Source of the DNA: Cellulomonas sp. JH27-2
GTDB taxonomy: Bacteria > Actinomycetota > Actinomycetes > Actinomycetales > Cellulomonadaceae
DNA length: 64,000 nt
Direction of reading: 5' to 3'
Assembly: GCF_014837175.1 (NCBI RefSeq)
Contig: NZ_JACYFR010000002.1
Location: 1-64,000, forward strand
Shown here: positions 1-64,000 of the stretch, one piece after another
Layout of the letters: the number at the start of each line of letters is the position of its first letter
How positions within the stretch are numbered: position 1 is the first letter of the stretch
Notes under the pieces: model-generated
Told to the model about the DNA's origin: nothing
Seen by the model: the letters and a program-made list of their open reading frames with translations, nothing else
Database searches by the model: none
Made by a program: the position numbers and the translations under genes

Positions 1-155
1 CGGTCCTCCCACCGGGGCGCCGGCAATTCGCATGCAAGCCACGAAGGCAGTCACGCTAGGAGTCAGACGCCCCGGTGACAGGACCCAACCACCGCTAAGC
101 GGCACCGTCACCCTGACACTGAGAGCACGCTACGCCGCCCCGCCCACACACGGCG
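1..155. other. Intergenic start of window, no gene recognised
   Basis: This stretch lies downstream of the DUF58 gene, which reads leftward and stops at 156. I find no credible gene here. The only structure seen is a nested dyad: GGTGAC at 74-79 pairs with GTCACC at 107-112, enclosing CCGC (92-95) and GCGG (99-102). It has no T-run on either strand, so a terminator role is weak, and it does not match a riboswitch that I can name. Confidence 0.4.
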
Positions 156-1448
156 TCAGAGTCGGCCGGCCGCCTTCAGGGCCAGGTACGTGTCGGCGAG
201 GCGCGGCGCCAGCTCGTCGGGCAGCGCCTCGACCACCTCGACGCCGCGCTGGCGCAGCCGCACGCCCACGGCCGCCCGGTCCAGCTCGGTCCGCTCGGCG
301 GCGGCCGCGTCGAAGACGGCGCTGACGTCCTCGCGCCCGCGTGCGAGCGCGGCTACCTCCGGGTCGGCCACCGACGCGAGCACCACCTGGTGCCGCTCGG
401 CGAGCTGCCCGACGACGGGTAGCAGACCCTGCTCGACCGCGGCCGGGTCCAGCGCGGTGAGCAGCACGACGAGCGCGCGCTGGCTCAGGCGGCGGCGCAC
501 CTGCGCGACGACGCCGGTCCAGTCGGTCTCCAGCAGGTCGGGCTGCGCGTTCGCGAGGGCGTCCGCCATCGCCGACATGACCTGCGCGCCGGACGTCCCG
601 GCGACGCGTGCCCGCACGCGCCGGTCGTAGGCGAGCAGCTCGACGCGGTCGCCCGCGCGCGCGGCCAGGGCCGTGAGCAGGAGCGCCGCCTCGATCGACG
701 CGTCGATGCGCGGGGCGTCGAACACGCGCACCGCGCTCGTGCGTCCCGTGTCCAGGATGACGAGCACGCGGCGGTCCCGTTCCGGGCGCCACGTCCGCAC
801 GACGACGTCTGCACGGCGGGCCGACGCACGCCAGTCGATCGAGCGCACGTCGTCGCCGATCACGTACTCGCGCAGCGAGTCGAACTCCGTTCCGGCACCG
901 CGCACCTGCACGGCTGCCCGGCCGTCGAGCTCACGCAGCCGGGCGAGCCGGCTGGGCAGGTGGCGACGTGACGCGAACTCCGGCAGCACCCGCAGGCGCC
1001 CGGGCACCTCCAGAGACGCCTGCCGGGCGGCGACGCCGAGCGGCCCGACGCTGCGGATGGTGACCCGGTCCGCGTGCGCGTCGCCACGGCGCGTCGGCAC
1101 GAGCGTGGTGCGGACCAGCGTGCCGTCCCCGTCGGGCAGGTCCACGCGGTGCCGTGGGTCGACGGCGCCCGTCGACGGCGCCCACGCGTCGCGCACGAGC
1201 GCCCGCAGCCGCCGTCCCGAGACGTTCCTGAGCGTCAGGGTGCTCACGGCGGGCTCCGTCAGCCGGACCGCCGACGGGAGGCGGCGGGACACCTCGACGC
1301 GGCGCGGGGACGCGGCTAGGGCCGCGTCGAGCACGCACACGACGAGCACGACGAGCGCCCACAGCAGCACCGTCCCGGTGGCGGGGACGACCGCCACCGC
1401 GACGATGCCGAGCGCGGCCAGGACCGCCGCGCGCCAGGTCAGGGCCAT
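156..1448 (-). CDS. DUF58 domain-containing membrane-anchored protein
   Basis: The protein has 430 aa. The N-terminus carries two hydrophobic segments at about residues 8-45, and the rest is soluble. The DUF58 hallmark is present at about 190-225, including the stretch YVIGDDVRSIDWRASAR, and is followed by a von Willebrand A-like fold (VLVILDTGRTS). DUF58 proteins are regularly paired with MoxR AAA ATPases and are thought to act in ATPase-driven assembly or stress functions at the envelope. The exact substrate is unknown. The gene starts only 3 bp after the MoxR stop and is the last gene of a five-gene minus-strand operon. The ATG start at 1448 fits the spacing. The family call is secure, the role is inferred. 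Confidence 0.9.
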   Translation of the reverse strand: MALTWRAAVLAALGIVAVAVVPATGTVLLWALVVLVVCVLDAALAASPRRVEVSRRLPSAVRLTEPAVSTLTLRNVSGRRLRALVRDAWAPSTGAVDPRHRVDLPDGDGTLVRTTLVPTRRGDAHADRVTIRSVGPLGVAARQASLEVPGRLRVLPEFASRRHLPSRLARLRELDGRAAVQVRGAGTEFDSLREYVIGDDVRSIDWRASARRADVVVRTWRPERDRRVLVILDTGRTSAVRVFDAPRIDASIEAALLLTALAARAGDRVELLAYDRRVRARVAGTSGAQVMSAMADALANAQPDLLETDWTGVVAQVRRRLSQRALVVLLTALDPAAVEQGLLPVVGQLAERHQVVLASVADPEVAALARGREDVSAVFDAAAAERTELDRAAVGVRLRQRGVEVVEALPDELAPRLADTYLALKAAGRL

Positions 1449-1451
1449 GGG

Positions 1452-2516
1452 TCAGCGGGGGACCGGGACGGAGGCCAGGACCGTGTCGAGCACGGACTCG
1501 GTGGTCACGCCCTCCAGCTCGGCCTCGGCGCGCAGCTGCACGCGGTGGCGCAGCGTCGGGTGCGCGAGCGCCTTGACGTCGTCGGGCGTGACGTACCCCC
1601 GACCCGACAGCCACGCCCACGCGCGGGACGTGGCCAGCAGCGCCGTGGCGCCGCGCGGGGAGACGCCCAGGGCGAGCGACGGCGAGCGGCGCGTGGCCCG
1701 GCACACGTCGACCGTGTACGCGAGGACCTCGCGCGAGACCTGGACGCGGGCGACCTCGGCACGGGCGCGTGCGAGCACGTCGGCGTCGGCCACCGCGCGC
1801 ACCCCCGCCGCGCCCAGGTCGCGCGGGTCGAAGCCCGCCGCATGGCGGGCCAGCACCTCGACCTCGTCCTCCCGCTCCGGCAGGGGCAGCGTGAGCTTGA
1901 GCAGGAACCGGTCGAGCTGGGCCTCGGGGAGCTGGTACGTGCCCCCGTACTCGACGGGGTTCTGCGTCGCGATGACCAGGAAGGGGTCGGGCAGCGGGCG
2001 CGGCGTCCCGTCCACCGAGACCTGGCGCTCCTCCATCGCCTCCAGCAGGGAGGCCTGCGTCTTGGGGGGCGTGCGGTTGATCTCGTCGGCGAGCAGCAGG
2101 TTGGTGAAGACGGGGCCGGGGCGGAACGAGAACTCGGCGGTGCGCGCGTCGTAGACCAGCGAGCCCGTGACGTCGCCGGGCATGAGGTCGGGCGTGAACT
2201 GCACGCGCTTGGTGTCGAGCTGCAGCGAGGCGGACAGCGTCCGGACCAGCAGCGTCTTGGCGACGCCCGGCACACCCTCCAGGAGCACGTGGCCGCGGCA
2301 CAGCAGCGCGATGATCAGTCCCGTCACGGCGGCGTCCTGCCCGACGACGGCCTTGCCGACCTCGGTGCGGACGCCGGCCAGCGCCTGACGCAGCTGCGGT
2401 GAGGGCGTGGGCGGCGCAGAAGGTGCCGCCGGTGCGAGGGGCGCGTCCTGCTGCTGCGGCGCAGCGTCGTGGGGCGCGGCGTCGTGGGGCACGGCGTTCT
2501 CGGTGGGCTCGCTCAC
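1452..2516 (-). CDS. MoxR-family AAA+ ATPase
   Basis: The protein has 354 aa from the chosen GTG. The N-terminal ~45 residues are low-complexity (Ala/Pro/Gln/His-rich), followed by the AAA_3 core. It has Walker A GVPGVAKT, Walker B LLLADEINR, a sensor-like ATQNP motif and the AAA lid. MoxR ATPases act as chaperone-like remodellers together with DUF58/VWA partners, and the partner lies 3 bp downstream. The start was placed at GTG 2516 because it overlaps the stop of the DUF4350 gene (GTGA) and gives a normal family length. The longer open frame upstream runs inside the DUF4350 gene and is not plausible. Confidence 0.92.
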   Translation of the reverse strand: MSEPTENAVPHDAAPHDAAPQQQDAPLAPAAPSAPPTPSPQLRQALAGVRTEVGKAVVGQDAAVTGLIIALLCRGHVLLEGVPGVAKTLLVRTLSASLQLDTKRVQFTPDLMPGDVTGSLVYDARTAEFSFRPGPVFTNLLLADEINRTPPKTQASLLEAMEERQVSVDGTPRPLPDPFLVIATQNPVEYGGTYQLPEAQLDRFLLKLTLPLPEREDEVEVLARHAAGFDPRDLGAAGVRAVADADVLARARAEVARVQVSREVLAYTVDVCRATRRSPSLALGVSPRGATALLATSRAWAWLSGRGYVTPDDVKALAHPTLRHRVQLRAEAELEGVTTESVLDTVLASVPVPR

Positions 2517-3757
2517 GGGCGGTGGACCTCGCTCTCGATCTCGTCCAGGTCCCGCGCCAGGCGTGCCAGCGCGGAGTCGTCGGTGGGTGGTGGGCCGTAG
2601 AAGAGCTGCGCGACCGCGTCCGTCGGGCGGCCGGTGGCGTGCGCGACGGAGTCGATGAGCTCGCTCGCGGGTGCGGACATGGGGAGCCCGAGCCTGCGCG
2701 CGCAGCGTGCCGCCGCGCCTGCGCGCAGGGCTGCGGCCGCGTGCCCGTACGAGCGGCCGCGGCGGTAGAGCCGGCCGCGGCCGCGGGTCGTCTCGGCGGA
2801 GCGCACGACGACGGGCAGGGGTTCGGTCACGACGCGGCCCAAGCGCCGGCCCCGGACCACGGCGATCACGACGACGACCAGGCACAGCTCGAGCGCCAGC
2901 GCACCGGTCCACGGCGGCACCAGGTCGCCCAGGCCGGGTCCCGCCGCCTCGGACTCGCCGCCGTCGTCGTCGAAAGACGGGAGGTACCAGATCAGGTGGT
3001 CGTGGCGGCCCAGCACGCGCAGGGCCAGCGCGGCGTTGCCGGCGTCGGCCAGACGGGCGTTCGTGAGGATCCCGGAGTCCGCCAGGACGTCGATGCGGTG
3101 GTCTCCCGACGTGGTCGTCGCGTAGGCGCCCTGGTCCTGGGGATCACCGGGTGCGCGGAAGCAGATGACCGTGCCGCCCCCGGCCGAGGCCTGCACCCGG
3201 TGCGCCGACGTGATGGTTCCCGCGGCCACCGCGTCCGGGTCGTCGCAGTCCGCGGCCAGCTCGGGGAGGTCGTCCGCGGACGTGACCTCGTACGTCGTCT
3301 CGACGCCTGCCAGCAGCGAGGCGGCCCACGACGATCCGGCGAGCACCAGGTCGGCGCCCGTCCCGTCCAGGGACTCGAGCTGCGACTCGTCCCAGATCTG
3401 CTGGTCGGACGCCAGCAGGATCGTCGTCCCCGGTCCCGCGGCGGCCACGACGTCGGCGTTGCGCCGCAGGAAGGTGACGTCGACGCCCTGGCGGTCCAGG
3501 ATCTGCGCGAGCGCGCGAGCTCCCTGGGGTGACGTGCTGTCAGGAGCGAGGGGGAGCGACGTCGTGCGCGGGGTGGGCAGGGCGGCGAGCGCGCCGACGA
3601 CGGCCATGAGGGCCAGCACGGCGAGCGGCCAGCGCCAGCGACGCCATCGGGAACGGGCGCGCGAGCGAGCGGTGGTGCCGTCACCCAGCACCGGACCCGC
3701 CTGTGCGAACTTGCCGGGCTGATCTGGCACGGCCTTGGCCTCGGTCGGCGCGCTCAC
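2513..3757 (-). CDS. DUF4350 domain-containing membrane protein
   Basis: The protein has 414 aa. A basic, disordered N-terminus is followed by a membrane segment at about residues 42-60. A soluble DUF4350 domain of about 190 residues is next (including QGARALAQILDRQGVDV). A second membrane segment (ALALELCLVVVVIAVV) and a cytoplasmic C-terminal tail complete it. DUF4350 proteins occur with MoxR, DUF58 and DUF4129 genes in actinobacteria, as here. The function is unknown, and a structural partner of the MoxR/DUF58 machine is the likely role. It overlaps DUF4129 at its 5' end (3754-3757) and MoxR at its 3' end (2513-2516), so translation is probably coupled. Confidence 0.88.
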   Translation of the reverse strand: MSAPTEAKAVPDQPGKFAQAGPVLGDGTTARSRARSRWRRWRWPLAVLALMAVVGALAALPTPRTTSLPLAPDSTSPQGARALAQILDRQGVDVTFLRRNADVVAAAGPGTTILLASDQQIWDESQLESLDGTGADLVLAGSSWAASLLAGVETTYEVTSADDLPELAADCDDPDAVAAGTITSAHRVQASAGGGTVICFRAPGDPQDQGAYATTTSGDHRIDVLADSGILTNARLADAGNAALALRVLGRHDHLIWYLPSFDDDGGESEAAGPGLGDLVPPWTGALALELCLVVVVIAVVRGRRLGRVVTEPLPVVVRSAETTRGRGRLYRRGRSYGHAAAALRAGAAARCARRLGLPMSAPASELIDSVAHATGRPTDAVAQLFYGPPPTDDSALARLARDLDEIESEVHRP

Positions 3758-4401
3758 ACGGTCACCGCAGCCGGCTGCTCGCGCACCGGGTGCGTGGCCT
3801 GGGCTCGGACGTCGAGGTCGTGCACGCGGCGCTCGTCGTCGGCCGTGGCTGAGCGGCCGCCGTACGCGACGTCGTCGAACAGGGCGCTGGCCGCGACCAG
3901 GTCACCGGCGAGCTCCGGCAGCCGCCGCCCGGCGTCCAGCGCGGCCTCGTCCGCGGTGCGGGCAGCGCGCTCGTCGACGACGAGCCGTTCCTCGAGCCCC
4001 CGGACCAGGGCGCGGAAACGCTCGACGACAGCGAGCGAGAAGTCCCCGGCACCGACGGCCGCGTCGGCCGCGGCGCGCAGCTCCGCGGCGGTCCGGACGT
4101 CGTCGTGCGCGCGGACCGCGCCCGCGGTGGCGGCCCGACGCGAGCGGCGCACGGGGCCGGCCACCCAGAACGCGACCAGGACGACGACCGCCAGGATCCC
4201 GACGATCACGAGGGCGGCCTGCGCTCCGGAGAGCCCGAGGTGCGTGCCGACCCCGTCGAACTGACGGGTGATCCACTCGATGAGCCGGCTCAGCAGCGAC
4301 TCCTGGTGGTGGTACTCGGGACGCGCCAGCTCCTCGAGCGCCCACCGGCGTGCGGTGGGCGCGTCAGGGGTGACGGGCACGTCGGCCGGTGCGAACCTCA
4401 C
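3754..4401 (-). CDS. DUF4129 domain-containing membrane protein
   Basis: The protein has 215 aa from GTG 4401. One clear membrane segment lies at about residues 62-83 (AALVIVGILAVVVLVAFWVAG). It is preceded by a short extracytoplasmic N-terminus with an amphipathic stretch, and the C-terminal DUF4129 region follows from about 120. The family pattern is present: RFRALVRGLEERLV, a later TADEAAL and a terminal FDDVAYGG motif. In related proteins this domain accompanies transglutaminase-like and MoxR modules. It is the second gene of the operon, with a 7-bp gap from the upstream membrane protein and a 4-bp overlap with DUF4350. The function is not established. Confidence 0.87.
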   Translation of the reverse strand: MRFAPADVPVTPDAPTARRWALEELARPEYHHQESLLSRLIEWITRQFDGVGTHLGLSGAQAALVIVGILAVVVLVAFWVAGPVRRSRRAATAGAVRAHDDVRTAAELRAAADAAVGAGDFSLAVVERFRALVRGLEERLVVDERAARTADEAALDAGRRLPELAGDLVAASALFDDVAYGGRSATADDERRVHDLDVRAQATHPVREQPAAVTV

Positions 4402-4408
4402 GCGGCCG

Positions 4409-5575
4409 TCACCGGGTCGGGTCCGACGCGCGTGCCAGCTCGACGTCCAGACCCTCGCGTCGCATCCGCACGTCGATGTACAGCAGCGCGACGACCGCGG
4501 CCAGGAACGCCGTGCTCAGGGTCATGGCGACCACCTCGGCGACGCCGGAGACGAGGATCGAGCCGAACGACTCCATCGTCGGGTCGTCGAACACGAATGC
4601 CGAGATCAGGGCCGCGGGCGTGACCACGAACTGCGTCACGATCGAGGCGAGGATGCTCACCAGCAGGTAGATCCCGAGCAGCCGCCAGTAGCTCTTGTAG
4701 GTCAGACGCCAGGCGCGGGCCACGGTGGGGCGCAGCGGCTTGCCCTCGAGCATGATGGCCGGCGGGACCAGGAGCGTTCGGACGCCGAACCAGATGCCGA
4801 CGACGACCAGGGCCGCGCCGCCCAGCAGGCCCAGCGCCACCGCCGGGCCGACCTGGTCGTTGGCCGCGAGCGCGACGACCGGGACGGCGACGAGTGCGAC
4901 AGCCACCACGGCCGCGACGGCGACGGCCGCGGTGAAGCCGACGACCGACCAGATCTTGCGGTTGCGCAGCACGGCCGAGGCCGCGACCTTCTGCCCCAGC
5001 ACCGAACGGCTGACGGACACGATCAACCACCCGGTCAGGACGGTCGTGGCGAGCGACGTGATCGGCAGGGCGATGAAGTTCGCCAGCGCCGAGCCGAACG
5101 TCGAGGACATGTCCTCGCTGTAGGCGCTCGACGAGGTCGCGTCGAGGAGGTCGTCCGTCAGGATGCCGCCCAGGTACCACGTGATCACGGACTGGATCGC
5201 GACGGCGACGGTGGCGACCAGCGCGGAGAGACCGAACATCACGCGCGGGTTGGCTCGGATCGCCTTGAAGGCGCCGTCCAGGATCTCGCCCAGCCCGAGC
5301 GGCCGCAGCGGGATGATGCCGGGCTGGAGGGTGGGGGGGCGCCATGCGCCAGGCGGGGGAGCGGCTGCCCAGCCGGGCTGGCCCGACCAAGCCTGGGGTG
5401 AGCTCCACCCCTGCGGCGCGGGCGGCGGGTAGGGCGGTGCCACCGGGGGGCCGGAGGGGGCCTGCGGCGCTGCCGGCGGGGTCGAGCCGGGGTCCGTCCA
5501 CGACGCGGGCGGGGGCGCGGCGGAGCCCGGGGCCGTCCAGGTGGGCGGTGGGGTGTCGTCGTGCGGGCTCGACAT
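4409..5575 (-). CDS. Multi-spanning membrane protein with proline-rich N-terminus
   Basis: The protein has 388 aa from ATG 5575. Residues 1-100 are a disordered Pro/Ala/Trp/Gln-rich tail (PPPAPQGWSSPQAW), as in many actinobacterial membrane proteins. A conserved PLGLGEILDGAFKAIRANPR segment leads into about six membrane helices. This resembles the membrane domain found in some glycerophosphodiester phosphodiesterases, without any catalytic domain. It is the first gene of the DUF4129-DUF4350-MoxR-DUF58 operon and diverges from mtrA across a 168-bp spacer. I read it as a membrane partner of that system. No biochemical role can be assigned. Confidence 0.85.
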   Translation of the reverse strand: MSSPHDDTPPPTWTAPGSAAPPPASWTDPGSTPPAAPQAPSGPPVAPPYPPPAPQGWSSPQAWSGQPGWAAAPPPGAWRPPTLQPGIIPLRPLGLGEILDGAFKAIRANPRVMFGLSALVATVAVAIQSVITWYLGGILTDDLLDATSSSAYSEDMSSTFGSALANFIALPITSLATTVLTGWLIVSVSRSVLGQKVAASAVLRNRKIWSVVGFTAAVAVAAVVAVALVAVPVVALAANDQVGPAVALGLLGGAALVVVGIWFGVRTLLVPPAIMLEGKPLRPTVARAWRLTYKSYWRLLGIYLLVSILASIVTQFVVTPAALISAFVFDDPTMESFGSILVSGVAEVVAMTLSTAFLAAVVALLYIDVRMRREGLDVELARASDPTR

Positions 5576-5743
5576 TGCGCGCGCGGCTCCTCGTCGTCGT
5601 CGGTCTCCCGGCGCACACCGGTGCGGCGACGGGCGAGTGCCATCGTGCCACGCAGCCTGCCGCCGCGGGCCGAACCGGGTGATCTGTGGACGTCGACCAC
5701 GACCTGGCCCTGGTTCGCGGCCCGCGATGCGATGATGTCGCCC

Positions 5744-6427
5744 ATGAGGGGACGAGTCCTGGTGGTCGACGACGACACCGCGCTGGCCGAGATGATCGGC
5801 ATCGTGCTGCGCTCGGAGGGTTTCGAGCCGGTCTTCTGCGAGGACGGCGACGAGGCGCTGGGCGTCTTCCGCGCCACGCAGCCCGACCTGGTGCTGCTGG
5901 ACCTGATGCTGCCCGGCAAGGACGGCAACGAGGTCTGCCGCCAGATCCGTGGCGAGTCCGGCGTGCCGATCGTCATGCTCACCGCCAAGAGCGACACGGT
6001 CGACGTGGTCCTGGGCCTGGAGTCGGGCGCCGACGACTACATCTCCAAGCCGTTCAAGCCCAAGGAGCTCGTCGCGCGCGTGCGGGCCCGGCTGCGTCGC
6101 AGCGACGAGCCGGCCCCGGAGCACCTGACGATCGGCGACGTCAGCATCGACGTGCCCGGCCACCGCGTCGACCGGGCCGGCCGGCCGGTGTCCCTGACGC
6201 CGCTCGAGTTCGACCTGCTCGTCGCCCTGGCGCGCAAGCCGTGGCAGGTGTTCACGCGCGAGACGCTGCTGGAGAAGGTGTGGGGCTACCGGCACGCCGC
6301 CGACACGCGGCTGGTCAACGTCCACGTCCAGCGCCTGCGCTCGAAGATCGAGAACGACCCGGAGCAGCCCGAGATCGTGGTGACGGTCCGTGGCGTCGGG
6401 TACAAGGCGGGCGTGACGCCGACGTGA
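5744..6427 (+). CDS. mtrA: Response regulator MtrA
   Basis: The protein has 227 aa, close to the 228 aa of mycobacterial MtrA. The receiver domain (1-120) has the acidic pocket DDD at 9-11 and the phosphoacceptor Asp53 in LLDLMLPG, then the conserved TAK and the long MtrA-type block VVLGLESGADDYISKPF. The C-terminal OmpR/PhoB winged helix ends in VVTVRGVGYKAG. MtrA controls cell-wall, division and, in streptomycetes, developmental genes. The ATG at 5744 matches the MtrA N-terminus (MRGRVLVVDDD). In-frame ATGs at 5732 and 5735 are possible alternatives, and none has a clear ribosome-binding site. The stop overlaps mtrB by one base. Confidence 0.96.
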   Translation: MRGRVLVVDDDTALAEMIGIVLRSEGFEPVFCEDGDEALGVFRATQPDLVLLDLMLPGKDGNEVCRQIRGESGVPIVMLTAKSDTVDVVLGLESGADDYISKPFKPKELVARVRARLRRSDEPAPEHLTIGDVSIDVPGHRVDRAGRPVSLTPLEFDLLVALARKPWQVFTRETLLEKVWGYRHAADTRLVNVHVQRLRSKIENDPEQPEIVVTVRGVGYKAGVTPT

Positions 6428-8190
6428 TGCGCGTGGCCGGGACGTGGCGCCTGCTGCGGGCCCGCGCGGGCCGGCGGGTGCGGTCGTGGCTCTACGCGTG
6501 GCGCTCGTCGCTGCAGACCCGCGTCCTGACGACCACGACGGCCATCGGCCTGATCATGCTGCTCCTGGTCGGCACGTACGTCGGTACCCGCATGCGGGAC
6601 AGCCTCTTCGAGGGCCGCCTCGAGCAGGTGCTCGAGGAGAGCGCGCGCAGCACCCAGCAGGCGCAGGCGACGTTCGACTCGTCCCCGGCCAACAACGGTG
6701 CCGAGGTGTCGAGCCTGCTCACGGACGTCGCGAAGGCTCAGGCCGCCGGCGGCTCCGGCGAGCGGGAGGTGTTCCTGCTGCGGGCACCCGGTCAGACCTC
6801 CCCGCTGTCGGCCAACTCGGCCGCCTCGGACGCGAGCCTCGTCGAGGCCGTCGTCACGCCCGAGATGCAGCTCCGGACCGCGCGCGGCGGTCAGCACTGG
6901 CAGTCCGTCGGCTGGCCCGTCGCGGACGGCGAGGAGCCCGCGGTCATCGTCGGGCAGGACGTCACCGTGCCCGTCGTCGGGACGTTCCAGCTCTTCTTCC
7001 TCTACAGCCTGCAGGCCGAGCAGGACCGGCTCGACTTCCTGCAACGGACCCTCGCGCTCGCGGCCGTCGCGATGGTGCTGCTGCTGGGGGTCATGACGTG
7101 GGTCGTCACCCGGCAGGCCGTGCGGCCGGTGCGGCGAGCCGCGCAGGTGGCCGAGCGCCTGGCGGACGGCCACCTCTCGGAGCGGATGCCCGTGCGGGGG
7201 CAGGACGAGATGGCGACGCTGGCCCGCTCGTTCAACGAGATGGCGGCCGGGCTGCAGGACCAGATCAGCCGCATGGAGGAGCTGTCGACGATGCAGCGGC
7301 GGTTCGTCTCCGACGTCTCGCACGAGCTGCGCACCCCGCTGACGACGATCCGCATGGCCGGCGAGGTCATCCACGCGTCGCGCGACGACTTCGACCCCGC
7401 CGTCCGGCGCTCGTCCGAGCTGCTGCAGACGCAGCTGGACCGCTTCGAGGACCTGCTCGCCGACCTGCTGGAGATCAGCCGGTTCGACGCCGGCGCGGCG
7501 GTGCTCGACGCCGAGGGGCGGGACGTGCGCGACGTCGTCGTCGCCGCCGCCGACCACGCCTTCCCGCTCGCAGAACGGCGCGGGACGTGGCTGCGCGTCG
7601 ACCTGCCCGAGCGCAAGGCGGCCGCGGACATCGACCCGCGCCGCGTCGAACGCATCCTGCGTAACCTGCTGGTCAACGCGATCGAGCACGCGGAGGGCAG
7701 TGCGGTGGAGGTCACGGTGGCGGCCGACGAGTACGCGGTCGCGGTGACCGTCCGCGACCACGGCGTCGGCATGACGAAGGTCGAGGCGACGCACGTGTTC
7801 GACCGCTTCTGGCGCGCCGACCCCGCGCGGGCCCGGACGACCGGTGGCACGGGCCTGGGCCTGGCGATCTCGCTCGAGGACGCCCACCTGCACGGCGGGT
7901 GGCTCGAGGCGTGGGGTCGGCCCGGGCTCGGTGCGTCCTTCCGGCTCACGCTCCCGCGGCGCGCGGGCATCCGGCTGACGAGCTCCCCCCTTCCTCTGGT
8001 GCCCGCCGACACGAGCACCACGCAGGTGCTGGCGCCCGTCGTGCGCGCGAGCACCGACCCCGCGTCGCTGCCCGAGCTGGCTGACGCCCACCCCGACGAG
8101 CATCCCGGCAAGCATCCCGACGGGGACCCCGACGTGCGCAGCGGTGACGCCGCACCCGCGAGCGACGACGTCCGCCAGGAGGCCCGATGA
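6427..8190 (+). CDS. mtrB: Sensor histidine kinase MtrB
   Basis: The protein has 587 aa. The order is a basic N-terminus, TM1 at about 38-56, an extracytoplasmic sensor region of about 150 residues, TM2 near 205-228 and a HAMP linker. The HisKA box VSDVSHELRTPLTT has the phospho-acceptor His299. The HATPase_c domain follows with N (LLVNAIEHA), G1 (DHGVGM) and G2 (GGTGLGLAIS) boxes. The last ~80 residues are disordered and rich in Asp, His and Pro. It phosphorylates MtrA. The start ATG overlaps the mtrA stop (TGATG), and lpqB starts inside its end (ATGA). This is the conserved actinobacterial mtrA-mtrB-lpqB operon. Confidence 0.96.
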   Translation: MRVAGTWRLLRARAGRRVRSWLYAWRSSLQTRVLTTTTAIGLIMLLLVGTYVGTRMRDSLFEGRLEQVLEESARSTQQAQATFDSSPANNGAEVSSLLTDVAKAQAAGGSGEREVFLLRAPGQTSPLSANSAASDASLVEAVVTPEMQLRTARGGQHWQSVGWPVADGEEPAVIVGQDVTVPVVGTFQLFFLYSLQAEQDRLDFLQRTLALAAVAMVLLLGVMTWVVTRQAVRPVRRAAQVAERLADGHLSERMPVRGQDEMATLARSFNEMAAGLQDQISRMEELSTMQRRFVSDVSHELRTPLTTIRMAGEVIHASRDDFDPAVRRSSELLQTQLDRFEDLLADLLEISRFDAGAAVLDAEGRDVRDVVVAAADHAFPLAERRGTWLRVDLPERKAAADIDPRRVERILRNLLVNAIEHAEGSAVEVTVAADEYAVAVTVRDHGVGMTKVEATHVFDRFWRADPARARTTGGTGLGLAISLEDAHLHGGWLEAWGRPGLGASFRLTLPRRAGIRLTSSPLPLVPADTSTTQVLAPVVRASTDPASLPELADAHPDEHPGKHPDGDPDVRSGDAAPASDDVRQEAR

Positions 8191-9842
8191 TCCGCCGGCT
8201 CCGCCTGGCGACCCTGCTGGCCCTCGTCGCCGTCCTCGCGGCGTGCACGGCGCTGCCCACGTCCGGCCCGGTCGTCGAGAGCGACGTCACGGTCGGCGAC
8301 GTCGGCGGCATCGACCAGCTCCCCGAGGGCCCACAGCCCGGGGCCAGCCCCACCGACATCGTCGAGAGCTTCCTGGTGGCCGGCTCTTTCGGCTTCCAGG
8401 GCAACTTCGTCACCGCGCGCGAGTTCCTGGCCGGCGACGCCCGCCAGACGTGGAAGCCGTTGGACGGCGTCGTCGTCGCGGGCCAGTACACGCTCACCGC
8501 GACGTCCAAGACCCAGGTCGCCGTCGACGTCTCCGTCCTCGGACGCGTCGACGGGGACGGTCGCTACACGGAGGCCCCGCCGGACTCGCGCGAGTCGGTG
8601 AGCTACGACCTGATCCGCAACGACGCCGGTGAGTGGCGGATCTCCGGACTCCCCGACGGCCTGATCCTGACGCAGAACTCGTTCAGCAGCCAGTTCCGCA
8701 GCACCACGGTGTACTTCGCGTCGACGGACCAGAAGTTCCTGGTCCCCGAGACGCGGTGGTTCCCGATCCCGGTCACCCAGCTGCCCACGCACGTCATGAA
8801 GGCGCTCCTCGCGGGCCCCTCGCCGTGGCTGCGCGACGCGGTCACCACGGCCGTCCCGGACGGCGTGACCCTCAACCCCGAGGCGGTGGTGGTCGACGAC
8901 AGCGGTGTCGCCCGCGTGGACCTCGCTCCGACGCAGACGGTCCTCGCGGCGAACGGGGGACTGCTCGTCGCGCAGATCGAGGCGAGCCTCCTGACGCTGC
9001 CCGGGGTGGGGTCGGTGCAGGTCAGGAGCGGCGGCGTGATCCTCGACAGCCCCGACACGCTCGAGCACGGCAACGCCCCCTCCGGGACCGTCGAGTTCCT
9101 CCAGGCGGACCGCCTGGTCTCGCTCACGGCCAACACCGTCACGCCTGTGTCGGGCGTCGGCTCGCTCGACGGCCTGGGTCTGCGCTGGCCGGCGCGCGAC
9201 GAGTCCGGCTCCGTGCGCGTCGGGATCTCGCACGGCTCGTCGCTCGTGACGCTGCCCGTCGACGGCAAGGCCTCGACCACCGTGCTCGAGGGCAAGGACC
9301 TCGTGGCACCGTCGGTCGACCGCTTCGGCTGGGCGTGGACGGCGACGTCCGGCGGGCTGGTGGCCGGCCGTGCCGGTGCCGAGCCCGTCAAGATCGTCGC
9401 GCCGTTCCTGGACGGCCGGACCGTGCGCGCCGTGCGCGTGGCGCGCGACGGCACCCGCATCGCGGTGGTCTCCGAGGGGCAGGACGGCTCGACGGTCATG
9501 GTCGGCGCCGTGGTCCGCGACGCGAAGGGCGCGCCGCAGCAGATCGGCGACGTGATCCAGGCGGGGGCCGCCGTCACCGACGTGACGACGGTGGTGTGGA
9601 GCGACGAGTCCACGCTCGCGGTGATCGGCAGGAGGTCGGGGACCGAGGCGGTGCAGACCGTGCCGGTGTCCGGTCCGTCGGCCGCGCTCCCGGCCGTGAC
9701 GGACCTGGCCGGGCTGGCCGGCGGCCCCACGCTGTACGTCACGACCACGGGGACCACAGGCGTCCTGCAGCGGTACGCGGGCTTCGCCTGGACGTCGGTG
9801 CCGGGGGTGACCGAGGCGCTCGACCCGTCGTACCCCGGCTGA
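8187..9842 (+). CDS. lpqB: Lipoprotein LpqB, MtrB accessory protein
   Basis: The protein has 551 aa. A signal peptide with lipobox LAAC (Cys20) marks it as a membrane-anchored lipoprotein. The N-terminal half holds a GerMN-type domain (about 180-290). The C-terminal half is the LpqB beta-propeller-like region. In mycobacteria LpqB interacts with the extracytoplasmic part of MtrB and influences MtrA phosphorylation. The ATGA overlap with mtrB supports a co-translated three-gene unit. Length and domain order match the family, and nothing looks truncated. Confidence 0.94.
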   Translation: MIRRLRLATLLALVAVLAACTALPTSGPVVESDVTVGDVGGIDQLPEGPQPGASPTDIVESFLVAGSFGFQGNFVTAREFLAGDARQTWKPLDGVVVAGQYTLTATSKTQVAVDVSVLGRVDGDGRYTEAPPDSRESVSYDLIRNDAGEWRISGLPDGLILTQNSFSSQFRSTTVYFASTDQKFLVPETRWFPIPVTQLPTHVMKALLAGPSPWLRDAVTTAVPDGVTLNPEAVVVDDSGVARVDLAPTQTVLAANGGLLVAQIEASLLTLPGVGSVQVRSGGVILDSPDTLEHGNAPSGTVEFLQADRLVSLTANTVTPVSGVGSLDGLGLRWPARDESGSVRVGISHGSSLVTLPVDGKASTTVLEGKDLVAPSVDRFGWAWTATSGGLVAGRAGAEPVKIVAPFLDGRTVRAVRVARDGTRIAVVSEGQDGSTVMVGAVVRDAKGAPQQIGDVIQAGAAVTDVTTVVWSDESTLAVIGRRSGTEAVQTVPVSGPSAALPAVTDLAGLAGGPTLYVTTTGTTGVLQRYAGFAWTSVPGVTEALDPSYPG

Positions 9843-9905
9843 CGACCCGTCCACAGATCGCACGCGGCGTCCCCACGGGGCCGCACCGCACGTCAGGATG
9901 ACCGG

Positions 9906-10679
9906 ATGGACGTCCGGCCGTGGGGTCACGCGCTCGCGGGCCTGGTGCTGCCGGTGCAGTGCGCGGGGTGCGGTCTGGACGACGTCGCGTGGTGCGCGGC
10001 ATGCCGACGCCCGTTCGAGGCGCAACCGCGCCGCTGCGAGGAGCGCGCGGGGCGGCTGGACCTGCTCGACGGCTCACTCCTTCCGGTGTGGACGCTCGCG
10101 GACTGCGTCGGGCCGGCACGCGAGACCGTGGTCGCGTGGAAGGACCGAGCACGCTACGACCTGACGATGCACCTGGCCGGGGTGGCACGGGTCGCGGCCG
10201 GGCGCAGCGGCGGCACGTGGGTCCCGGCGGGCGTGCCCGCCCTCGTCGTCCCGGCGCCCTCGACCGCGGCGGCCCGACGGCGGCGCGGCGGCAACCTCGT
10301 CGACGCGCTCGCTCAGGCCGTCGCCGAGGGCTTGACGGCCGCCGGGAGTCCGGCGCGCGACGCCCCGGTCCTCGCGCGCCGCGGCGCCGACCAGGCGGGC
10401 CTCGGTGCGCGTGCTCGGGGCACCAACCTCGCGGGGCGCGTCCGGGTTCGCGGGGACGGTCGTGACCTGCAGGGACGCGCCGTCCTGGTCGTCGACGACG
10501 TCTTGACGACGGGGGCCACGATCGCCGCGTGCCGGGTCGCGCTCGAGGCGTCGGGCGCGCGAGTCGTCGGTGCGTTCACGCTCGCGTCGACGCCGCCGCC
10601 GGGGGCCACCGCCCGCCCAGCAGATCCACAGGTCCCCACGCGCGCCGAAGATTGGTGGTCCGGCCCGGTTCGGGGCTAG
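9906..10679 (+). CDS. ComF-family phosphoribosyltransferase-like protein
   Basis: The protein has 257 aa. The N-terminus has two CxxC pairs (CAGC and CAAC at about 18-35) of the ComF zinc-finger type. The C-terminus has the type I PRTase signature VLVVDDVLTTGATI, and a preceding RRRRGGN segment is typical of ComF/GntX proteins. The family is linked to DNA uptake in competent bacteria, but the role in actinobacteria is unclear. It lies between lpqB and hpf, as in the mycobacterial mtrAB-lpqB-hpf-secA neighbourhood. ATG 9906 was chosen, and the stop TAG is also the first half of the predicted hpf -10 hexamer. Confidence 0.88.
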   Translation: MDVRPWGHALAGLVLPVQCAGCGLDDVAWCAACRRPFEAQPRRCEERAGRLDLLDGSLLPVWTLADCVGPARETVVAWKDRARYDLTMHLAGVARVAAGRSGGTWVPAGVPALVVPAPSTAAARRRRGGNLVDALAQAVAEGLTAAGSPARDAPVLARRGADQAGLGARARGTNLAGRVRVRGDGRDLQGRAVLVVDDVLTTGATIAACRVALEASGARVVGAFTLASTPPPGATARPADPQVPTRAEDWWSGPVRG

Positions 10680-10682
10680 CGT
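10652..10682 (+). promoter_or_regulatory. Candidate promoter of hpf
   Basis: A TTGGTG hexamer (10652-10657) and TAGCGT (10677-10682, matching TANNNT) are separated by 19 bp, which is long but tolerable. Transcription would start near 10689, giving a leader of about 150 nt. The -10 overlaps the comF stop codon. Confidence 0.35.
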
Positions 10683-10686
10683 GGGA

Positions 10687-10831
10687 GTCCGAGCCGACGG
10701 CATCGCGGCGAGCGACCTCAGGGTCCGCTCGGACGGGTGCCAGAGGAGGTGATGCCGCCACTGCGCCCCGAGCGGGGCGACGAACGCACGACGCCGTGGC
10801 GGGTCCAGGCCCGCCCTCACCTCCCAGGAGG
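10687..10831 (+). promoter_or_regulatory. Structured 5' leader of hpf (raiA-type leader candidate)
   Basis: The leader contains three perfect stems. GTCCGAGC (10687-10694) pairs with GCTCGGAC (10727-10734). CGCCCC (10764-10769) pairs with GGGGCG (10774-10779). GGCGGG (10798-10803) pairs with CCCGCC (10810-10815). Between stems one and two sits AGGAGGTGAT (10744-10753), a perfect match to the 16S rRNA anti-Shine-Dalgarno, with no suitably spaced start codon. The real hpf ribosome-binding site AGGAGG is at 10826-10831. Conserved raiA-associated RNA motifs are known upstream of this gene family in Gram-positives. Whether this is one of them is inference. Confidence 0.45.
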
Positions 10832-10836
10832 CTCAC

Positions 10837-11463
10837 ATGGAGATTGTGGTTGCCGGCCGGCACACCGAGGTACTTCCCAAGTACCGCGCCCACGCGGAGC
10901 AGAAGCTCGCGAAGGTGGAACAGCTGGCCCCCCGCGCGCAGCGGATCGACGTCGTCGTCTCGCACGAGACGAACCCCCGTCAGGCCGACAGCTCGGAGAA
11001 GGTCGAGCTGACCGTCATCGACAAGGGGCCCGTGATCCGCGCCGAGGCGTGCGCCGACGACCGGTACGCCGCGCTGGACCTCGCGCTCGCGAAGCTGCTC
11101 GAGCGCCTGCGCCGGACGCGGGACCGCCGCAAGGACCATCGCAACCACACCCCGCTGACGCCGGTCGACGTCCGGCCGCCCGAGCCCGCCCAGGCCGAGC
11201 CCGAGCCGGCAGCGAACGCGGACGGCGTCGTGGAGCACATGCTCGGCGACTCGCCGGTCCTGATCCGCGAGAAGCTGCACGAGGCGCAGCCCATGACGAT
11301 CGACGACGCGCTCTACGAGATGGAGCTCGTCGGGCACGACTTCTACCTGTTCGTCGACGCCGAGACCGCGCAGCCGGCCGTGGCGTACCGGCGTCGTGGC
11401 TGGAGCTACGGCGTCATCAAGCTCGACACGCCCGTCGGCGTACCGGCGCCGGCCGCCACCTGA
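10837..11463 (+). CDS. hpf: Ribosome hibernation-promoting factor, long form
   Basis: The protein has 208 aa. Residues 1-100 form the S30AE/RaiA domain, which binds the small subunit in the decoding region. A linker rich in Pro and Ala follows. The C-terminal domain (about 145-205) contains EAQPMTIDDALYEMELVGHD and GWSYGVIKL, which in long HPF drives dimerisation of 70S ribosomes to 100S. The start ATG has AGGAGG five bases upstream. In mycobacteria the equivalent gene also lies between comF-like and secA genes. Expression is likely controlled through the long structured leader. Confidence 0.95.
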   Translation: MEIVVAGRHTEVLPKYRAHAEQKLAKVEQLAPRAQRIDVVVSHETNPRQADSSEKVELTVIDKGPVIRAEACADDRYAALDLALAKLLERLRRTRDRRKDHRNHTPLTPVDVRPPEPAQAEPEPAANADGVVEHMLGDSPVLIREKLHEAQPMTIDDALYEMELVGHDFYLFVDAETAQPAVAYRRRGWSYGVIKLDTPVGVPAPAAT

Positions 11464-11599
11464 GACCGGCCGGCGCGCACCCACCCCGGAACCCCCGATC
11501 CTGACCGCGACGCCCGGGTCTGCACCCGCAGCCCCGGGCGTCGCGGCGTCCGGCGTGGCGTCGTCCGGTCGTGTCGGTGGTGGTGGGCAGGATGGCCTG

Positions 11600-12889
11600 A
11601 TGGCCCGGATCCAGGAGCCGCGCGAGCGGTGGTCGTTGTCGCAGGCTCGTCGCATCGCGCTGCGCGCGCAGGGGCTCGCCACGCCTCGACCGTCGCGGAA
11701 CGGCCCGGTGACGATGCGGCAGTTCGAGCAGGTGCTGGACCGTACCGGGCTGCTGCAGATCGACTCCGTCAACGTGCTGGCGCGGGCGCACCTGATGCCC
11801 GCCTACTCCCGGCTGGGCCCGTACGACACGAGGCTGCTCGACCGGGCCGCAGGCCGTGCGCCCCGGCGGCTCGTCGAGGCGTGGGCGCACGAGGCGTCGT
11901 TCGTCCCGCCGCAGACGTTCCACCTGCTGGAGTGGCGCAGGCGCGCCGTCGCCACGGAGTCGTGGGGTTCGATCGCGTCGGTGCCGGAGCGCAGCGGGCC
12001 GGTGCTCGACGAGGTGCGCGCGCTCGTCGCGGCGCACGGCCCCGTCACGGGCGGCCAGGTGCACGACCTCCTGGAGAGCGAGACCTCGGCCCGCCCGCCG
12101 CAGTGGGGATGGAACTGGAGCGAGGCCAAGCGGGCGCTCGAGTACCTCTTCTTCGTCGGCGAGGTCACCTCGGCGGGCCGCAACGCGGCGTTCGAGCGGC
12201 GCTACGACCTCACGTCGCGCGTCCTGCCTCCGGACGTGCTGGCGGCGCCGGTCCCCGACGACGACGAGGCCGTCCGCTCGCTCGTCGCGATCGCCGCCCG
12301 CGCCCACGGCATCGGGACCGTGCGGTGCCTGGCGGACTACTTCCGGATGTCGCAGGAGCGTGTCGCGCCGGCGATCGCCGACCTGGTCGACGCCGGCGAG
12401 CTGGTCCCGGCCGAGGTGGACGGCTGGCCGCGGCCGGTCTACCGCCACCGGGACGCGACCGCCCCGCGCCGGGCCACGGGCCGCGCGCTGCTCAGCCCGT
12501 TCGACCCCCTGGTCTTCGAGCGCCGCCGGCTCGAGGAGCTGTTCGGCCTGCGCTACCGCATCGAGATCTACGTCCCGGCCGCGCAGCGCGTCTGGGGCTA
12601 CTACGTGCTGCCGTTCCTGCTGGGGGAGTGGCTCGAGGCGCTCGTCGACCTCAAGGCCGACCGCAAGGCGGGCGTGCTGCGGGTGCACGGCGTGCACCGC
12701 GCACCCGCGCCGGCCCGGTCGGCGCGCACCACGGACGACGACGTCGTGGCGGCGCTCGTCGACGAGCTCGCTCTGATGACCGGCTGGCTGGGGCTGGACC
12801 GGGTGGAGGTCGGCGGACCCGACGGCGCCCTCGTCGGGGACCTCGCCCCTGCCCTCCACCGCGCGCTGCAGCAGCCGTGTTCGCCCTGA
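11600..12889 (+). CDS. YcaQ/AlkX-type winged-helix DNA glycosylase
   Basis: The protein has 429 aa and belongs to the HTH_42 (YcaQ/AlkZ) family. These are monofunctional DNA glycosylases that unhook interstrand crosslinks and bulky N-alkyl lesions. The active-site motif [10 protein letters not shown] gives Gln53-Ile54-Asp55, i.e. the Q-x-D variant described for the YcaQ/AlkX group, not the Q-x-Q of antibiotic-linked AlkZ. Three tandem winged-helix units can be traced, and the family signature [19 protein letters not shown] is near residue 300. ATG 11600 was chosen over the long upstream open frame, which has no start consistent with the family. A 136-bp gap separates it from hpf. Confidence 0.88.
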
Positions 12890-12926
12890 GCGTGGTCGAT
12901 GCGTACCCACGGCCTGCAGGCTCGCC

Positions 12927-12932
12927 TACGAT
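12927..12932 (+). promoter_or_regulatory. Candidate -10 of secA
   Basis: TACGAT fits the actinobacterial TANNNT -10 and would start transcription near 12939, giving a ~78-nt leader. No convincing -35 is seen at the right distance, so this is a weak call. Confidence 0.3.
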
Positions 12933-13016
12933 GGTCGGGCCCGGCCGTGCGGTCGGACGTCCATGCCGCCCCGACGCCGCCGGCGCTCGGGGTGTGAAAC
13001 ACGTCGGGAGTCATGC

Positions 13017-15767
<2,751 letters not shown>

Positions 15768-15802
15768 GCCGCCGCCGACGTCACGTCCCGCGGGTACGAC
15801 GA

Positions 15803-15840
15803 ACGACGGGGCCGCACCCCACCGGGTGCGGCCCCGTCGT
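15803..15840. terminator. Bidirectional terminator hairpin after secA
   Basis: A perfect 17-bp stem: ACGACGGGGCCGCACCC (15803-15819), loop CACC, and the exact complement at 15824-15840. It lies between the converging ends of secA and the Rv3235-like gene. It has no long T-run, which is common for actinobacterial terminators. Confidence 0.8.
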
Positions 15841-15857
15841 CGTCCCGGCGGCGGTCG

Positions 15858-16472
15858 TCAACCGATCTCGAGCGACGTCGCCCGCCACACGCCACGGTGC
15901 GTCTCGAGCCGCATCGCGACGGCCCTGACTCGGGTGCCGTCGTCGACGACCGCGCTGACCTCCACCTGGTGCGGCTCGATGGGGCACAGTCGCACCCGGC
16001 GGACCGTCGTCGCGCGCCCGGACCCGGCGCCGCCCAGCACGCGCGCGGTGGCTGCGGCTCGGCAGCGCAGCACGTCGAACACGCCTGGGGTGACCCACCG
16101 GGCGAGCTGTGCGGCCGAGCGCCGGCCCAGCAGCACCTCCACGCAGGCGTGCGCGAGCGCGCCCGCGACCACCGACGGGTCGGCGAGCGGCACGGGACCG
16201 CGGTCCTCGTCCGCCGACTCCAGCACGGGGGAGCGGTCGTGGGCACGCAGCACCCGCACGCGCTCCTCGAGCCGCGTCGGGACGCGCGTGGCCGCACGCT
16301 CGCGGGGCGGCAGGGGAACCGCCGGGGCGGGCATCGGGACCACGCGCACGGCAGGCCGTGGAGCGTCGACCCGCGGGAGCGTCGGCGTGGGGGACAGGTG
16401 CCGGGCAGGGGCGGGCGCCGGGTCGGTGAAGAGGTCCTCGACGAAGGTGCGTTCGACGGTCACGGCACTCAT
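15858..16472 (-). CDS. Rv3235-family protein
   Basis: The protein has 204 aa. The N-terminal ~95 residues are disordered and Pro/Arg-rich. The conserved C-terminal domain (about 100-204) has GALAHACVEVLLGRRSAAQLARW and a RAVAMRLETHRGVWRATSLE ending typical of the Rv3235 family, whose function is unknown. The mycobacterial relative also lies near secA. The start ATG 16472 overlaps the LysM protein stop (ATGA), so the two are co-translated. No signal peptide or membrane helix is present. The domain looks like a small SnoaL/NTF2-like fold, which is only an impression. Confidence 0.8.
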   Translation of the reverse strand: MSAVTVERTFVEDLFTDPAPAPARHLSPTPTLPRVDAPRPAVRVVPMPAPAVPLPPRERAATRVPTRLEERVRVLRAHDRSPVLESADEDRGPVPLADPSVVAGALAHACVEVLLGRRSAAQLARWVTPGVFDVLRCRAAATARVLGGAGSGRATTVRRVRLCPIEPHQVEVSAVVDDGTRVRAVAMRLETHRGVWRATSLEIG

Positions 16473-17524
16473 CGGTGGGTTCCCTCGGTGCTGGTGGTGG
16501 AGCTGCGGGGTCGGGCACTGCTGGTCGGGACCGTGAGGCGCTGGCCGGGGACGATGTGATCGGGGTCGTCGCCGATCTCGTCGGCGTTGGCGTGGAACCA
16601 GGCAGGCCAGGCGGCGGCAACGTCCCGGGTGGACGCGTCGCTCCCGAGGTGGTCGGCGGCGATGCTCCAGAGGGTGTCGCCGGGTCGGACGACGACGACG
16701 TCGTCGGAGGCGGCGCCGGCAGCCCTGCTCGTCCGGGAGGTCGGGCGGTTCGCCGGCGCGCTCGTCGTGGGCGTCAGGAAGGGCGCTTCGGCCGGCTGCG
16801 CGGACGTCCGCCGCGCGGGGGTGGTACGCGGCGCGGCGGGTTCCGGTGCCACCTCGGTGGTGGCCGTGTGCCCGTCGTCCGACGACGCCGCCGGACCGGA
16901 TGGCGTCGGCGAGGCTGTCGGGGAGGGAGCCGGCGTGCGCTCGTCCGAGCGCACGCTCGTCTCGTCGTGCGCGGGGCCCGACGGCACCCAGCCCAGGTCG
17001 TCGGGAACGGGCGTTCGAGCGGCCGTGGGTCGGGCTGCGGGGCGAGTCGCACCCTCGGTCACCGCCGTGGACGGCAGCCACCCCAGGTCGACGACCTGCA
17101 CCTGGCCGGCAGGCTGTCCGACGGGTGCCGCGGCGGGACCGGCGAGCGTCTCCGCGGCACCGGCCCCGGTGGCGACGGTCGCGGCGAGCGTCGTCGCGAC
17201 GGCGACGCCCAGGACGCGCCTCACCGCCGCGGGTGCGAAGCGTTGCACGGCGCGCTCTCCGGCCCGCCAGGTCAGGCCGACGGTCCGCGCGCCCACGCAC
17301 AGCGCGGCCAGCGCGCACGACACGGCGAGCCAGGCGGCCGCGACGGCGCCGACGGCGACGACCGACGACTCGACGACGCCGTCGACCGTCAGCAGGGGAT
17401 TCCGCGCCGTGCTGACCGCACGGGTGGCGAGTGCCCACGCGAGCGTGGCCCCACCCGCCGCCGCAGCAGGCAGCAGGAGACCCGCGAGGCGGGCTCGAGT
17501 CTGTGCCATCGACATCGTTCGCAT
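16469..17524 (-). CDS. Membrane protein with C-terminal LysM domain
   Basis: The protein has 351 aa from ATG 17524 (in-frame ATGs at 17515 and 17509 are alternatives, none with a good ribosome-binding site). Hydrophobic segments at about 12-32, 48-75 and 100-125 are followed by a Pro/Ala/Thr/Ser-rich linker of about 150 residues. A single LysM domain follows (VVVRPGDTLWSIAADHLG through IVPGQRLTVP). LysM binds peptidoglycan, so the protein probably tethers membrane to wall. It is translationally coupled to the Rv3235-like gene, suggesting a shared envelope role. The upstream region is unusually AT-rich. Confidence 0.82.
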   Translation of the reverse strand: MRTMSMAQTRARLAGLLLPAAAAGGATLAWALATRAVSTARNPLLTVDGVVESSVVAVGAVAAAWLAVSCALAALCVGARTVGLTWRAGERAVQRFAPAAVRRVLGVAVATTLAATVATGAGAAETLAGPAAAPVGQPAGQVQVVDLGWLPSTAVTEGATRPAARPTAARTPVPDDLGWVPSGPAHDETSVRSDERTPAPSPTASPTPSGPAASSDDGHTATTEVAPEPAAPRTTPARRTSAQPAEAPFLTPTTSAPANRPTSRTSRAAGAASDDVVVVRPGDTLWSIAADHLGSDASTRDVAAAWPAWFHANADEIGDDPDHIVPGQRLTVPTSSARPRSSTTSTEGTHR

Positions 17525-17526
17525 CC

Positions 17527-17553
17527 GATCATCTTGTTTGATCTGTTTTGACC
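17527..17553. promoter_or_regulatory. AT-rich operator-like region between divergent genes
   Basis: An AT-rich patch stands out from the GC-rich surroundings. It contains the inverted repeat GATCA (17527-17531) / TGATC (17539-17543) and two near-direct copies, TTGTTTGATC and TGTTTTGACC. TTGACC at 17548-17553 resembles a -35, but no TANNNT follows at a normal distance. It is probably a binding site for a regulator of the LysM operon. Confidence 0.35.
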
Positions 17554-17650
17554 GCGCTTGAGAGTCATAGGTGTACCCGAATGTCCGATTCCTGTCCACC
17601 CGGCGCGGACTCCGGGTCCCCGCAGCGGGTCGCCCGTGGACCCGCTGCCC

Positions 17651-17656
17651 TACGGT
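17651..17656 (+). promoter_or_regulatory. Leaderless -10 for the gene at 17663
   Basis: TACGGT fits TANNNT and ends six bases before the ATG at 17663, so transcription would begin at or next to the start codon. Confidence 0.4.
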
Positions 17657-17662
17657 GTGGGC

Positions 17663-18190
17663 ATGCGATGGGAGGCCCTGTTCCAGGACATGGAGGCGCA
17701 GCTCCAGGCCGACGAGCGCGCGGCGGTGCGCGCCGGGGTGGCGGAGCTGGTGCGCGCCGAGCGGGCGACGGTGCGCACGGCGGACCGTCTCCGCGCGGCC
17801 GTGGGGCGGCAGCTCCGGGTGCAGGTCGTGGGTGCGGACGCCGTCGAGGGCGAGGTGGTCGACGTGGCCGAGCAGTGGGTGCTGCTCGCTCTCGGCCCGT
17901 CCCGCCGCGTGCTGGTCCGGGCGGCGGCGATCGTCGCGGTCGCGGACGTGGGCCGTCAGGCGCAGCCGGACGGCGGTGTCGTCGAGCGGCGTCTCGGTCT
18001 CGGGCACGCGCTGCGTGCGCTTGCGCGGGACCGGTCGCCCGTGGGCGTGCGCGCGGGCGACGTGGACCTGTACGGACGGCTCGAGGCGGTCGGCGCCGAC
18101 CACGTCGACGTCATGGTGCCGGGGCCGGGGCGCACGGGACTCGTCTGGACCGTGCCGTTCGACGCGCTGGTCTGGGTGCGCACCGGCTGA
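17663..18190 (+). CDS. Uncharacterised soluble protein
   Basis: The protein has 175 aa and I recognise no named family. The N-terminal ~50 residues are helical and charged (FQDMEAQLQADERAAVRAGVAEL). A beta-rich C-terminal region follows (QLRVQVVGADAVEGEVVDVAEQWVLL). It has no signal peptide or membrane segment. The proteins of this neighbourhood (HTH, SAF, P-loop) suggest a linked role, but the strands differ: this gene converges with the HTH gene, leaving 27 bp between stops. Related hypothetical proteins in actinobacteria are sometimes loosely called Fis-like, and nothing in the sequence supports that. Codon use is like its neighbours. Confidence 0.7.
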   Translation: MRWEALFQDMEAQLQADERAAVRAGVAELVRAERATVRTADRLRAAVGRQLRVQVVGADAVEGEVVDVAEQWVLLALGPSRRVLVRAAAIVAVADVGRQAQPDGGVVERRLGLGHALRALARDRSPVGVRAGDVDLYGRLEAVGADHVDVMVPGPGRTGLVWTVPFDALVWVRTG

Positions 18191-18217
18191 CGGGCCGCTC
18201 CCGTCGCGTCCCTGGCC

Positions 18218-18433
18218 TCAGGCCTCCGACGTCTCGCTGACGGTCCGGGGGCGGGCCTGCTCGTACATGCGTTGGATGTAGCTCTCCAGCTCCGTCGCCT
18301 CGATGCGCCAGACCTTCTTGGGTCCGATCTGGATCCCGCGCAGGTCGCCGGAGTGCAGCAGCTGGTACGTCTGCTGGGCCGAGATGTTGAGGATCTCGCC
18401 GACGTCGGCGAGCGTGAGGAACCGCGGTGGCAT
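18218..18433 (-). CDS. Small MerR/excisionase-type helix-turn-helix protein
   Basis: The protein has 71 aa. The winged HTH occupies residues 4-55: LTLADVGEILNISAQQTYQLLHSGDL is the HTH, and VWRIEATELESYIQRM is the wing and helix. This is the AlpA/excisionase group, to which the developmental regulator BldC also belongs. The C-terminal tail is short and acidic. No dimerisation or effector domain is present. It diverges from the SAF gene across a 127-bp spacer filled with dyads, so it may regulate that spacer. There is no integrase nearby, so a phage excisionase role is unlikely. Confidence 0.85.
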   Translation of the reverse strand: MPPRFLTLADVGEILNISAQQTYQLLHSGDLRGIQIGPKKVWRIEATELESYIQRMYEQARPRTVSETSEA

Positions 18434-18469
18434 GCGGGCAGTCTGTCACGGGCGCGGCCTCGAACCGGG

Positions 18470-18517
18470 TTGTCCACAATCGGGCATTTGTGCCCGGTTG
18501 CCCGGAACGTTCGGGCA
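18470..18517. promoter_or_regulatory. DnaA box and repeated dyads upstream of the SAF gene
   Basis: TTGTCCACA (18470-18478) is a perfect actinobacterial DnaA-box consensus. It is followed by four half-sites: CGGGCA (18481-18486), TGCCCG (18491-18496), TGCCCG (18499-18504) and CGGGCA (18512-18517). The first pair can form a hairpin with loop TTTG, and the last two form a second dyad. This looks like a multi-site operator for the divergent HTH and SAF genes. Confidence 0.45.
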
Positions 18518-18560
18518 GTATGGGCCGTCCCGCCGCTGCGCGTCCCCGATCGGAGAGCTG

Positions 18561-19223
18561 ATGGACACCGCCGTGCTCGACCTGCCCGCCCCGGCCGCAG
18601 CGCGACTGCGCCGCCCGGGGTGGCGCGACCCTCGTCTGCTCACGGGCATCGCGCTGGTCGCCGCCTCGGTCGCGCTGGGGTCGTGGGCCGTCAGCTCGGC
18701 ACAGACGACGGTTCCCGTATACGTCGCCTCGCACGCCCTCGTCCCGGGTCAGAAGGTGACGACCGATGACCTGGTCGTCGCCGACGTGCGCCTCGACTCG
18801 GCGGAGCTCGAGCACTACCTGCGCGCCGACGCCGGCCTGCCCGCCGACCCGGTGGTGGTGCGCGTCGTCGGCGACGACGAGCTGGTGCCGGCCGACGCGG
18901 TCGGCAGGGCGCAGGATCTCGACGTGCGGTCGGTGGCGGTCCCGCTCGAGCGCACGCCGTCGCAGGACGTCGTGGTCGGCGCCTCCGTCGACCTGTGGTT
19001 CACGCCCGCGTCGGACGGCAGCGACACGGCAGGCCCGCCCCGGCAGCTCGCCGCCGGCCTCCCGGTCGCGGAGGTGGCGCGCGCCGAGCGCGGCCTCGCG
19101 GCCTCGGGCGGCAGCTCCGTGCACGTGCTGGTGCCGGAGGCGAAGCTGTCCGACGTCCTCGCGGCTCTGGGCTCGCAGGGTGCGCTCGACGTCGTCGCCG
19201 TCCCGGGATCGGGCGAGCGATGA
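18561..19223 (+). CDS. SAF domain-containing (CpaB/RcpC-like) membrane protein
   Basis: The protein has 220 aa. A short cytoplasmic N-terminus is followed by one membrane helix at about 30-50 (LLTGIALVAASVALGSWAVS). An extracytoplasmic SAF domain follows (VYVASHALVPGQKVTTDDL is the canonical opening), as in CpaB/RcpC pilus-assembly proteins. The C-terminal part repeats the beta-rich pattern. A GGAG lies upstream of ATG 18561. The stop overlaps the start of the P-loop gene (ATGA). No secretin, TadA or TadBC genes are nearby, so this is an orphan of the Tad/Flp type or a different system using the same parts. Confidence 0.85.
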   Translation: MDTAVLDLPAPAAARLRRPGWRDPRLLTGIALVAASVALGSWAVSSAQTTVPVYVASHALVPGQKVTTDDLVVADVRLDSAELEHYLRADAGLPADPVVVRVVGDDELVPADAVGRAQDLDVRSVAVPLERTPSQDVVVGASVDLWFTPASDGSDTAGPPRQLAAGLPVAEVARAERGLAASGGSSVHVLVPEAKLSDVLAALGSQGALDVVAVPGSGER

Positions 19224-20509
19224 TCGGGGTGCTGTGCGCCGTGCAGGGCGGTGCCGAGGCGCTGGTGGTCCAGGCGCTCGACGCGCACCCACAGCTGCAG
19301 GTCACGCGGCGGTGCGCCGACCTCACCGAGCTCCTGGCCGCCGCGGAGGCCGGCCTCGGTCGCCTCGCGGTGGTCTCGTCGGCCCTCGCGCACCTGGACC
19401 GGGAGAGCGTCGACGCCCTGCACGCGGCCGGTGTGCGCGTGCTGGGGCTGTCGGACCCTGCGTCGGTGTGGAGCGTCGAGCGGCTGCGGGGTGCGGGCGT
19501 CGACGACGTGGTGCTCGAACCGTTCGACGAGCTGGGCGCCCGCGACGTCGCCGACGGTCTGCTCCGGCTCTCGGTGGCCCAGGCGCCGCAGGCCGACCGG
19601 ACGCCGGTGCCCGAGGAGGCGCGGCCGGCGGCCGCCCGGGGTGCGGTGGTCGCCGTCTGGGGCCCGACGGGTGCGCCAGGACGCACGACGATCGCCGTGA
19701 ACCTGGCGGCGGAGCTGGCGGCCGCGGGCGGCTCGGTGCTCCTGGCGGACGCGGACACGTACGGCGGCAGCGTCGCGCAGGTGGTGGGGATGCTCGACGA
19801 GGCGCCGGGGCTGGCGGCAGCCGTCCGTCAGGCCGGTCAGGGCATGCTCGACCTGACGGCGCTCGCGCGGCTCGCGCCCGTCCTGGCGCCCGACCTGCGG
19901 GTGCTCTCGGGCACCTCTCGCGCCGACCGCTGGCCGGAGCTCGCCTCCTCGGCGCTCGAGTCGGTGTGGCAGGTGGCGCGGTCGATCGCGCGCTGGACCG
20001 TGGTCGACACGGGCTTCTGCCTCGAGCAGGACGAGGTGCTCACCTACGACACCCACGCGCCGCAGCGGAACGCCGCGACGTTGCGCACCCTCGAGACCGC
20101 GGACCTCGTCGTCGTGGTCGGTGCGGCCGACCCGGTCGGTATCCAGCGCCTCGTGCGTGCGCTGGCCGAGCTCACCGACCTGGGCCTGGGGGCGCGGCGC
20201 CTGGTGATGGTCAACCGTGTCCGTGCGTCGGTGGCCGGCCCGAGGCCGGGGGAGGCCGTGGCGCAGGCGCTCGCGCGGTACGCGGGTGTCACGGACGCGG
20301 TGCTGGTCCCGGAGGACCGCGCGGGGACCGACACCGCGCTGCTGGAAGCGCGCATGCTGCGCGAGATCGCACCGGGGTCCCCGGCGCGACGCGCGATCGC
20401 GCAGGCTGCCGCGCGGGTGGCGCAGCTCCTGCCGCCCGCACCCGCGTCCGCGGGGGCCGAGGACGGCTCGGCGGCGTCCGACGTCGTGGCGTCGGGCTCG
20501 CGGGGGTGA
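19220..20509 (+). CDS. CpaE/ParA-like P-loop protein
   Basis: The protein has 429 aa. The N-terminal ~130 residues resemble a degenerate receiver domain, as in CpaE. The C-terminal domain is MinD/ParA-like. Its nucleotide-binding loop reads WGPTGAPGRTTIAVNLA, a deviant Walker A in which the usual GKGG(V/I)GKT lysine positions read A-P-G-R-T-T. The switch region is LLADADTYGGSV, with VMVNRV and VVDTG further on. In Tad systems CpaE localises the secretion machinery. Here it is coupled to the SAF gene by a 4-bp overlap. The missing canonical lysines may mean weak or no ATP hydrolysis. Confidence 0.8.
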   Translation: MIGVLCAVQGGAEALVVQALDAHPQLQVTRRCADLTELLAAAEAGLGRLAVVSSALAHLDRESVDALHAAGVRVLGLSDPASVWSVERLRGAGVDDVVLEPFDELGARDVADGLLRLSVAQAPQADRTPVPEEARPAAARGAVVAVWGPTGAPGRTTIAVNLAAELAAAGGSVLLADADTYGGSVAQVVGMLDEAPGLAAAVRQAGQGMLDLTALARLAPVLAPDLRVLSGTSRADRWPELASSALESVWQVARSIARWTVVDTGFCLEQDEVLTYDTHAPQRNAATLRTLETADLVVVVGAADPVGIQRLVRALAELTDLGLGARRLVMVNRVRASVAGPRPGEAVAQALARYAGVTDAVLVPEDRAGTDTALLEARMLREIAPGSPARRAIAQAAARVAQLLPPAPASAGAEDGSAASDVVASGSRG

Positions 20510-20528
20510 GCGGGGGCAGACTGTCGTC

Positions 20529-20981
20529 GTGCGCATCTACCTGCCCCTGACCCTGGACGAGCTCGACGCCGACGAGCTGCCCGACCGCCGGGGGCACGCC
20601 GTGACCGCCGCCCTGCGTGCCGCACTGCCCGACGAGGATGACGAGGGCCTCGAGTTCGCGGCGCAGCTCATGGCGGCCGACGACAGCTTCGAGCTGCTCC
20701 GCCGGGCCGCAGGTGCTCCTCGGCTGCGTGCCGTCGCGTCCGTGGATGTCCCCGACGCGCAGGTGGCGGACGTCTCCGACGACGACGACGGCGCCCCGAG
20801 CCTGGTCCGGGTCACGCGGCCTGTGAGCCGCTCGGAGATCGCGTGCGTGCACGTGGACGAGCCGGCCGTGGCCACGGACGTGGCGGCTGCGCTGGACGGT
20901 GACGCCTCGGCGGTGGAACGCGTCGACGACGCCGACCTGCTCTGGTACGACGCGAGCGAGGTCGCGCAGATCCCGCGGTGA
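20529..20981 (+). CDS. DUF6912 family protein
   Basis: The protein has 150 aa from GTG 20529 (VRIYLPLTLDELD). The acidic, soluble sequence has the recurrent pattern RGHAVTAALRAALPDEDDEGLEFAAQL near the N-terminus, typical of a small actinobacterial family without a known function. It starts 19 bp after the P-loop gene and may be the last gene of that operon. No motifs of catalysis or DNA binding are seen. Confidence 0.78.
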   Translation: MRIYLPLTLDELDADELPDRRGHAVTAALRAALPDEDDEGLEFAAQLMAADDSFELLRRAAGAPRLRAVASVDVPDAQVADVSDDDDGAPSLVRVTRPVSRSEIACVHVDEPAVATDVAAALDGDASAVERVDDADLLWYDASEVAQIPR

Positions 20982-21042
20982 CGTCGGGGAGCGCTCGGTG
21001 CGCGTGGCGTTCGTCACGAACCGCCGCGACGGCGAGGGCCAG

Positions 21043-21073
21043 TTGGACCAGTGCGGCCTGGACCAGGTAATGT
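21043..21073 (+). promoter_or_regulatory. Promoter of tRNA-Gln
   Basis: TTGGAC (21043-21048) and TAATGT (21068-21073) are 19 bp apart. The start would be near 21080, about 80 nt before the mature tRNA 5' end. Confidence 0.5.
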
Positions 21074-21162
21074 TCACCGCCGGTACGACGTCCGGTGGAC
21101 GATCGTGACTGACCTCCGGGGACACCTGGAGGGACGTCGCGACACCGGGGGGAATACCCCCA

Positions 21163-21234
21163 TGGGGTATGGTGTAATTGGCAGCACGAGTGATTCTGGT
21201 TCACTTAGTCTAGGTTCGAGTCCTGGTACCCCAG
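21163..21234 (+). tRNA. tRNA-Gln (anticodon CTG)
   Basis: The full cloverleaf is visible. The acceptor stem is TGGGGTA (21163-21169) with TACCCCA (21227-21233) and discriminator G. The anticodon stem AGTGA (21189-21193) pairs with TCACT (21201-21205), and the loop TTCTGGT gives anticodon CTG at 21196-21198. The T arm contains GTTCGAGTC. The 3' CCA is not encoded. Confidence 0.95.
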
Positions 21235-21256
21235 CGCGAGCACCGCTGATTCGACG

Positions 21257-21286
21257 TTCCGATCCACTCGGAGCATCGGGTAAAGT
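21257..21286 (+). promoter_or_regulatory. Promoter of tRNA-Glu
   Basis: TTCCGA (21257-21262) and TAAAGT (21281-21286) are 18 bp apart, so tRNA-Glu may have its own start in addition to read-through from tRNA-Gln. Confidence 0.4.
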
Positions 21287-21328
21287 GTTCACTCGGTAAG
21301 CGAGGCCTACGGGCCGAGCAGCTGATAG

Positions 21329-21401
21329 GCCCCCGTTGTGTAGCGGCCTAGCACGCCGCCCTCTCACGGCGGTAGCGCCGGTTCGAATCCGGTCGGGGGT
21401 A
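21329..21401 (+). tRNA. tRNA-Glu (anticodon CTC)
   Basis: Acceptor GCCCCCG (21329-21335) pairs with CGGGGGT (21394-21400), including a terminal G-U pair, with discriminator A. The anticodon stem CCGCC/GGCGG encloses CTCTCAC, giving anticodon CTC at 21363-21365. The T-loop GTTCGAATC is intact. CCA is not encoded. Confidence 0.95.
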
Positions 21402-21410
21402 CAGACGAGA

Positions 21411-21442
21411 AGCGGTTCCGGCAGACGCCGGGACCGCTTTTT
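21411..21442 (+). terminator. Rho-independent terminator after tRNA-Glu
   Basis: A 12-bp stem (AGCGGTTCCGGC with GCCGGGACCGCT, one G-U pair) with loop AGAC, directly followed by TTTT at 21439-21442. Confidence 0.85.
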
Positions 21443-21522
21443 CGTCGCCCGGACGTCTGTTGCCCTCGCCCTGGTCGCTGCGCCATGCTCGTCAGGTCAG
21501 CGGTCCGGCGTGCGGAGGCGAC

Positions 21523-23115
21523 ATGAGTCCAGGTCAGAGCGACGGATCGCAGGCCCGGGGGAGCCGGCGGCTCATGGTGCTGCTGGCGGCGGCGATGTTC
21601 GTGCTCGTCGTCGACACGTCCCTGATGAACGTCTCGATCTCCGCCGTGGTGGTCGATCTCGACACGACGGCGAGCGGCGTGCAGTCGGCGATCGCCCTCG
21701 AGGCGCTGGTGTCGGCGGCGTTCATCCTCATCAGCAGCAAGGTGGCCGACCTCGTCGGGCGCAAGCGCGCCTACGTCCTCGGGCTGGTGGCCTACGCCGT
21801 CGGTGCGCTGGCCATGACGCTGGCGCAGAGCCTGACCGCGATCGTCGTGCTCTGGGCCGTCGTCGGCGGCCTCGGGGCGTCGCTGCTCCTGCCCGCCATG
21901 CAGTCCCTCATCCACGGAAACTTCATGGGGAGCGACCAGAAGAAGGCGTACGCGCTCGTCGGGGCCGCGGCCGCGGTCGCCGCGGCGATCGGGCCGCTGC
22001 TCGGGGGCTTCGTCACGACCTACCTGTCGTGGCGCGTCGGGTTCGCGCTCGAGGTGGTCGTCATCGTCGTCGTCCTGAGCCAGATCTCCCTGGTGCGGGA
22101 CGTCCCCTACACGGGCTCGCGGCGGATCGACGCCGTGGGTGCCGTCCTGTCCGTGCTCGGGATGGGCGGTGTGGTGCTCGGCATCCTGGTGTGGCAGGAA
22201 GGGGGCGAGCTCGTCGGTCTGCTCGTGCTCGTCGGGCTCGTCGCGCTGGCCGGCCTCGTCCGCTGGCTCGTCCGCAGCAAGCGGACCGGACGCGTGACGC
22301 TGCTCGACCCGGACCTGTTCCGGCACCCGAACTTCACGGCGGGCGTCACCGGGCAGATGCTCCAGCAGATCACCCTGGGCGGGGCCATGATCGCGCTGCC
22401 GCTCTTCTTCCAGATGACGCTCGAGTACGACGCACTCGAGGCGGGTCTGTCGCTCGCGCCGCTGTCGTTGACGATGTTCGCGGCGGCCGTGGTGGCGGGC
22501 AAGCGGGCCGGCAACCGTCGTCCCGCGGCCGTGATCCGGGCCGGCTTCCTGCTGGCGAGCCTGGGGATCGCGGCGATCGTGCCGCTCGTGCCGCGCGTGG
22601 GCAGTGGCTGGTACCTGGTGATCCCGCTCGCGGTCGCGGGGAGCGGTCTGGGGCTCCTCGTCTCACAGCTCAACAACTACACGCTCGCGCCCGTGGCCGA
22701 GGAGCGGGTCAGCGAGGCCGCGGGCGTGAACTCCGCGGCCGGGTCGTTCGGTCTCTCCTTCGGGCTCGCGATGGCGGGTGGGCTGATGCTCGCGACCCTG
22801 TCGTTCAGCTTCACGCACCTGACGCAGGCCAGCGACGTCATCCCGGCGGAGCAGCAGGCGCAGATCGCGGCGACGCTCGAGCGAGACGCCGAGATCATGA
22901 GCAACAGCCGGCTCGCCGAGCAGATCGGTGGAGAGCCGCCCGCCGTCGTGGCGGAGGTTCTCGCGATCAACGACGAGGCCCGCAACCGGTCGCTCCAGGT
23001 CGCGCTCCTGGTGCCGCTGCTGGCCGGCCTCGGCGGCCTGGTCAACGGGTTCCGGATGATGCGGCTGCCCGACCAGCGCCCGTCGTCGTCGCTCGAAGGT
23101 CTCGACCTCGGCTGA
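21523..23115 (+). CDS. MFS drug/proton antiporter, DHA2 (14-TMS) type
   Basis: The protein has 530 aa with about 14 membrane segments, the size of the DHA2 (QacA-like) family that exports drugs and dyes by proton antiport. The TM1 region [16 protein letters not shown] and the motif A loop [15 protein letters not shown] are typical. ATG 21523 was chosen because GGAGG lies at 21514-21518, and it removes a 21-residue non-conserved extension. The substrate cannot be told from sequence. It is followed by the convergent small membrane protein gene with 2 bp between stops. Confidence 0.9.
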
Positions 23116-23117
23116 GA

Positions 23118-23348
23118 TCAGTGCTGGCCGCGAGGCCCGTGGTTGCTCGTCGGGAGCAGGGCGACGACGCCCCACCCGACCACGGCCGCGACGAGACCGA
23201 CCAGGATGCCGGTCGCCACCGCACCGGCCGCGTCGGCCCCGCCGAGCACCGCGACGAGTGCGCCCACGACGAAGCCGGCCACGCCCGCGATCGCCGCGCC
23301 GCGCCTGGTCAGCCGTCGCCGCGCGGCGGCCGGCCCGCGGACGGCCAT
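23118..23348 (-). CDS. Small two-helix membrane protein
   Basis: The protein has 76 aa. A basic N-terminus ([10 protein letters not shown]) is followed by two hydrophobic helices ([17 protein letters not shown] and [19 protein letters not shown]). I recognise no family. Its ATG overlaps the IclR-type gene stop by one base (TGATG), so it is expected to be translated together with the regulator. The function is unknown. Confidence 0.65.
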
Positions 23349-24067
23349 CAGTCGGCGGTCCGGCGCAGGACCTCGGTGAGGCGGTTGGCGGCGGAGACGA
23401 CGGCGGCGGCGTGCAGACGTCCGGGCTGGCGCGAGAGGCGCTCGAGCGGTCCGGAGACCGAGACGGCGGCGACGACGCGCCCCGACGGGCCCCGCACGGG
23501 CGCGGAGACCGACGCGACGCCGACCTCGCGCTCGGAGACGGACTGGGCCCAGCCGCGGCGGCGGACGCCGGACAGGATGGTCGCGGTGAACTTCGAGCCC
23601 TGCAGGCCGCGATGCAGGCGGTCCGGCTCCTCCCACGCGAGGAGCACCTGGGCGGCCGAGCCGGCCTGCATCGTGAGCGTGGCGCCTACGGGGATGGAGT
23701 CGCGCAGCCCGATGGGGCGTTCCGCGGCGGCGACGCAGATGCGCTGGTCACCCTGGCGGCGGTAGAGCTGGGCGCTCTCGCCCGTGTGGTCGCGGACGGC
23801 GGCCAGCACGGGACCGGCGGCGGCCAGGAGGCGGTCCTCACCCGCGGCCGTGGCGAGCTCCGACAGACGCGGCCCCAGCACGAACCGACCCTGCATGTCG
23901 CGGGCCACCAGCCGGTGGTGCTCCAGGGCGACGGCGAGCCGGTGGGCCGTGGGGCGAGCAAGATGGGTGGCGGTCACGAGCTGGGCGAGGGTCGCCGGGC
24001 CGGCCTCGAGAGCGCTGAGAACGGACGCGGCCTTGTCCAGCACGCCGACTCCGCTAGAGTTGTCCAT
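23348..24067 (-). CDS. IclR-family regulator, NdgR/LtbR-like
   Basis: The protein has 239 aa. The N-terminal winged HTH ([41 protein letters not shown]) is followed by an IclR effector domain ([30 protein letters not shown]). It is divergent from leuCD across 75 bp. In Streptomyces (NdgR) and Corynebacterium (LtbR) an IclR protein in exactly this position controls leuCD and other amino-acid genes, so the same role is inferred. The start ATG 24067 gives the usual [13 protein letters not shown] opening. It is translationally coupled to the small membrane protein. Confidence 0.92.
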
Positions 24068-24082
24068 AGGTCGATATTGCCG

Positions 24083-24097
24083 TCTCGAAGGCTGAGA
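24083..24097. promoter_or_regulatory. Possible operator between IclR gene and leuC
   Basis: The short dyad TCTC-GAAGGCT-GAGA is the only symmetric element in the 75-bp divergent spacer and is a candidate binding site for the IclR-type regulator. Each arm is only 4 bp, so chance is possible. Confidence 0.25.
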
Positions 24098-24142
24098 TGC
24101 AAGCGACGCCCCCCAGCAGGTCCCGAAGAGACAGGAAAGAAC

Positions 24143-25597
24143 ATGGCCGGCACGTTGGCGGAGAAGGTCTGGGATGCGCACGTCGTGCGCCCTGGTGCGG
24201 ACGGCGCGCCCGACCTCCTGTACATCGACCTGCACCTGGTGCACGAGGTCACCAGCCCGCAGGCGTTCGAGGGGCTGCGCCTCGCCGGTCGTCCCGTCCG
24301 TCGCCCGGACCTGACGCTCGCGACCGAGGACCACAACACCCCGACGCTCGACATCGACCGGCCGATCGCCGACGCGACCAGCCGCACCCAGATCGAGACG
24401 CTGCGCAACAACGCCAAGGAGTTCGGCGTGCGCATCCACTCGCTCGGAGACGCGGACCAGGGCATCGTCCACCAGGTGGGCCCGCAGCTCGGCCTCACGC
24501 AGCCCGGCCTGACGGTCGTGTGCGGCGACTCGCACACGTCGACGCACGGCGCCTTCGGCGCCCTCGCGTTCGGCATCGGCACGTCCGAGGTCGAGCACGT
24601 GCTGGCCACGCAGACGCTGCCGCTCGCGCCGTTCAAGACGATGGCTATCACGGTCAACGGGCAGCTGCCCGAGGGTGCGACCAGCAAGGACATCATCCTG
24701 GCGATCATCGCCAAGATCGGCACCGGCGGCGGCCAGGGCTACGTGCTCGAGTACCGCGGCGAGGCGATCCGCGGACTGAGCATGGAAGCCCGCATGACCA
24801 TCTGCAACATGTCGATCGAGGCCGGTGCCCGCGCCGGCATGATCGCGCCCGACCAGACCACGTTCGACTACCTGCAGGGCCGCCCGCACGCGCCCGAGGG
24901 TGCGGACTGGGACGCGGCCGTCGAGTACTGGAAGACGCTGCGCTCCGACGACGACGCGACGTTCGACGTCGAGGTCGTCCTCGAGGCGCAGGACCTCGAG
25001 CCGTTCGTCACGTGGGGCACCAACCCCGGGCAGGGCCTGCCGCTGTCCGGCTCGGTCCCGGTCCCGGAGGAGATCGCCGACGAGAACGAGCGCATCACCG
25101 CCGAGCGCGCCATCGAGTACATGGGCCTGACGCCCGGCCAGCCGCTGCGCGAGATCAAGGTCGACACGGTCTTCATCGGCTCCTGCACGAACGGCCGCAT
25201 CGAGGACCTGCGCTCGGTCGCCAAGGTGATCGCCGGCAAGCACAAGGCCGACGACGTCCGCGTCCTGGTGGTGCCCGCCTCCGCACGTGTCCGCCTCCAG
25301 GCCGAGGCCGAGGGGCTCGACAAGATCTTCCTCGACTTCGGTGCGGAGTGGCGCAACGCCGGCTGCTCGATGTGCCTGGGCATGAACCCCGACCAGCTCG
25401 CACCGGGGGAGCGCTCGGCGTCCACCTCCAACCGCAACTTCGAGGGACGTCAGGGCAAGGGCGGTCGCACGCACCTGGTCTCCCCGCTCGTGGCCGCCGC
25501 GACGGCGATCCGCGGCACCCTCTCGTCGTACTCCGACCTGGGCACCGGCACCCCGGCACCCGACGGCACCCCGCTGGCCGACCTCCAGACGGTCTGA
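24143..25597 (+). CDS. leuC: 3-isopropylmalate dehydratase large subunit
   Basis: The protein has 484 aa. It isomerises 2- to 3-isopropylmalate in leucine synthesis as a heterodimer with LeuD, using a 4Fe-4S cluster. Cluster ligands are visible as Cys348 (GSCTNGR), Cys408 and Cys411 (GCSMCLGMN). The aconitase signature [19 protein letters not shown] is intact. An AGGAAAG ribosome-binding site precedes ATG 24143. leuD follows after 27 bp. Regulation by the divergent IclR protein is expected. Confidence 0.97.
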
Positions 25598-25624
25598 CCG
25601 GACCAGGAAGACAGGAACAGGACC

Positions 25625-26290
25625 ATGGAGAAGTTCACCCAGCACACGGGAGTCGGCGTGCCGCTGCGCCGCAGCAACGTCGACACCGACCAGATCATCC
25701 CCGCCGTCTACCTCAAGCGCGTCACGCGCACCGGGTTCGAGGACGCGCTGTTCGCCGCCTGGCGCGGCGACCCGACCTTCGTCCTCAACCAGGAGGCGTA
25801 CTCGAGCGGTTCCGTCCTGGTGGCGGGCCCTGACTTCGGCACCGGCTCGTCGCGCGAGCACGCCGTGTGGGCGCTCAAGGACTACGGCTTCAAGGTCGTC
25901 ATCTCGACGCGCTTCGCCGACATCTTCCGCGGCAACTCCGGCAAGCAGGGCCTGCTCGCCGCCGTCGCGTCGGCCGAGGACATCGAGCTCATCTGGAAGA
26001 TCCTCGAGACCCGCCCGGGCACCGAGATCACCGTGGACCTCGAGGCGCGCACCATCACGTGCGACGACGTCGTCGTCCCGTTCCAGGTCGACGACTACAC
26101 GCGCTGGCGCCTCATGGAGGGCCTGGACGACATCGGCCTGACCCTCGAGCACGCCGACGAGATCTCGGCGTTCGAGGAGAAGCGTGAGCCGTGGCGCCCT
26201 GCCACCCTCCCGGCCAAGCACCTCCCTCCGGTCGAGATCAAGGCGGCGCGCCCGTCGGGCGTGCCGGTGGAGATCAGCCGCCGCCCCTGA
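25625..26290 (+). CDS. leuD: 3-isopropylmalate dehydratase small subunit
   Basis: The protein has 221 aa. This is the swivelling small subunit partner of LeuC, with the substrate-recognition region [16 protein letters not shown] and the conserved [18 protein letters not shown]. Length is normal (about 200 aa plus a short Pro-rich C-terminus). An AGGAACAGG-like ribosome-binding site precedes the ATG. It forms one transcription unit with leuC. Confidence 0.97.
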
Positions 26291-26308
26291 GCTCCTACCC
26301 GACGTCGC

Positions 26309-26314
26309 TACGGT
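26309..26314 (+). promoter_or_regulatory. Candidate -10 of the HU gene
   Basis: TACGGT fits TANNNT. The start would be near 26321, giving a leader of about 32 nt that contains the AAGGGA ribosome-binding site (26342-26347). Confidence 0.35.
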
Positions 26315-26352
26315 GGTCCCAGCAGGTTCGCACCGCCGACGAAGGGACGACC

Positions 26353-27111
26353 ATGCCCGGCAAGTCGCAGATCGCCGACCGGATCGCCGCACGCGGCTGG
26401 AGTCGCGCCGATGCCGGGTCCGCGGTCGACGCGGTGCTCGAGGAGGTCACGGCCGCCCTGGCCGCAGGGGAACGGGTGACGCTCACGGGCTTCGGCACCT
26501 TCGAGCCCGTGCCCCGCGCTGCTCGCACGGCGCGCGACCCCCGCACGGGCGCGGCGCTCGACGTCGCGGCGACCACCGTGGCGCGCTTCCACCCGGGCGC
26601 GACCCTGCGGGCGCGGGTGCGCGGAGCCGCACCGAGGGCCGCCGGCGCCGACGACGGTCCCCGCCGCAGCGGTGACGCGGCGCGTCCAGGCGCGGCAGCG
26701 CGGACGACGGAACGCCGCGCGGCGGCCGACCGCGAGACCGGCGTCCCCGACCCCGCCGAGCCCACGGACACCACGAAGACCATCCATCGCGCCAAGGGGG
26801 CCGACGCCGTCCGGGTGCGGTCCGGCGAGGTGCGGTCCTCGAAGGGCGGCACCTCGAAGGGCGGTAGCCGCACGAACGAGGCCGCGGAGACGGCTGACGG
26901 CAAGGCGAAGGCCAAGGTCGGCAGCAAGGCGAAGGCGAAGGCGAAGGCGAGGGCCGACAGCAAGGTGAAGGCGAGGGCCGACAGCAAGAAGAAGGCGAAG
27001 GCCAAGGCCGACAGCAAGGCGAAGGCCAGGTCCGACAGCAAGGCGAAGGCCAAGTTGCGCACGAAGGCGAAGGCCACGGGGAAGTCTCACCGCGGCACGA
27101 AGAAGTCCTGA
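26353..27111 (+). CDS. HU-family nucleoid protein with long lysine-rich tail
   Basis: The protein has 252 aa. Residues 1-90 are an HU/IHF domain: KSQIADRIAARGWSRADAGSAVDAVLEEV, then GERVTLTGFGTFEPVPRAARTARDPRTG. The DNA-intercalating beta-arm region is somewhat diverged. The remaining ~160 residues are a disordered basic tail with KAKAKAKA and ADSKxKA repeats, as in mycobacterial HupB and streptomycete HupS, whose histone-H1-like tails bind DNA and RNA. An in-frame 24/30-bp minisatellite underlies the tail, so its length probably varies between strains. It lies alone between leuD and murA. Confidence 0.92.
   Translation: MPGKSQIADRIAARGWSRADAGSAVDAVLEEVTAALAAGERVTLTGFGTFEPVPRAARTARDPRTGAALDVAATTVARFHPGATLRARVRGAAPRAAGADDGPRRSGDAARPGAAARTTERRAAADRETGVPDPAEPTDTTKTIHRAKGADAVRVRSGEVRSSKGGTSKGGSRTNEAAETADGKAKAKVGSKAKAKAKARADSKVKARADSKKKAKAKADSKAKARSDSKAKAKLRTKAKATGKSHRGTKKS
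26927..27075 (+). repeat. In-frame minisatellite coding the HU lysine tail
   Basis: GACAGCAAG recurs at 26956, 26980, 27010 and 27034, spaced 24, 30 and 24 bp, each flanked by AAGGC-rich units. All units are multiples of three, so length changes keep the frame. Confidence 0.75.
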
Positions 27112-27230
27112 CGCCACCCTGTCGTGGCCGCGGCACACCCGCGGGACCTGTCTGTGAAGGTTTGGCACGAAGGACGACGCGCGGGCCCGTGCAGGACGAA
27201 CCGCGACGGTCGGTAGGTGAGGATAGGCGC

Positions 27231-28547
27231 GTGAACGATCTGCTCTATGTCAACGGCGGGACGCCCCTGCGGGGCGAGATCACGGTCAGGGGGGCCAAGA
27301 ACTTCGTCTCGAAGGCGATGGTCGCGGCGCTCCTGGGCGAGACGCCCAGCGTGCTGCGCAACGTCCCCCAGATCCGGGACGTCGCCGTGGTGACCGGTCT
27401 GCTCGAGCTGCACGGCGTGAAGGTCGACGCCGACGCCAAGGGTGGCACCCTGCACCTCGACCCGACTGACGTGGAGTCGGCGCACGTCGCCGACATCGAC
27501 GCGCACGCCGGGTCCAGCCGCATCCCCATCCTGTTCTGCGGGCCGCTGCTGCACCGCCTCGGGGAGGCGTTCATCCCCGACCTGGGGGGCTGCCGGATCG
27601 GCGACCGGCCGATCAACTACCACCTCGACATCCTGCGCCAGTTCGGCGCCGTCGTGGACAAGACCCACAACGGCATCCACATCAGAGCGCCTCACCGTCT
27701 GCAAGGCACCAAGATCGCGCTCCCGTACCCGAGCGTCGGCGCCACCGAGCAGCTGCTGCTGACCGCGGTGCGTGCCGAGGGCATCACCGAGCTGTCCAAC
27801 GCGGCGATCGAGCCCGAGATCATGGATCTCATCAACGTGCTGCAGAAGATGGGCGCGATCATCTCGGTCGACACCGACCGCGTGATCCGGATCGAGGGCG
27901 TCGACCGCCTCGAGGGCTACCAGCACACGTCGCTGTCCGACCGCATCGAGGCGGCGTCCTGGGCCTCGGCCGCGCTGTCGACGGGCGGGGACATCTACGT
28001 ACGCGGCGCCACGCAGCCGGAGATGACCACGTTCCTCAACACCTACCGCAAGGTGGGTGGCGAGTTCCGGGTCGACGACGACGGCATCCGGTTCTGGCAC
28101 CCGGGCGGCGACCTGCGCTCCATCCAGCTCGAGACGGACGTGCACCCGGGTTTCATGACGGACTGGCAGCAGCCGCTCGTCGTCGCGCTCACGCAGGCCA
28201 AGGGCCTGTCGATCGTCCACGAGACGGTGTACGAGAACCGATTCGGGTTCACCGACGCGCTCGTCGGGATGGGCGCCACCATCCAGGTCTACAAGGAGTG
28301 CCTGGGTGGCCGGCCGTGCCGGTTCGGGCAGCGCAACTTCTACCACTCCGCCGTCATCAGCGGCCCGACGCCGCTGGCCGCGGCCGACATCGAGGTTCCC
28401 GACCTGCGGGGCGGCTTCTCCCACCTCATCGCGGCGCTGACCGCCAAGGGCACCTCGTCGGTGCGCGGGATCAGCCTGATCGACCGCGGGTACGAGCACT
28501 TCACCGACAAGCTCGAGGCGCTCGGCGCGGAGTTCGGTCGCGACTGA
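27231..28547 (+). CDS. murA: UDP-N-acetylglucosamine 1-carboxyvinyltransferase
   Basis: The protein has 438 aa from GTG 27231. It transfers enolpyruvate from PEP to UDP-GlcNAc, the first committed step of peptidoglycan synthesis. The PEP-binding pair K23-N24 (GAKN) is present. The catalytic loop reads DLGGCRIGDRP with Cys121, the fosfomycin target. Mycobacteria have Asp at this position. The stretch RIPILFCGPLLHRLGEAF replaces the usual MRASILVLGPL segment, which marks a divergent MurA subgroup. The upstream 119 bp contain no clear -10. It is probably monocistronic or followed by plsC. Confidence 0.9.
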   Translation: MNDLLYVNGGTPLRGEITVRGAKNFVSKAMVAALLGETPSVLRNVPQIRDVAVVTGLLELHGVKVDADAKGGTLHLDPTDVESAHVADIDAHAGSSRIPILFCGPLLHRLGEAFIPDLGGCRIGDRPINYHLDILRQFGAVVDKTHNGIHIRAPHRLQGTKIALPYPSVGATEQLLLTAVRAEGITELSNAAIEPEIMDLINVLQKMGAIISVDTDRVIRIEGVDRLEGYQHTSLSDRIEAASWASAALSTGGDIYVRGATQPEMTTFLNTYRKVGGEFRVDDDGIRFWHPGGDLRSIQLETDVHPGFMTDWQQPLVVALTQAKGLSIVHETVYENRFGFTDALVGMGATIQVYKECLGGRPCRFGQRNFYHSAVISGPTPLAAADIEVPDLRGGFSHLIAALTAKGTSSVRGISLIDRGYEHFTDKLEALGAEFGRD

Positions 28548-28595
28548 TCCGGACATCGCAGGCGAGCCGCGGACGGGGGGCCACGGGTCAGCGGG

Positions 28596-28601
28596 TAGCA
28601 T
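28596..28601 (+). promoter_or_regulatory. Leaderless -10 for the acyltransferase gene
   Basis: TAGCAT fits TANNNT and ends 8 bases before the GTG start at 28610. Confidence 0.4.
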
Positions 28602-28609
28602 CGGCTCCC

Positions 28610-29374
28610 GTGCATTCGCCCGCCCGATCCAACCGTGCCTACCGCAACGTCGCGCGCATCCTGCGCCCGATCCTCCTGGTCGTGACCAAGCGCGACTGGC
28701 ACGGGGCGGAGAACCTGCCGACCGACCGAGGGTTCATCGTCGCCTCGAACCACATGACCAACGTCGACCCCATCACGTTCGCCCACTACCTGTGGGACAA
28801 CGGGTTCGCCCCCAAGATCCTGGCGAAGTCCAGCCTCTTCAAGGTGCCCGTCGTGGGGGGAGTCCTGCGCGGGACCGGCCAGATCCCCGTCTACCGCAAC
28901 TCGGCCGCGGCTGCTGACTCGCTGTCCGCGGCCGTCGCCGCGATCGCAGAGGGCGAGTGCGTCGCGGTGTTCCCCGAGGGGACGCTGACGCGCGAGCCCG
29001 ACCTGTGGCCCATGGCCGGCAAGACGGGTGTGGCGCGCCTGGCGCTCACCACCCGCGCACCGGTCATCCCGCTCGCGCAGTGGGGGGCGCAGGACCTGCT
29101 GGGGCGTTACAAGAAGCTGCTCAAGCCGATCCCGCCCAAGAAGGTCACCGTGGTCACGGGCCCGCCCGTCGACCTCGACGACCTCTACGGACGGCCGCTC
29201 GACAGCGCGACCCTGCGTGAGGCCACGGACCGCGTGATGGACGCGATCACCGCCCTGCTCGAGGGGGTCCGTGGTGAGAAGGCCCCCACCGCCCGATACG
29301 ACATGCGCAAGCCCGTCCCGCCCGGCCAGGACCGGGTCGGCGGGGACCACGCGACGAAGCCGGAGCTCCCGTGA
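28610..29374 (+). CDS. PlsC-type 1-acylglycerol-3-phosphate acyltransferase
   Basis: The protein has 254 aa. The acyltransferase motifs are NHMTNVD (the H-x4-D catalytic pair), a GQIPVYR block and FPEGTLTR, then PVIPLAQWG. This enzyme makes phosphatidic acid at the inner leaflet. It overlaps gpsA (GTGA at 29371-29374), which makes the glycerol-3-phosphate backbone, so the two form a phospholipid-precursor operon. The C-terminal ~40 residues are disordered. The GTG start is supported by the upstream leaderless -10. Confidence 0.9.
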   Translation: MHSPARSNRAYRNVARILRPILLVVTKRDWHGAENLPTDRGFIVASNHMTNVDPITFAHYLWDNGFAPKILAKSSLFKVPVVGGVLRGTGQIPVYRNSAAAADSLSAAVAAIAEGECVAVFPEGTLTREPDLWPMAGKTGVARLALTTRAPVIPLAQWGAQDLLGRYKKLLKPIPPKKVTVVTGPPVDLDDLYGRPLDSATLREATDRVMDAITALLEGVRGEKAPTARYDMRKPVPPGQDRVGGDHATKPELP

Positions 29375-30411
29375 CCGCCGACCGCGACCCCGTCGCCACG
29401 TCCGACCATCCCCTGCGGGCCGCCGTGCTCGGCGCCGGCAGCTGGGGCACCACCTTCGCGGCCGTCATGGCCGACGCGGGCTGTCAGGTGACGGTGTGGG
29501 GGCGCGACGAGAAGGTGTGCCGCCAGATCGCCCAGGAGCGGCGCAACGAGCGGTACGTCCCAGGCGTCGAGCTGCCCGCGGGCATCGCCGCGACGACGGA
29601 CGCGGCCGAGGCGGTGCGCGACGCGGACCTCGTCGTCATCGCGGTGCCGTCGCAGAGCGCGCGGGCCACGCTGGAGCCGTTGCGCGGCGCGATCCGCCCG
29701 GACGCTGTGGCCGTCTCGCTCATGAAGGGCGTCGAGCTCGGGACGGACCGGCGCATGAGCCAGGTGGTCGCCGAGTCGCTCGGCATCGCACCCGAGCGCG
29801 TCGCCGTCGTCTCGGGCCCGAACCTGGCCAAGGAGATCGCGCACCGTCAGCCCACCGCCACCGTCGTCGCCGCCACGGACGACGAGACCGCGCAGCTCGT
29901 CGCGCGGGCCTGCGCGTCGTCGTACTTCCGCCCGTACACCAACGACGACGTGGTCGGCGTAGAGCTGTGCGGCGCCGTGAAGAACATCATCGCGCTGGCC
30001 GTCGGCATCTCGCAGGGGCGTGGCCTGGGCTTCAACACCATGGCGACGATCATCACGCGCGGCCTCGTCGAGATCACGCGCCTGGGCCTGGCCCTGGGTG
30101 CCGACGCGGACACGTTCCCCGGCCTGGCGGGCATGGGCGACCTGATGGCGACGTGCGCGTCCCCCGACTCGCGCAACCACACGCTCGGCAACCACATCGG
30201 TCAGGGCATGACGCTCGAGGAGGCCGTCGCCGCGACGGGCGGCACCGCCGAGGGCGTGAAGTCGAGCCGTTCGGTGCTGGAGCTCGCGGACTCCTTGGGC
30301 GTCGAGATGCCCATCACGCACGCGGTGGTCCGCGTCCTGCACGAGGGGCTGCCCGTCGACGACCTGGCGGCACTGCTCCTTGCGCGCCCCCACAAGGCCG
30401 AGGGCGTCTAG
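29371..30411 (+). CDS. gpsA: Glycerol-3-phosphate dehydrogenase [NAD(P)+]
   Basis: The protein has 346 aa. The N-terminal Rossmann motif is VLGAGSWGTTFA. The substrate domain has SGPNLAKEIA, the catalytic lysine region CGAVKNIIALAVG and a C-terminal GTAEGVKSS. It reduces dihydroxyacetone phosphate to sn-glycerol-3-phosphate for phospholipids. The short disordered N-terminus (12 aa) precedes the domain. Its stop shares the palindrome CTAG with the stop of the convergent PLP enzyme gene. Confidence 0.96.
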   Translation: MTADRDPVATSDHPLRAAVLGAGSWGTTFAAVMADAGCQVTVWGRDEKVCRQIAQERRNERYVPGVELPAGIAATTDAAEAVRDADLVVIAVPSQSARATLEPLRGAIRPDAVAVSLMKGVELGTDRRMSQVVAESLGIAPERVAVVSGPNLAKEIAHRQPTATVVAATDDETAQLVARACASSYFRPYTNDDVVGVELCGAVKNIIALAVGISQGRGLGFNTMATIITRGLVEITRLGLALGADADTFPGLAGMGDLMATCASPDSRNHTLGNHIGQGMTLEEAVAATGGTAEGVKSSRSVLELADSLGVEMPITHAVVRVLHEGLPVDDLAALLLARPHKAEGV

Positions 30412-31559
30412 CGGACGCTCGCGTCGAGGGCCGCCGAGAGGTCGGCCCACAGGTCGTCGACGTCCTCGATCCCGACCGACAGCCGCAGCAGGTCGTCGGG
30501 GACGGTGAGCGACTCCGTCGCGAACCGGCGGCGTCGCTCCATGCTGGACTCCACGCCGCCCAGGCTCGTGGCGGGTACCCACAGGCGCACGGCGTCGACG
30601 ACCGCGTCGGCCGCCGAGGCGCCGCCGTGCGGGCGCAGGCCGATGATCGCGCCGAACCCGTCCATGAGCCGCGCCGCGCGCTCGTGGCCCGGGTCGTCGG
30701 GCAGGCTGGGGTGCCGGACCGCGGCCACCGCAGGGTGCGACGACAGACGCCGGGCGAGCTCGGCGGCGTTCGCCTGCGCGCGCTCGACCCGCAGGGCCAG
30801 CGTCCGCACGCCGCGCAGCGCGAGCCACACCTCGAACGGCCCGGCGATCGAGCCGTGCAGGGTCCGGTACGCGTGCAGGCGGGTGTGCAGGTCGTCGTCG
30901 TCGGACAGCGCCGCGCCCAGCACCACGTCGCTGTGCCCGGCCAGGTACTTCGTCACGGAGTGGATCACCACGTCGGCGCCGAGCGTCAGCGGACGCTGGA
31001 CCAGCGGGGTCGCGAACGTGTTGTCGACGCCCACCAGGGCGCCGGCGGCGTGCGCGGCCTCGATCAGCACCGGCAGGTCCGCGACCTCGAGCATGGGGTT
31101 GGTCGGCGACTCGATCCACAGCATCGACGTGCCGGGCAGCGCCGCGAGCACTGCGTCCGTGTCGTCGATGTCGACCAGCACCACCTCGACGCCCTCGCGC
31201 TGCGCCAGGTCCGCCGCGTAGCCGAGGGTGACCTGGTAGCAGTGCCGCGGCAGCACCAGGCGGCCGCCCGGGGGGACCAGCGAGAACGCGGCAGCGATGG
31301 ACGCCATGCCCGAGCCGAACACGAGGGCGGGATGGCGCGAGCGCTCGAGCTCGCCGAGGACCTGCTCGAAGGGGTGCCACGAGGCCGAGTCGATGCGGCC
31401 GTACAGCAGCTCGCCGGGCGCCGGCTCGCCGGACGAGACGTTGGTGGAGGTGAGCACGACCGGCGGGTTGACCGGGCCGCCCTGCTCGCGGGCCGGACGG
31501 CCCGATGCGACGGTGACGGTGGCGGGGGAGAGGGCGGGTGACGGGAACTCGTGGCTCAC
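30408..31559 (-). CDS. Transsulfuration-type PLP enzyme (cystathionine gamma-synthase/lyase family)
   Basis: The protein has 383 aa, Cys/Met-metabolism PLP family, fold type I. The Schiff-base lysine is Lys204 in SVTKYLAGHSD, and the preceding WIESPTNP, VDNTFATP and FGSGMASI motifs bind PLP. The usual YSRxxNPT motif is replaced by LLYGRIDSASWHPFE, so the substrate preference may differ from classic MetB/MetC. It converts cysteine, homocysteine or homoserine derivatives, and the exact reaction cannot be assigned. It is convergent with gpsA (4-bp overlap) and starts 83 bp from ddl on the other strand. Confidence 0.85.
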   Translation of the reverse strand: MSHEFPSPALSPATVTVASGRPAREQGGPVNPPVVLTSTNVSSGEPAPGELLYGRIDSASWHPFEQVLGELERSRHPALVFGSGMASIAAAFSLVPPGGRLVLPRHCYQVTLGYAADLAQREGVEVVLVDIDDTDAVLAALPGTSMLWIESPTNPMLEVADLPVLIEAAHAAGALVGVDNTFATPLVQRPLTLGADVVIHSVTKYLAGHSDVVLGAALSDDDDLHTRLHAYRTLHGSIAGPFEVWLALRGVRTLALRVERAQANAAELARRLSSHPAVAAVRHPSLPDDPGHERAARLMDGFGAIIGLRPHGGASAADAVVDAVRLWVPATSLGGVESSMERRRRFATESLTVPDDLLRLSVGIEDVDDLWADLSAALDASVR

Positions 31560-31628
31560 GGCAGCAGGTTACGACCCCGACGGGTACCCCGGTGACAGGC
31601 GAGGCGCCGCAGCGGGTGACGCGCCAGG

Positions 31629-31634
31629 TAGGGT
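31629..31634 (+). promoter_or_regulatory. Leaderless -10 for ddl
   Basis: TAGGGT fits TANNNT and ends 8 bases before the ATG at 31643. Confidence 0.4.
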
Positions 31635-31642
31635 CGTGGCCG

Positions 31643-32836
<1,194 letters not shown>

Positions 32837-32843
32837 CACAGCC

Positions 32844-33323
32844 TCAGAGGCAGGAGCGCTGCTTGTCCGTCCGCGAGACGGCGGCGCCCAGGTCGATAAG
32901 CAACGACGTGGAGTGCTGCTTGCGGACCGACTCCGGGACCTCGACCTCGACGGCGGGGACGCGCCCGTAGGTGACGAACGTCGCAGGCCCGTCCTCGGTG
33001 TCCGAGTCGCCCTGCGTGATGACCCAGTCGACGCTGGTGCCGTTCGACCCCTCGACCGTGGTGCAGCGGTCGGTCGTGGGGGCCAGCGGTTCCACGCCGC
33101 AGCGCAGCACGATGGCGGAACCCGGCTCGCCCCACGCCGTCGTCGCCTGGGCGTTCGTGTCGTGCCTGGCGAGCCCGCTGAGCTCGTCGGGCGTCGCCAG
33201 GACCACGTCCGCGCAGACGGGGTCGGTGGCGTGCGGCGCCGCGGTGGTCGGGACGGTCTGCGCGCACCCGGCGAGCCCGAGCGCCGTCGCGGCCAGGATC
33301 ACGGCCGTTGCTCGTCTGCGCAC
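32844..33323 (-). CDS. DUF3515 family lipoprotein
   Basis: The protein has 159 aa. The signal peptide with lipobox LAGC (Cys20) indicates a lipoprotein. The DUF3515 domain follows, with CADVVLATPDELSGL near its start. The function is unknown. In actinobacteria DUF3515 genes sit next to ddl and thiL, and that position is kept here (convergent with ddl, divergent from thiL). A role in the envelope is plausible but not shown. Confidence 0.88.
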   Translation of the reverse strand: MRRRATAVILAATALGLAGCAQTVPTTAAPHATDPVCADVVLATPDELSGLARHDTNAQATTAWGEPGSAIVLRCGVEPLAPTTDRCTTVEGSNGTSVDWVITQGDSDTEDGPATFVTYGRVPAVEVEVPESVRKQHSTSLLIDLGAAVSRTDKQRSCL

Positions 33324-33405
33324 CCGACCACGGTATCCCGGGCCGGGTCCCGCGCCGGACCGGCAGCGCTGTGACGCTCGTCGTCACCGCCCGCAGCGCC
33401 TCGAC

Positions 33406-33411
33406 TAGCGT
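33406..33411 (+). promoter_or_regulatory. Leaderless -10 for thiL
   Basis: TAGCGT fits TANNNT and ends 7 bases before the GTG at 33419. Confidence 0.4.
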
Positions 33412-33418
33412 GACGTCC

Positions 33419-34399
33419 GTGAACCACGAGCCCGTCGTCGCGGACCTGTCCGAGCAGGAGCTCCTGGCCCGGATCTTCCCGCTGCTGCCCCCGGGGGACG
33501 CGACGATCGTCGCGCCGGGCGACGACGCGGCGGTCGTGCGTGCGGGGGACGGCCGGTTCGTCGTGACGACCGACGTCCTGGTCGAGGACCGGCACTTCCG
33601 GCGGGCCTGGTCGTCGGGCGTGGACGTCGGCGCGCGCGCGGCCGTGCAGAACCTGGCCGACGTCGCGGCGATGGGGGCCCGGCCGACGTCGGTCGTGGTC
33701 GCGCTGGTGCTGCCGGGTGACCTCGAGGTGACCTGGGTCGAGGGGTTCGCCCGCGGGCTCGCGCAGGTCTGTGCGCCCCTGGGGGTAGGGGTCGTGGGCG
33801 GCGACCTGTCCGGTGGTCCGCTCGTGGTCGCGTCCGTCGCGGCGCACGGCGACCTCGAGGGTCGAGCGCCCGTGCTGCGGTCGGGGGCGCGCCCGGGCGA
33901 CGTCGTCGCGCACGCCGGCACGCTGGGCCGGTCGGCGGCCGGGCTCGCGCTGCTGGCCGCGGGCCGGGCAGGGCCCGACGACGAGGCGCTGGTGGCCACC
34001 TACCGACGCCCGGTGTCCCCGCTGGCCTCCGGGCCGGAAGCGGCGCGGGCGGGGGCGACCGCGATGCTCGACGTCTCCGACGGCCTGCTGCGCGACGCGG
34101 GCCGGCTCGCCGCCGCGAGCGGTGTGGTCGTGGAGCTCGACGACCCCGCACGCACGCTGCACGCGGACCACGCGGCCGTCGCCGGCGTCGCCGACAGGCT
34201 CGGACGTGACCCGTGGGACTGGGTGCTCGCCGGCGGTGAGGACCACGGCCTCCTGGCGACGTTCCCCGCGGGCACGGACCTGCCGCCCGGGTTTCGCGTG
34301 CTCGGGCGTGTGCGCGAGCCGCGCGGCGAGCAGCCGGGCGTCCGGGTCGACGGCCGGCACCCGACCGAGCGACCCGGCTGGGACCACTTCGCCGGATGA
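33419..34399 (+). CDS. thiL: Thiamine-monophosphate kinase
   Basis: The protein has 326 aa. It phosphorylates thiamine monophosphate to the active diphosphate. Family motifs are GDDAAVV near residue 35, TTDVLVEDRHF, the metal-binding VGGDLSGGP and LDVSDGLLRDAGRL, and the late GGEDHGLLATF. The GTG start gives VNHEPVVADLSEQELL. The gene stops 13 bp before the convergent GNAT gene. Confidence 0.95.
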   Translation: MNHEPVVADLSEQELLARIFPLLPPGDATIVAPGDDAAVVRAGDGRFVVTTDVLVEDRHFRRAWSSGVDVGARAAVQNLADVAAMGARPTSVVVALVLPGDLEVTWVEGFARGLAQVCAPLGVGVVGGDLSGGPLVVASVAAHGDLEGRAPVLRSGARPGDVVAHAGTLGRSAAGLALLAAGRAGPDDEALVATYRRPVSPLASGPEAARAGATAMLDVSDGLLRDAGRLAAASGVVVELDDPARTLHADHAAVAGVADRLGRDPWDWVLAGGEDHGLLATFPAGTDLPPGFRVLGRVREPRGEQPGVRVDGRHPTERPGWDHFAG

Positions 34400-34412
34400 G
34401 CGCGGTGCGGCG

Positions 34413-34937
34413 TCAGTTGCGCCGGTACCGCACCTCGAGCAGCTCGGCGCCGCCCACCTCGTCGTAGCGCTCGACGCCGTCGGCCTGGAAGCCGTGGCGG
34501 CGGTAGAAGTGGCGGGCCCGGTCGTTGTCGGCCAGCACCCACAGCGTCAGGTGCGTCGACTCGCCCGTCTCGCTGATCACGGTGCGCATGAGCTCGCGCG
34601 CGACGCCGTGCCCCCAGATGCCGGGGTCGAGGTAGATCGAGTAGATCTCCCGGTCCGCGCGCCGTGCGTCCTCGTCGCGGCTGGGACCGACGGAGACGAA
34701 ACCGACGAGGCGCTGGTTCGCCGACGCGATCCACGTCGTGACACCGTCCTGCGGCCCTCGTTCCAGGTGCTGCTTCCAGCGACGCCCCCAGTCCTGGGCG
34801 TCCAGTCCGGCGAGGTGGTCGGCGGGCACGATGTCCGCGTAGGCCTCCTGCCAGGAGCGCACGTGGACCTGGGCGATGGCGTCGGCGTCCTGAGGTGCGG
34901 CGACCCGGATCGTCACCTCGTCGAGCTGCTCGGTCAT
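34413..34937 (-). CDS. GNAT family N-acetyltransferase
   Basis: The protein has 174 aa from ATG 34937. The GNAT core runs from about 8 to 170. Motif A is YLDPGIWGHGVARELM, with the acetyl-CoA pyrophosphate loop, and the C-terminal NDRARHFYRRHGFQADG completes motif B. The early AIAQVHVRSWQEAYADIVP is typical of a subgroup with small-molecule or toxin substrates. The substrate is unknown. It lies downstream of rpmB, separated by a strong terminator. Confidence 0.88.
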   Translation of the reverse strand: MTEQLDEVTIRVAAPQDADAIAQVHVRSWQEAYADIVPADHLAGLDAQDWGRRWKQHLERGPQDGVTTWIASANQRLVGFVSVGPSRDEDARRADREIYSIYLDPGIWGHGVARELMRTVISETGESTHLTLWVLADNDRARHFYRRHGFQADGVERYDEVGGAELLEVRYRRN

Positions 34938-34970
34938 GGACCTCACGATGCCACATCGGACAGACATGAC

Positions 34971-35002
34971 GAAGGCCCGCAAGATGAACCTTGCGGGCCT
35001 TC
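34971..35002 (-). terminator. Terminator after rpmB
   Basis: A perfect 13-bp inverted repeat: GAAGGCCCGCAAG (34971-34983), a 6-nt loop, and its exact complement at 34990-35002. It lies 17 bp after the rpmB stop and shields the GNAT gene. Confidence 0.8.
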
Positions 35003-35019
35003 GTCGAAGCGTCCGGTGA

Positions 35020-35211
35020 TCAGACCGCGCGCTGCACCTTGCCGGCCTTCAGGCACGAGGTGCACACGTTGAGGCGCTTGGGCGTACCCGCGACGACGGC
35101 ACGCACGCGCTGGATGTTCGGGTTCCAGCGCCGCTTCGTGCGCACGTGCGAGTGCGAGATGCTGTGCCCGAAGCTCGGGCCCTTGGCGCAGACGTCGCAG
35201 TTGGCAGCCAC
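35020..35211 (-). CDS. rpmB: 50S ribosomal protein L28
   Basis: The protein has 63 aa from GTG 35211, preceded by the strong AGGAGAAG ribosome-binding site. It has two CxxC pairs (CDVC near the start, CTSC near the end), the zinc-binding C+ form of L28. The family block GHSISHSHVRTKRRWNPNIQ is intact. Actinobacteria often carry a second, zinc-free paralogue under Zur control elsewhere. The leader just upstream forms alternative hairpins. It is divergent from fakA. Confidence 0.95.
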   Translation of the reverse strand: MAANCDVCAKGPSFGHSISHSHVRTKRRWNPNIQRVRAVVAGTPKRLNVCTSCLKAGKVQRAV

Positions 35212-35230
35212 GGTCTTCTCCTGTTTGTCT

Positions 35231-35258
35231 CTCGGTCCGGGACCGAGGGGTCGGTCCC
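35231..35258 (-). promoter_or_regulatory. Mutually exclusive hairpins in the rpmB leader
   Basis: On the minus strand GGGACCGA-CCCC-TCGGTCCC forms an 8-bp hairpin (35258-35239). The same TCGGTCC arm can instead pair with the next segment as CTCGGTCC-C-GGACCGAG (35247-35231). The two folds exclude each other and end 19 nt before the rpmB start, close to its ribosome-binding site. Confidence 0.5.
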
Positions 35259-35516
35259 GATGCATACGGTCACGCCGCGGACGGCGAAGCTTGTTCCGGG
35301 CGCGCACGCCGAGGGCCGTAGTCCGGGATCTCGTGATGGATCCTGTGATCGGATGCGGGCCGAGCAGACGATGTCCGCGCGCCTCAGGTACCCGAAGTCC
35401 TCCGGGCAACCGGTCAAGACTAGCCCATGGCCCCTCGGCACCCCAAATGTCGGTGGGATGAGGCAAGGTGTGGGGCGGGATCGGTGGGAGTGAGATCGGG
35501 TGTGAGAGCGGAGCGC

Positions 35517-37025
35517 ATGGGCGATCGCAGGGAGAACGACGACGAGCGCGTCGTCGGCGGCCAGGTCGACGCGGGCGTGGTGCGTGCCTGGGTGCACGGG
35601 GCGCTCGGCGGTCTTCGAGCCGCACGCGAGCGCATCGACGCCGTGAACGTCTTCCCGGTGGCGGACTCCGACACCGGCACCAACGTGCTGCTGACCGTCA
35701 CCGGCGGCGTCGAGCTCGCGGACCAGGAGCCCGCGGACGCGACCGCCGGCGCGGTCGCTTCCGCCTTCGCTCGAGGCGCGATGCTCGCGGCCCGCGGCAA
35801 CTCGGGGATCATCGTCAGCCAGTACCTGGCGGGCCTGGCGCGGCGGCTCGACGACGGCGCGGCCCCGGCTGACGTCGCGGCCGCGCTCGTGCACGCCGCA
35901 CGAGCGGCGCGCCAGTCCATGACCGACCCGCAGGAGGGCACGGTGCTGACCGTGGCGGACGTCGTCGCGCAGGCGGCGACGACGGCTGCGGACGCGGGCG
36001 CGGACGTGGCGTCGCTCCTGGCCCAGGTGGTGGACGACGCACACCGGTCGCTGGCCACCGTGAGCGCGACCCACCCCGTGCTGCGGCGTGCGCACGTGCT
36101 CGACGCGGGCGCGTGCGCACTGCTGGTGGTCCTCGGTGCGCTGGCGCGTGCCGCCGCCGGCGAGCAGGACGCCGCGCCGGACGTCGACTGGCTACCCGTG
36201 ACGGCGGCGTCCGCCGGCGGCACGGAGACGCTGGTCGGGGGGTCGTTCGAGGTCATGGCGCTGGTGCGCGGCGGCAGCCAGGACCTGGGTTCGGCGCTGC
36301 GACAGGGGCTGGCCGGTGTGGGTGACTCGGTCGCGGTGGTGGGTGCGGACGGCTGGTGGCACGTGCACGTGCACACCGACGACCCGGCGGCGGCGATCGG
36401 CGTCTGTGCCCCGGGGCGGCGCGAGCAGGTCGTCGTGCGTGCGCTGGAGAGCCCGCACGGGCAGGGCGCCGCGGCGGCGGACGACGGCGGGTGGGGGCTC
36501 GTGGTCTGCACGGCGGCACCCGCCCTGTCGCCCTGGTTCGCGGCGGCCGGGGCCGTCGCGGTCGTCGCGTGCCCCGAGGCGCCCGTCACGGCCGAGCACG
36601 TCCTGCGGGCGATCACCGACACGGGAGCACCGCGTACGGTCCTCGTCGACGGCGCGGGCCTGGACGAGGGCGAGCTCGCGGCCGTGCGGGCAGCGCGTGG
36701 CGACAGCGTGACGGTCCTGCCGGCGGGCGACGACGTCCGGGCAGTCGTCGCGACGCTCGCCGTGGTCGGCTCGGTGGCGGGACGGCCCGACGACGCCGGC
36801 GCCGCGGCCCTGGCGCGCGTGCGGGCGGTCGAGCTCGAGGACGTGGCGGGCCTGCCGGCCCGAGCGGCCGAGCTGGCCGGTGACGGCGAGAGCGTCACGG
36901 TGCTGCACCGCGACCCGCTCGGCGACGACGACCGGCGCGAGTTCGAACGCCTGGCGGGCGGGCTCGAGGTCACCTTCGTCGGTCCCGCCGGCCGCGGTCC
37001 CGCTCTCACCGTGGCCAGGGACTGA
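35517..37025 (+). CDS. DAK2 domain protein, FakA-like fatty acid kinase
   Basis: The protein has 502 aa from ATG 35517 (GGAG upstream; GTG 35490 after GGGAG is an alternative). The N-terminal DAK2/DhaL domain has the metal-binding loop NVFPVADSDTGTNV and LAARGNSGIIVSQ. The central and C-terminal parts match the FakA type. With FakB proteins, FakA activates exogenous fatty acids as acyl-phosphates for phospholipid synthesis. The His-rich WWHVHVHTDDP in the middle domain is conserved in the family. The position next to rpmB and recG is typical. The 305-bp divergent spacer to rpmB holds the rpmB leader hairpins and no other clear element. Confidence 0.88.
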   Translation: MGDRRENDDERVVGGQVDAGVVRAWVHGALGGLRAARERIDAVNVFPVADSDTGTNVLLTVTGGVELADQEPADATAGAVASAFARGAMLAARGNSGIIVSQYLAGLARRLDDGAAPADVAAALVHAARAARQSMTDPQEGTVLTVADVVAQAATTAADAGADVASLLAQVVDDAHRSLATVSATHPVLRRAHVLDAGACALLVVLGALARAAAGEQDAAPDVDWLPVTAASAGGTETLVGGSFEVMALVRGGSQDLGSALRQGLAGVGDSVAVVGADGWWHVHVHTDDPAAAIGVCAPGRREQVVVRALESPHGQGAAAADDGGWGLVVCTAAPALSPWFAAAGAVAVVACPEAPVTAEHVLRAITDTGAPRTVLVDGAGLDEGELAAVRAARGDSVTVLPAGDDVRAVVATLAVVGSVAGRPDDAGAAALARVRAVELEDVAGLPARAAELAGDGESVTVLHRDPLGDDDRREFERLAGGLEVTFVGPAGRGPALTVARD

Positions 37026-37028
37026 GCG

Positions 37029-39284
37029 GTGGCCGTCCCCCGCGACGTCGGTTACGAGGACCGCGTCGAGCACGCATCGGCGCTCGACGCGCCCGTGGGC
37101 AGCCTCGCGCCACGCATCGGGCCGTCGTTCGAGGCGCTGGGCCTGCGCACGGCGGGCGACGTGGCGCGGTACTACCCGCGCCGGTACGCCGACCCCAGCA
37201 CGCTGACCGACATCGCGGGGCTCGTGGTGGGGGAGACGGTCTCGGTCGTCGCCGAGGTGCGCCGGTCCGGCATCAAGCACGCGCGCGGCACGGGCGACCC
37301 GCGCGTCGAGGCGGAGATCACCGACGGGCGGCGGTCGCTGCGCCTCACGTTCTTCGTCAAGCGTGAGTACGTGGCCAAGAAGATGGCCGAGGAGATGCAC
37401 CCGGGCCGGCGGGGGCTGTTCACGGGGAAGGTCTCGGTGTTCCGCGACCAGGCCCAGCTCACCAACCCCCAGGTGTCCTGGTTCGACGGCGACGACGAGA
37501 CCGAGGAACGCTCGCAGGTCGAGGTCGGGTGGCCCACGCCGATCTACAGCGCCACGGCCAAGCTGCCCTCGGACAAGATCCGCGGTGTGGCGCGGCTCGT
37601 CGTCGAGCCCCTGCGCGACGACGAGGTCGACGACCCGGTGCCCGCGCAGGTGCGTGAGCGGCGGGGGCTCGGCTCCCTGCGGCAGGCGCTGTACGACGTG
37701 CACGTGCCCCGCACGGAGCAGGACTGGCGCAGCGCGCGGCACCGGCTGCGGTACGAGGAGGCGTTCGTCCTGCAGGCCGAGCTGGCCCGCCGCCGGGCCC
37801 GTGCTGCTGCGGAACCCGCCACCGCCCGCCCGGCGACGTCCGGTGGCCTGCTGGACGCGTTCGACGCCCGCCTGCCCTTCGCCCTGACGGACGGCCAGCG
37901 TCGCGTCGGCGCCGAGCTCGCCGACGAGCTCGCGCGGTCCGTGCCGATGCAGCGGCTCCTGCAGGGCGAGGTCGGCTCGGGCAAGACCGTCGTCGCGCTG
38001 CGCGCGATGCTGCAGGTCGTCGACGCCGGTGGGCAGGCCGCGCTGCTGGCCCCCACCGAGGTGCTCGCGGCGCAGCACGCGCGTTCGCTGCGACGCCTGC
38101 TGGGCGACCTCGCGGAGGGCGGCATGCTGGGCGGCGCCGAGATCGGGACCCGTGTCGCGCTGCTGACCGGCTCGCTCGCGGCGTCCGCGCGGCGCGAGGC
38201 GCTGCTGGACGCCGCCGGGGGTGCCGCGGGCATCGTCGTCGGGACGCACGCGCTGCTCTCGGCGAACGTCCAGTTCGCCGACCTGGGCCTGGTGGTCGTC
38301 GACGAGCAGCACAAGTTCGGCGTCGAGCAGCGCGACACCCTGCGGGCGAAGGCGGCCACCGCGCCCCACCTGCTGGTGATGACCGCGACGCCCATCCCGC
38401 GAACCGTCGCCATGACGGTGTTCGGTGACCTCGAGACCTCCGTCCTCGACGAGGTCCCCGCCGGGCGCAGCGGCGTGGTCACGCACGTCGTGCCCGCCGG
38501 CAAGCCCGCCTGGGTGGCGCGCACGTGGACGCGCGTGCGTGAGGAGGTCGCCGCGGGCGGGCGGGCGTACGTGGTGTGCGCGCGGATCGAGGGCGACGAC
38601 GGCGACGGCGCGGACCTCGTGGCTGCGCAGCCTGCGACGCTGGGGGACGACGGCGCGGCGGCCCGGCGCCCGCTGCGGGCCGTGGTCGAGGTGGCCGACG
38701 AGCTGCGGGCGCTGCCCGACCTCGCCGGGATCGGCGTCGGCGTCCTGCACGGACGGCTGGCTGCCGAGGACAAGGAGCGCGCGCTCGCGGACTTCGCCTC
38801 GGGCGTGACGCCCGTCCTGGTCTCGACGACGGTCGTCGAGGTCGGCGTCGACGTGCCGGAGGCGACCGTGATGGTCATCCTCGACGCCGACCGGTTCGGC
38901 GTCTCGCAGCTCCACCAGCTGCGCGGACGCATCGGTCGCGGGTCGGCGCCCGGCGTCTGCCTGCTGGTGAGCGGGGCGCTGCCGGGGACACCGGCGGACG
39001 ATCGGGTGAACCACGTCGCCGCCACGCACGACGGTTTCGAGCTCGCGGCTTTCGACCTGGAGCAGCGCGGCGAGGGTGACGTGCTGGGTGCCTCCCAGTG
39101 GGGCTCGGCGAGCTCCCTGCGGCTCCTGCGGGTGACCCGCGACGGCACGCTCATCGAGCAGGCGCGGGCCGACGCGCGCGAGCTGGTCGAGCAGGACGTC
39201 GAGCTGACGGCCTGGCCGGCGCTGCGGGCGGCGATCGACGCCAGGCTCACCGACGAGGCCGAGGAGTTCCTCGACCGGACGTGA
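37029..39284 (+). CDS. recG: ATP-dependent DNA helicase RecG
   Basis: The protein has 751 aa. The N-terminal wedge/OB domain (about 50-200) binds branched DNA. The helicase core follows with Walker A GEVGSGKT (about 313) and DEQH at 425-428, then TATPIPRT and the C-terminal motifs STTVVEVGVDVPEA and LHQLRGRIGRG. It reverses stalled forks and processes recombination intermediates. A low-complexity insert (RIEGDDGDGADLVAAQ) interrupts the second helicase lobe, which is common in actinobacteria. It follows fakA by 3 bp, so the two are probably co-transcribed. Confidence 0.96.
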   Translation: MAVPRDVGYEDRVEHASALDAPVGSLAPRIGPSFEALGLRTAGDVARYYPRRYADPSTLTDIAGLVVGETVSVVAEVRRSGIKHARGTGDPRVEAEITDGRRSLRLTFFVKREYVAKKMAEEMHPGRRGLFTGKVSVFRDQAQLTNPQVSWFDGDDETEERSQVEVGWPTPIYSATAKLPSDKIRGVARLVVEPLRDDEVDDPVPAQVRERRGLGSLRQALYDVHVPRTEQDWRSARHRLRYEEAFVLQAELARRRARAAAEPATARPATSGGLLDAFDARLPFALTDGQRRVGAELADELARSVPMQRLLQGEVGSGKTVVALRAMLQVVDAGGQAALLAPTEVLAAQHARSLRRLLGDLAEGGMLGGAEIGTRVALLTGSLAASARREALLDAAGGAAGIVVGTHALLSANVQFADLGLVVVDEQHKFGVEQRDTLRAKAATAPHLLVMTATPIPRTVAMTVFGDLETSVLDEVPAGRSGVVTHVVPAGKPAWVARTWTRVREEVAAGGRAYVVCARIEGDDGDGADLVAAQPATLGDDGAAARRPLRAVVEVADELRALPDLAGIGVGVLHGRLAAEDKERALADFASGVTPVLVSTTVVEVGVDVPEATVMVILDADRFGVSQLHQLRGRIGRGSAPGVCLLVSGALPGTPADDRVNHVAATHDGFELAAFDLEQRGEGDVLGASQWGSASSLRLLRVTRDGTLIEQARADARELVEQDVELTAWPALRAAIDARLTDEAEEFLDRT

Positions 39285-39341
39285 CGGAGGCGACGCGGAG
39301 CGGGCGGGACGCCCGCGTCGTCGTGGGACCGGCGGCGCGAC

Positions 39342-39347
39342 TACCCT
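39342..39347 (+). promoter_or_regulatory. Leaderless -10 for the ABC ATPase gene
   Basis: TACCCT fits TANNNT and ends 7 bases before the GTG at 39355. Confidence 0.4.
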
Positions 39348-39354
39348 GGCGCAC

Positions 39355-40044
39355 GTGTCGAAGCCCACCGTGCGCGCCCAGGACCTGCTCGTCGGCTACG
39401 GCGGGGCTCCCGTCTGCGCGCCCGTGAGCTTCACGCTCGCACCCGGCAGGGCCGTGGCGCTCGTCGGCGCCAACGGGTCCGGCAAGTCCACCGTGCTGCG
39501 GGCCGTGATCGGGCTGCTGGAGCCGACCAGCGGCTCCTTGCGCGTCCTCGGAGAACCGGTCGACGAGCGTGAGGTCGCGTTCCGCGCGCAGGTGGCGAGC
39601 GTGCTCGACGACGACGCCTACTTCCCGGCCCTCACGGTGCACGAGCACCTGTACCTGACCGCGCGCGGGCACGGCGTGCTGGGCGCCGACGCGCTCGTGC
39701 GCGAGCTGCTCGAGGAGTTCGGGCTGGCCGAGCACGCGCGCTCGCTGCCCGTCGCGCTGTCGTCGGGCCAGCGGCGCCGGCTGCTGCTCGCCGCCGGTTT
39801 CGTGCGCCCGCGCTCGCTCCTGGTCCTCGACGAGCCCGAGCAGCGCCTCGACCGGGCGATGCGCGACCGCCTCGCGGCACGCCTGGTCGAGGAGAAGAAG
39901 GCCGGTGGGGCGGTCCTGATGGCCACGCACGACCCGGACCTGGTGCTGGCCGTCGCGGACCGGGCCGTGCACGTGGCCGACGACGTCACGCGGCTGCTCG
40001 GCCCCGCCGAGGCCGCAACCCTCATCAGCCGGGAGAACCCGTGA
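39355..40044 (+). CDS. ABC transporter ATP-binding protein
   Basis: The protein has 229 aa. It has Walker A VGANGSGKST, a Q-loop near 80, the slightly deviant signature LSSGQRRR, Walker B LLVLDEPEQRLD and the H-loop ATHD. The size is that of a single ATPase subunit partnered by a separate permease, and the DUF6297 protein (GTGA overlap) is the evident partner. Export is likely because no solute-binding protein is nearby. The substrate is unknown. The pair is inserted between recG and rsmD. Confidence 0.92.
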   Translation: MSKPTVRAQDLLVGYGGAPVCAPVSFTLAPGRAVALVGANGSGKSTVLRAVIGLLEPTSGSLRVLGEPVDEREVAFRAQVASVLDDDAYFPALTVHEHLYLTARGHGVLGADALVRELLEEFGLAEHARSLPVALSSGQRRRLLLAAGFVRPRSLLVLDEPEQRLDRAMRDRLAARLVEEKKAGGAVLMATHDPDLVLAVADRAVHVADDVTRLLGPAEAATLISRENP

Positions 40045-41669
40045 GCGACGCCGACGCCGTGGACCTGGCGGACACCCCGGCCGTGCTGCCGGGCGAGCTC
40101 GGCGAGGTGCCGGGGGCCCGCGACATCCGGCGGTACACCACGCAGGCCGCCAACGCCCGGGGCGGGGCGAGCCTCGGCTCGTTGCTGGCAAGCGTCTACT
40201 ACGCGGTGATCACCATCGCGATCGCGAGCGGGATGGCGCTCGGGTTCGCCCAGGCGCTGCGCGTGTCCCTGCCGCCCACGCCCGAGTCGGACGCCGCCGT
40301 CGACCTCAGCCTCCCGACGCTCGTCCTGGTCGTGCTCCTGGGCCTGGTCGGCATCCTCGTGTCGCTCGCCGGGCGGCTCGGGCCGGTCGGTGCCGGTGGC
40401 GCCGAGGCGGCCTGGTGGCTCGTGCTTCCCGTGGACAGACGCGGCCTGCTGCGCCCCGCTGCGCGCCGCCTGCCGCTGGTCGCCGCGTTCGTGGCTGCGA
40501 TCCTCGTCGGCCTCCTCGACGCGGGTCTGCTGGCCGACTCCGGTGCCCGCGTGCTGCACGTCGCCGTCACGTCGGCGCTCGTCGCGGCCGGGATCGTGCT
40601 GCTCGCCGCGCTCGCGCAGTCGCGCGGCCTGCGGCGCTCCACGACGGCCCTGGTCGGCGACCTGATCCTGGCCGCGGCGCCTGTCGTGGCCGTCGCGCTG
40701 GCGCTGACCGACTGGTCGGTCCACGAGGTGCCGACGTTGCCGTGGTTCGGGGCCGTGGCGGCCGCGCTGCTGGTCGCGGGCGCCGGTGTCCTCGTGGACC
40801 GGCGGCTGGGACGCATCCCCACGGCGTCGCTCCGCGAGAGCGGCTCGGTCGCGACTCAGGCTGTCGGCGCCGCCGTCTCGCTCGACTCGCGCGAGCTGGG
40901 CCGGGCCCTGACCGACGGCGCCGCCGCCCCTACCCGGCGCCGCCTGTCCCGGCTGCGCACCGCGCGCGGTCCGGCCACGGCGCTCGTCACCGCCGACCTG
41001 GCGGTGCTGCGCCGGTCCGCCCGGCACCTGGTGCAGCTCGCGATCGCGGCGATCGTGCCCGTGCTGGTGACCGTCGTCCCCGAGCTCGCGAGCCAGGCCG
41101 GGGTCCTGTTCGCCGTCCTGCTGGCGGGCTACGTCGCCATGAGCGCGACGGGCGAGGGGGCGCGTCGTGCGCAGATGGCGCCGATCCTGGACCGGCTGCT
41201 GCCGCTGGACGCCAAGACGGTCCGGCGGCTGCGCATGGTGGTCCCGGGGATCGCGATGCTGGTGTGGTCGGTCGTGGCGTTCGGCGCCGTGGGGCGCTGG
41301 ACCGGCGACGTCGCGGGGTGGCTCGTGCTCGGTGTCGCATCGACACCCGTGTGGGCGGCGGCCGCCGTCCGATCGTCGTACCGGCCTGCGCCGGACTGGG
41401 GCGGCGCGCTCGTCTCGACCCCGATGGGCGCGCTGCCCACGGGTGTCGCCGCGGTGCTGGCCCGCGGCCCGGACGTCGTCGTCCTCGGCCTGCTCCCCGT
41501 CTGGATCGCCGTGCTGCTTCGGCACGTCTCTCCGACGATGATCCTCATCCAGGCGGGACTGTCCGCGATCGCGGTGACGGTCGCGTCGTCCATCGCCACG
41601 GGCTCGCTGATGGAGCGCATGCTCGCGAGCCAGGAGGAGATGGACAAGCAGCGCAAGGCGAACCGATGA
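40041..41669 (+). CDS. DUF6297 multi-spanning membrane protein, ABC permease-like
   Basis: The protein has 542 aa. After a 55-residue soluble N-terminus about 12 hydrophobic helices follow in two halves, interrupted by a cytoplasmic loop (RRLSRLRTARGP) near 300. The sequence fits the actinobacterial DUF6297 family, which accompanies small ABC ATPases, and it probably forms the membrane part of this transporter. It overlaps both neighbours (ATPase upstream, rsmD downstream) by 4 bp, so the three are translated together. Substrate and direction are not known. Confidence 0.82.
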   Translation: MSDADAVDLADTPAVLPGELGEVPGARDIRRYTTQAANARGGASLGSLLASVYYAVITIAIASGMALGFAQALRVSLPPTPESDAAVDLSLPTLVLVVLLGLVGILVSLAGRLGPVGAGGAEAAWWLVLPVDRRGLLRPAARRLPLVAAFVAAILVGLLDAGLLADSGARVLHVAVTSALVAAGIVLLAALAQSRGLRRSTTALVGDLILAAAPVVAVALALTDWSVHEVPTLPWFGAVAAALLVAGAGVLVDRRLGRIPTASLRESGSVATQAVGAAVSLDSRELGRALTDGAAAPTRRRLSRLRTARGPATALVTADLAVLRRSARHLVQLAIAAIVPVLVTVVPELASQAGVLFAVLLAGYVAMSATGEGARRAQMAPILDRLLPLDAKTVRRLRMVVPGIAMLVWSVVAFGAVGRWTGDVAGWLVLGVASTPVWAAAAVRSSYRPAPDWGGALVSTPMGALPTGVAAVLARGPDVVVLGLLPVWIAVLLRHVSPTMILIQAGLSAIAVTVASSIATGSLMERMLASQEEMDKQRKANR

Positions 41670-42220
41670 CGCGCATCGTCGCGGGGTCGGCGGGCGGTCG
41701 CGTCCTGGCCGTGCCACGCAAGGGCACGCGGCCGACGAGCGAGCGCGTGCGTGAGGCGCTGTTCTCCCGCCTCGAGCACCTCGATGTCGTCGAGGACGTC
41801 CGCGTGCTCGACCTGTACGCCGGTTCCGGCGCGCTCGGCCTCGAGGCCGCGAGCCGCGGGGCGCGGGCCGTCACGCTCGTCGAGGTCGGGCGCGACGCCG
41901 CCGAGGTGTGCCGCCGCAACGTCGCCGCCCTGGGGCTGGCGGGTGTCGTCGTCTCGGCGGAACGGGCCGAGCGGTTCGTCGAGCGGCCCGTCGTCGAGCC
42001 GTGGGACCTGGTGCTCGTCGACCCGCCGTACGACCTGTCCGAGGACGACCTGGCCGTGGTGCTCGCGGGGCTGGTCGGGGCGCTCGCGCCCGCGGCCGTC
42101 GTCGCCGTCGAGCGATCGAGCCGAGCGCCCGAGCCCCGCTGGCCCGACGGTGTCGTCGCGCTGGACCGCCGGTCCTACGGCGAGACGGTGGTCTGGTTCG
42201 CAGAGCCGGCACCCGCCTGA
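41666..42220 (+). CDS. rsmD: 16S rRNA (guanine966-N2)-methyltransferase
   Basis: The protein has 184 aa. It has the N-terminal RIVAGSAGGRVLAVPRKGTRPTSERVREALF signature, SAM-binding DLYAGSGALGLEAASRGA, and the N6/N2-methylase catalytic motif VDPPYD. It methylates G966 of 16S rRNA. ATG 41666 overlaps the DUF6297 stop (ATGA). coaD follows after 114 bp, a conserved pairing in bacteria. Confidence 0.95.
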   Translation: MTRIVAGSAGGRVLAVPRKGTRPTSERVREALFSRLEHLDVVEDVRVLDLYAGSGALGLEAASRGARAVTLVEVGRDAAEVCRRNVAALGLAGVVVSAERAERFVERPVVEPWDLVLVDPPYDLSEDDLAVVLAGLVGALAPAAVVAVERSSRAPEPRWPDGVVALDRRSYGETVVWFAEPAPA

Positions 42221-42322
42221 CGTGGTCGGTGCATCGACGCGAGCACGGGACCTCCTCGAGGTCGTCCGCTCGCGCGCAGCACCTGCACGGCCACGACGCT
42301 ACGAGGACCCGGCCCGTCCGCT

Positions 42323-42328
42323 TACGCT
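42323..42328 (+). promoter_or_regulatory. Leaderless -10 for coaD
   Basis: TACGCT fits TANNNT and ends 6 bases before the GTG at 42335, so the coaD transcript probably starts with its start codon. Confidence 0.45.
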
Positions 42329-42334
42329 GGCCGG

Positions 42335-42817
42335 GTGACGATCGCCGTGTGCCCTGGCTCCTTCGACCCGCTCACGCGCGGCCACGTCGATGTCGTGCGG
42401 CGGGCGCGTGGCATGTTCGACGAGGTCGTGGTCGGCATCGCTCGGAACTCGTCCAAGTCGGCGCTGCTGGGCATCGACGAGCGCGTGGCGTTGGCCCGCA
42501 CCGCGCTCGCCGGGGTGGACGGCGTGCGGGTCGACGTCGTCGAGGGGCTGCTCGCGGACTTCGTGCGCGAGGTCGGCGCCGATGCGATCGTCAAGGGTCT
42601 GCGCGGGGGGGCGGACTTCGACGCCGAGCTGCCCATGGCGCTGATGAACCGGCACCTGACGGGCGTCGAGACCGTGTTCGTCGTGGGGGACCCCGCCCTG
42701 GCGCACATCGCGTCGTCGCTGGTCAAGGACGTGGCTCGCTTCGGCGGGTCGATCGACGACCTCGTACCGGACGGCGTCGCGGACGCCGTGCACGAGGCAG
42801 TGAGGAGCAAGCGATGA
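42335..42817 (+). CDS. coaD: Phosphopantetheine adenylyltransferase
   Basis: The protein has 160 aa, the exact family length. It has the nucleotidyltransferase motif CPGSFDPLTRGHVDVV (T-x-G-H) and the C-terminal SSSLVKDVARFGG region. It makes dephospho-CoA from phosphopantetheine, the fourth step of CoA synthesis. Start GTG 42335. The stop overlaps the DivIVA-like gene by 4 bp (ATGA). Confidence 0.96.
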   Translation: MTIAVCPGSFDPLTRGHVDVVRRARGMFDEVVVGIARNSSKSALLGIDERVALARTALAGVDGVRVDVVEGLLADFVREVGADAIVKGLRGGADFDAELPMALMNRHLTGVETVFVVGDPALAHIASSLVKDVARFGGSIDDLVPDGVADAVHEAVRSKR

Positions 42818-43305
42818 CCGAACCGACCACGCGGCCGGAGGGGCTGACGGGTGTCCTGGACGCCCTCGAACAGGCCGTCGCGACGGCTCGGGCGATGCCC
42901 ATGTCGTCGTCCGTCCTGGTCAACAGAGCCGAGATCCTCGACCTGCTCGACCAGGCGCGTGGCGCCCTGCCCACGCAGCTCAGCGCGGCCGACGAGGTGC
43001 TGGCCGACGCGGACGCCGCGCGCGCAGCGGCTCGCGCGGACGCCGACGAGATCCTGGCGACGGCTCGCGCCGAGGCCGAGCGGCTGGTCGGGCAGGAGGC
43101 CGTCGTCGAGGCCGCGCAGGAACGCGCGGCACAGGTGACGGCCACCGCCCAGGAGACCGCGGAGACGTTGCGCCGCGACGCCGACGACTACTGCGACCGC
43201 CGCCTGGCCGACTTCGAGATCGACCTCGGCAAGATCGTCGCGCAGGTCCAGGCGGGTCGGGCCAAGCTGGCCGGTCGACTGGGGGACGAGGCGGCGGAGG
43301 CCTGA
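42814..43305 (+). CDS. DivIVA-like coiled-coil protein
   Basis: The protein has 163 aa. A short N-terminal region (SSSVLVNRAEILDLLDQAR) is followed by a continuous Ala/Glu/Arg-rich coiled coil (about 50-150). Similar proteins in actinobacteria are annotated as cell-division initiation or DivIVA-like. It lacks the DivIVA crossed-loop lipid-binding motif, so membrane binding is uncertain. It is coupled to coaD. Confidence 0.75.
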   Translation: MTEPTTRPEGLTGVLDALEQAVATARAMPMSSSVLVNRAEILDLLDQARGALPTQLSAADEVLADADAARAAARADADEILATARAEAERLVGQEAVVEAAQERAAQVTATAQETAETLRRDADDYCDRRLADFEIDLGKIVAQVQAGRAKLAGRLGDEAAEA

Positions 43306-43355
43306 GCGAGCGCGCTCGAGCGCCCTCGAGCAGGGCGAAGGTCACATCGCGAGAT

Positions 43356-43384
43356 TTGGGCGCCGCCCTGCGGTGCCGTAGTGT
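43356..43384 (+). promoter_or_regulatory. Promoter of the yceD-rpmF-rnc-mutM operon
   Basis: TTGGGC (43356-43361) and TAGTGT (43379-43384) are separated by the ideal 17 bp. The start would be near 43391, about 50 nt before yceD. A weak 6-bp hairpin (CGCCCT/AGGGCG, 43321-43337) just upstream may end the coaD operon. Confidence 0.6.
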
Positions 43385-43440
43385 TGTCGGTTGGTCCTGC
43401 CGGTCATGGCACGGACCGAGATCAACGAGGGGACCCGGAC

Positions 43441-44019
43441 GTGCAGCGCCCTGCCCACCTCGATCCCCGTTCGCCGTTCGTGCTCGATACCCACGAGCTC
43501 GGCCGACGTCCGGGATCGACGAGGACCGTGCAGCGCACCGTCGGCGCCCCCGAGGATCTCGGGACGGACGTGATCGGCATCCCCACCGGGACCGACGTCG
43601 AGCTGGATCTGCGGCTCGAGGCGGTCATGGAGGGGGTCCTGGTCTCCGGTTCCGTTCGCGGGCGGGCGATCGGGGAGTGCGTGCGCTGCCTGGGTGAGGT
43701 CGTCGAGGATGTCGACGTCTTCCTCACGGAGCTGTACGTCTACCCCGAGCGTGCTGCCGTTGCGGCGGAGGACGGCGACGAGGACGAGGACGTGCGTGAG
43801 CTGGAGGGCGACCTCGTCGACCTCGAGCCCGCGCTGCGGGACACGGTCGTGCCGGCTTTGCCGTTCCGGCCGTTGTGCTCGCCCGACTGCCAGGGTCTGT
43901 GCTCCGAGTGCGGAGCCCGCCTGGCGGACGACCCAGACCATTCGCATGAGATCCTTGACCCGCGCTGGTCCGCACTGAGCGGACTGGCGGGCATGCAAGA
44001 CGAGACGAAAGAGAGCTAG
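43441..44019 (+). CDS. YceD/DUF177 protein
   Basis: The protein has 192 aa from GTG 43441. The family features are GECVRCLGEVVEDVDVFLTELYVYP and the C-terminal Cys motif CSPDCQGLCSECGARL. DUF177 proteins are conserved upstream of rpmF. They have been linked to 23S rRNA processing or ribosome assembly in plants and bacteria. The acidic insert EDGDEDEDVREL is within the usual variation. rpmF begins 2 bp after its stop. Confidence 0.92.
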   Translation: MQRPAHLDPRSPFVLDTHELGRRPGSTRTVQRTVGAPEDLGTDVIGIPTGTDVELDLRLEAVMEGVLVSGSVRGRAIGECVRCLGEVVEDVDVFLTELYVYPERAAVAAEDGDEDEDVRELEGDLVDLEPALRDTVVPALPFRPLCSPDCQGLCSECGARLADDPDHSHEILDPRWSALSGLAGMQDETKES

Positions 44020-44021
44020 CC

Positions 44022-44216
44022 GTGGCGGTTCCGAAGCGCAAGATGTCGCGCAGCAACACCCGTGCGCGTCGCTCGCAGTGGAAGACCACTGCCACGACGC
44101 TGACCTCCTGCCCGCAGTGCAAGGCCGACAAGAAGCCCCACACGGCGTGCCCGTCGTGCGGTGCCTACAACGGTCGCACCTACGCCCAGGCAGTGCGTAC
44201 CGAGCTCGCGGGCTGA
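44022..44216 (+). CDS. rpmF: 50S ribosomal protein L32
   Basis: The protein has 64 aa. The N-terminal [21 protein letters not shown] is the L32 hallmark. Two CxxC pairs (CPQC, CPSC) bind zinc. Start GTG 44022. It sits between yceD and rnc, the standard arrangement. Confidence 0.97.
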
Positions 44217-44223
44217 CACCTGC

Positions 44224-44958
44224 ATGACCGCTCGTGACGCCGAGGCGCCCCAGGGCGCCGGCGCGAGCGAACTTCTCGAGAAGCTCGGGGTCCATCTGGA
44301 CCCCGAGCTTCTCGTGCTCGCCCTGACCCACCGGTCGTTCGCGCACGAGGCCGGTGGCATCCCGACGAACGAGCGGCTCGAGTTCCTGGGCGACACCGTG
44401 CTCGGCCTCGTCGTGACGGAGTCGCTGTACCGGACGCACGCAGACGAGCCGGAGGGCGCGCTCGCGAAGATGCGCGCGGCCACCGTCTCCCAGCGGGCGC
44501 TCGCGATCGTCGCGCGGGACCTCGACCTCGGCTCGTACGTGCTGCTCGGCAAGGGCGAGATCGCCACGGGCGGCGCGGACAAGGACTCGATCCTGTCCGA
44601 CACGCTCGAGGCGCTGTTCGGTGCGATCTACCTCTCGCACGGTCTCGAGGTCGCGCGCGGGGTCGTCGAGCGCCTCGTCGGCCCGTCCCTGGTGCGCGCT
44701 GCGGACCTGGGCGCCGGGCTCGACTGGAAGACGTCGCTGCAGGAGCTCGCCGCCGAGCTCGAGCTCGGCGCACCGCACTACGAGGTCACGGGCGAGGGCC
44801 CGGACCACGCCCGTACCTTCACGGCGCACGCCGTGGTGGGTGGCGAGGCCCGCGGCTCCGGGATAGGGACGGCCAAGAAGGTGGCCGAGCAGCAGGCGGC
44901 GGAGGCGGCGTACACGGCGCTCGAGCCGCTGCGGGCCGCGCGTCCCGCGTCGGCCTGA
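44224..44958 (+). CDS. rnc: Ribonuclease III
   Basis: The protein has 244 aa. The RNase III signature is [16 protein letters not shown], with a second acidic cluster [16 protein letters not shown] dsRNA-binding domain lies at about 165-240 ([22 protein letters not shown] and [21 protein letters not shown]). It cleaves double-stranded RNA in rRNA precursors and regulated mRNAs. ATG 44224 is 7 bp after rpmF. A perfect 17-bp hairpin lies within codons 19-31 and may be a self-cleavage site. Confidence 0.96.
44277..44314 (+). promoter_or_regulatory. Perfect 17-bp hairpin inside the rnc coding start
   Basis: CGAGAAGCTCGGGGTCC (44277-44293), loop ATCT, and the exact complement GGACCCCGAGCTTCTCG (44298-44314). 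The stem is uninterrupted and codes for [12 protein letters not shown]. RNase III genes are often autoregulated by cleavage of a stem in their own transcript, so this is a prime candidate site. Confidence 0.65.
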
Positions 44959-44961
44959 CGG

Positions 44962-45861
44962 GTGCCTGAGCTCCCCGAGGTCGAGACCGTCCGCGACGGG
45001 CTGGCCCGGCACGTGCTGGGTCGCACGGTCACGCGCGTCGAGGTGCGGCGCGACTACAGCGTGCGCCGGCACGAGGGCGGTCCGCTGGACTTCGTCGGGC
45101 GCCTCACCGGGCGTGCGTTCGAGGCGGCCGTGCGGCGCGGGAAGTTCTGCTGGTTGCTGCTGGGCGACGACGAGGCGCTGCTCGCGCACCTCGCGATGAG
45201 CGGGCAGCTGCTGGTGCGGGCATCGGCCGACGACGGACGCGACCACCCGCACCTGCGCGTGCGGATGGTGCTCGACGACGGGGGAGCGCTCGATTTCGTC
45301 GACCAGCGCACGTTCGGGCACCTCAGCGTCCAGGAGCTCGTCGCGACGCCCGACGGCCTGCCGGGTGGGGCCGGGTCCTCGCTGGCGGCCGTCCCCGGAC
45401 CGGTCGCGCACATCGCGCGTGATCTGCTGGATCCGGCGCTCGACGTCGAGGCGCTGGTGGCGGCCCTGCGTGCACGCCGGACCGGCGTGAAGCGGGCGCT
45501 CCTCGACCAGACCCTCGTCTCAGGCATCGGCAACATCTACGCCGACGAGAGCCTGTGGCGGGCCCGGCTGCACTTCGCGCGCCCGACCGACACCCTCACC
45601 CGCCCCGAGGCGCGGCGCGTGCTCGCCGCCGCGCACGAGGTCATGTCCGAGGCGCTCGTGCAGGGCGGGACCAGCTTCGACGCGCTCTACGTGAACGTCA
45701 ACGGTGCGTCGGGGTACTTCGACCGGTCGCTGTCCGTCTACGGGCAGGCGGGCCGGCCGTGCCCGCGGTGCGGGACCCCCGTCCGGCGTGACGAGTTCAT
45801 GAACCGCTCGTCGTACACGTGCCCGCGCTGCCAGCCGCGCCCACGCAACGGTCGCTGGTAG
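44962..45861 (+). CDS. mutM: Formamidopyrimidine-DNA glycosylase
   Basis: The protein has 299 aa from GTG 44962. The N-terminal PELPEVETV supplies catalytic Pro2 and Glu3, the lysine is in [10 protein letters not shown], and the helix-two-turn-helix [18 protein letters not shown] is intact. The C-terminal zinc finger is C-PR-C...C-PR-C near the end. It removes 8-oxoguanine and other oxidised purines. It is the last gene of the rnc operon, 4 bp after rnc. Confidence 0.96.
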
Positions 45862-45862
45862 C

Positions 45863-46798
45863 TCAGCGCTCCACGACGTTGCGCAGCGGCGCGCCGGCCA
45901 GGAACGCGGCGAGGTTCTGCTCGAGCAGCGCGCCGGCGCCCAGCGGCCGCCCGCCCGCGGCGTGCGGGCTGACCAGGATGTTCGGCTCGTCCCACAGCGG
46001 CGAGTTGGCCGCGAGCGGTTCGCGGTCGAAGACGTCGAGCGCGGCGCCGGCGAGCTGGCCCGCCCGGACCGCCGCCAGCAGGGCGTCCTGGTCCAGCGTC
46101 GCGCCCCGGCCCACGTTCACCACCCACGCCCGCCGGGGCAGCAGCCGCAGCACGTCCGCGTCGACCGCGTGCCGGGTCGCCGGCGTGTCGGGCAGCAGGC
46201 TGATGAGCACGTCGGCCTGGGCGAGGACCTCCGGCAGGTCGTCGGGCGTGACGACGCGGTAGCCGTCCCGCGTGCCGGGCGTCGTCGCGACGCCCGTGAC
46301 CTGGGCACCCAGCGCCGTCAGCAGCGGGGCCAGCCGCGCCGCGATCGAGCCGAAGCCCCAGATCACGACGCGCGCGCCGGCCAGCGAGCGGAAGTCCGAG
46401 GGCCGCACCGGCTGGATGCCGCCCAGCTCGCCGGCCCAGCGGTGCTCCTGCTGCGCGCGGAAGAGGTCAGGCAGTCGTCGGGCGCACGCGAGGACGAGCG
46501 CGAGCGTGTGCTCCGCGACCGGTCCGTCGTGCAGCCCCCGGCCCGACGTGATCGTCACGTCGGGGTCGAAACCGGCGTCGAGGATCGTGTCCACCCCGGC
46601 CGACAGCGCGGCAACCCAGCGCAGGTGGGTCAGGCGCGCCGCGGCGTCCCGCAGCGCCCGCCGCCCGCTGCCCCAGACCACGAGCACCTGCGCGCCGACG
46701 TCGGGGACCGCGCCGCTCGGGTCGTACCGCACCTCGCTGACTCCGTCGGGGAGTGTGAGGTCGTCGTCGAGCGTGGTGGGGACGAGGATGGTGGTCAT
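45863..46798 (-). CDS. D-isomer-specific 2-hydroxyacid dehydrogenase family protein
   Basis: The protein has 311 aa from ATG 46798. The NAD-binding motif is VVIWGFGSIAARLAPLL. The catalytic triad is visible as Arg in NVGRGATLD, Glu in DREPL and His in SPHAAG. It oxidises or reduces a 2-hydroxy/2-keto acid, and the substrate is open. Its 3' end lies 2 bp from the mutM stop (convergent). It is divergent from the response regulator gene with only 19 bp between start codons. Confidence 0.88.
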   Translation of the reverse strand: MTTILVPTTLDDDLTLPDGVSEVRYDPSGAVPDVGAQVLVVWGSGRRALRDAAARLTHLRWVAALSAGVDTILDAGFDPDVTITSGRGLHDGPVAEHTLALVLACARRLPDLFRAQQEHRWAGELGGIQPVRPSDFRSLAGARVVIWGFGSIAARLAPLLTALGAQVTGVATTPGTRDGYRVVTPDDLPEVLAQADVLISLLPDTPATRHAVDADVLRLLPRRAWVVNVGRGATLDQDALLAAVRAGQLAGAALDVFDREPLAANSPLWDEPNILVSPHAAGGRPLGAGALLEQNLAAFLAGAPLRNVVER

Positions 46799-46805
46799 AC
46801 GTCGA

Positions 46806-46811
46806 TACGAT
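46806..46811 (+). promoter_or_regulatory. Leaderless -10 for the response regulator
   Basis: TACGAT fits TANNNT and ends 6 bases before the GTG at 46818. The whole divergent spacer is 19 bp, so the -35 region must lie inside the dehydrogenase gene. Confidence 0.45.
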
Positions 46812-46817
46812 GCCACG

Positions 46818-47486
46818 GTGTCCACCGTCAGCGCGCATGGCCAGGGTCCCGTCAGCGTCATGATCATCGACGACCACGAGGTGGTCCGTCGGGGGATCGC
46901 CGAGGTCGTCGAACGCGCGGACGGGATGACCGTCGTCGCCGAGGCCGGTACGGTCGCGGACGGCGTGCGCCGCGCCGAGCTCGTCCGCCCGCAGGTCCTG
47001 CTGGTCGACCTGCAGCTGCCGGACGGGACGGGCATCGACGTCCTGCGGCGGCTGCGCGAGATCCTGCCGGAGGCCCGCGCGATCGTCCTCACCTCGTTCG
47101 ACGACGACGACGCGCTCGCCGCCGCTCTCGAGGCCGGGGCGGCCGCCTACCTGCTCAAGTCGGTGCGCGGCGCTGAGATCACGGACGTCATCAAGGCGGT
47201 CGCGGCCGGGCGCGCCCTGCTCGACGAGCGGACCGTCACGCGTCGTCGTGCCGGCCACGACGACCCGACCGAGAACCTCACGCCCAGCGAGCTGCGCGTG
47301 CTCGACCTCATCGGCGAGGGCTTGTCCAACCGCGAGATCGCGGAGCGCCTGGGCGTCGCCGAGAAGACGGTGAAGAACCACATCACCTCGCTGCTGGCGA
47401 AGATGGGTCTCCAACGCCGCACCCAGGTGGCCGCGTGGGTGGCAGGCCACAAGCGCCAAGCCTGGCGCACGGACCCCACCCACTGA
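46818..47486 (+). CDS. NarL/FixJ response regulator, DevR (DosR)-like
   Basis: The protein has 222 aa. The receiver domain opens with VMIIDDHEVVRRGI and has the phosphoacceptor Asp64 in LLVDLQLPDG. The LuxR-type HTH at about 152-215 reads GEGLSNREIAERLGVAEKTVKNHITSLLAK..RRTQ. The blocks DDHEVVRRG, GRALLDERT and AEKTVKNHITSLLAK closely follow mycobacterial DevR/DosR, the hypoxia and NO regulator. No kinase gene is adjacent, but a DevS-like kinase lies 3.3 kb to the right, on the other strand. Confidence 0.85.
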   Translation: MSTVSAHGQGPVSVMIIDDHEVVRRGIAEVVERADGMTVVAEAGTVADGVRRAELVRPQVLLVDLQLPDGTGIDVLRRLREILPEARAIVLTSFDDDDALAAALEAGAAAYLLKSVRGAEITDVIKAVAAGRALLDERTVTRRRAGHDDPTENLTPSELRVLDLIGEGLSNREIAERLGVAEKTVKNHITSLLAKMGLQRRTQVAAWVAGHKRQAWRTDPTH

Positions 47487-47511
47487 CATCGTTCTGCTCC
47501 AGCTCCGTCAT

Positions 47512-47579
47512 CGAGACAGACCTTTGCGGGCGAGGTAGACCCTTGCCGACGCCTGTTTCACCCGCAAAGGTCTGTCTCG
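47512..47579. repeat. Palindromic repeat cluster 1
   Basis: The unit CGAGACAGACCTTTGCGGG (47512-47530) is followed by a degenerate direct copy (GAGGTAGACCCTTGCCG), a degenerate inverted copy, and the exact inverted copy CCCGCAAAGGTCTGTCTCG (47561-47579). The outer arms are a perfect 19-bp inverted repeat. It lies between the converging response regulator and AbiEi/DUF559-type genes and could terminate both. Confidence 0.7.
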
Positions 47580-47588
47580 GTGCCCTGT

Positions 47589-48527
47589 TCACCACCGCAG
47601 CTCGCGACGTGGCCTCATGCCGAGCGTCGCCGCGGGAGGGAGCGCCTGACGCATACGTGATTCGAACGCTCCCGGGACGCGGAGGTCGTCGTTGGTCACG
47701 TGGGTGACCCCCCAACCCTCCTCGACGAGCGCGTCGTGGCGCCGCTTCTCCGCCATGAACGTCTCCGCCGGCCGCGCGTCGTACTTGATACGGCCGTCGT
47801 ACTCGACGAGGACCTTCCACTCGGGCCAGCCCAGGTCGCCCCAGAAGACCCCCAGACGCGTCGGTACCCTGACCTGCGTCGTCGGCACAGGGAAGCCCGC
47901 ACGCAGCAGGCGATACCGACAGATCGACTCCGGCGCAGACTCCGCACCGTCGTCGGCGTAGCGCAGCGTCGCGAGCGCCCTGGCGTGCCCGCGGCCGCCG
48001 CGCCGAGCGCGTGAAGCCAGCTCGTCGACCGTCAGCCCCGCACTCAGGGCTGCGTCGGCGACGACGAGCGCATCCGGGGCTTTCATGCTGGTCAGGCAGT
48101 CCCAGACCGTACGGCCGAGCGTCGTGGCCGGCAGGCCCGCGACGGTCGCGCGGTCCTCCACGGGTGGGAGCGGGGTGTGCCGCGTGACGGGGCTGGATCC
48201 GGCGCCGTGCGGTGGGGTGGCCTGATAGAGCGACGGCCTGAAGTCGGTTCTGCTCAATGCCAGCCCGTGCAGGAGAGCCGCAGAGTGGTGACTGAAGCAG
48301 TGCTCGGTGCGTATCAGGTGGTGAGTGGCGACCAGGTGCGCCAACGCCAGATCGGCTGGTGCCTCGTCGGGCTGCACCCGGAGGTACGCGCCGCGGCGCA
48401 GGTGCATGACCGAGCCGGATGCCAGCATCCGCGCGAGCTCCTCGGGCGCGTAGTCACGCGCGAGAAGAAGCGCGGGCGCTGCGGCGGGCGGGCGGAGCAG
48501 TGACCGTGCACCGGGTCGACGGGCCAT
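47589..48527 (-). CDS. AbiEi-like/DUF559-type protein (possible endonuclease fold)
   Basis: The protein has 312 aa from ATG 48527. The N-terminal half resembles the AbiEi winged-helix group: EELARMLASGSVMHLRRGAYLRV, then a THHLIRTEHCFSHHSAALLHGL block. The C-terminal half has a DUF559/Vsr-like pattern, WPEWKVLVEYDGRIKY...RRHDALVEEGWGVTHV, with the acidic and Asp residues of a PD-(D/E)xK-type fold. Such single proteins are common accessory genes in actinobacteria, and no AbiEii nucleotidyltransferase toxin is adjacent. It lies between two palindromic repeat clusters that are absent elsewhere in the window. The role is unknown. Confidence 0.78.
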   Translation of the reverse strand: MARRPGARSLLRPPAAAPALLLARDYAPEELARMLASGSVMHLRRGAYLRVQPDEAPADLALAHLVATHHLIRTEHCFSHHSAALLHGLALSRTDFRPSLYQATPPHGAGSSPVTRHTPLPPVEDRATVAGLPATTLGRTVWDCLTSMKAPDALVVADAALSAGLTVDELASRARRGGRGHARALATLRYADDGAESAPESICRYRLLRAGFPVPTTQVRVPTRLGVFWGDLGWPEWKVLVEYDGRIKYDARPAETFMAEKRRHDALVEEGWGVTHVTNDDLRVPGAFESRMRQALPPAATLGMRPRRELRW

Positions 48528-48578
48528 GGGCGCACAGTGCCCGACCGGACCGCGTCCATGGGGACTGGGCGGGCGATC

Positions 48579-48587
48579 TGTGGACAA
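48579..48587 (-). promoter_or_regulatory. Perfect DnaA-box sequence
   Basis: On the minus strand this reads TTGTCCACA, the actinobacterial DnaA-box consensus. It lies about 50 bp upstream of the AbiEi/DUF559-type gene. A single copy is probably regulatory or chance. Confidence 0.3.
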
Positions 48588-48652
48588 CCTGTCCGGGCAA
48601 CGAGCCCGCGGCCGAACCTCGAGCGGCAGAGCCACGTGCTCGGCTGGTGATT

Positions 48653-48720
48653 GAGATAGACCCTTCCGGGTGAGACAGACCGTTGCAGAGGTCTGTCTCA
48701 CCCGCAGAGGTCTGTCTCGG
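48653..48720. repeat. Palindromic repeat cluster 2
   Basis: It has the same four-unit design as the cluster at 47512. Two direct units (GAGATAGACCCTTCCGGG, then GAGACAGACCGTTGCAG) are followed by two inverted units (GGTCTGTCTCACCCGC, then AGAGGTCTGTCTCGG). GGGTGAGACAGACC (48668-48681) pairs perfectly with GGTCTGTCTCACCC (48690-48703). The right ends of both clusters share a 31-nt segment with three differences. It lies 14 bp after the MFS gene stop. Confidence 0.7.
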
Positions 48721-48734
48721 TGGAGGGTGGGGAG

Positions 48735-50735
48735 TCAGGTCAGGGCGGCTGCGGTGGGATCCTGGTGGCGGAGGCGGTCGGCGACCTCCTGGACCAGCTC
48801 CTCCGTCTCCGGCTCGCCCTCGCCCCACTGGCCGACGACCTCGCGCAGCTGGCGCCGCTCGTTCTCGCGCAGCTCCTCGGCGATCGCGTCGCCTGCCGGG
48901 GTGGGGGTCGCGACGTCGTCCGTGAGCACGATCAGCCCGCGGTCGACGAGCTCGCCGGCGACCTCACGGATGCGCTCGATCGGCACGTGCGAGCGGTCGT
49001 GCATGACGGCCAGGGGCCGGGACCGTTCGCCGCTGACGCGGCTGAGCATCCAGCACTGGCCGGGCGTCAGGTCGATGTCGAGGTCGCGGTTGAGCAGGCC
49101 GTACGCCTTGAGGGGGTCCTGGCTGCCGACCTCCCGCCAGAGCATGAGCCTCAGCTCCTCGTAGGACGAGCGTCCGCCAGGTGCGCCGAACGCCTCGCTC
49201 GGCTCCGGAGTCGTCGCCCCCGTGCGCAAGGTGACCTCGGGGATGAGGAACGTCAGCACGAACGTCAGGACGCCGACCGGCACCGCCCACAGGAAGATCG
49301 TGTGGATGGAGTCGGAGTAGCCGTCGAGGAACCAGTTGATGACGTCGGGCCCGCACGCCCCGATGTTCTCGGAGGTCTGGGACAGCACGTCGGCGGAGCA
49401 ACCTGGTGCGGCTGCGCCGGCGGGCGGGTTCTGGGCCAACGTCGAGCTCAGGTGGGAGTTGAAGACCGTGCCGAACACCGCGACGCCCACGCTGCTGCCG
49501 ATGGTGCGGAAGAACGTGGCGCCGCTGGTCGCGGTCCCGAGGTCGCGGTACTCGACGGCGTTCTGCACGGCGAGGATCAGCACCTGCATGACGAGGCCCA
49601 GCCCGGCTCCCAGCACGAACATCGAGGCACCCGACTGGAGCGACGTGGTCTCACGACCCATGAGCGAGAGCAGGTACAGCCCGACCGTGAAGACGGCGCT
49701 GCCGACGATCGGGTAGATCTTGTAGCGGCCCGTGCGGCTGATGAGCTGGCCGCTGCCGATCGACGTGAGCAGCAGCCCGACCATCATCGGGATCATCTGC
49801 AGGCCCGAGCCCGTGGGCGACGCCCCCTGCACCGCCTGCAGGTACAGCGGCAGGTAGGTGATGGAGCCGAACATCGCGAAGCCGACGACGAAGCCCACGA
49901 TCGAGCAGGTGACGAACACGCAGTTGCGGAAGAGCCGCAGCGGCATGACGGGCTCGGGGACGCGCGCCTCGACGAACGCGAACGCGGCGATCGCGAGCAC
50001 CCCGAGGACCGAGAGCCCGATCACCTGGGGCCCTGCCCAGTCCCAGGTGGACCCGCCCAGGCTCGTGACGAGCACGATGCTCGTCGCCACGGTCGCCAGC
50101 AGCGTGATGCCGATGTAGTCGATCTTGGGCGACGTGCGTGCCTTCGTCACCGGGAGCACCGCAGTGACGACGACGAGCGCGACGGCACCGATCGGGAGAT
50201 TGATGTAGAAGACCCAGCGCCAGCCGATCGTGTCGACGAACAACCCGCCCAGCAACGGTCCCGCCACGCTCGACAGCCCGAAGACGGCGCCGAACGCCCC
50301 CTGGTACCGGCCGCGGTCCCGGGGCGGGACGACGTCGGCGATGATCGCCTGCGCGAGCACCATGAGACCGCCGCCGCCGACGCCCTGCACCGCCCGCCAC
50401 GCGATGAGCTGGCCCATGTTCTGCGAGGTGCCCGAGAGCGCGGAGCCCACCAGGAAGATGACGATGCACGTGATGAACAGCGTCTTGCGGCCATAGAGGT
50501 CGCCGAGCTTGCCCCACAGCGGCGTGGTGATGGTGGATGCCAGCATGTAGGACGTGACGACCCACGACAGGTGCTCGGCGCCGCCCAGGTCGCTCACGAT
50601 CTTGGGCAGGGCCGTCGCGACGATCGTCTGGTCGAGAGCCGCCAGCAGCATCGCGAGCATCAGGCCACCGAAGATGGTCCAGACGGCGCGTTGCGAGAGC
50701 TGGGTGGGTGCCTGCGGTTCTGCCTGCGCGGTCAT
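48735..50735 (-). CDS. DHA2-type MFS transporter with C-terminal MarR-like domain
   Basis: The protein has 666 aa from ATG 50735 (GGGGGA upstream). The first ~510 residues form a 14-helix drug/proton antiporter with motif A KLGDLYGRKTLF and the TM1 motif LDQTIVATALPKI. After the last helix there is a ~140-residue soluble tail with a MarR-like winged-helix pattern: LTPGQCWMLSRVSG, SHVPIERIREVAGELVDRGLIVLTDDVATPTPAG. The family is usually about 500 aa, so this is a transporter-regulator-like fusion. It follows the sensor kinase by 58 bp on the same strand and may belong to the cyd operon. Confidence 0.88.
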   Translation of the reverse strand: MTAQAEPQAPTQLSQRAVWTIFGGLMLAMLLAALDQTIVATALPKIVSDLGGAEHLSWVVTSYMLASTITTPLWGKLGDLYGRKTLFITCIVIFLVGSALSGTSQNMGQLIAWRAVQGVGGGGLMVLAQAIIADVVPPRDRGRYQGAFGAVFGLSSVAGPLLGGLFVDTIGWRWVFYINLPIGAVALVVVTAVLPVTKARTSPKIDYIGITLLATVATSIVLVTSLGGSTWDWAGPQVIGLSVLGVLAIAAFAFVEARVPEPVMPLRLFRNCVFVTCSIVGFVVGFAMFGSITYLPLYLQAVQGASPTGSGLQMIPMMVGLLLTSIGSGQLISRTGRYKIYPIVGSAVFTVGLYLLSLMGRETTSLQSGASMFVLGAGLGLVMQVLILAVQNAVEYRDLGTATSGATFFRTIGSSVGVAVFGTVFNSHLSSTLAQNPPAGAAAPGCSADVLSQTSENIGACGPDVINWFLDGYSDSIHTIFLWAVPVGVLTFVLTFLIPEVTLRTGATTPEPSEAFGAPGGRSSYEELRLMLWREVGSQDPLKAYGLLNRDLDIDLTPGQCWMLSRVSGERSRPLAVMHDRSHVPIERIREVAGELVDRGLIVLTDDVATPTPAGDAIAEELRENERRQLREVVGQWGEGEPETEELVQEVADRLRHQDPTAAALT

Positions 50736-50793
50736 CGAGTTCCCCCGTCTCGTCCCTCGCATCGTCGTGCAGGACAAACCGGGACGCAAGAGG

Positions 50794-52524
50794 TCAGAGC
50801 AGCGGAGCCTGCCAGGTCAGGAGCGTGCCGCGTGCCGTGGGTGCGGCGCCGATCGTGAACGTGCCGCCGTGCTGGCGCGCCCGGGCGGCGAGATTGCCGG
50901 TGCCGGACGCGCGGTCGCGACGCGCGGGGATGCCGACGCCGTCGTCGAGCACCTCCACCTGCACACGGCCCACGGGTCCGCGCCCGACGACGTCGACGCG
51001 GACGGCGACCGACGCGGCGTGCGCGTGCCGTGCGGCGTTGGCGAGCCCCTCGCGCACGACGGCCACGACGTCGTCGGTCGTGGCGGCGTCGACGCGCTCG
51101 TCGAGCAGGTCCTCGTCGAGGCCGTCGTCGGACAGCACCCGCCCGTCGAGCGTCACGACGAGCGACGGCGCGAAGCCCAGCCCCGTCCGGGCGAGCGACG
51201 CCTCGCGGCGCAGCCGCTCGACGAGACCCGTCGCGGCGTCGGGGTCGCGCAACGCGTGCACGATCTGGCGGATCTGCTTGACCGACGAGTCCACGTTGTC
51301 GAGGGCCTCGTCGAGGATCGTCGTCAGGTCGACCGGAGCGACGCCGTCCGCGGCCCGGCGGCGGACGGTCTCGAGCTGCATGCCGGTGGCGAACAGCTGC
51401 TGGATCGCGAGGTCGTGCAGGTCGCGGGCGATGCGGGCTCGCTCGTCGAACAGCGCGGCGATGTCCTGTGCGTGCCTCGCCTCGGCCAGCACGTACGCGA
51501 GCGCGGCCTGGCTCGCGAACGTCTCGGCCGTGGTCAGGTCGCGTTCGTCGAACGGCGCCCGGCCGTTGCGGCGCAGCAGGATCAGCACGCCGACGCCGCG
51601 GCCCGAGGCCTGCAGCGGTGTGAACATGGCGGGCCCGAACGACCGCATGGCCTCGAGCCGCACGGTGCGCGACCGGGACAACGACGGCGTCTGAAGCCCG
51701 CGGCCCTCGCGCATCACCGTCCAGGCGCGGCCCCCCTCGGGCATCTGCTCACCCACCAGACGGTCGGCGTCCTGCCCGTCGGCCAGCTCGATGTACAGCG
51801 CCCCGCCCACGCCGGGCAGGGCCAGCGCGGCCGTGTCGGCCCCGGCCACCTCGCGCGCCGTGGCCGCGATGCGTTCCAGGGCCTCCTCCTCGTCGACGCC
51901 CTCGAGCAGCATGGTCGCGATGTCCTGACCGGCCTGCAGCCAGTGCTCGCGCCGTGCCGCCTCCGCGTAGAGCTGCGCGTTGGAGACGGCGACGCCCGCG
52001 GCGGCGGCCAGCGCGAGCACGATGCGCTCGTCGGCCGGTGTGAACCCCCCGTCCTTCTCCGACAGGTAGAGCTGGCCGAAGACGTGATCCGCGACGCGCA
52101 CGGATGCTCCCAGGAAGGAGCCCATGGGCGGGTGCTCGGCGGGGAAGCCGCGGAACGCGGGGTGGTCGGTCAGGTCGGCGAGCCGCAGGGCGCCCTCGCG
52201 GGGGATGCGGCCCAGGACCCCCTGCGCGTGCGGGGCGTGCCCCATCATCCGTGCCAGGGCCGTGGGGATGCCGGTGTAGACGAACATCGTGGAGGCACCG
52301 TGCTGGTCCAGCACGTTGATCGCGCCGTACCGCGCGCCCGTCAGGTCGGCACTGACCTGCACGAACCGGTTGAGCACCGCGGTGAGGTCCAGCTCGCTCG
52401 CCACCGCCAGGATCGCCTCGAGCACGTCCTGCAGCGCGTCGCCCGTCACGTGCAAGGGCTCGGCGTCGACCTCGGTGAGCGTTCCGTCCCGGAACGGTGC
52501 ACCGGGGTGCCGGTCGGGGCTCAC
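50794..52524 (-). CDS. Tandem-GAF sensor histidine kinase, DevS/DosT-like
   Basis: The protein has 576 aa from GTG 52524. GAF-A (about 45-185) contains GFPAEHPPMGSFLGASVRV, where His131 aligns with the proximal haem ligand of mycobacterial DevS (PPYHPPM). GAF-B follows (about 200-350). The HisKA_3 box DERARIARDLHDLAIQQLF has phospho-acceptor His370. HATPase_c closes the protein (REGLANAARHA, DDGVGI). DevS and DosT sense O2, NO or CO through haem. It starts in a 4-bp overlap with cydC, so the sensor is co-translated with the cytochrome bd genes. No receiver gene is adjacent. Confidence 0.9.
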   Translation of the reverse strand: MSPDRHPGAPFRDGTLTEVDAEPLHVTGDALQDVLEAILAVASELDLTAVLNRFVQVSADLTGARYGAINVLDQHGASTMFVYTGIPTALARMMGHAPHAQGVLGRIPREGALRLADLTDHPAFRGFPAEHPPMGSFLGASVRVADHVFGQLYLSEKDGGFTPADERIVLALAAAAGVAVSNAQLYAEAARREHWLQAGQDIATMLLEGVDEEEALERIAATAREVAGADTAALALPGVGGALYIELADGQDADRLVGEQMPEGGRAWTVMREGRGLQTPSLSRSRTVRLEAMRSFGPAMFTPLQASGRGVGVLILLRRNGRAPFDERDLTTAETFASQAALAYVLAEARHAQDIAALFDERARIARDLHDLAIQQLFATGMQLETVRRRAADGVAPVDLTTILDEALDNVDSSVKQIRQIVHALRDPDAATGLVERLRREASLARTGLGFAPSLVVTLDGRVLSDDGLDEDLLDERVDAATTDDVVAVVREGLANAARHAHAASVAVRVDVVGRGPVGRVQVEVLDDGVGIPARRDRASGTGNLAARARQHGGTFTIGAAPTARGTLLTWQAPLL

Positions 52525-54305
52525 GCGTCCTCCGTCTGCTGGGTGCGTTCCTGGGCGAGGTCGTCACGGTAGCGCGCGTCGCGGGCGACGAGGTCGGCGT
52601 GCGTCCCGCGTGCCGCGACGCGCCCGCCGTCGAGCCGGATCACCTCGTCGGCCGCGGCGAGCGGCGTGAGGCGGTGGGTCACGACGACGACTCCGCGATC
52701 GCGGTGCTCGGTGAGCAGGCGGCGCACCAGCTCGTCGGCGGTCGTGGGGTCGACGTGCTCGGCCGGTTCGTCGACGAGCAGCAGCGGCGCCGGTGCCAGC
52801 AGGGCGCGGGCCAGAAGGAGTCGGCGCCGCTCGCCGCCGGACAGCGTGCGGCCGTCGGGGCCCAGCAGCGTCTCGACGCCCTCGGGCAGGCCCGCGAGCC
52901 ACGTGCCGAGCCCGGCGTGCGCGAGCGCGTCCGCGGCCTCGTCGGGCGTCACATCACCGCGGGCCACACGCAGGTTCTCCAACACCGTGGTGCCGAACAC
53001 GTAGCCGTCCTCGGCGACGTGCACGACGCTCGCGGCGGGCCGCGCCACCTCGTGGAGATCGGTACCGCCCAACCGCACGGATCCTCCGCCCGCGGGCAGC
53101 AGACCCGCGAGCGTCAGCAGCAGGGTCGTCTTGCCCGTGCCGCTGGGGCCGACGACGGCCACCGCGCTGCCGGGGCGCACGTCGAGGTCGAGATCGCGCA
53201 CGACGGGCGCGGCGCCGTCCCAGCCGGCGACGAGGTCGCGCGCGACGAGGACGGGCTCGGCCGGCGTCAGCCCAGGGACCGGAACCTCGGGCCCGGCGGC
53301 GTCGAGCAGCGCGAGGATCCGCGCTGCTGCGGCGCGCGAGCGGTGCACCTGGACGGCAGCGGCGGGCAGGAGGGCGGCTGCCTCGAACGCCGCGAGCGGG
53401 GTGAGCACGATGACGGCGAGCTCGACGGGCGCCAGCCGGCCGGCGGTCACCGCGGGGACGCCCGTGAGCAGCGCGGCCAGGACGGCGAGACCGACGGCGG
53501 CCTGACCGAGCGCCGCAGCGAGCGCGGCGCTCGGGGCGCCGCGATCGGTCGCCGCGGCCACGGAGCGGTCCGCGGCGCGCAGGACGTCGAGCTCGATGGC
53601 GGTGCGGCCGGCCACCGCCAGCGGACCCGCGTCGTCGAGCAGGCCGAGCGCGGTGGCGCTCGAGCGGGCCCGGCCCTCGGCGGCCTCGCGTTCGGTGGTC
53701 CGCGACCCCGCGGCGGCCAGCGCGGGCGCGACGACGCCGGCGAGCACCAGGCACGCGGCGAGCGCCAGCCCCGCCGGCGGCCAGAACAGGCTCATCGCGA
53801 CGGTCGTCCCGACGCCGAGCGCTGCGGCGACCGCGGCGGGCAGCAGACCGCGCACCACGACGTCGCCGACCGCGTCGACGTCCGCGCCCACGCGCGTCAG
53901 CAGGTCGCCGCGGCGCACGGCCATCAGCGCGGCCGGCTGCCCCACCGAGAGGCGCGCGTAGAGCATGGTGCGCAGCGTCGTCATGCCCCGCAGCGCGACG
54001 TCGTGCGACACCAGTCGCTCGCAGTAGCGCAGCACGCCGCGCCCGATGCCGAACGCCCGCACGGCGACCGTCGCGACGCTGAGGGTGAGCACCGGCGGCA
54101 TCTGGGACGCCCGCGCGATCAACCAGGCGGCCACGGCGGCCAGCGCCACCGCGCAGCCGAGCGCGGCGGTGCCGAGCGCGACGGCCTGGACGGCTCGGCG
54201 CCGGTCGACGTCGAGGAGCGCCACCGCGCGCCGCAACGTCCCACGGGGCGTGGCGCTGCGCGCGTCGTCGTGCAGCCCGTCGGGCACCTCGCCAGGCACG
54301 GTCAC
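52521..54305 (-). CDS. cydC: Cytochrome bd assembly ABC exporter subunit CydC
   Basis: The protein has 594 aa. An N-terminal six-helix ABC export domain is followed by the nucleotide-binding domain (Walker A VVGPSGTGKTTLL, signature LSGGERRR, Walker B LLLVDEP). With CydD it exports thiols and supports haem insertion needed for cytochrome bd. The start GTG overlaps the cydD stop and the stop overlaps the kinase gene start, so cydD, cydC and the kinase are tightly coupled. Confidence 0.93.
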   Translation of the reverse strand: MTVPGEVPDGLHDDARSATPRGTLRRAVALLDVDRRRAVQAVALGTAALGCAVALAAVAAWLIARASQMPPVLTLSVATVAVRAFGIGRGVLRYCERLVSHDVALRGMTTLRTMLYARLSVGQPAALMAVRRGDLLTRVGADVDAVGDVVVRGLLPAAVAAALGVGTTVAMSLFWPPAGLALAACLVLAGVVAPALAAAGSRTTEREAAEGRARSSATALGLLDDAGPLAVAGRTAIELDVLRAADRSVAAATDRGAPSAALAAALGQAAVGLAVLAALLTGVPAVTAGRLAPVELAVIVLTPLAAFEAAALLPAAAVQVHRSRAAAARILALLDAAGPEVPVPGLTPAEPVLVARDLVAGWDGAAPVVRDLDLDVRPGSAVAVVGPSGTGKTTLLLTLAGLLPAGGGSVRLGGTDLHEVARPAASVVHVAEDGYVFGTTVLENLRVARGDVTPDEAADALAHAGLGTWLAGLPEGVETLLGPDGRTLSGGERRRLLLARALLAPAPLLLVDEPAEHVDPTTADELVRRLLTEHRDRGVVVVTHRLTPLAAADEVIRLDGGRVAARGTHADLVARDARYRDDLAQERTQQTEDA

Positions 54306-55960
54306 CGGCCCACCTCCGCGTGGGCCTGGTGCGGGAGGTCGGCGGGCGCCACCACGACGACGTCGTCCGCGCAGGCCAGCAGCGACGCGCGGTGAGCGAC
54401 GAGCACCACCGCGCGCCCGGCGGCGCGCATGGCACGGACGGTCTCCAGCACCACGCGCTCACCGGCCGCGTCGAGGTGTGCGGTCGGCTCGTCGAGCACG
54501 ACGAGCGGGGCGGGGGAGAGCAGCGCCCGGGTCAGTGCGACGCGCTGGCGCTGTCCGACGGACAGCCCGTCCCCGCCGCGGCCGAGCGTGGTCGCCCATC
54601 CGTCCGGGAGTCCGTCGACGACGGCGTCCAGGCCCGTCACCTCGGCCGCGGCGGCGCGCGCGTCGTCGGCGCCGCCCACCACCTCGAGCAGCGTGCCCGG
54701 CTCGAGGACGGGTCGCTGCGGCAGCCAGGTGACCTGCGCCCAGTACGTGGCGCGCGTGACGTCGGCGAGCGCGATGCGGTCGTCGTCGGCGTGCAGCACC
54801 ACGCCGCCCTCGTCGGGCGCGAGCAGACCCAGCAGCACGTCGACGGCGGTCGACTTCCCACCACCGCTCGGTCCCGTCAGGGCCAGGACACGGCCCGGTC
54901 GCACCACGGCGTCCAGCCGGTAGGGGGTCCGGCCCACGCTCACGCCGCGCAGCTCGATCGTCGACGAAGCGAGGTCGGGTGCGACGCGTGTGCCGTCGGG
55001 GCGCAGGGGCACGTCGAGGATCGCGAACGCCTGCTCGGCGGCCGCGACGCCGTCGCTCGCCGCGTGGAACTGCGCCCCCACCTGCCGCAACGGGTTGAAC
55101 ACCTCGGGCGCCAGCACCAGCACCGCCAGCCCCGTCACGAGGGACAGCTCGCCCTCCACGAGCCGCAGCCCGATCCCCACCGCGACGAGCGCCACCGACA
55201 GCGTGGTCAGCAGCTCGAGCACCATGCCGGACAGGAAGGCGATCCGCAGCGTGCCCATCGTCGCCCGCCGGTGCGCGTCGCCCAGAGCCTGCACCCGCGA
55301 CGCGGGGCCCCGCTCGCGGCCGAACGCCCGCAGCGTCGGCAGGCCGGCCAACAGGTCGAGGGTCTGGCTGCCGAGGCGGCGCATGGTCGCCAGGCCGCGC
55401 TCCGAGCGACCCTGCGTGAGGCGCCCGACGAGCCACATGAAGATCGGCACGAGCGGCAGCACCACCACGAGGATCGCGGCGGAGACCCAGTCGAGGCCGA
55501 GGACCACCAGCAGGGTCGCGGGCGTGACGGTGGCGGCCAGCAGCAGCTGCGGCAGGTAGCGCACGAAGTAGGGCTCGAGGTCGTCCAGCCCGCGGGTGGC
55601 CAGCGTCGCGACACCGGGCCCCTCCCCGCCGGCGAGCCAGCGCGGGCCGAGTGCCGCGGCGTGCGCGACGACGGCCTCGCGCAGCTCGGCGACCGCGCGG
55701 GTCGCGGCGCGGTGGGCGAACCGCTCCTGCACGTAGGTCGTCGCCGCACGCAGGGCGACGACGACCGCCAGCCAGCCGACGAGCGGCGCGATGGTCGCGA
55801 GGTCGGCGCCGTCGTGCACCGCACGGCCCAGCGCGTGCGCGAGCAGGACCGCCTGCCCGACGACCAGCGCGGCGGTCACGATGCCGAGCGCGGCCGTGAG
55901 CGCGACGTACCCGCGCGCCGCGTGCGCGTGCCGCAGCAGGCGGGGGTCGAGCGGCCTCAT
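54302..55960 (-). CDS. cydD: Cytochrome bd assembly ABC exporter subunit CydD
   Basis: The protein has 552 aa. The transmembrane exporter domain (1-310) includes the CydD block FVRYLPQLLLAATVTPATL and QTLDLLAGLPTLRAFGRE. The ATPase domain has Walker A LTGPSGGGKSTAV, signature LSVGQRQRVALTRAL and Walker B LVVLDEPTAHLD. It partners CydC. Start ATG 55960, 13 bp after cydB. The order A-B-D-C matches mycobacteria. Confidence 0.94.
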   Translation of the reverse strand: MRPLDPRLLRHAHAARGYVALTAALGIVTAALVVGQAVLLAHALGRAVHDGADLATIAPLVGWLAVVVALRAATTYVQERFAHRAATRAVAELREAVVAHAAALGPRWLAGGEGPGVATLATRGLDDLEPYFVRYLPQLLLAATVTPATLLVVLGLDWVSAAILVVVLPLVPIFMWLVGRLTQGRSERGLATMRRLGSQTLDLLAGLPTLRAFGRERGPASRVQALGDAHRRATMGTLRIAFLSGMVLELLTTLSVALVAVGIGLRLVEGELSLVTGLAVLVLAPEVFNPLRQVGAQFHAASDGVAAAEQAFAILDVPLRPDGTRVAPDLASSTIELRGVSVGRTPYRLDAVVRPGRVLALTGPSGGGKSTAVDVLLGLLAPDEGGVVLHADDDRIALADVTRATYWAQVTWLPQRPVLEPGTLLEVVGGADDARAAAAEVTGLDAVVDGLPDGWATTLGRGGDGLSVGQRQRVALTRALLSPAPLVVLDEPTAHLDAAGERVVLETVRAMRAAGRAVVLVAHRASLLACADDVVVVAPADLPHQAHAEVGR

Positions 55961-55973
55961 GCGGTGGCGGTCC

Positions 55974-57035
55974 TCACCGCTCCTGGGTGCCCGCGTCGGC
56001 CGTCGGTCGCTCGAACGTCAGGCCGATGGACTCGGGGATGTGATCCGCCGAGATGCGCTTGCGGAACACCCAGTACGTCCACCCCTGGTAGAGCAGCACC
56101 AGCGGCGTGAGGATCACCGCGACCCAGGTCATGACCGTCAGCGTGTAGTGCGTCGACGACGCGTTGGTGGTGGTCAGCGAGTTGGCGGAGTCGAACGCGG
56201 GCATCACGTCCGGGAACAGCGAGCCGAAGATCAGCACGACCGCGGCGACGAGGGTGACGGCCGACGCGACGAAGGCGAGCCCCTCGCGGCGGGTGCGGGT
56301 CGCGGCGACGAGCAGCACGAGCGCGACCGCGGCGACCGCGACGGCGGCCCAGGTCCAGCCGCTCTCGCTGTAGGCGACCTGCGCCCAGATCGCCCACGCG
56401 GCGGCGACGACGAGCGTCACCGGTGCCAGGCGGGCGCCGAGCCTCGCGGCCCGGTCGCGCACCTCGCCGGCTGACTTCAGCCCCAGGAACACGGCACCGT
56501 GCGTGAGGAACAGCAGCGCCGTCGTCGCGCCGCCCAGCAGCGCGAACGGGTTGAGCAGCGCCCAGAAGCCGCCCACGTACTGGTGGTCGGTGTCCAGCTC
56601 GACGCCGCGGACGATGTTCGCGAAGGCCACGCCCCACAGCACGGCCGGCACCCAGGACCCGACGATGAGCGCCCGGTCGGCCCAGGCGCGCCACCGGTCG
56701 TCGTCGATCTTGCCCCGCCACTCGAACGCGACGACGCGCACGATGAGGGCGAGCAGGATGAGCAGGAGCGGCAGGTAGAAGCCCGAGAACAGCGTCGCGT
56801 ACCACTCGGGGAACGCCGCGAAGGTCGCGCCGCCGGCGGTCAGCAGCCACACCTCGTTGCCGTCCCACACGGGGCCGATGGTGTTGATCATGACGCGGCG
56901 CTCGCGCTCGCGCCCCGGGCCGCGGTGCGGCAGCAGACCCAGCAGCATCCCGACGCCGAAGTCGAATCCCTCGAGCACCAGGTAACCCGTCCACAGGACG
57001 GCGATGAGGATGAACCAGACGGTGGTCAGCTCCAT
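55974..57035 (-). CDS. cydB: Cytochrome bd ubiquinol/menaquinol oxidase subunit II
   Basis: The protein has 353 aa with about nine membrane helices. Typical CydB blocks are LWTGYLVLEGFDFGVGML, GPVWDGNEVWLLTAGGATFAAFPEWYA and the C-terminal YQGWTYWVFRKR. It is the structural partner of CydA in the high-affinity terminal oxidase. A 12-bp gap separates it from cydA. Confidence 0.96.
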   Translation of the reverse strand: MELTTVWFILIAVLWTGYLVLEGFDFGVGMLLGLLPHRGPGRERERRVMINTIGPVWDGNEVWLLTAGGATFAAFPEWYATLFSGFYLPLLLILLALIVRVVAFEWRGKIDDDRWRAWADRALIVGSWVPAVLWGVAFANIVRGVELDTDHQYVGGFWALLNPFALLGGATTALLFLTHGAVFLGLKSAGEVRDRAARLGARLAPVTLVVAAAWAIWAQVAYSESGWTWAAVAVAAVALVLLVAATRTRREGLAFVASAVTLVAAVVLIFGSLFPDVMPAFDSANSLTTTNASSTHYTLTVMTWVAVILTPLVLLYQGWTYWVFRKRISADHIPESIGLTFERPTADAGTQER

Positions 57036-57047
57036 GGTCGTCTCCTG

Positions 57048-58535
57048 TCAGTACGCGAAGGACAGCGGGCGGTCGGCGTCGTCGTCGGTGCGCGCCTCGG
57101 GACTGGGGTCCTTCTCCGAGGGGGCGACGCCCTCGATCGTGTAGCGGTGCATGAGGCGGTACCAGACCACCGCGAGCACGCCGTAGAGGAGCGTGAACGC
57201 GATGAGGGACGTGAGCACGCCGCCGGCGCCGGGGACCACGGACACGCCGCGGGCCGTGATCAGCCACACGCCGTCCACGCCGGACGGGTCGGGGTTGGGC
57301 GCGACGACCCAGGGTTGGCGCCCCATCTCCGTGAAGATCCACCCGAACGACGACGCGAGGAACGGCGTCGCGATGGCGGCGATGCCGAGCGTGCCGAACC
57401 ACTTCTTGTCCGTCACGCGCCCCTTGCGGGTCAGCCACAGCGCGGCGAGCGCGAGCGCCGCGGACCCGATGCCGAAGCCGATCATGAGGCGGAAGCCCCA
57501 GTACGTCACGGTCAGGTCGGGCTGGTAGGAGATCGGGTCGCCGTTCTCGTCGGTGTACCCGTACTTCTGCTCGTACTCGGCCTGCAGATCGTGCACGCCC
57601 TGCAGCGTGGCGTTGAAGTCGTCGGTCGCGAGGAAGCTCGTCAGGCCCGGGATCGAGATGAGGTGCTTGACGTTGTCGCAGTCGTTGGACAGGTTCCCGA
57701 TCGCCAGGATCGAGAAGTCCGCGCCCGAGGTCGTGCTGCACAGCGCCTCGGCGGAGGCCATCTTCATGGGCTGCTGCTTGAACATGAGCTTGGCCTGGGC
57801 GTCGCCGGAGATCGCGACCCCGACCCCGCCGACGAGCATCACGATCATGCCCAGCACCACCGCCGGTCGGTAGACGTCCTTCGCGGTTGCGAGGTCGCCC
57901 CGCCGCACGAGCTTGACCATCCACCAGGCGCCGATGCCGGCGACGAAGGTGCCGGCCGTCACGAACGCGGCGGTGATGGTGTGCGGGAACGCTGCCAGGA
58001 CGGTCGGGTTGGTCAGGACGGCGCCGATGTCGTTCATCTCCGCGCGGCCGGTCTTCTCGTTGAAGACCGCGCCCACCGGGTGCTGCATCCACGAGTTCGC
58101 GGCCAGGATGAAGTAGGCAGACAGGTTGGTCGCGATCGCGACCGCCCAGATGCACGCGAGATGGATCTTCTTGGGCAGCTTGTCCCAGCCGAAGATCCAC
58201 AGCCCCAGGAACGTCGACTCGACGAAGAACGCGGCCAGTGCCTCCATGGCCAGCGGTGCCCCGAAGACGTCGCCGACGAACCGCGAGTACTCGCTCCAGG
58301 CCATGCCGAACTGGAACTCCTGCACGATGCCCGTGGCCACGCCGATGGCGAAGTTGATGAGCAGGAGCTTGCCGAAGAACTTGGTCAGGCGCAGCCAGCG
58401 CTCGTTGCCGGTGCGCACCCACGCCGTCTGCATGATCGCGACCATCGGCGACAGGCCGATCGTCAGCGGCACGAAGATGAAGTGGTAGACGGTGGTGATG
58501 CCGAACTGCCAGCGGGACAGGGCGAGTGCGTCCAC
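57048..58535 (-). CDS. cydA: Cytochrome bd ubiquinol/menaquinol oxidase subunit I
   Basis: The protein has 495 aa from GTG 58535 (CGGAG upstream). It carries the three haems. His18 (TTVYHF) and His185 (AAFPHT) align with axial ligands, and the axial Met lies in FRLMIGFG. The Q-loop is short (CydA-S type) and contains Cys266 and Cys286, a pair reported as a disulfide in mycobacterial enzymes. GRQPW is intact. It oxidises menaquinol at very low oxygen. The promoter carries a DevR-box-like palindrome. Confidence 0.96.
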   Translation of the reverse strand: MDALALSRWQFGITTVYHFIFVPLTIGLSPMVAIMQTAWVRTGNERWLRLTKFFGKLLLINFAIGVATGIVQEFQFGMAWSEYSRFVGDVFGAPLAMEALAAFFVESTFLGLWIFGWDKLPKKIHLACIWAVAIATNLSAYFILAANSWMQHPVGAVFNEKTGRAEMNDIGAVLTNPTVLAAFPHTITAAFVTAGTFVAGIGAWWMVKLVRRGDLATAKDVYRPAVVLGMIVMLVGGVGVAISGDAQAKLMFKQQPMKMASAEALCSTTSGADFSILAIGNLSNDCDNVKHLISIPGLTSFLATDDFNATLQGVHDLQAEYEQKYGYTDENGDPISYQPDLTVTYWGFRLMIGFGIGSAALALAALWLTRKGRVTDKKWFGTLGIAAIATPFLASSFGWIFTEMGRQPWVVAPNPDPSGVDGVWLITARGVSVVPGAGGVLTSLIAFTLLYGVLAVVWYRLMHRYTIEGVAPSEKDPSPEARTDDDADRPLSFAY

Positions 58536-58599
58536 GAGATCTCCGAGCGGGAGTGCGAGCCGGGAAGTAAGTCCATCCGCGACCGGCGGACCTGGGGGA

Positions 58600-58605
58600 A
58601 CGCTA
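58600..58605 (-). promoter_or_regulatory. Predicted -10 of the cyd operon
   Basis: On the minus strand this reads TAGCGT (TANNNT). Transcription would start near 58593. The sequence 17 bp upstream (TGGGTA) is a poor -35 and lies within the palindrome at 58622-58647, as expected for an activator-dependent promoter. Confidence 0.5.
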
Positions 58606-58621
58606 GGACAAGACCCAGTCT

Positions 58622-58647
58622 GTACCCAGGACCAAGGTCCCGGGTAC
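58622..58647. promoter_or_regulatory. DevR/DosR-box-like 26-bp palindrome upstream of cydA
   Basis: Left arm GTACCCAGGACC, centre AA, right arm GGTCCCGGGTAC. The two arms are complementary except for one position. The core GGACC-AA-GGTCCC fits the DosR consensus core GGGACT-WW-AGTCCC. The centre (58634.5) is about 41.5 bp upstream of the predicted start, where class II activators and DevR bind. Confidence 0.65.
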
Positions 58648-59030
58648 TGACACGGCGTCGGATCGTTGCGGGAGACGGCCGACGAGACCGTGGACGCGGT
58701 GGTGCTCGCGGCGCGAGCGCACGTGATGGGCGGTTGGCGGGCTTCGTGCGGGTCCCTGTGCGATACTGACGACGGTTCGCCAGGCGCCCACACCGTCCGG
58801 TAGACCCGTGAGCTCGCAGCATCGCCCGCGTCGCGTGCGCCAGCCGCCGCCCGACAGTTCGTCAGGCCCCCGATCGGGGCCGGGACCGGTCAGGCAGGCG
58901 ATGGCCCCGGCCAGGTGCAGCAGCCATGACCGACGACTTCCGTCGCCACGTTCCGGCGTGAGCGACGACCGACCCACCACGGGTCACCAGATGTGTGGGT
59001 GGTGATTCGTGGTACCCAGGAGCACCTCGC
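58648..59030. other. Divergent spacer between cydA and RNase E/G, 5' leader of rne
   Basis: No gene is recognised. The sequence from the cyd palindrome to the rne start is GC-rich and non-coding in character. A small hairpin (GGCCCC 58865-58870 with GGGGCC 58876-58881) lies about 150 nt before rne. No convincing -10/-35 pair for rne was found, so its promoter and leader length are undefined. Confidence 0.4.
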
Positions 59031-59033
59031 GTG

Positions 59034-62000
59034 ATGTCCGACAACACCTCCGAGTCCGCAGCAACCACGACGGGCGGGGGTGAGACGTCGCCCGCACCGG
59101 CGCGCCGTCGTCGCGCCACCCGCGGCGCCGCTGCCCCGGACGCGGTGACCAGCACCTCAGCACCCTCGACCCCGGCACCTTCGCACAGCGGCGCGTCGCA
59201 GGCCGACGCGGCCTCGACCGAGGCCGCACCCAAGAAGGCCCCCGCGAAGCGCGCGTCGCGGGCGAAGGCCCCGAAGAGCGAGCCGGTCGACGTGCCCGCG
59301 GTCGCGCCGGCGACGGTCGAGGCGTCGGCCCCCGCGCAGGACGCCGCCGGCGAGGACGACCAGCGTCCCCGCCGCACGCGCAGCCGCCGCAAGCCCGCGG
59401 ATGCCGAGCTGGGCGCGGACGGGGCCGAGCAGGCTCCCGGTTCGCCCGACGTCCCGGCCTCGGACACCGCGCCCGCAGCCGACGAGACGCCCGCCGCGCG
59501 CACCAAGGCGCCGCGCAAGCGTGCGACCCGTGCGGCCGCGAGCCCGGACGCGAGCGCCGCGAAGCCGTCGTCCGAGGTGTCGACGCCTGAGCCGAGCGAC
59601 GCCGACGGCGCTCAGGGGAACGCAGTCGAGACGAACGCAGCCGAGGCGACGGCGGCAGAGCCGAAGAGGGCCCCGGCCAAGCGCCGGCGTGCCAGCTCGC
59701 GCCCCGCCGCGGCACCCTTCGAGCCGGTGGTCGACGAGGAGGAGGACGAGACGACGGCTGACGCCGCCGCGGCCCCCGCCCTCGACGTCCTCGCCGAGCT
59801 CGCGGGCACGACCGGTTCGACCGCTGCGACGACGGCGGCGGACGCGTCGGCCCCTGCCCCCGCGACCACCGCACCCCGCGGCACGTCGCCGCGGCTCGCC
59901 ACGACGGCGTTGCTGTTCCAGGCGCCGGACGCCACCGCGACGCGACCGCGTCGACGCCGTGCGACGTCGAGCGCCGGTTCGCCCGAGGCCATCTCCGAGG
60001 CGGCGCGCACCGAGCGTGAGCAGGAGGAAGCGCCCTCGTCGAGTGCGAACCAGGCGCAGGACCAGCCGACCGAGAACGAGTCGCGGCCGTCGGGTCGCTC
60101 CTCGCGTCGGCGCGGGCGTCGCGGCCGCGGTGGCGAGCCGCCGGCGGCGAGCACGGACGAGCAGGACGCGTCGACCGACGAGGTCGCCGCCGACGCCGAC
60201 GAGGCCGTCACCGAGGACCAGGTCCTGGACGCCGACGTCGAGCAGGACGCCGCGGGCGAGGACTCCGGTGAGGGCACCGACGCGACGGAGACCGACGAGG
60301 ACGCGAACGACTCTGCCCCGCGTCGCCGCCGTCGCCGCGGCGGCCGTGGTCGTCGTCGGCCCGACCAGGCGGACGGCTCCACGGACGGCGACGAGACCGA
60401 CGACGAGCAGGAGCCCGAGCAGGACGAGTCGGGCGACGAGGACGCCGAGGAGGGCGACGGCGGCGAGCAGGGCTCGTCGAGCCGCCGTCGTCGGCGTCGG
60501 CGCCGTGGCTCGTCGCGCTCCGGTGACGGGGAGGGCGAGCCGCGCTCGCGCTCGCGCAGCGCCGGCGACGAAGTCACCGCGCTGCGTGGTTCGACGCGGC
60601 TCGAGGCCAAGCGTCAGCGCCGCCGCGAGGGGCGCGACGCGGGTCGTCGTCGTCAGATCATCACCGAGGCCGAGTTCCTGGCGCGCCGCGAGTCGGTCGA
60701 CCGCTCGATGGTCGTGCGCGAGCGTGGCGGGCGCACGCAGATCGCCGTGCTCGAGGACGGGGTGCTCGTCGAGCACTACGTGTCGAACCAGGCGTCCGCG
60801 TCGGTCGTCGGGAACGTCTACCTGGGCCGCGTCCAGAACGTGCTGCCCAGCATGGAGGCCGCGTTCGTCGACGTCGGCAAGGGCCGCAACGCCGTGCTCT
60901 ACGCGGGCGAGGTCAACTGGGACGCCGCTCACGTCGAGGGTGGCAGCGCCCGCCGCATCGAGCAGGCCCTCAAGTCGGGCGACTCGGTGCTCGTGCAGGT
61001 GACCAAGGACCCGATCGGGCACAAGGGTGCGCGTCTGACGTCGCAGGTGACGCTCGCGGGCCGCTACCTCGTGTACGTGCCCGGCGGCGGCATGACCGGC
61101 ATCAGCCGCAAGCTTCCCGACGTGGAGCGCAACCGCCTGAAGAAGATCCTGCGCGAGGTCGTCCCCGAGTCGGCCGGCGTCATCGTGCGCACGGCCGCCG
61201 AGGGCGCGTCCGAGGACGAGCTGCGCGCCGACATCGCCCGCCTGCAGTCGCAGTGGGAGGCCATCGAGAAGAAGTCGAAGACCGCGTCCGCGCCCGCCCT
61301 GCTGCAGGGCGAGCCGGACATGGCGATCCGCGTGGTCCGCGACATCTTCAACGACGACTTCGGCTCGCTGATCGTCCAGGGCGACGAGGCGTGGTCGACG
61401 ATCTCGACGTACATCGACGAGCTCGCACCCGACCTGGCGCAGAAGGTCACCAAGTACACCGGGACGGGCGACGTCTTCGCTGCCCACCGGATCGACGAGC
61501 AGCTCGCCAAGGGCATGGACCGCAAGGTCTGGCTGCCGTCGGGCGGCTCGCTGGTCATCGACCGCACCGAGGCGATGACGGTCGTCGACGTCAACACGGG
61601 AAAGTTCACCGGCTCGGGCGGCACGCTCGAGGAGACGGTCACGCGCAACAACCTGGAGGCGGCCGAGGAGATCGTCCGCCAGCTCCGGCTGCGCGACATC
61701 GGCGGCATGATCGTCGTCGACTTCATCGACATGGTGCTCGAGTCCAACCGCGACCTGGTGCTGCGCCGCCTGGTCGAGTGCCTGGGCCGCGACCGCACCA
61801 AGCACCAGGTCGCCGAGGTCACGTCGCTCGGCCTGGTCCAGATGACGCGCAAGCGCGTCGGCCAGGGTCTGGTCGAGGCGTTCTCCGAGACGTGCGAGCA
61901 CTGCCACGGGCGCGGCTTCATCGTGCACGACGAGCCGATCGAGAAGAACGGTCGTCCCGACGCGGGTGCCGCGCAGCCGGCGGCCGACGCGTCGGGTGAC

Positions 62001-62672
62001 GCGAAGCGGTCGCGCCGCAAGCGCGGGGGAGCGGCCAAGGAGCCCGCCACCACGACGCCGCACGCGGGTGTCCCGGTCCTGCCGGAGGCCCGAGAGGCCG
62101 TCAAGGCGACGCTCGCGACGATCGCGGCCGCGGCGGCGCACGCGCACGAGCACGACCATGAGCACGACCACGAGCACGGCGGCGAGGCTCACGCTGCGCC
62201 GGCGACCGCCGACGTGGCTCCGCGTGACGAGAGCGCGTCGGTCGTCCAGGAGGAGGCCGTCACGGTGCTCCAGGACGAGGTCGACGGGATCGTCGTGGTC
62301 GAGGACGAGACCGTCACGGTTGTCGAGGACCACGGTGCGTTCGTCGTGGACGACGACGTCGTCACGCTCGTCGACGACGGCAGCGGTGAGGTCGTCGTGG
62401 ACGAGCAGGACTCGGTGGTCGTGATCGAGAGCGAGCCCGACGCGCCTCGGGCGCGGGCGACGCTCGATGTCTTCGCCGAGCTCGCGGCACGCGGGGCGCT
62501 CGCCCCGTCAGCGGCGGCCGCCGACGCGGGGGCGGACGTCGAGCTCGAGCTCACGCCCGTCGCCGCCGACCTGTTCGAGGCGCACGAGGCCGACGACGCG
62601 GACGGTGCCGGCGAGCAGGCCGACGAGCGGTCGGGCGACGATCCGGCGTCCGACGAGAACCCGCAGGGCTGA
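59034..62672 (+). CDS. rne: Ribonuclease E/G with long disordered extensions
   Basis: The protein has 1212 aa from ATG 59034 (AGGAG at 59018-59022; GTG 59031 also possible). Residues 1-540 are disordered with alternating acidic and Arg-rich clusters ([30 protein letters not shown]). The catalytic core (about 550-970) has an S1 domain, the metal ligands Asp852 (VDVNTG) and Asp896 (VVDFIDM), and the zinc-link CEHCHG at 954-957. The C-terminal ~250 residues include a His/Asp/Glu tract and an acidic Val-rich repeat. It initiates mRNA decay and rRNA processing. Confidence 0.93.
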
Positions 62673-62741
62673 CCGCCCGGGTCCCCGGCGTGGCGTTGGT
62701 CACGTCGGGAACACCGGCGGCGCGGACGTGCGCTGTCAGGT

Positions 62742-62770
62742 TTGACCCTGACGCCGTGGGTCCGTACCCT
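62742..62770 (+). promoter_or_regulatory. Promoter of rplU-rpmA
   Basis: TTGACC (62742-62747) and TACCCT (62765-62770) are separated by 17 bp. The start would be near 62777, giving a leader of about 160 nt. Confidence 0.65.
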
Positions 62771-62776
62771 GGACTG

Positions 62777-62799
62777 TCGGCGCGTGTAGAACGTGCCGA
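62777..62799 (+). promoter_or_regulatory. Hairpin at the 5' end of the rplU leader
   Basis: TCGGCGCGT (62777-62785), loop GTAGA, ACGTGCCGA (62791-62799): a 9-bp stem with one G-U pair, right at the predicted transcription start. It may stabilise the mRNA or take part in ribosomal-protein feedback. Confidence 0.35.
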
Positions 62800-62935
62800 T
62801 CACTGTGCCGCCATCGCGGCGCCGATGCGAACCCCGCACACCACCGGTCCAGGCCGGCGGGTCGGGCCGTGCGCAGGCGCCGGGGCCGCACCCCCGAGAC
62901 AGCAAGCAGTTCGACGAGCAGAGATGAGCAGCAAC

Positions 62936-63244
62936 GTGGTGTACGCGATCGTGAAGGCTGGCGGCCGCCAGGAGAAGGTCGCCGTCGGCGACGTCGTCGT
63001 CGTCGACCGCCTCGCCGCGCAGGCCGGCGCCTCGGTCGAGCTGCCGGCGCTGCTCCTCGTCGACGGTGACAAGGTCACCACCGACGCCGCGGCCCTGGCC
63101 AAGGTGACGGTGACGGCGGAGGTCGTGCGGGACGAGAAGGGCCCCAAGATCGACATCCTGAAGTACAAGAACAAGACCGGCTACCGCAAGCGCCAGGGTC
63201 ACCGTCAGCAGCTGACCCGCCTCAAGGTCACCGGCATCAAGTGA
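62936..63244 (+). CDS. rplU: 50S ribosomal protein L21
   Basis: The protein has 102 aa from GTG 62936 ([19 protein letters not shown]), the family length. ATG 62924 would add four residues, and neither start has a strong ribosome-binding site. The C-terminal [21 protein letters not shown] is the L21 signature. It forms the conserved rplU-rpmA-obgE order. Confidence 0.95.
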
Positions 63245-63250
63245 TGTCGC

Positions 63251-63280
63251 GGCCACGGTGACGTGGCCAGCCCCCCTTTT
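63251..63280 (+). promoter_or_regulatory. Hairpin and T-run between rplU and rpmA
   Basis: GGCCACG-GTGA-CGTGGCC (63251-63268) is followed by a C-run and TTTT at 63277-63280. It may attenuate transcription or set an RNA-processing end between the two genes. Confidence 0.35.
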
Positions 63281-63306
63281 CTGAGCAACTCGAGAGCAGG
63301 TTCGTC

Positions 63307-63564
63307 ATGGCACACAAGAAGGGCGCGAGCTCCTCGCGCAACGGTCGCGACTCCAACGCGCAGCGCCTGGGCGTGAAGCGCTTCGGTGGCCAGGTCGTCA
63401 AGGCCGGCGAGATCATCGTCCGCCAGCGCGGCACCCACTTCCACCCCGGCGTGAACGTCGGCCGTGGCGGCGACGACACGCTGTTCGCGCTGGCCCCCGG
63501 TGCGGTCACCTTCGGCACGCGTCGTGGCCGCAAGGTCATCGACATCGTCGGCGTGGACGCCTGA
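63307..63564 (+). CDS. rpmA: 50S ribosomal protein L27
   Basis: The protein has 85 aa. The N-terminal [27 protein letters not shown] reaches the peptidyl-transferase centre in other bacteria, and [10 protein letters not shown] is the family motif. No Firmicutes-type N-terminal cleavage extension is present. It precedes a strong terminator. Confidence 0.97.
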
Positions 63565-63600
63565 CCTCGGGCACAGGGCCTGAGACAGCAAGATCTTCGT

Positions 63601-63635
63601 ACGAAGGGGCGCACCGGTGCGGTGCGCCCCTTCGT
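63601..63635 (+). terminator. Terminator after rpmA
   Basis: A perfect 15-bp stem ACGAAGGGGCGCACC (63601-63615), loop GGTGC, and its complement at 63621-63635. It separates rplU-rpmA from obgE. Confidence 0.8.
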
Positions 63636-63675
63636 CGTGTAGACCATCAGCAGGGGAACCCAAGGAGGTACAGCC

Positions 63676-64000
63676 GTGGCGACATTCGTCGACCGGGTCG
63701 TGCTGCACGCGACCGGCGGTGACGGCGGGCACGGTTGCGCCTCCATCCACCGCGAGAAGTTCAAGCCCCTGGCGGGTCCCGACGGCGGCAACGGCGGCAA
63801 CGGCGGTTCCGTGATCCTCGAGGTGGATCCCCAGGTCACCACGTTGCTCGAGTTCCACCACCTCCCGCACCGCCACGCGCCCAACGGGACGCAGGGCATG
63901 GGGGACCACCGCGCGGGCACCACGGGCGCGGACCTCGTCATCGGTGTCCCCGACGGCACGGTCGTGAAGTCGCCCGAGGGTGACGTCCTGGCCGACCTCG
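63676..64000 (+). CDS. obgE: GTPase ObgE (partial, runs off the window)
   Basis: About 108 residues are visible from GTG 63676, preceded by AAGGAGG at 63662-63668. The glycine-rich Obg fold is clear: [20 protein letters not shown] and [19 protein letters not shown]. The GTPase domain lies beyond the window. Obg proteins act in ribosome assembly and growth control. Confidence 0.95.

Follow-up and report, generated by a model that had tools for sequence, protein, structure and literature searches.

The DNA analysed here, hereafter the window, is a stretch of 64,000 nucleotides from a 3.73-Mb genome. Judged by cydA, its closest named relatives belong to Cellulomonas (C. humilata, 83%). The features that bear on the argument are collected in Table 1. 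The genes for the two cytochrome bd subunits are followed by cydD, cydC and, in fifth place, a gene for a DevS-like kinase; the first two junctions are gaps of 12 and 13 bases, and at each of the other two the genes overlap by 4 bases. Given these short gaps and overlaps, cydA to the kinase gene very probably form one operon. The gene of a DevR-like response regulator runs convergent to this operon. The intergenic region that separates cydA from the divergent RNase E/G gene contains an imperfect palindrome; the distance from it down to the predicted GTG start of cydA is 87 bp. The palindrome had been described in an earlier note, which was silent on the DevS-like kinase and on further targets.

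Table 1. Genes and predicted regulatory features of the window.
Feature	Coordinates	Strand	Basis
Receiver-GerE response regulator, DevR-like, predicted binder of the box	46818-47486 (predicted start codon)	+	Domain scan, nearest solved structure, contact residues
Transporter gene between kinase and regulator	48735-50789		
GAF-GAF-HisKA_3-HATPase kinase, DevS-like, 4-base overlap with cydC	50794-52524	-	Domain scan; His131 and Tyr153 align with DosS His149 and Tyr171
cydC	52521-54305	-	NCBIfam TIGR02868 above cut-off
cydD	54302-55960	-	NCBIfam TIGR02857 above cut-off
cydB, cytochrome bd subunit II	55974-57035	-	Pfam PF02322, E 5.5e-109
cydA, cytochrome bd subunit I	57048-58535	-	Pfam PF01654, E 3.3e-160
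Predicted cydA -10 element TAGCGT; predicted start 58593	58600-58605	-	TANNNT spacing in 25/25 same-genus box promoters
TGGGTA, poor -35 hexamer, touches the box	58623-58628	-	Read 17 bp upstream of the -10
Imperfect palindrome, 26 bp, one arm pair mismatched	58622-58647		Read from the window letters
Conserved 14-bp core, predicted DevR-type operator (GGGACCTTGGTCCT on the - strand)	58628-58641		51/81 cydA loci; 25/29 same-genus genomes (one at 8/10)
RNase E/G gene, divergent from cydA	58995-62672		

The palindrome reads GTACCCAGGACC-AA-GGTCCCGGGTAC and is centred at 58634.5. Its description in the earlier note agrees with the letters: the arms are complementary at all but one position (11 of 12 arm pairs match), and counting the first T of the minus-strand TAGCGT as -12 gives the start in Table 1 and places the box centre at -41.5. 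The -35 was called poor, and the hexamer found there indeed agrees with TTGACA at 3 of 6 positions. With the mycobacterial DosR core GGGAC-N4-GTCCC is shared, and 9 of the 12 specified positions of the mycobacterial motif GGGACTTNNGNCCCT, as given in the accessible text of PMC6448022, agree by a count made by eye; the centre of the core differs, with C..G here in place of T..A. The palindrome alone was rejected as evidence of significance, as such palindromes are unremarkable in this window: those of 12+2+12 form that have no more than one mismatch number 7, against a mean of 1.5 and a maximum of 4 in 40 shuffles. One at 44283-44308 is perfect. A search of 58536-58994 for the Rex- or CRP-like pattern TGTGAN6TCACA with up to three mismatches found none.

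We searched the 300 bp upstream of cydA in 81 loci, 80 from genome contigs and the window itself. The pattern GGGACNNNNGTCCC (GGGACN4GTCCC) is present at 9 or more of its 10 positions in 51 of them, and perfectly in 30. Shuffled controls gave a mean of 3.75 loci and a maximum of 9, 19 permuted arrangements of the half-sites gave 0-12 loci, and a box was present in 76 of the 4840 further 300-nt stretches taken from the same loci. The box occurs in 12 of 15 Cellulomonadaceae-type loci, 5 of 6 from Demequina and one MAG, 25 of 30 from Pseudonocardiaceae, 2 of 7 from Promicromonosporaceae, 2 of 16 from Mycobacteriales and 4 of 5 others, where the assignment of genera to families is our own assumption. 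The single Streptomyces cydA locus has no box at 9 or more positions. Among 30 same-genus genomes, cydA was matched in 29 (all except G011); 24 of these have the box at 9 or more positions and one (G026) at 8, compared with 0-4 for permuted half-sites. It is the 14-bp core that is conserved in relatives, and not the outer arms. The earlier note had named lack of conservation in relatives as a ground for refuting its reading, and the reading passes this check; together with a regulator at 46818 that is nearest to DevR, these counts support a DevR/DosR-type reading of the site. Conservation argues strongly that the cydA site is real.

Outside the core, the triplet CAG stands at a fixed distance, 8 bp upstream of it, in most same-genus cydA promoters. 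Upstream of cydA in Cellulosimicrobium funkei (L045), a locus with no linked kinase, the DevR-type box is adjoined by TTGTGAACATAGTCACAA, which we take to be a Rex-like site. Expression of cydA and cydB in Cellulomonas fimi Clb-11 is reported to be downregulated by Cr(VI) in the accessible part of PMC10251745.

The geometry of the promoter is conserved together with the box. The box centre and a TANNNT are 30-32 bp apart in all 25 same-genus box promoters (30 bp in 21 genomes, 31 in two, 32 in two), which places the box at about -41.5 to -43.5 from the predicted starts. On these starts, a proximal box overlapping the -35 some 42 bp upstream of the start is present in 25 of 25. Pairs of boxes whose proximal member overlaps the -35 have been described in M. 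tuberculosis (PMC3029386, accessible text). A second box is found 22-24 bp away in 18 of the 25 Pseudonocardiaceae box loci, and a TANNNT at matching distance in 12 of 25, typically 55 bp after the first box and hence about 32 after the second. None of the box loci of Promicromonosporaceae and Mycobacteriales has a TANNNT at those distances. Conservation and fixed spacing make it extremely unlikely that the site is a chance palindrome or a terminator with no regulatory role. The window has several palindromes as long as this one, and by eye two similar sites next to rpoC resemble a terminator, but the cydA site lies between divergent genes and is kept in Pseudonocardiaceae loci in which no RNase E gene turned up alongside.

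The best solved relative of the linked regulator, which has a NarL-type receiver and a GerE domain, is DevR (E 3.7e-50; 88 of 200 aligned residues identical), followed by VraR (4.4e-38); the haem-response regulator ChrA scores 3.9e-28. All 43 linked regulators, that of the window included, retain K179, K182 and N183, the residues with which DosR contacts DNA according to the accessible text of PMC5999986. Among 19 GerE places in the genome, K[TS][VI]KN belongs to this regulator only, and the next regulator in the genome is about 40% identical. The palindrome is very probably bound by this regulator, as judged from its similarity to DevR and the conserved contacts. No site of 8 or more positions was found upstream of the regulator's own gene, and a box of 9 or more precedes the regulator gene in 2 of 30 genus loci.

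The kinase matches the GAF-A domain of DevS (E 2.6e-33) and the ATPase domains of DevS and DosT, and shares with these proteins an architecture of two GAF domains, HisKA_3 and HATPase. In DosS, His149 is the haem ligand and Tyr171 is needed to tell gases apart, according to the accessible text of PMC4082495. Both residues have aligned counterparts in the window kinase, and the position of Glu87 is occupied by Asn. The aligned haem histidine is present in 11 of 12 Cellulomonadaceae-type kinases, L073 being the exception, and in 32 of 47 kinases overall, a count taken from an alignment that is unreliable outside two-GAF kinases. HPP[ML] occurs in 16 of the 47. The one Pseudonocardiaceae kinase that was scanned has a single GAF domain rather than two. 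The sensor half thus differs, although both the regulator and its box are conserved. As the Pseudonocardiaceae kinases mostly lack a haem-type GAF, the signal may differ there.

Box and kinase are also linked across families. Among the 67 loci that extend 8 kb or more beyond the cydA start (13 of 80 loci were shorter and left out), 38 have both box and kinase, 16 have neither, 6 have a box without a kinase, and 7 have a kinase without a box of 9 or more positions. This linkage to cyd recurs in Cellulomonadaceae, Demequina and Pseudonocardiaceae; C. humilata ATCC 25174 (L039), a harmless laboratory strain, has the box, the kinase and the regulator. Kinase or regulator was found near cydA in none of 14 long Mycobacteriales loci, which agrees with the induction of cyd without DevR described for M. 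smegmatis in the accessible part of PMC7739888. Within the genus, a kinase is near the regulator in 21 of 27 loci that extend at most 1.5 kb to either side, whereas in the window the transporter gene stands between the two.

A match of at least 82% to the regulator is present in 27 of the 30 same-genus genomes. No linked orthologue was found in G004, G021 and G023, and all three have no cydA box. The box is present in 25 of the 26 genomes with both orthologue and cydA, the exception being G017. The four box-less genomes may be close relatives, so this joint absence is suggestive only. Fisher values of 6.8e-6 (for the box and kinase table above) and 0.0011 likewise overstate independence because the loci come from related species. 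In G001, G004, G017, G021, G023 and G029, another DevR-like regulator (about 47-51% identity) is encoded some 2-6 kb from a box-bearing gene for a small membrane protein.

The strict pattern RGGACNWWNGTCCY matches the genome at exactly four places, against one in the reversed control. These lie before cydA, nrdD (Pfam NRDD), ctaC (Pfam COX2) and the gene of a small protein of 192 residues, a membrane protein by its look, for which no Pfam or NCBIfam match was found. Of the looser patterns, GGGACN4GTCCC with one mismatch gives 278 matches against 145 in the control, and RGGACCWWSGTCCY with one mismatch was uninformative as a measure of enrichment (27 forward, 21 reversed). Two sites beside rpoC (C1:23791, 23842), the terminator-like pair mentioned above, were set aside, and further sites lie before lipA, gpmA and ctaE.

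The strict targets other than cydA were also followed through the genus. A box of 9 or more positions precedes nrdD in 19 of 22 genomes (permuted half-sites, 0-6), a count that leaves out eight of the 30, seven with only a distant match and one with none. In 11 of 20 nrdD rows the box centre is 30 bp away from a TAGA, as in the cydA promoters. Just 3' of the nrdD -10, a conserved stretch like CCACATCTTGTG bears a resemblance to an NrdR box. The small membrane-protein gene has the box in 12 of 15 distinct upstream regions (0-3 permuted; 15 of 18 loci before three repeats of the same region were removed). A weaker site in the window's own genome led to xfp, which has the box in 16 of 30 genomes against 0-4 for permuted half-sites.

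The box before ctaC is arranged differently. It is present at 9 or more positions in 22 of 29 same-genus genomes and at 8 or more in all 29 (G003 left out; permuted half-sites, 0-3), and box and -10 are the best-conserved blocks of the upstream region. In each of 28 rows the box centre is preceded by a TANNNT at a distance of 22-24 bp, and none was found in the 56 bp downstream; region limits reduced 31 rows, two of them from the order sample, to these 28. With T at -12, the box would span about +4 to +17 from the predicted start. A protein bound just downstream of the -10 should block transcription, to judge from position. That the ctaC box activates or is neutral, leaving no two-way switch, we consider somewhat unlikely; the start is predicted and the direction of regulation is read from the place of the box only, but the position of the TANNNT, upstream in every row, points to repression. 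Among the 29 genomes of the order sample, 23 have ctaC and 4 of these have an upstream box at 9 or more positions, namely the window's own genome, one family member, G041, and L224, in which the site is a stray far upstream; a second family member reaches 8. Because the site is limited to the family and a single genome outside it, the ctaC operator appears to be a trait of the lineage.

Two results count against a simple account with a single regulator. G017 has the regulator without a cydA box, and G004, G021 and G023 keep the ctaC box (with one core letter changed in G021) while missing the linked orthologue. The second relative of about 50% identity could serve the ctaC box in those three genomes. 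It is nevertheless improbable that the box is mainly bound by another response regulator and that the linked pair serves something else. No other GerE place in the window's genome has K[TS][VI]KN, and the next regulator there reaches only about 40% identity; box and linked kinase co-occur across families; and the cydA box is missing exactly in the orthologue-less genomes plus G017.

The linked regulator thus remains our preferred binder of the box, and we take the DevS-like kinase at the end of the cyd operon as its most likely partner. In the mechanism that we propose, the kinase would hold haem in its first GAF domain, as its conserved residues suggest, and falling oxygen would lead it to phosphorylate the regulator. 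A regulator dimer on the box at -41.5, the place of a class II activator, would touch the poor -35 and recruit RNA polymerase to cydABDC and the kinase gene. As the kinase gene lies within the operon, activation should also raise the amount of sensor. The gene for the anaerobic ribonucleotide reductase, nrdD, would be activated from a box at the same distance, and xfp, for phosphoketolase, is probably served by its box too. At ctaC, which encodes subunit II of the aa3 oxidase, the regulator would repress from +4 to +17, and the net outcome would be an exchange of aa3 for bd oxidase. We regard this account as a whole, with its DevR-type operator, linked regulator and kinase, low-oxygen activation of cyd and nrdD and repression of ctaC, as probable on the genomic evidence. 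The box, its spacing and conservation, the linkage and the set of targets can be read from the sequence itself; binding, signal, phosphotransfer and the direction of regulation are inferred from them.

The signal is the part for which a live alternative exists, since HrrSA acts at both oxidase branches: the two-component regulator HrrA has binding sites upstream of ctaE, ctaC and cydABDC (PMC7337898, accessible text). The pair described here might then respond not to oxygen but to haem, redox state or nitric oxide, and coordinate the oxidase branches in the manner of HrrSA. The Asn at the Glu87 position and the differing sensor halves of the families would fit such a reading, and DosS itself has been debated as a gas or a redox sensor (PMC4082495, accessible part). 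We hold it unlikely: DevR is a nearer relative of the regulator than ChrA is, the GAF-A domain of the kinase is of the DevS type and carries both the haem ligand and the Tyr171 equivalent, and nrdD encodes an anaerobic enzyme.

DevR/DosR has been studied mostly as a mycobacterial dormancy regulator; here the same type of pair appears wired to the choice of terminal oxidase. A broader proposal, to which we give an even chance, is that this DevR-type regulator serves chiefly to switch respiration in both directions and not to govern dormancy, activating the bd oxidase and nrdD and repressing aa3, to judge from where the boxes lie. Regulator and cyd box would have been kept while the sensor was swapped across families, with a two-GAF haem kinase in Cellulomonadaceae and Demequina and a short single-GAF kinase in Pseudonocardiaceae, and with Mycobacteriales standing outside the linkage. 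If the proposed wiring is correct, few targets and a fixed promoter geometry would make this harmless genus a tractable case for activation by DevR-family regulators, and perhaps for repression at ctaC, and it would bear on the role of such pairs before they became dormancy regulators. A literature search, thin on subscription journals, returned no DevR box before cyd, no cyd-linked DevS and no ctaC operator. DevR-type pairs outside mycobacteria are already known, OsdR of Streptomyces being an example (PMC5069765, accessible text).

Several known systems resemble the one described here. Rex, ArcA and Fnr control oxidase switches in which a low-affinity oxidase is exchanged for a high-affinity one at low oxygen; the predicted exchange is alike, and the regulators and sites are different. 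HrrSA of Corynebacterium glutamicum is likewise a two-component system acting at both oxidase branches, ctaC and cydABDC (PMC7337898, accessible text), but is haem-responsive and activates both. The regulator of the window is a nearer relative of DevR than of ChrA, which was used for the comparison in place of HrrA. OsdR/OsdK of Streptomyces coelicolor is a DevR-type pair outside mycobacteria with an overlapping regulon, whereas its consensus, AGGGCCGATCGGCCCT, differs from the box here; the main text of PMC5069765 contains no word beginning with 'cyd'. DevR/DosR with DevS/DosT of mycobacteria comes nearest. Regulator and kinase are closest to DevR and DevS among solved structures, the DNA-contact residues and the GGGAC-N4-GTCCC core are kept, and a proximal box lies at the -35 in both (PMC3029386, accessible text). 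Unlike DevR, which is autoregulated, the regulator here has no box before its own gene. The strict sites are few, with C..G rather than T..A at the core centre, and one of them is a predicted repressor site at ctaC. The pair is linked to cyd, which M. smegmatis induces without DevR (PMC7739888, accessible part).
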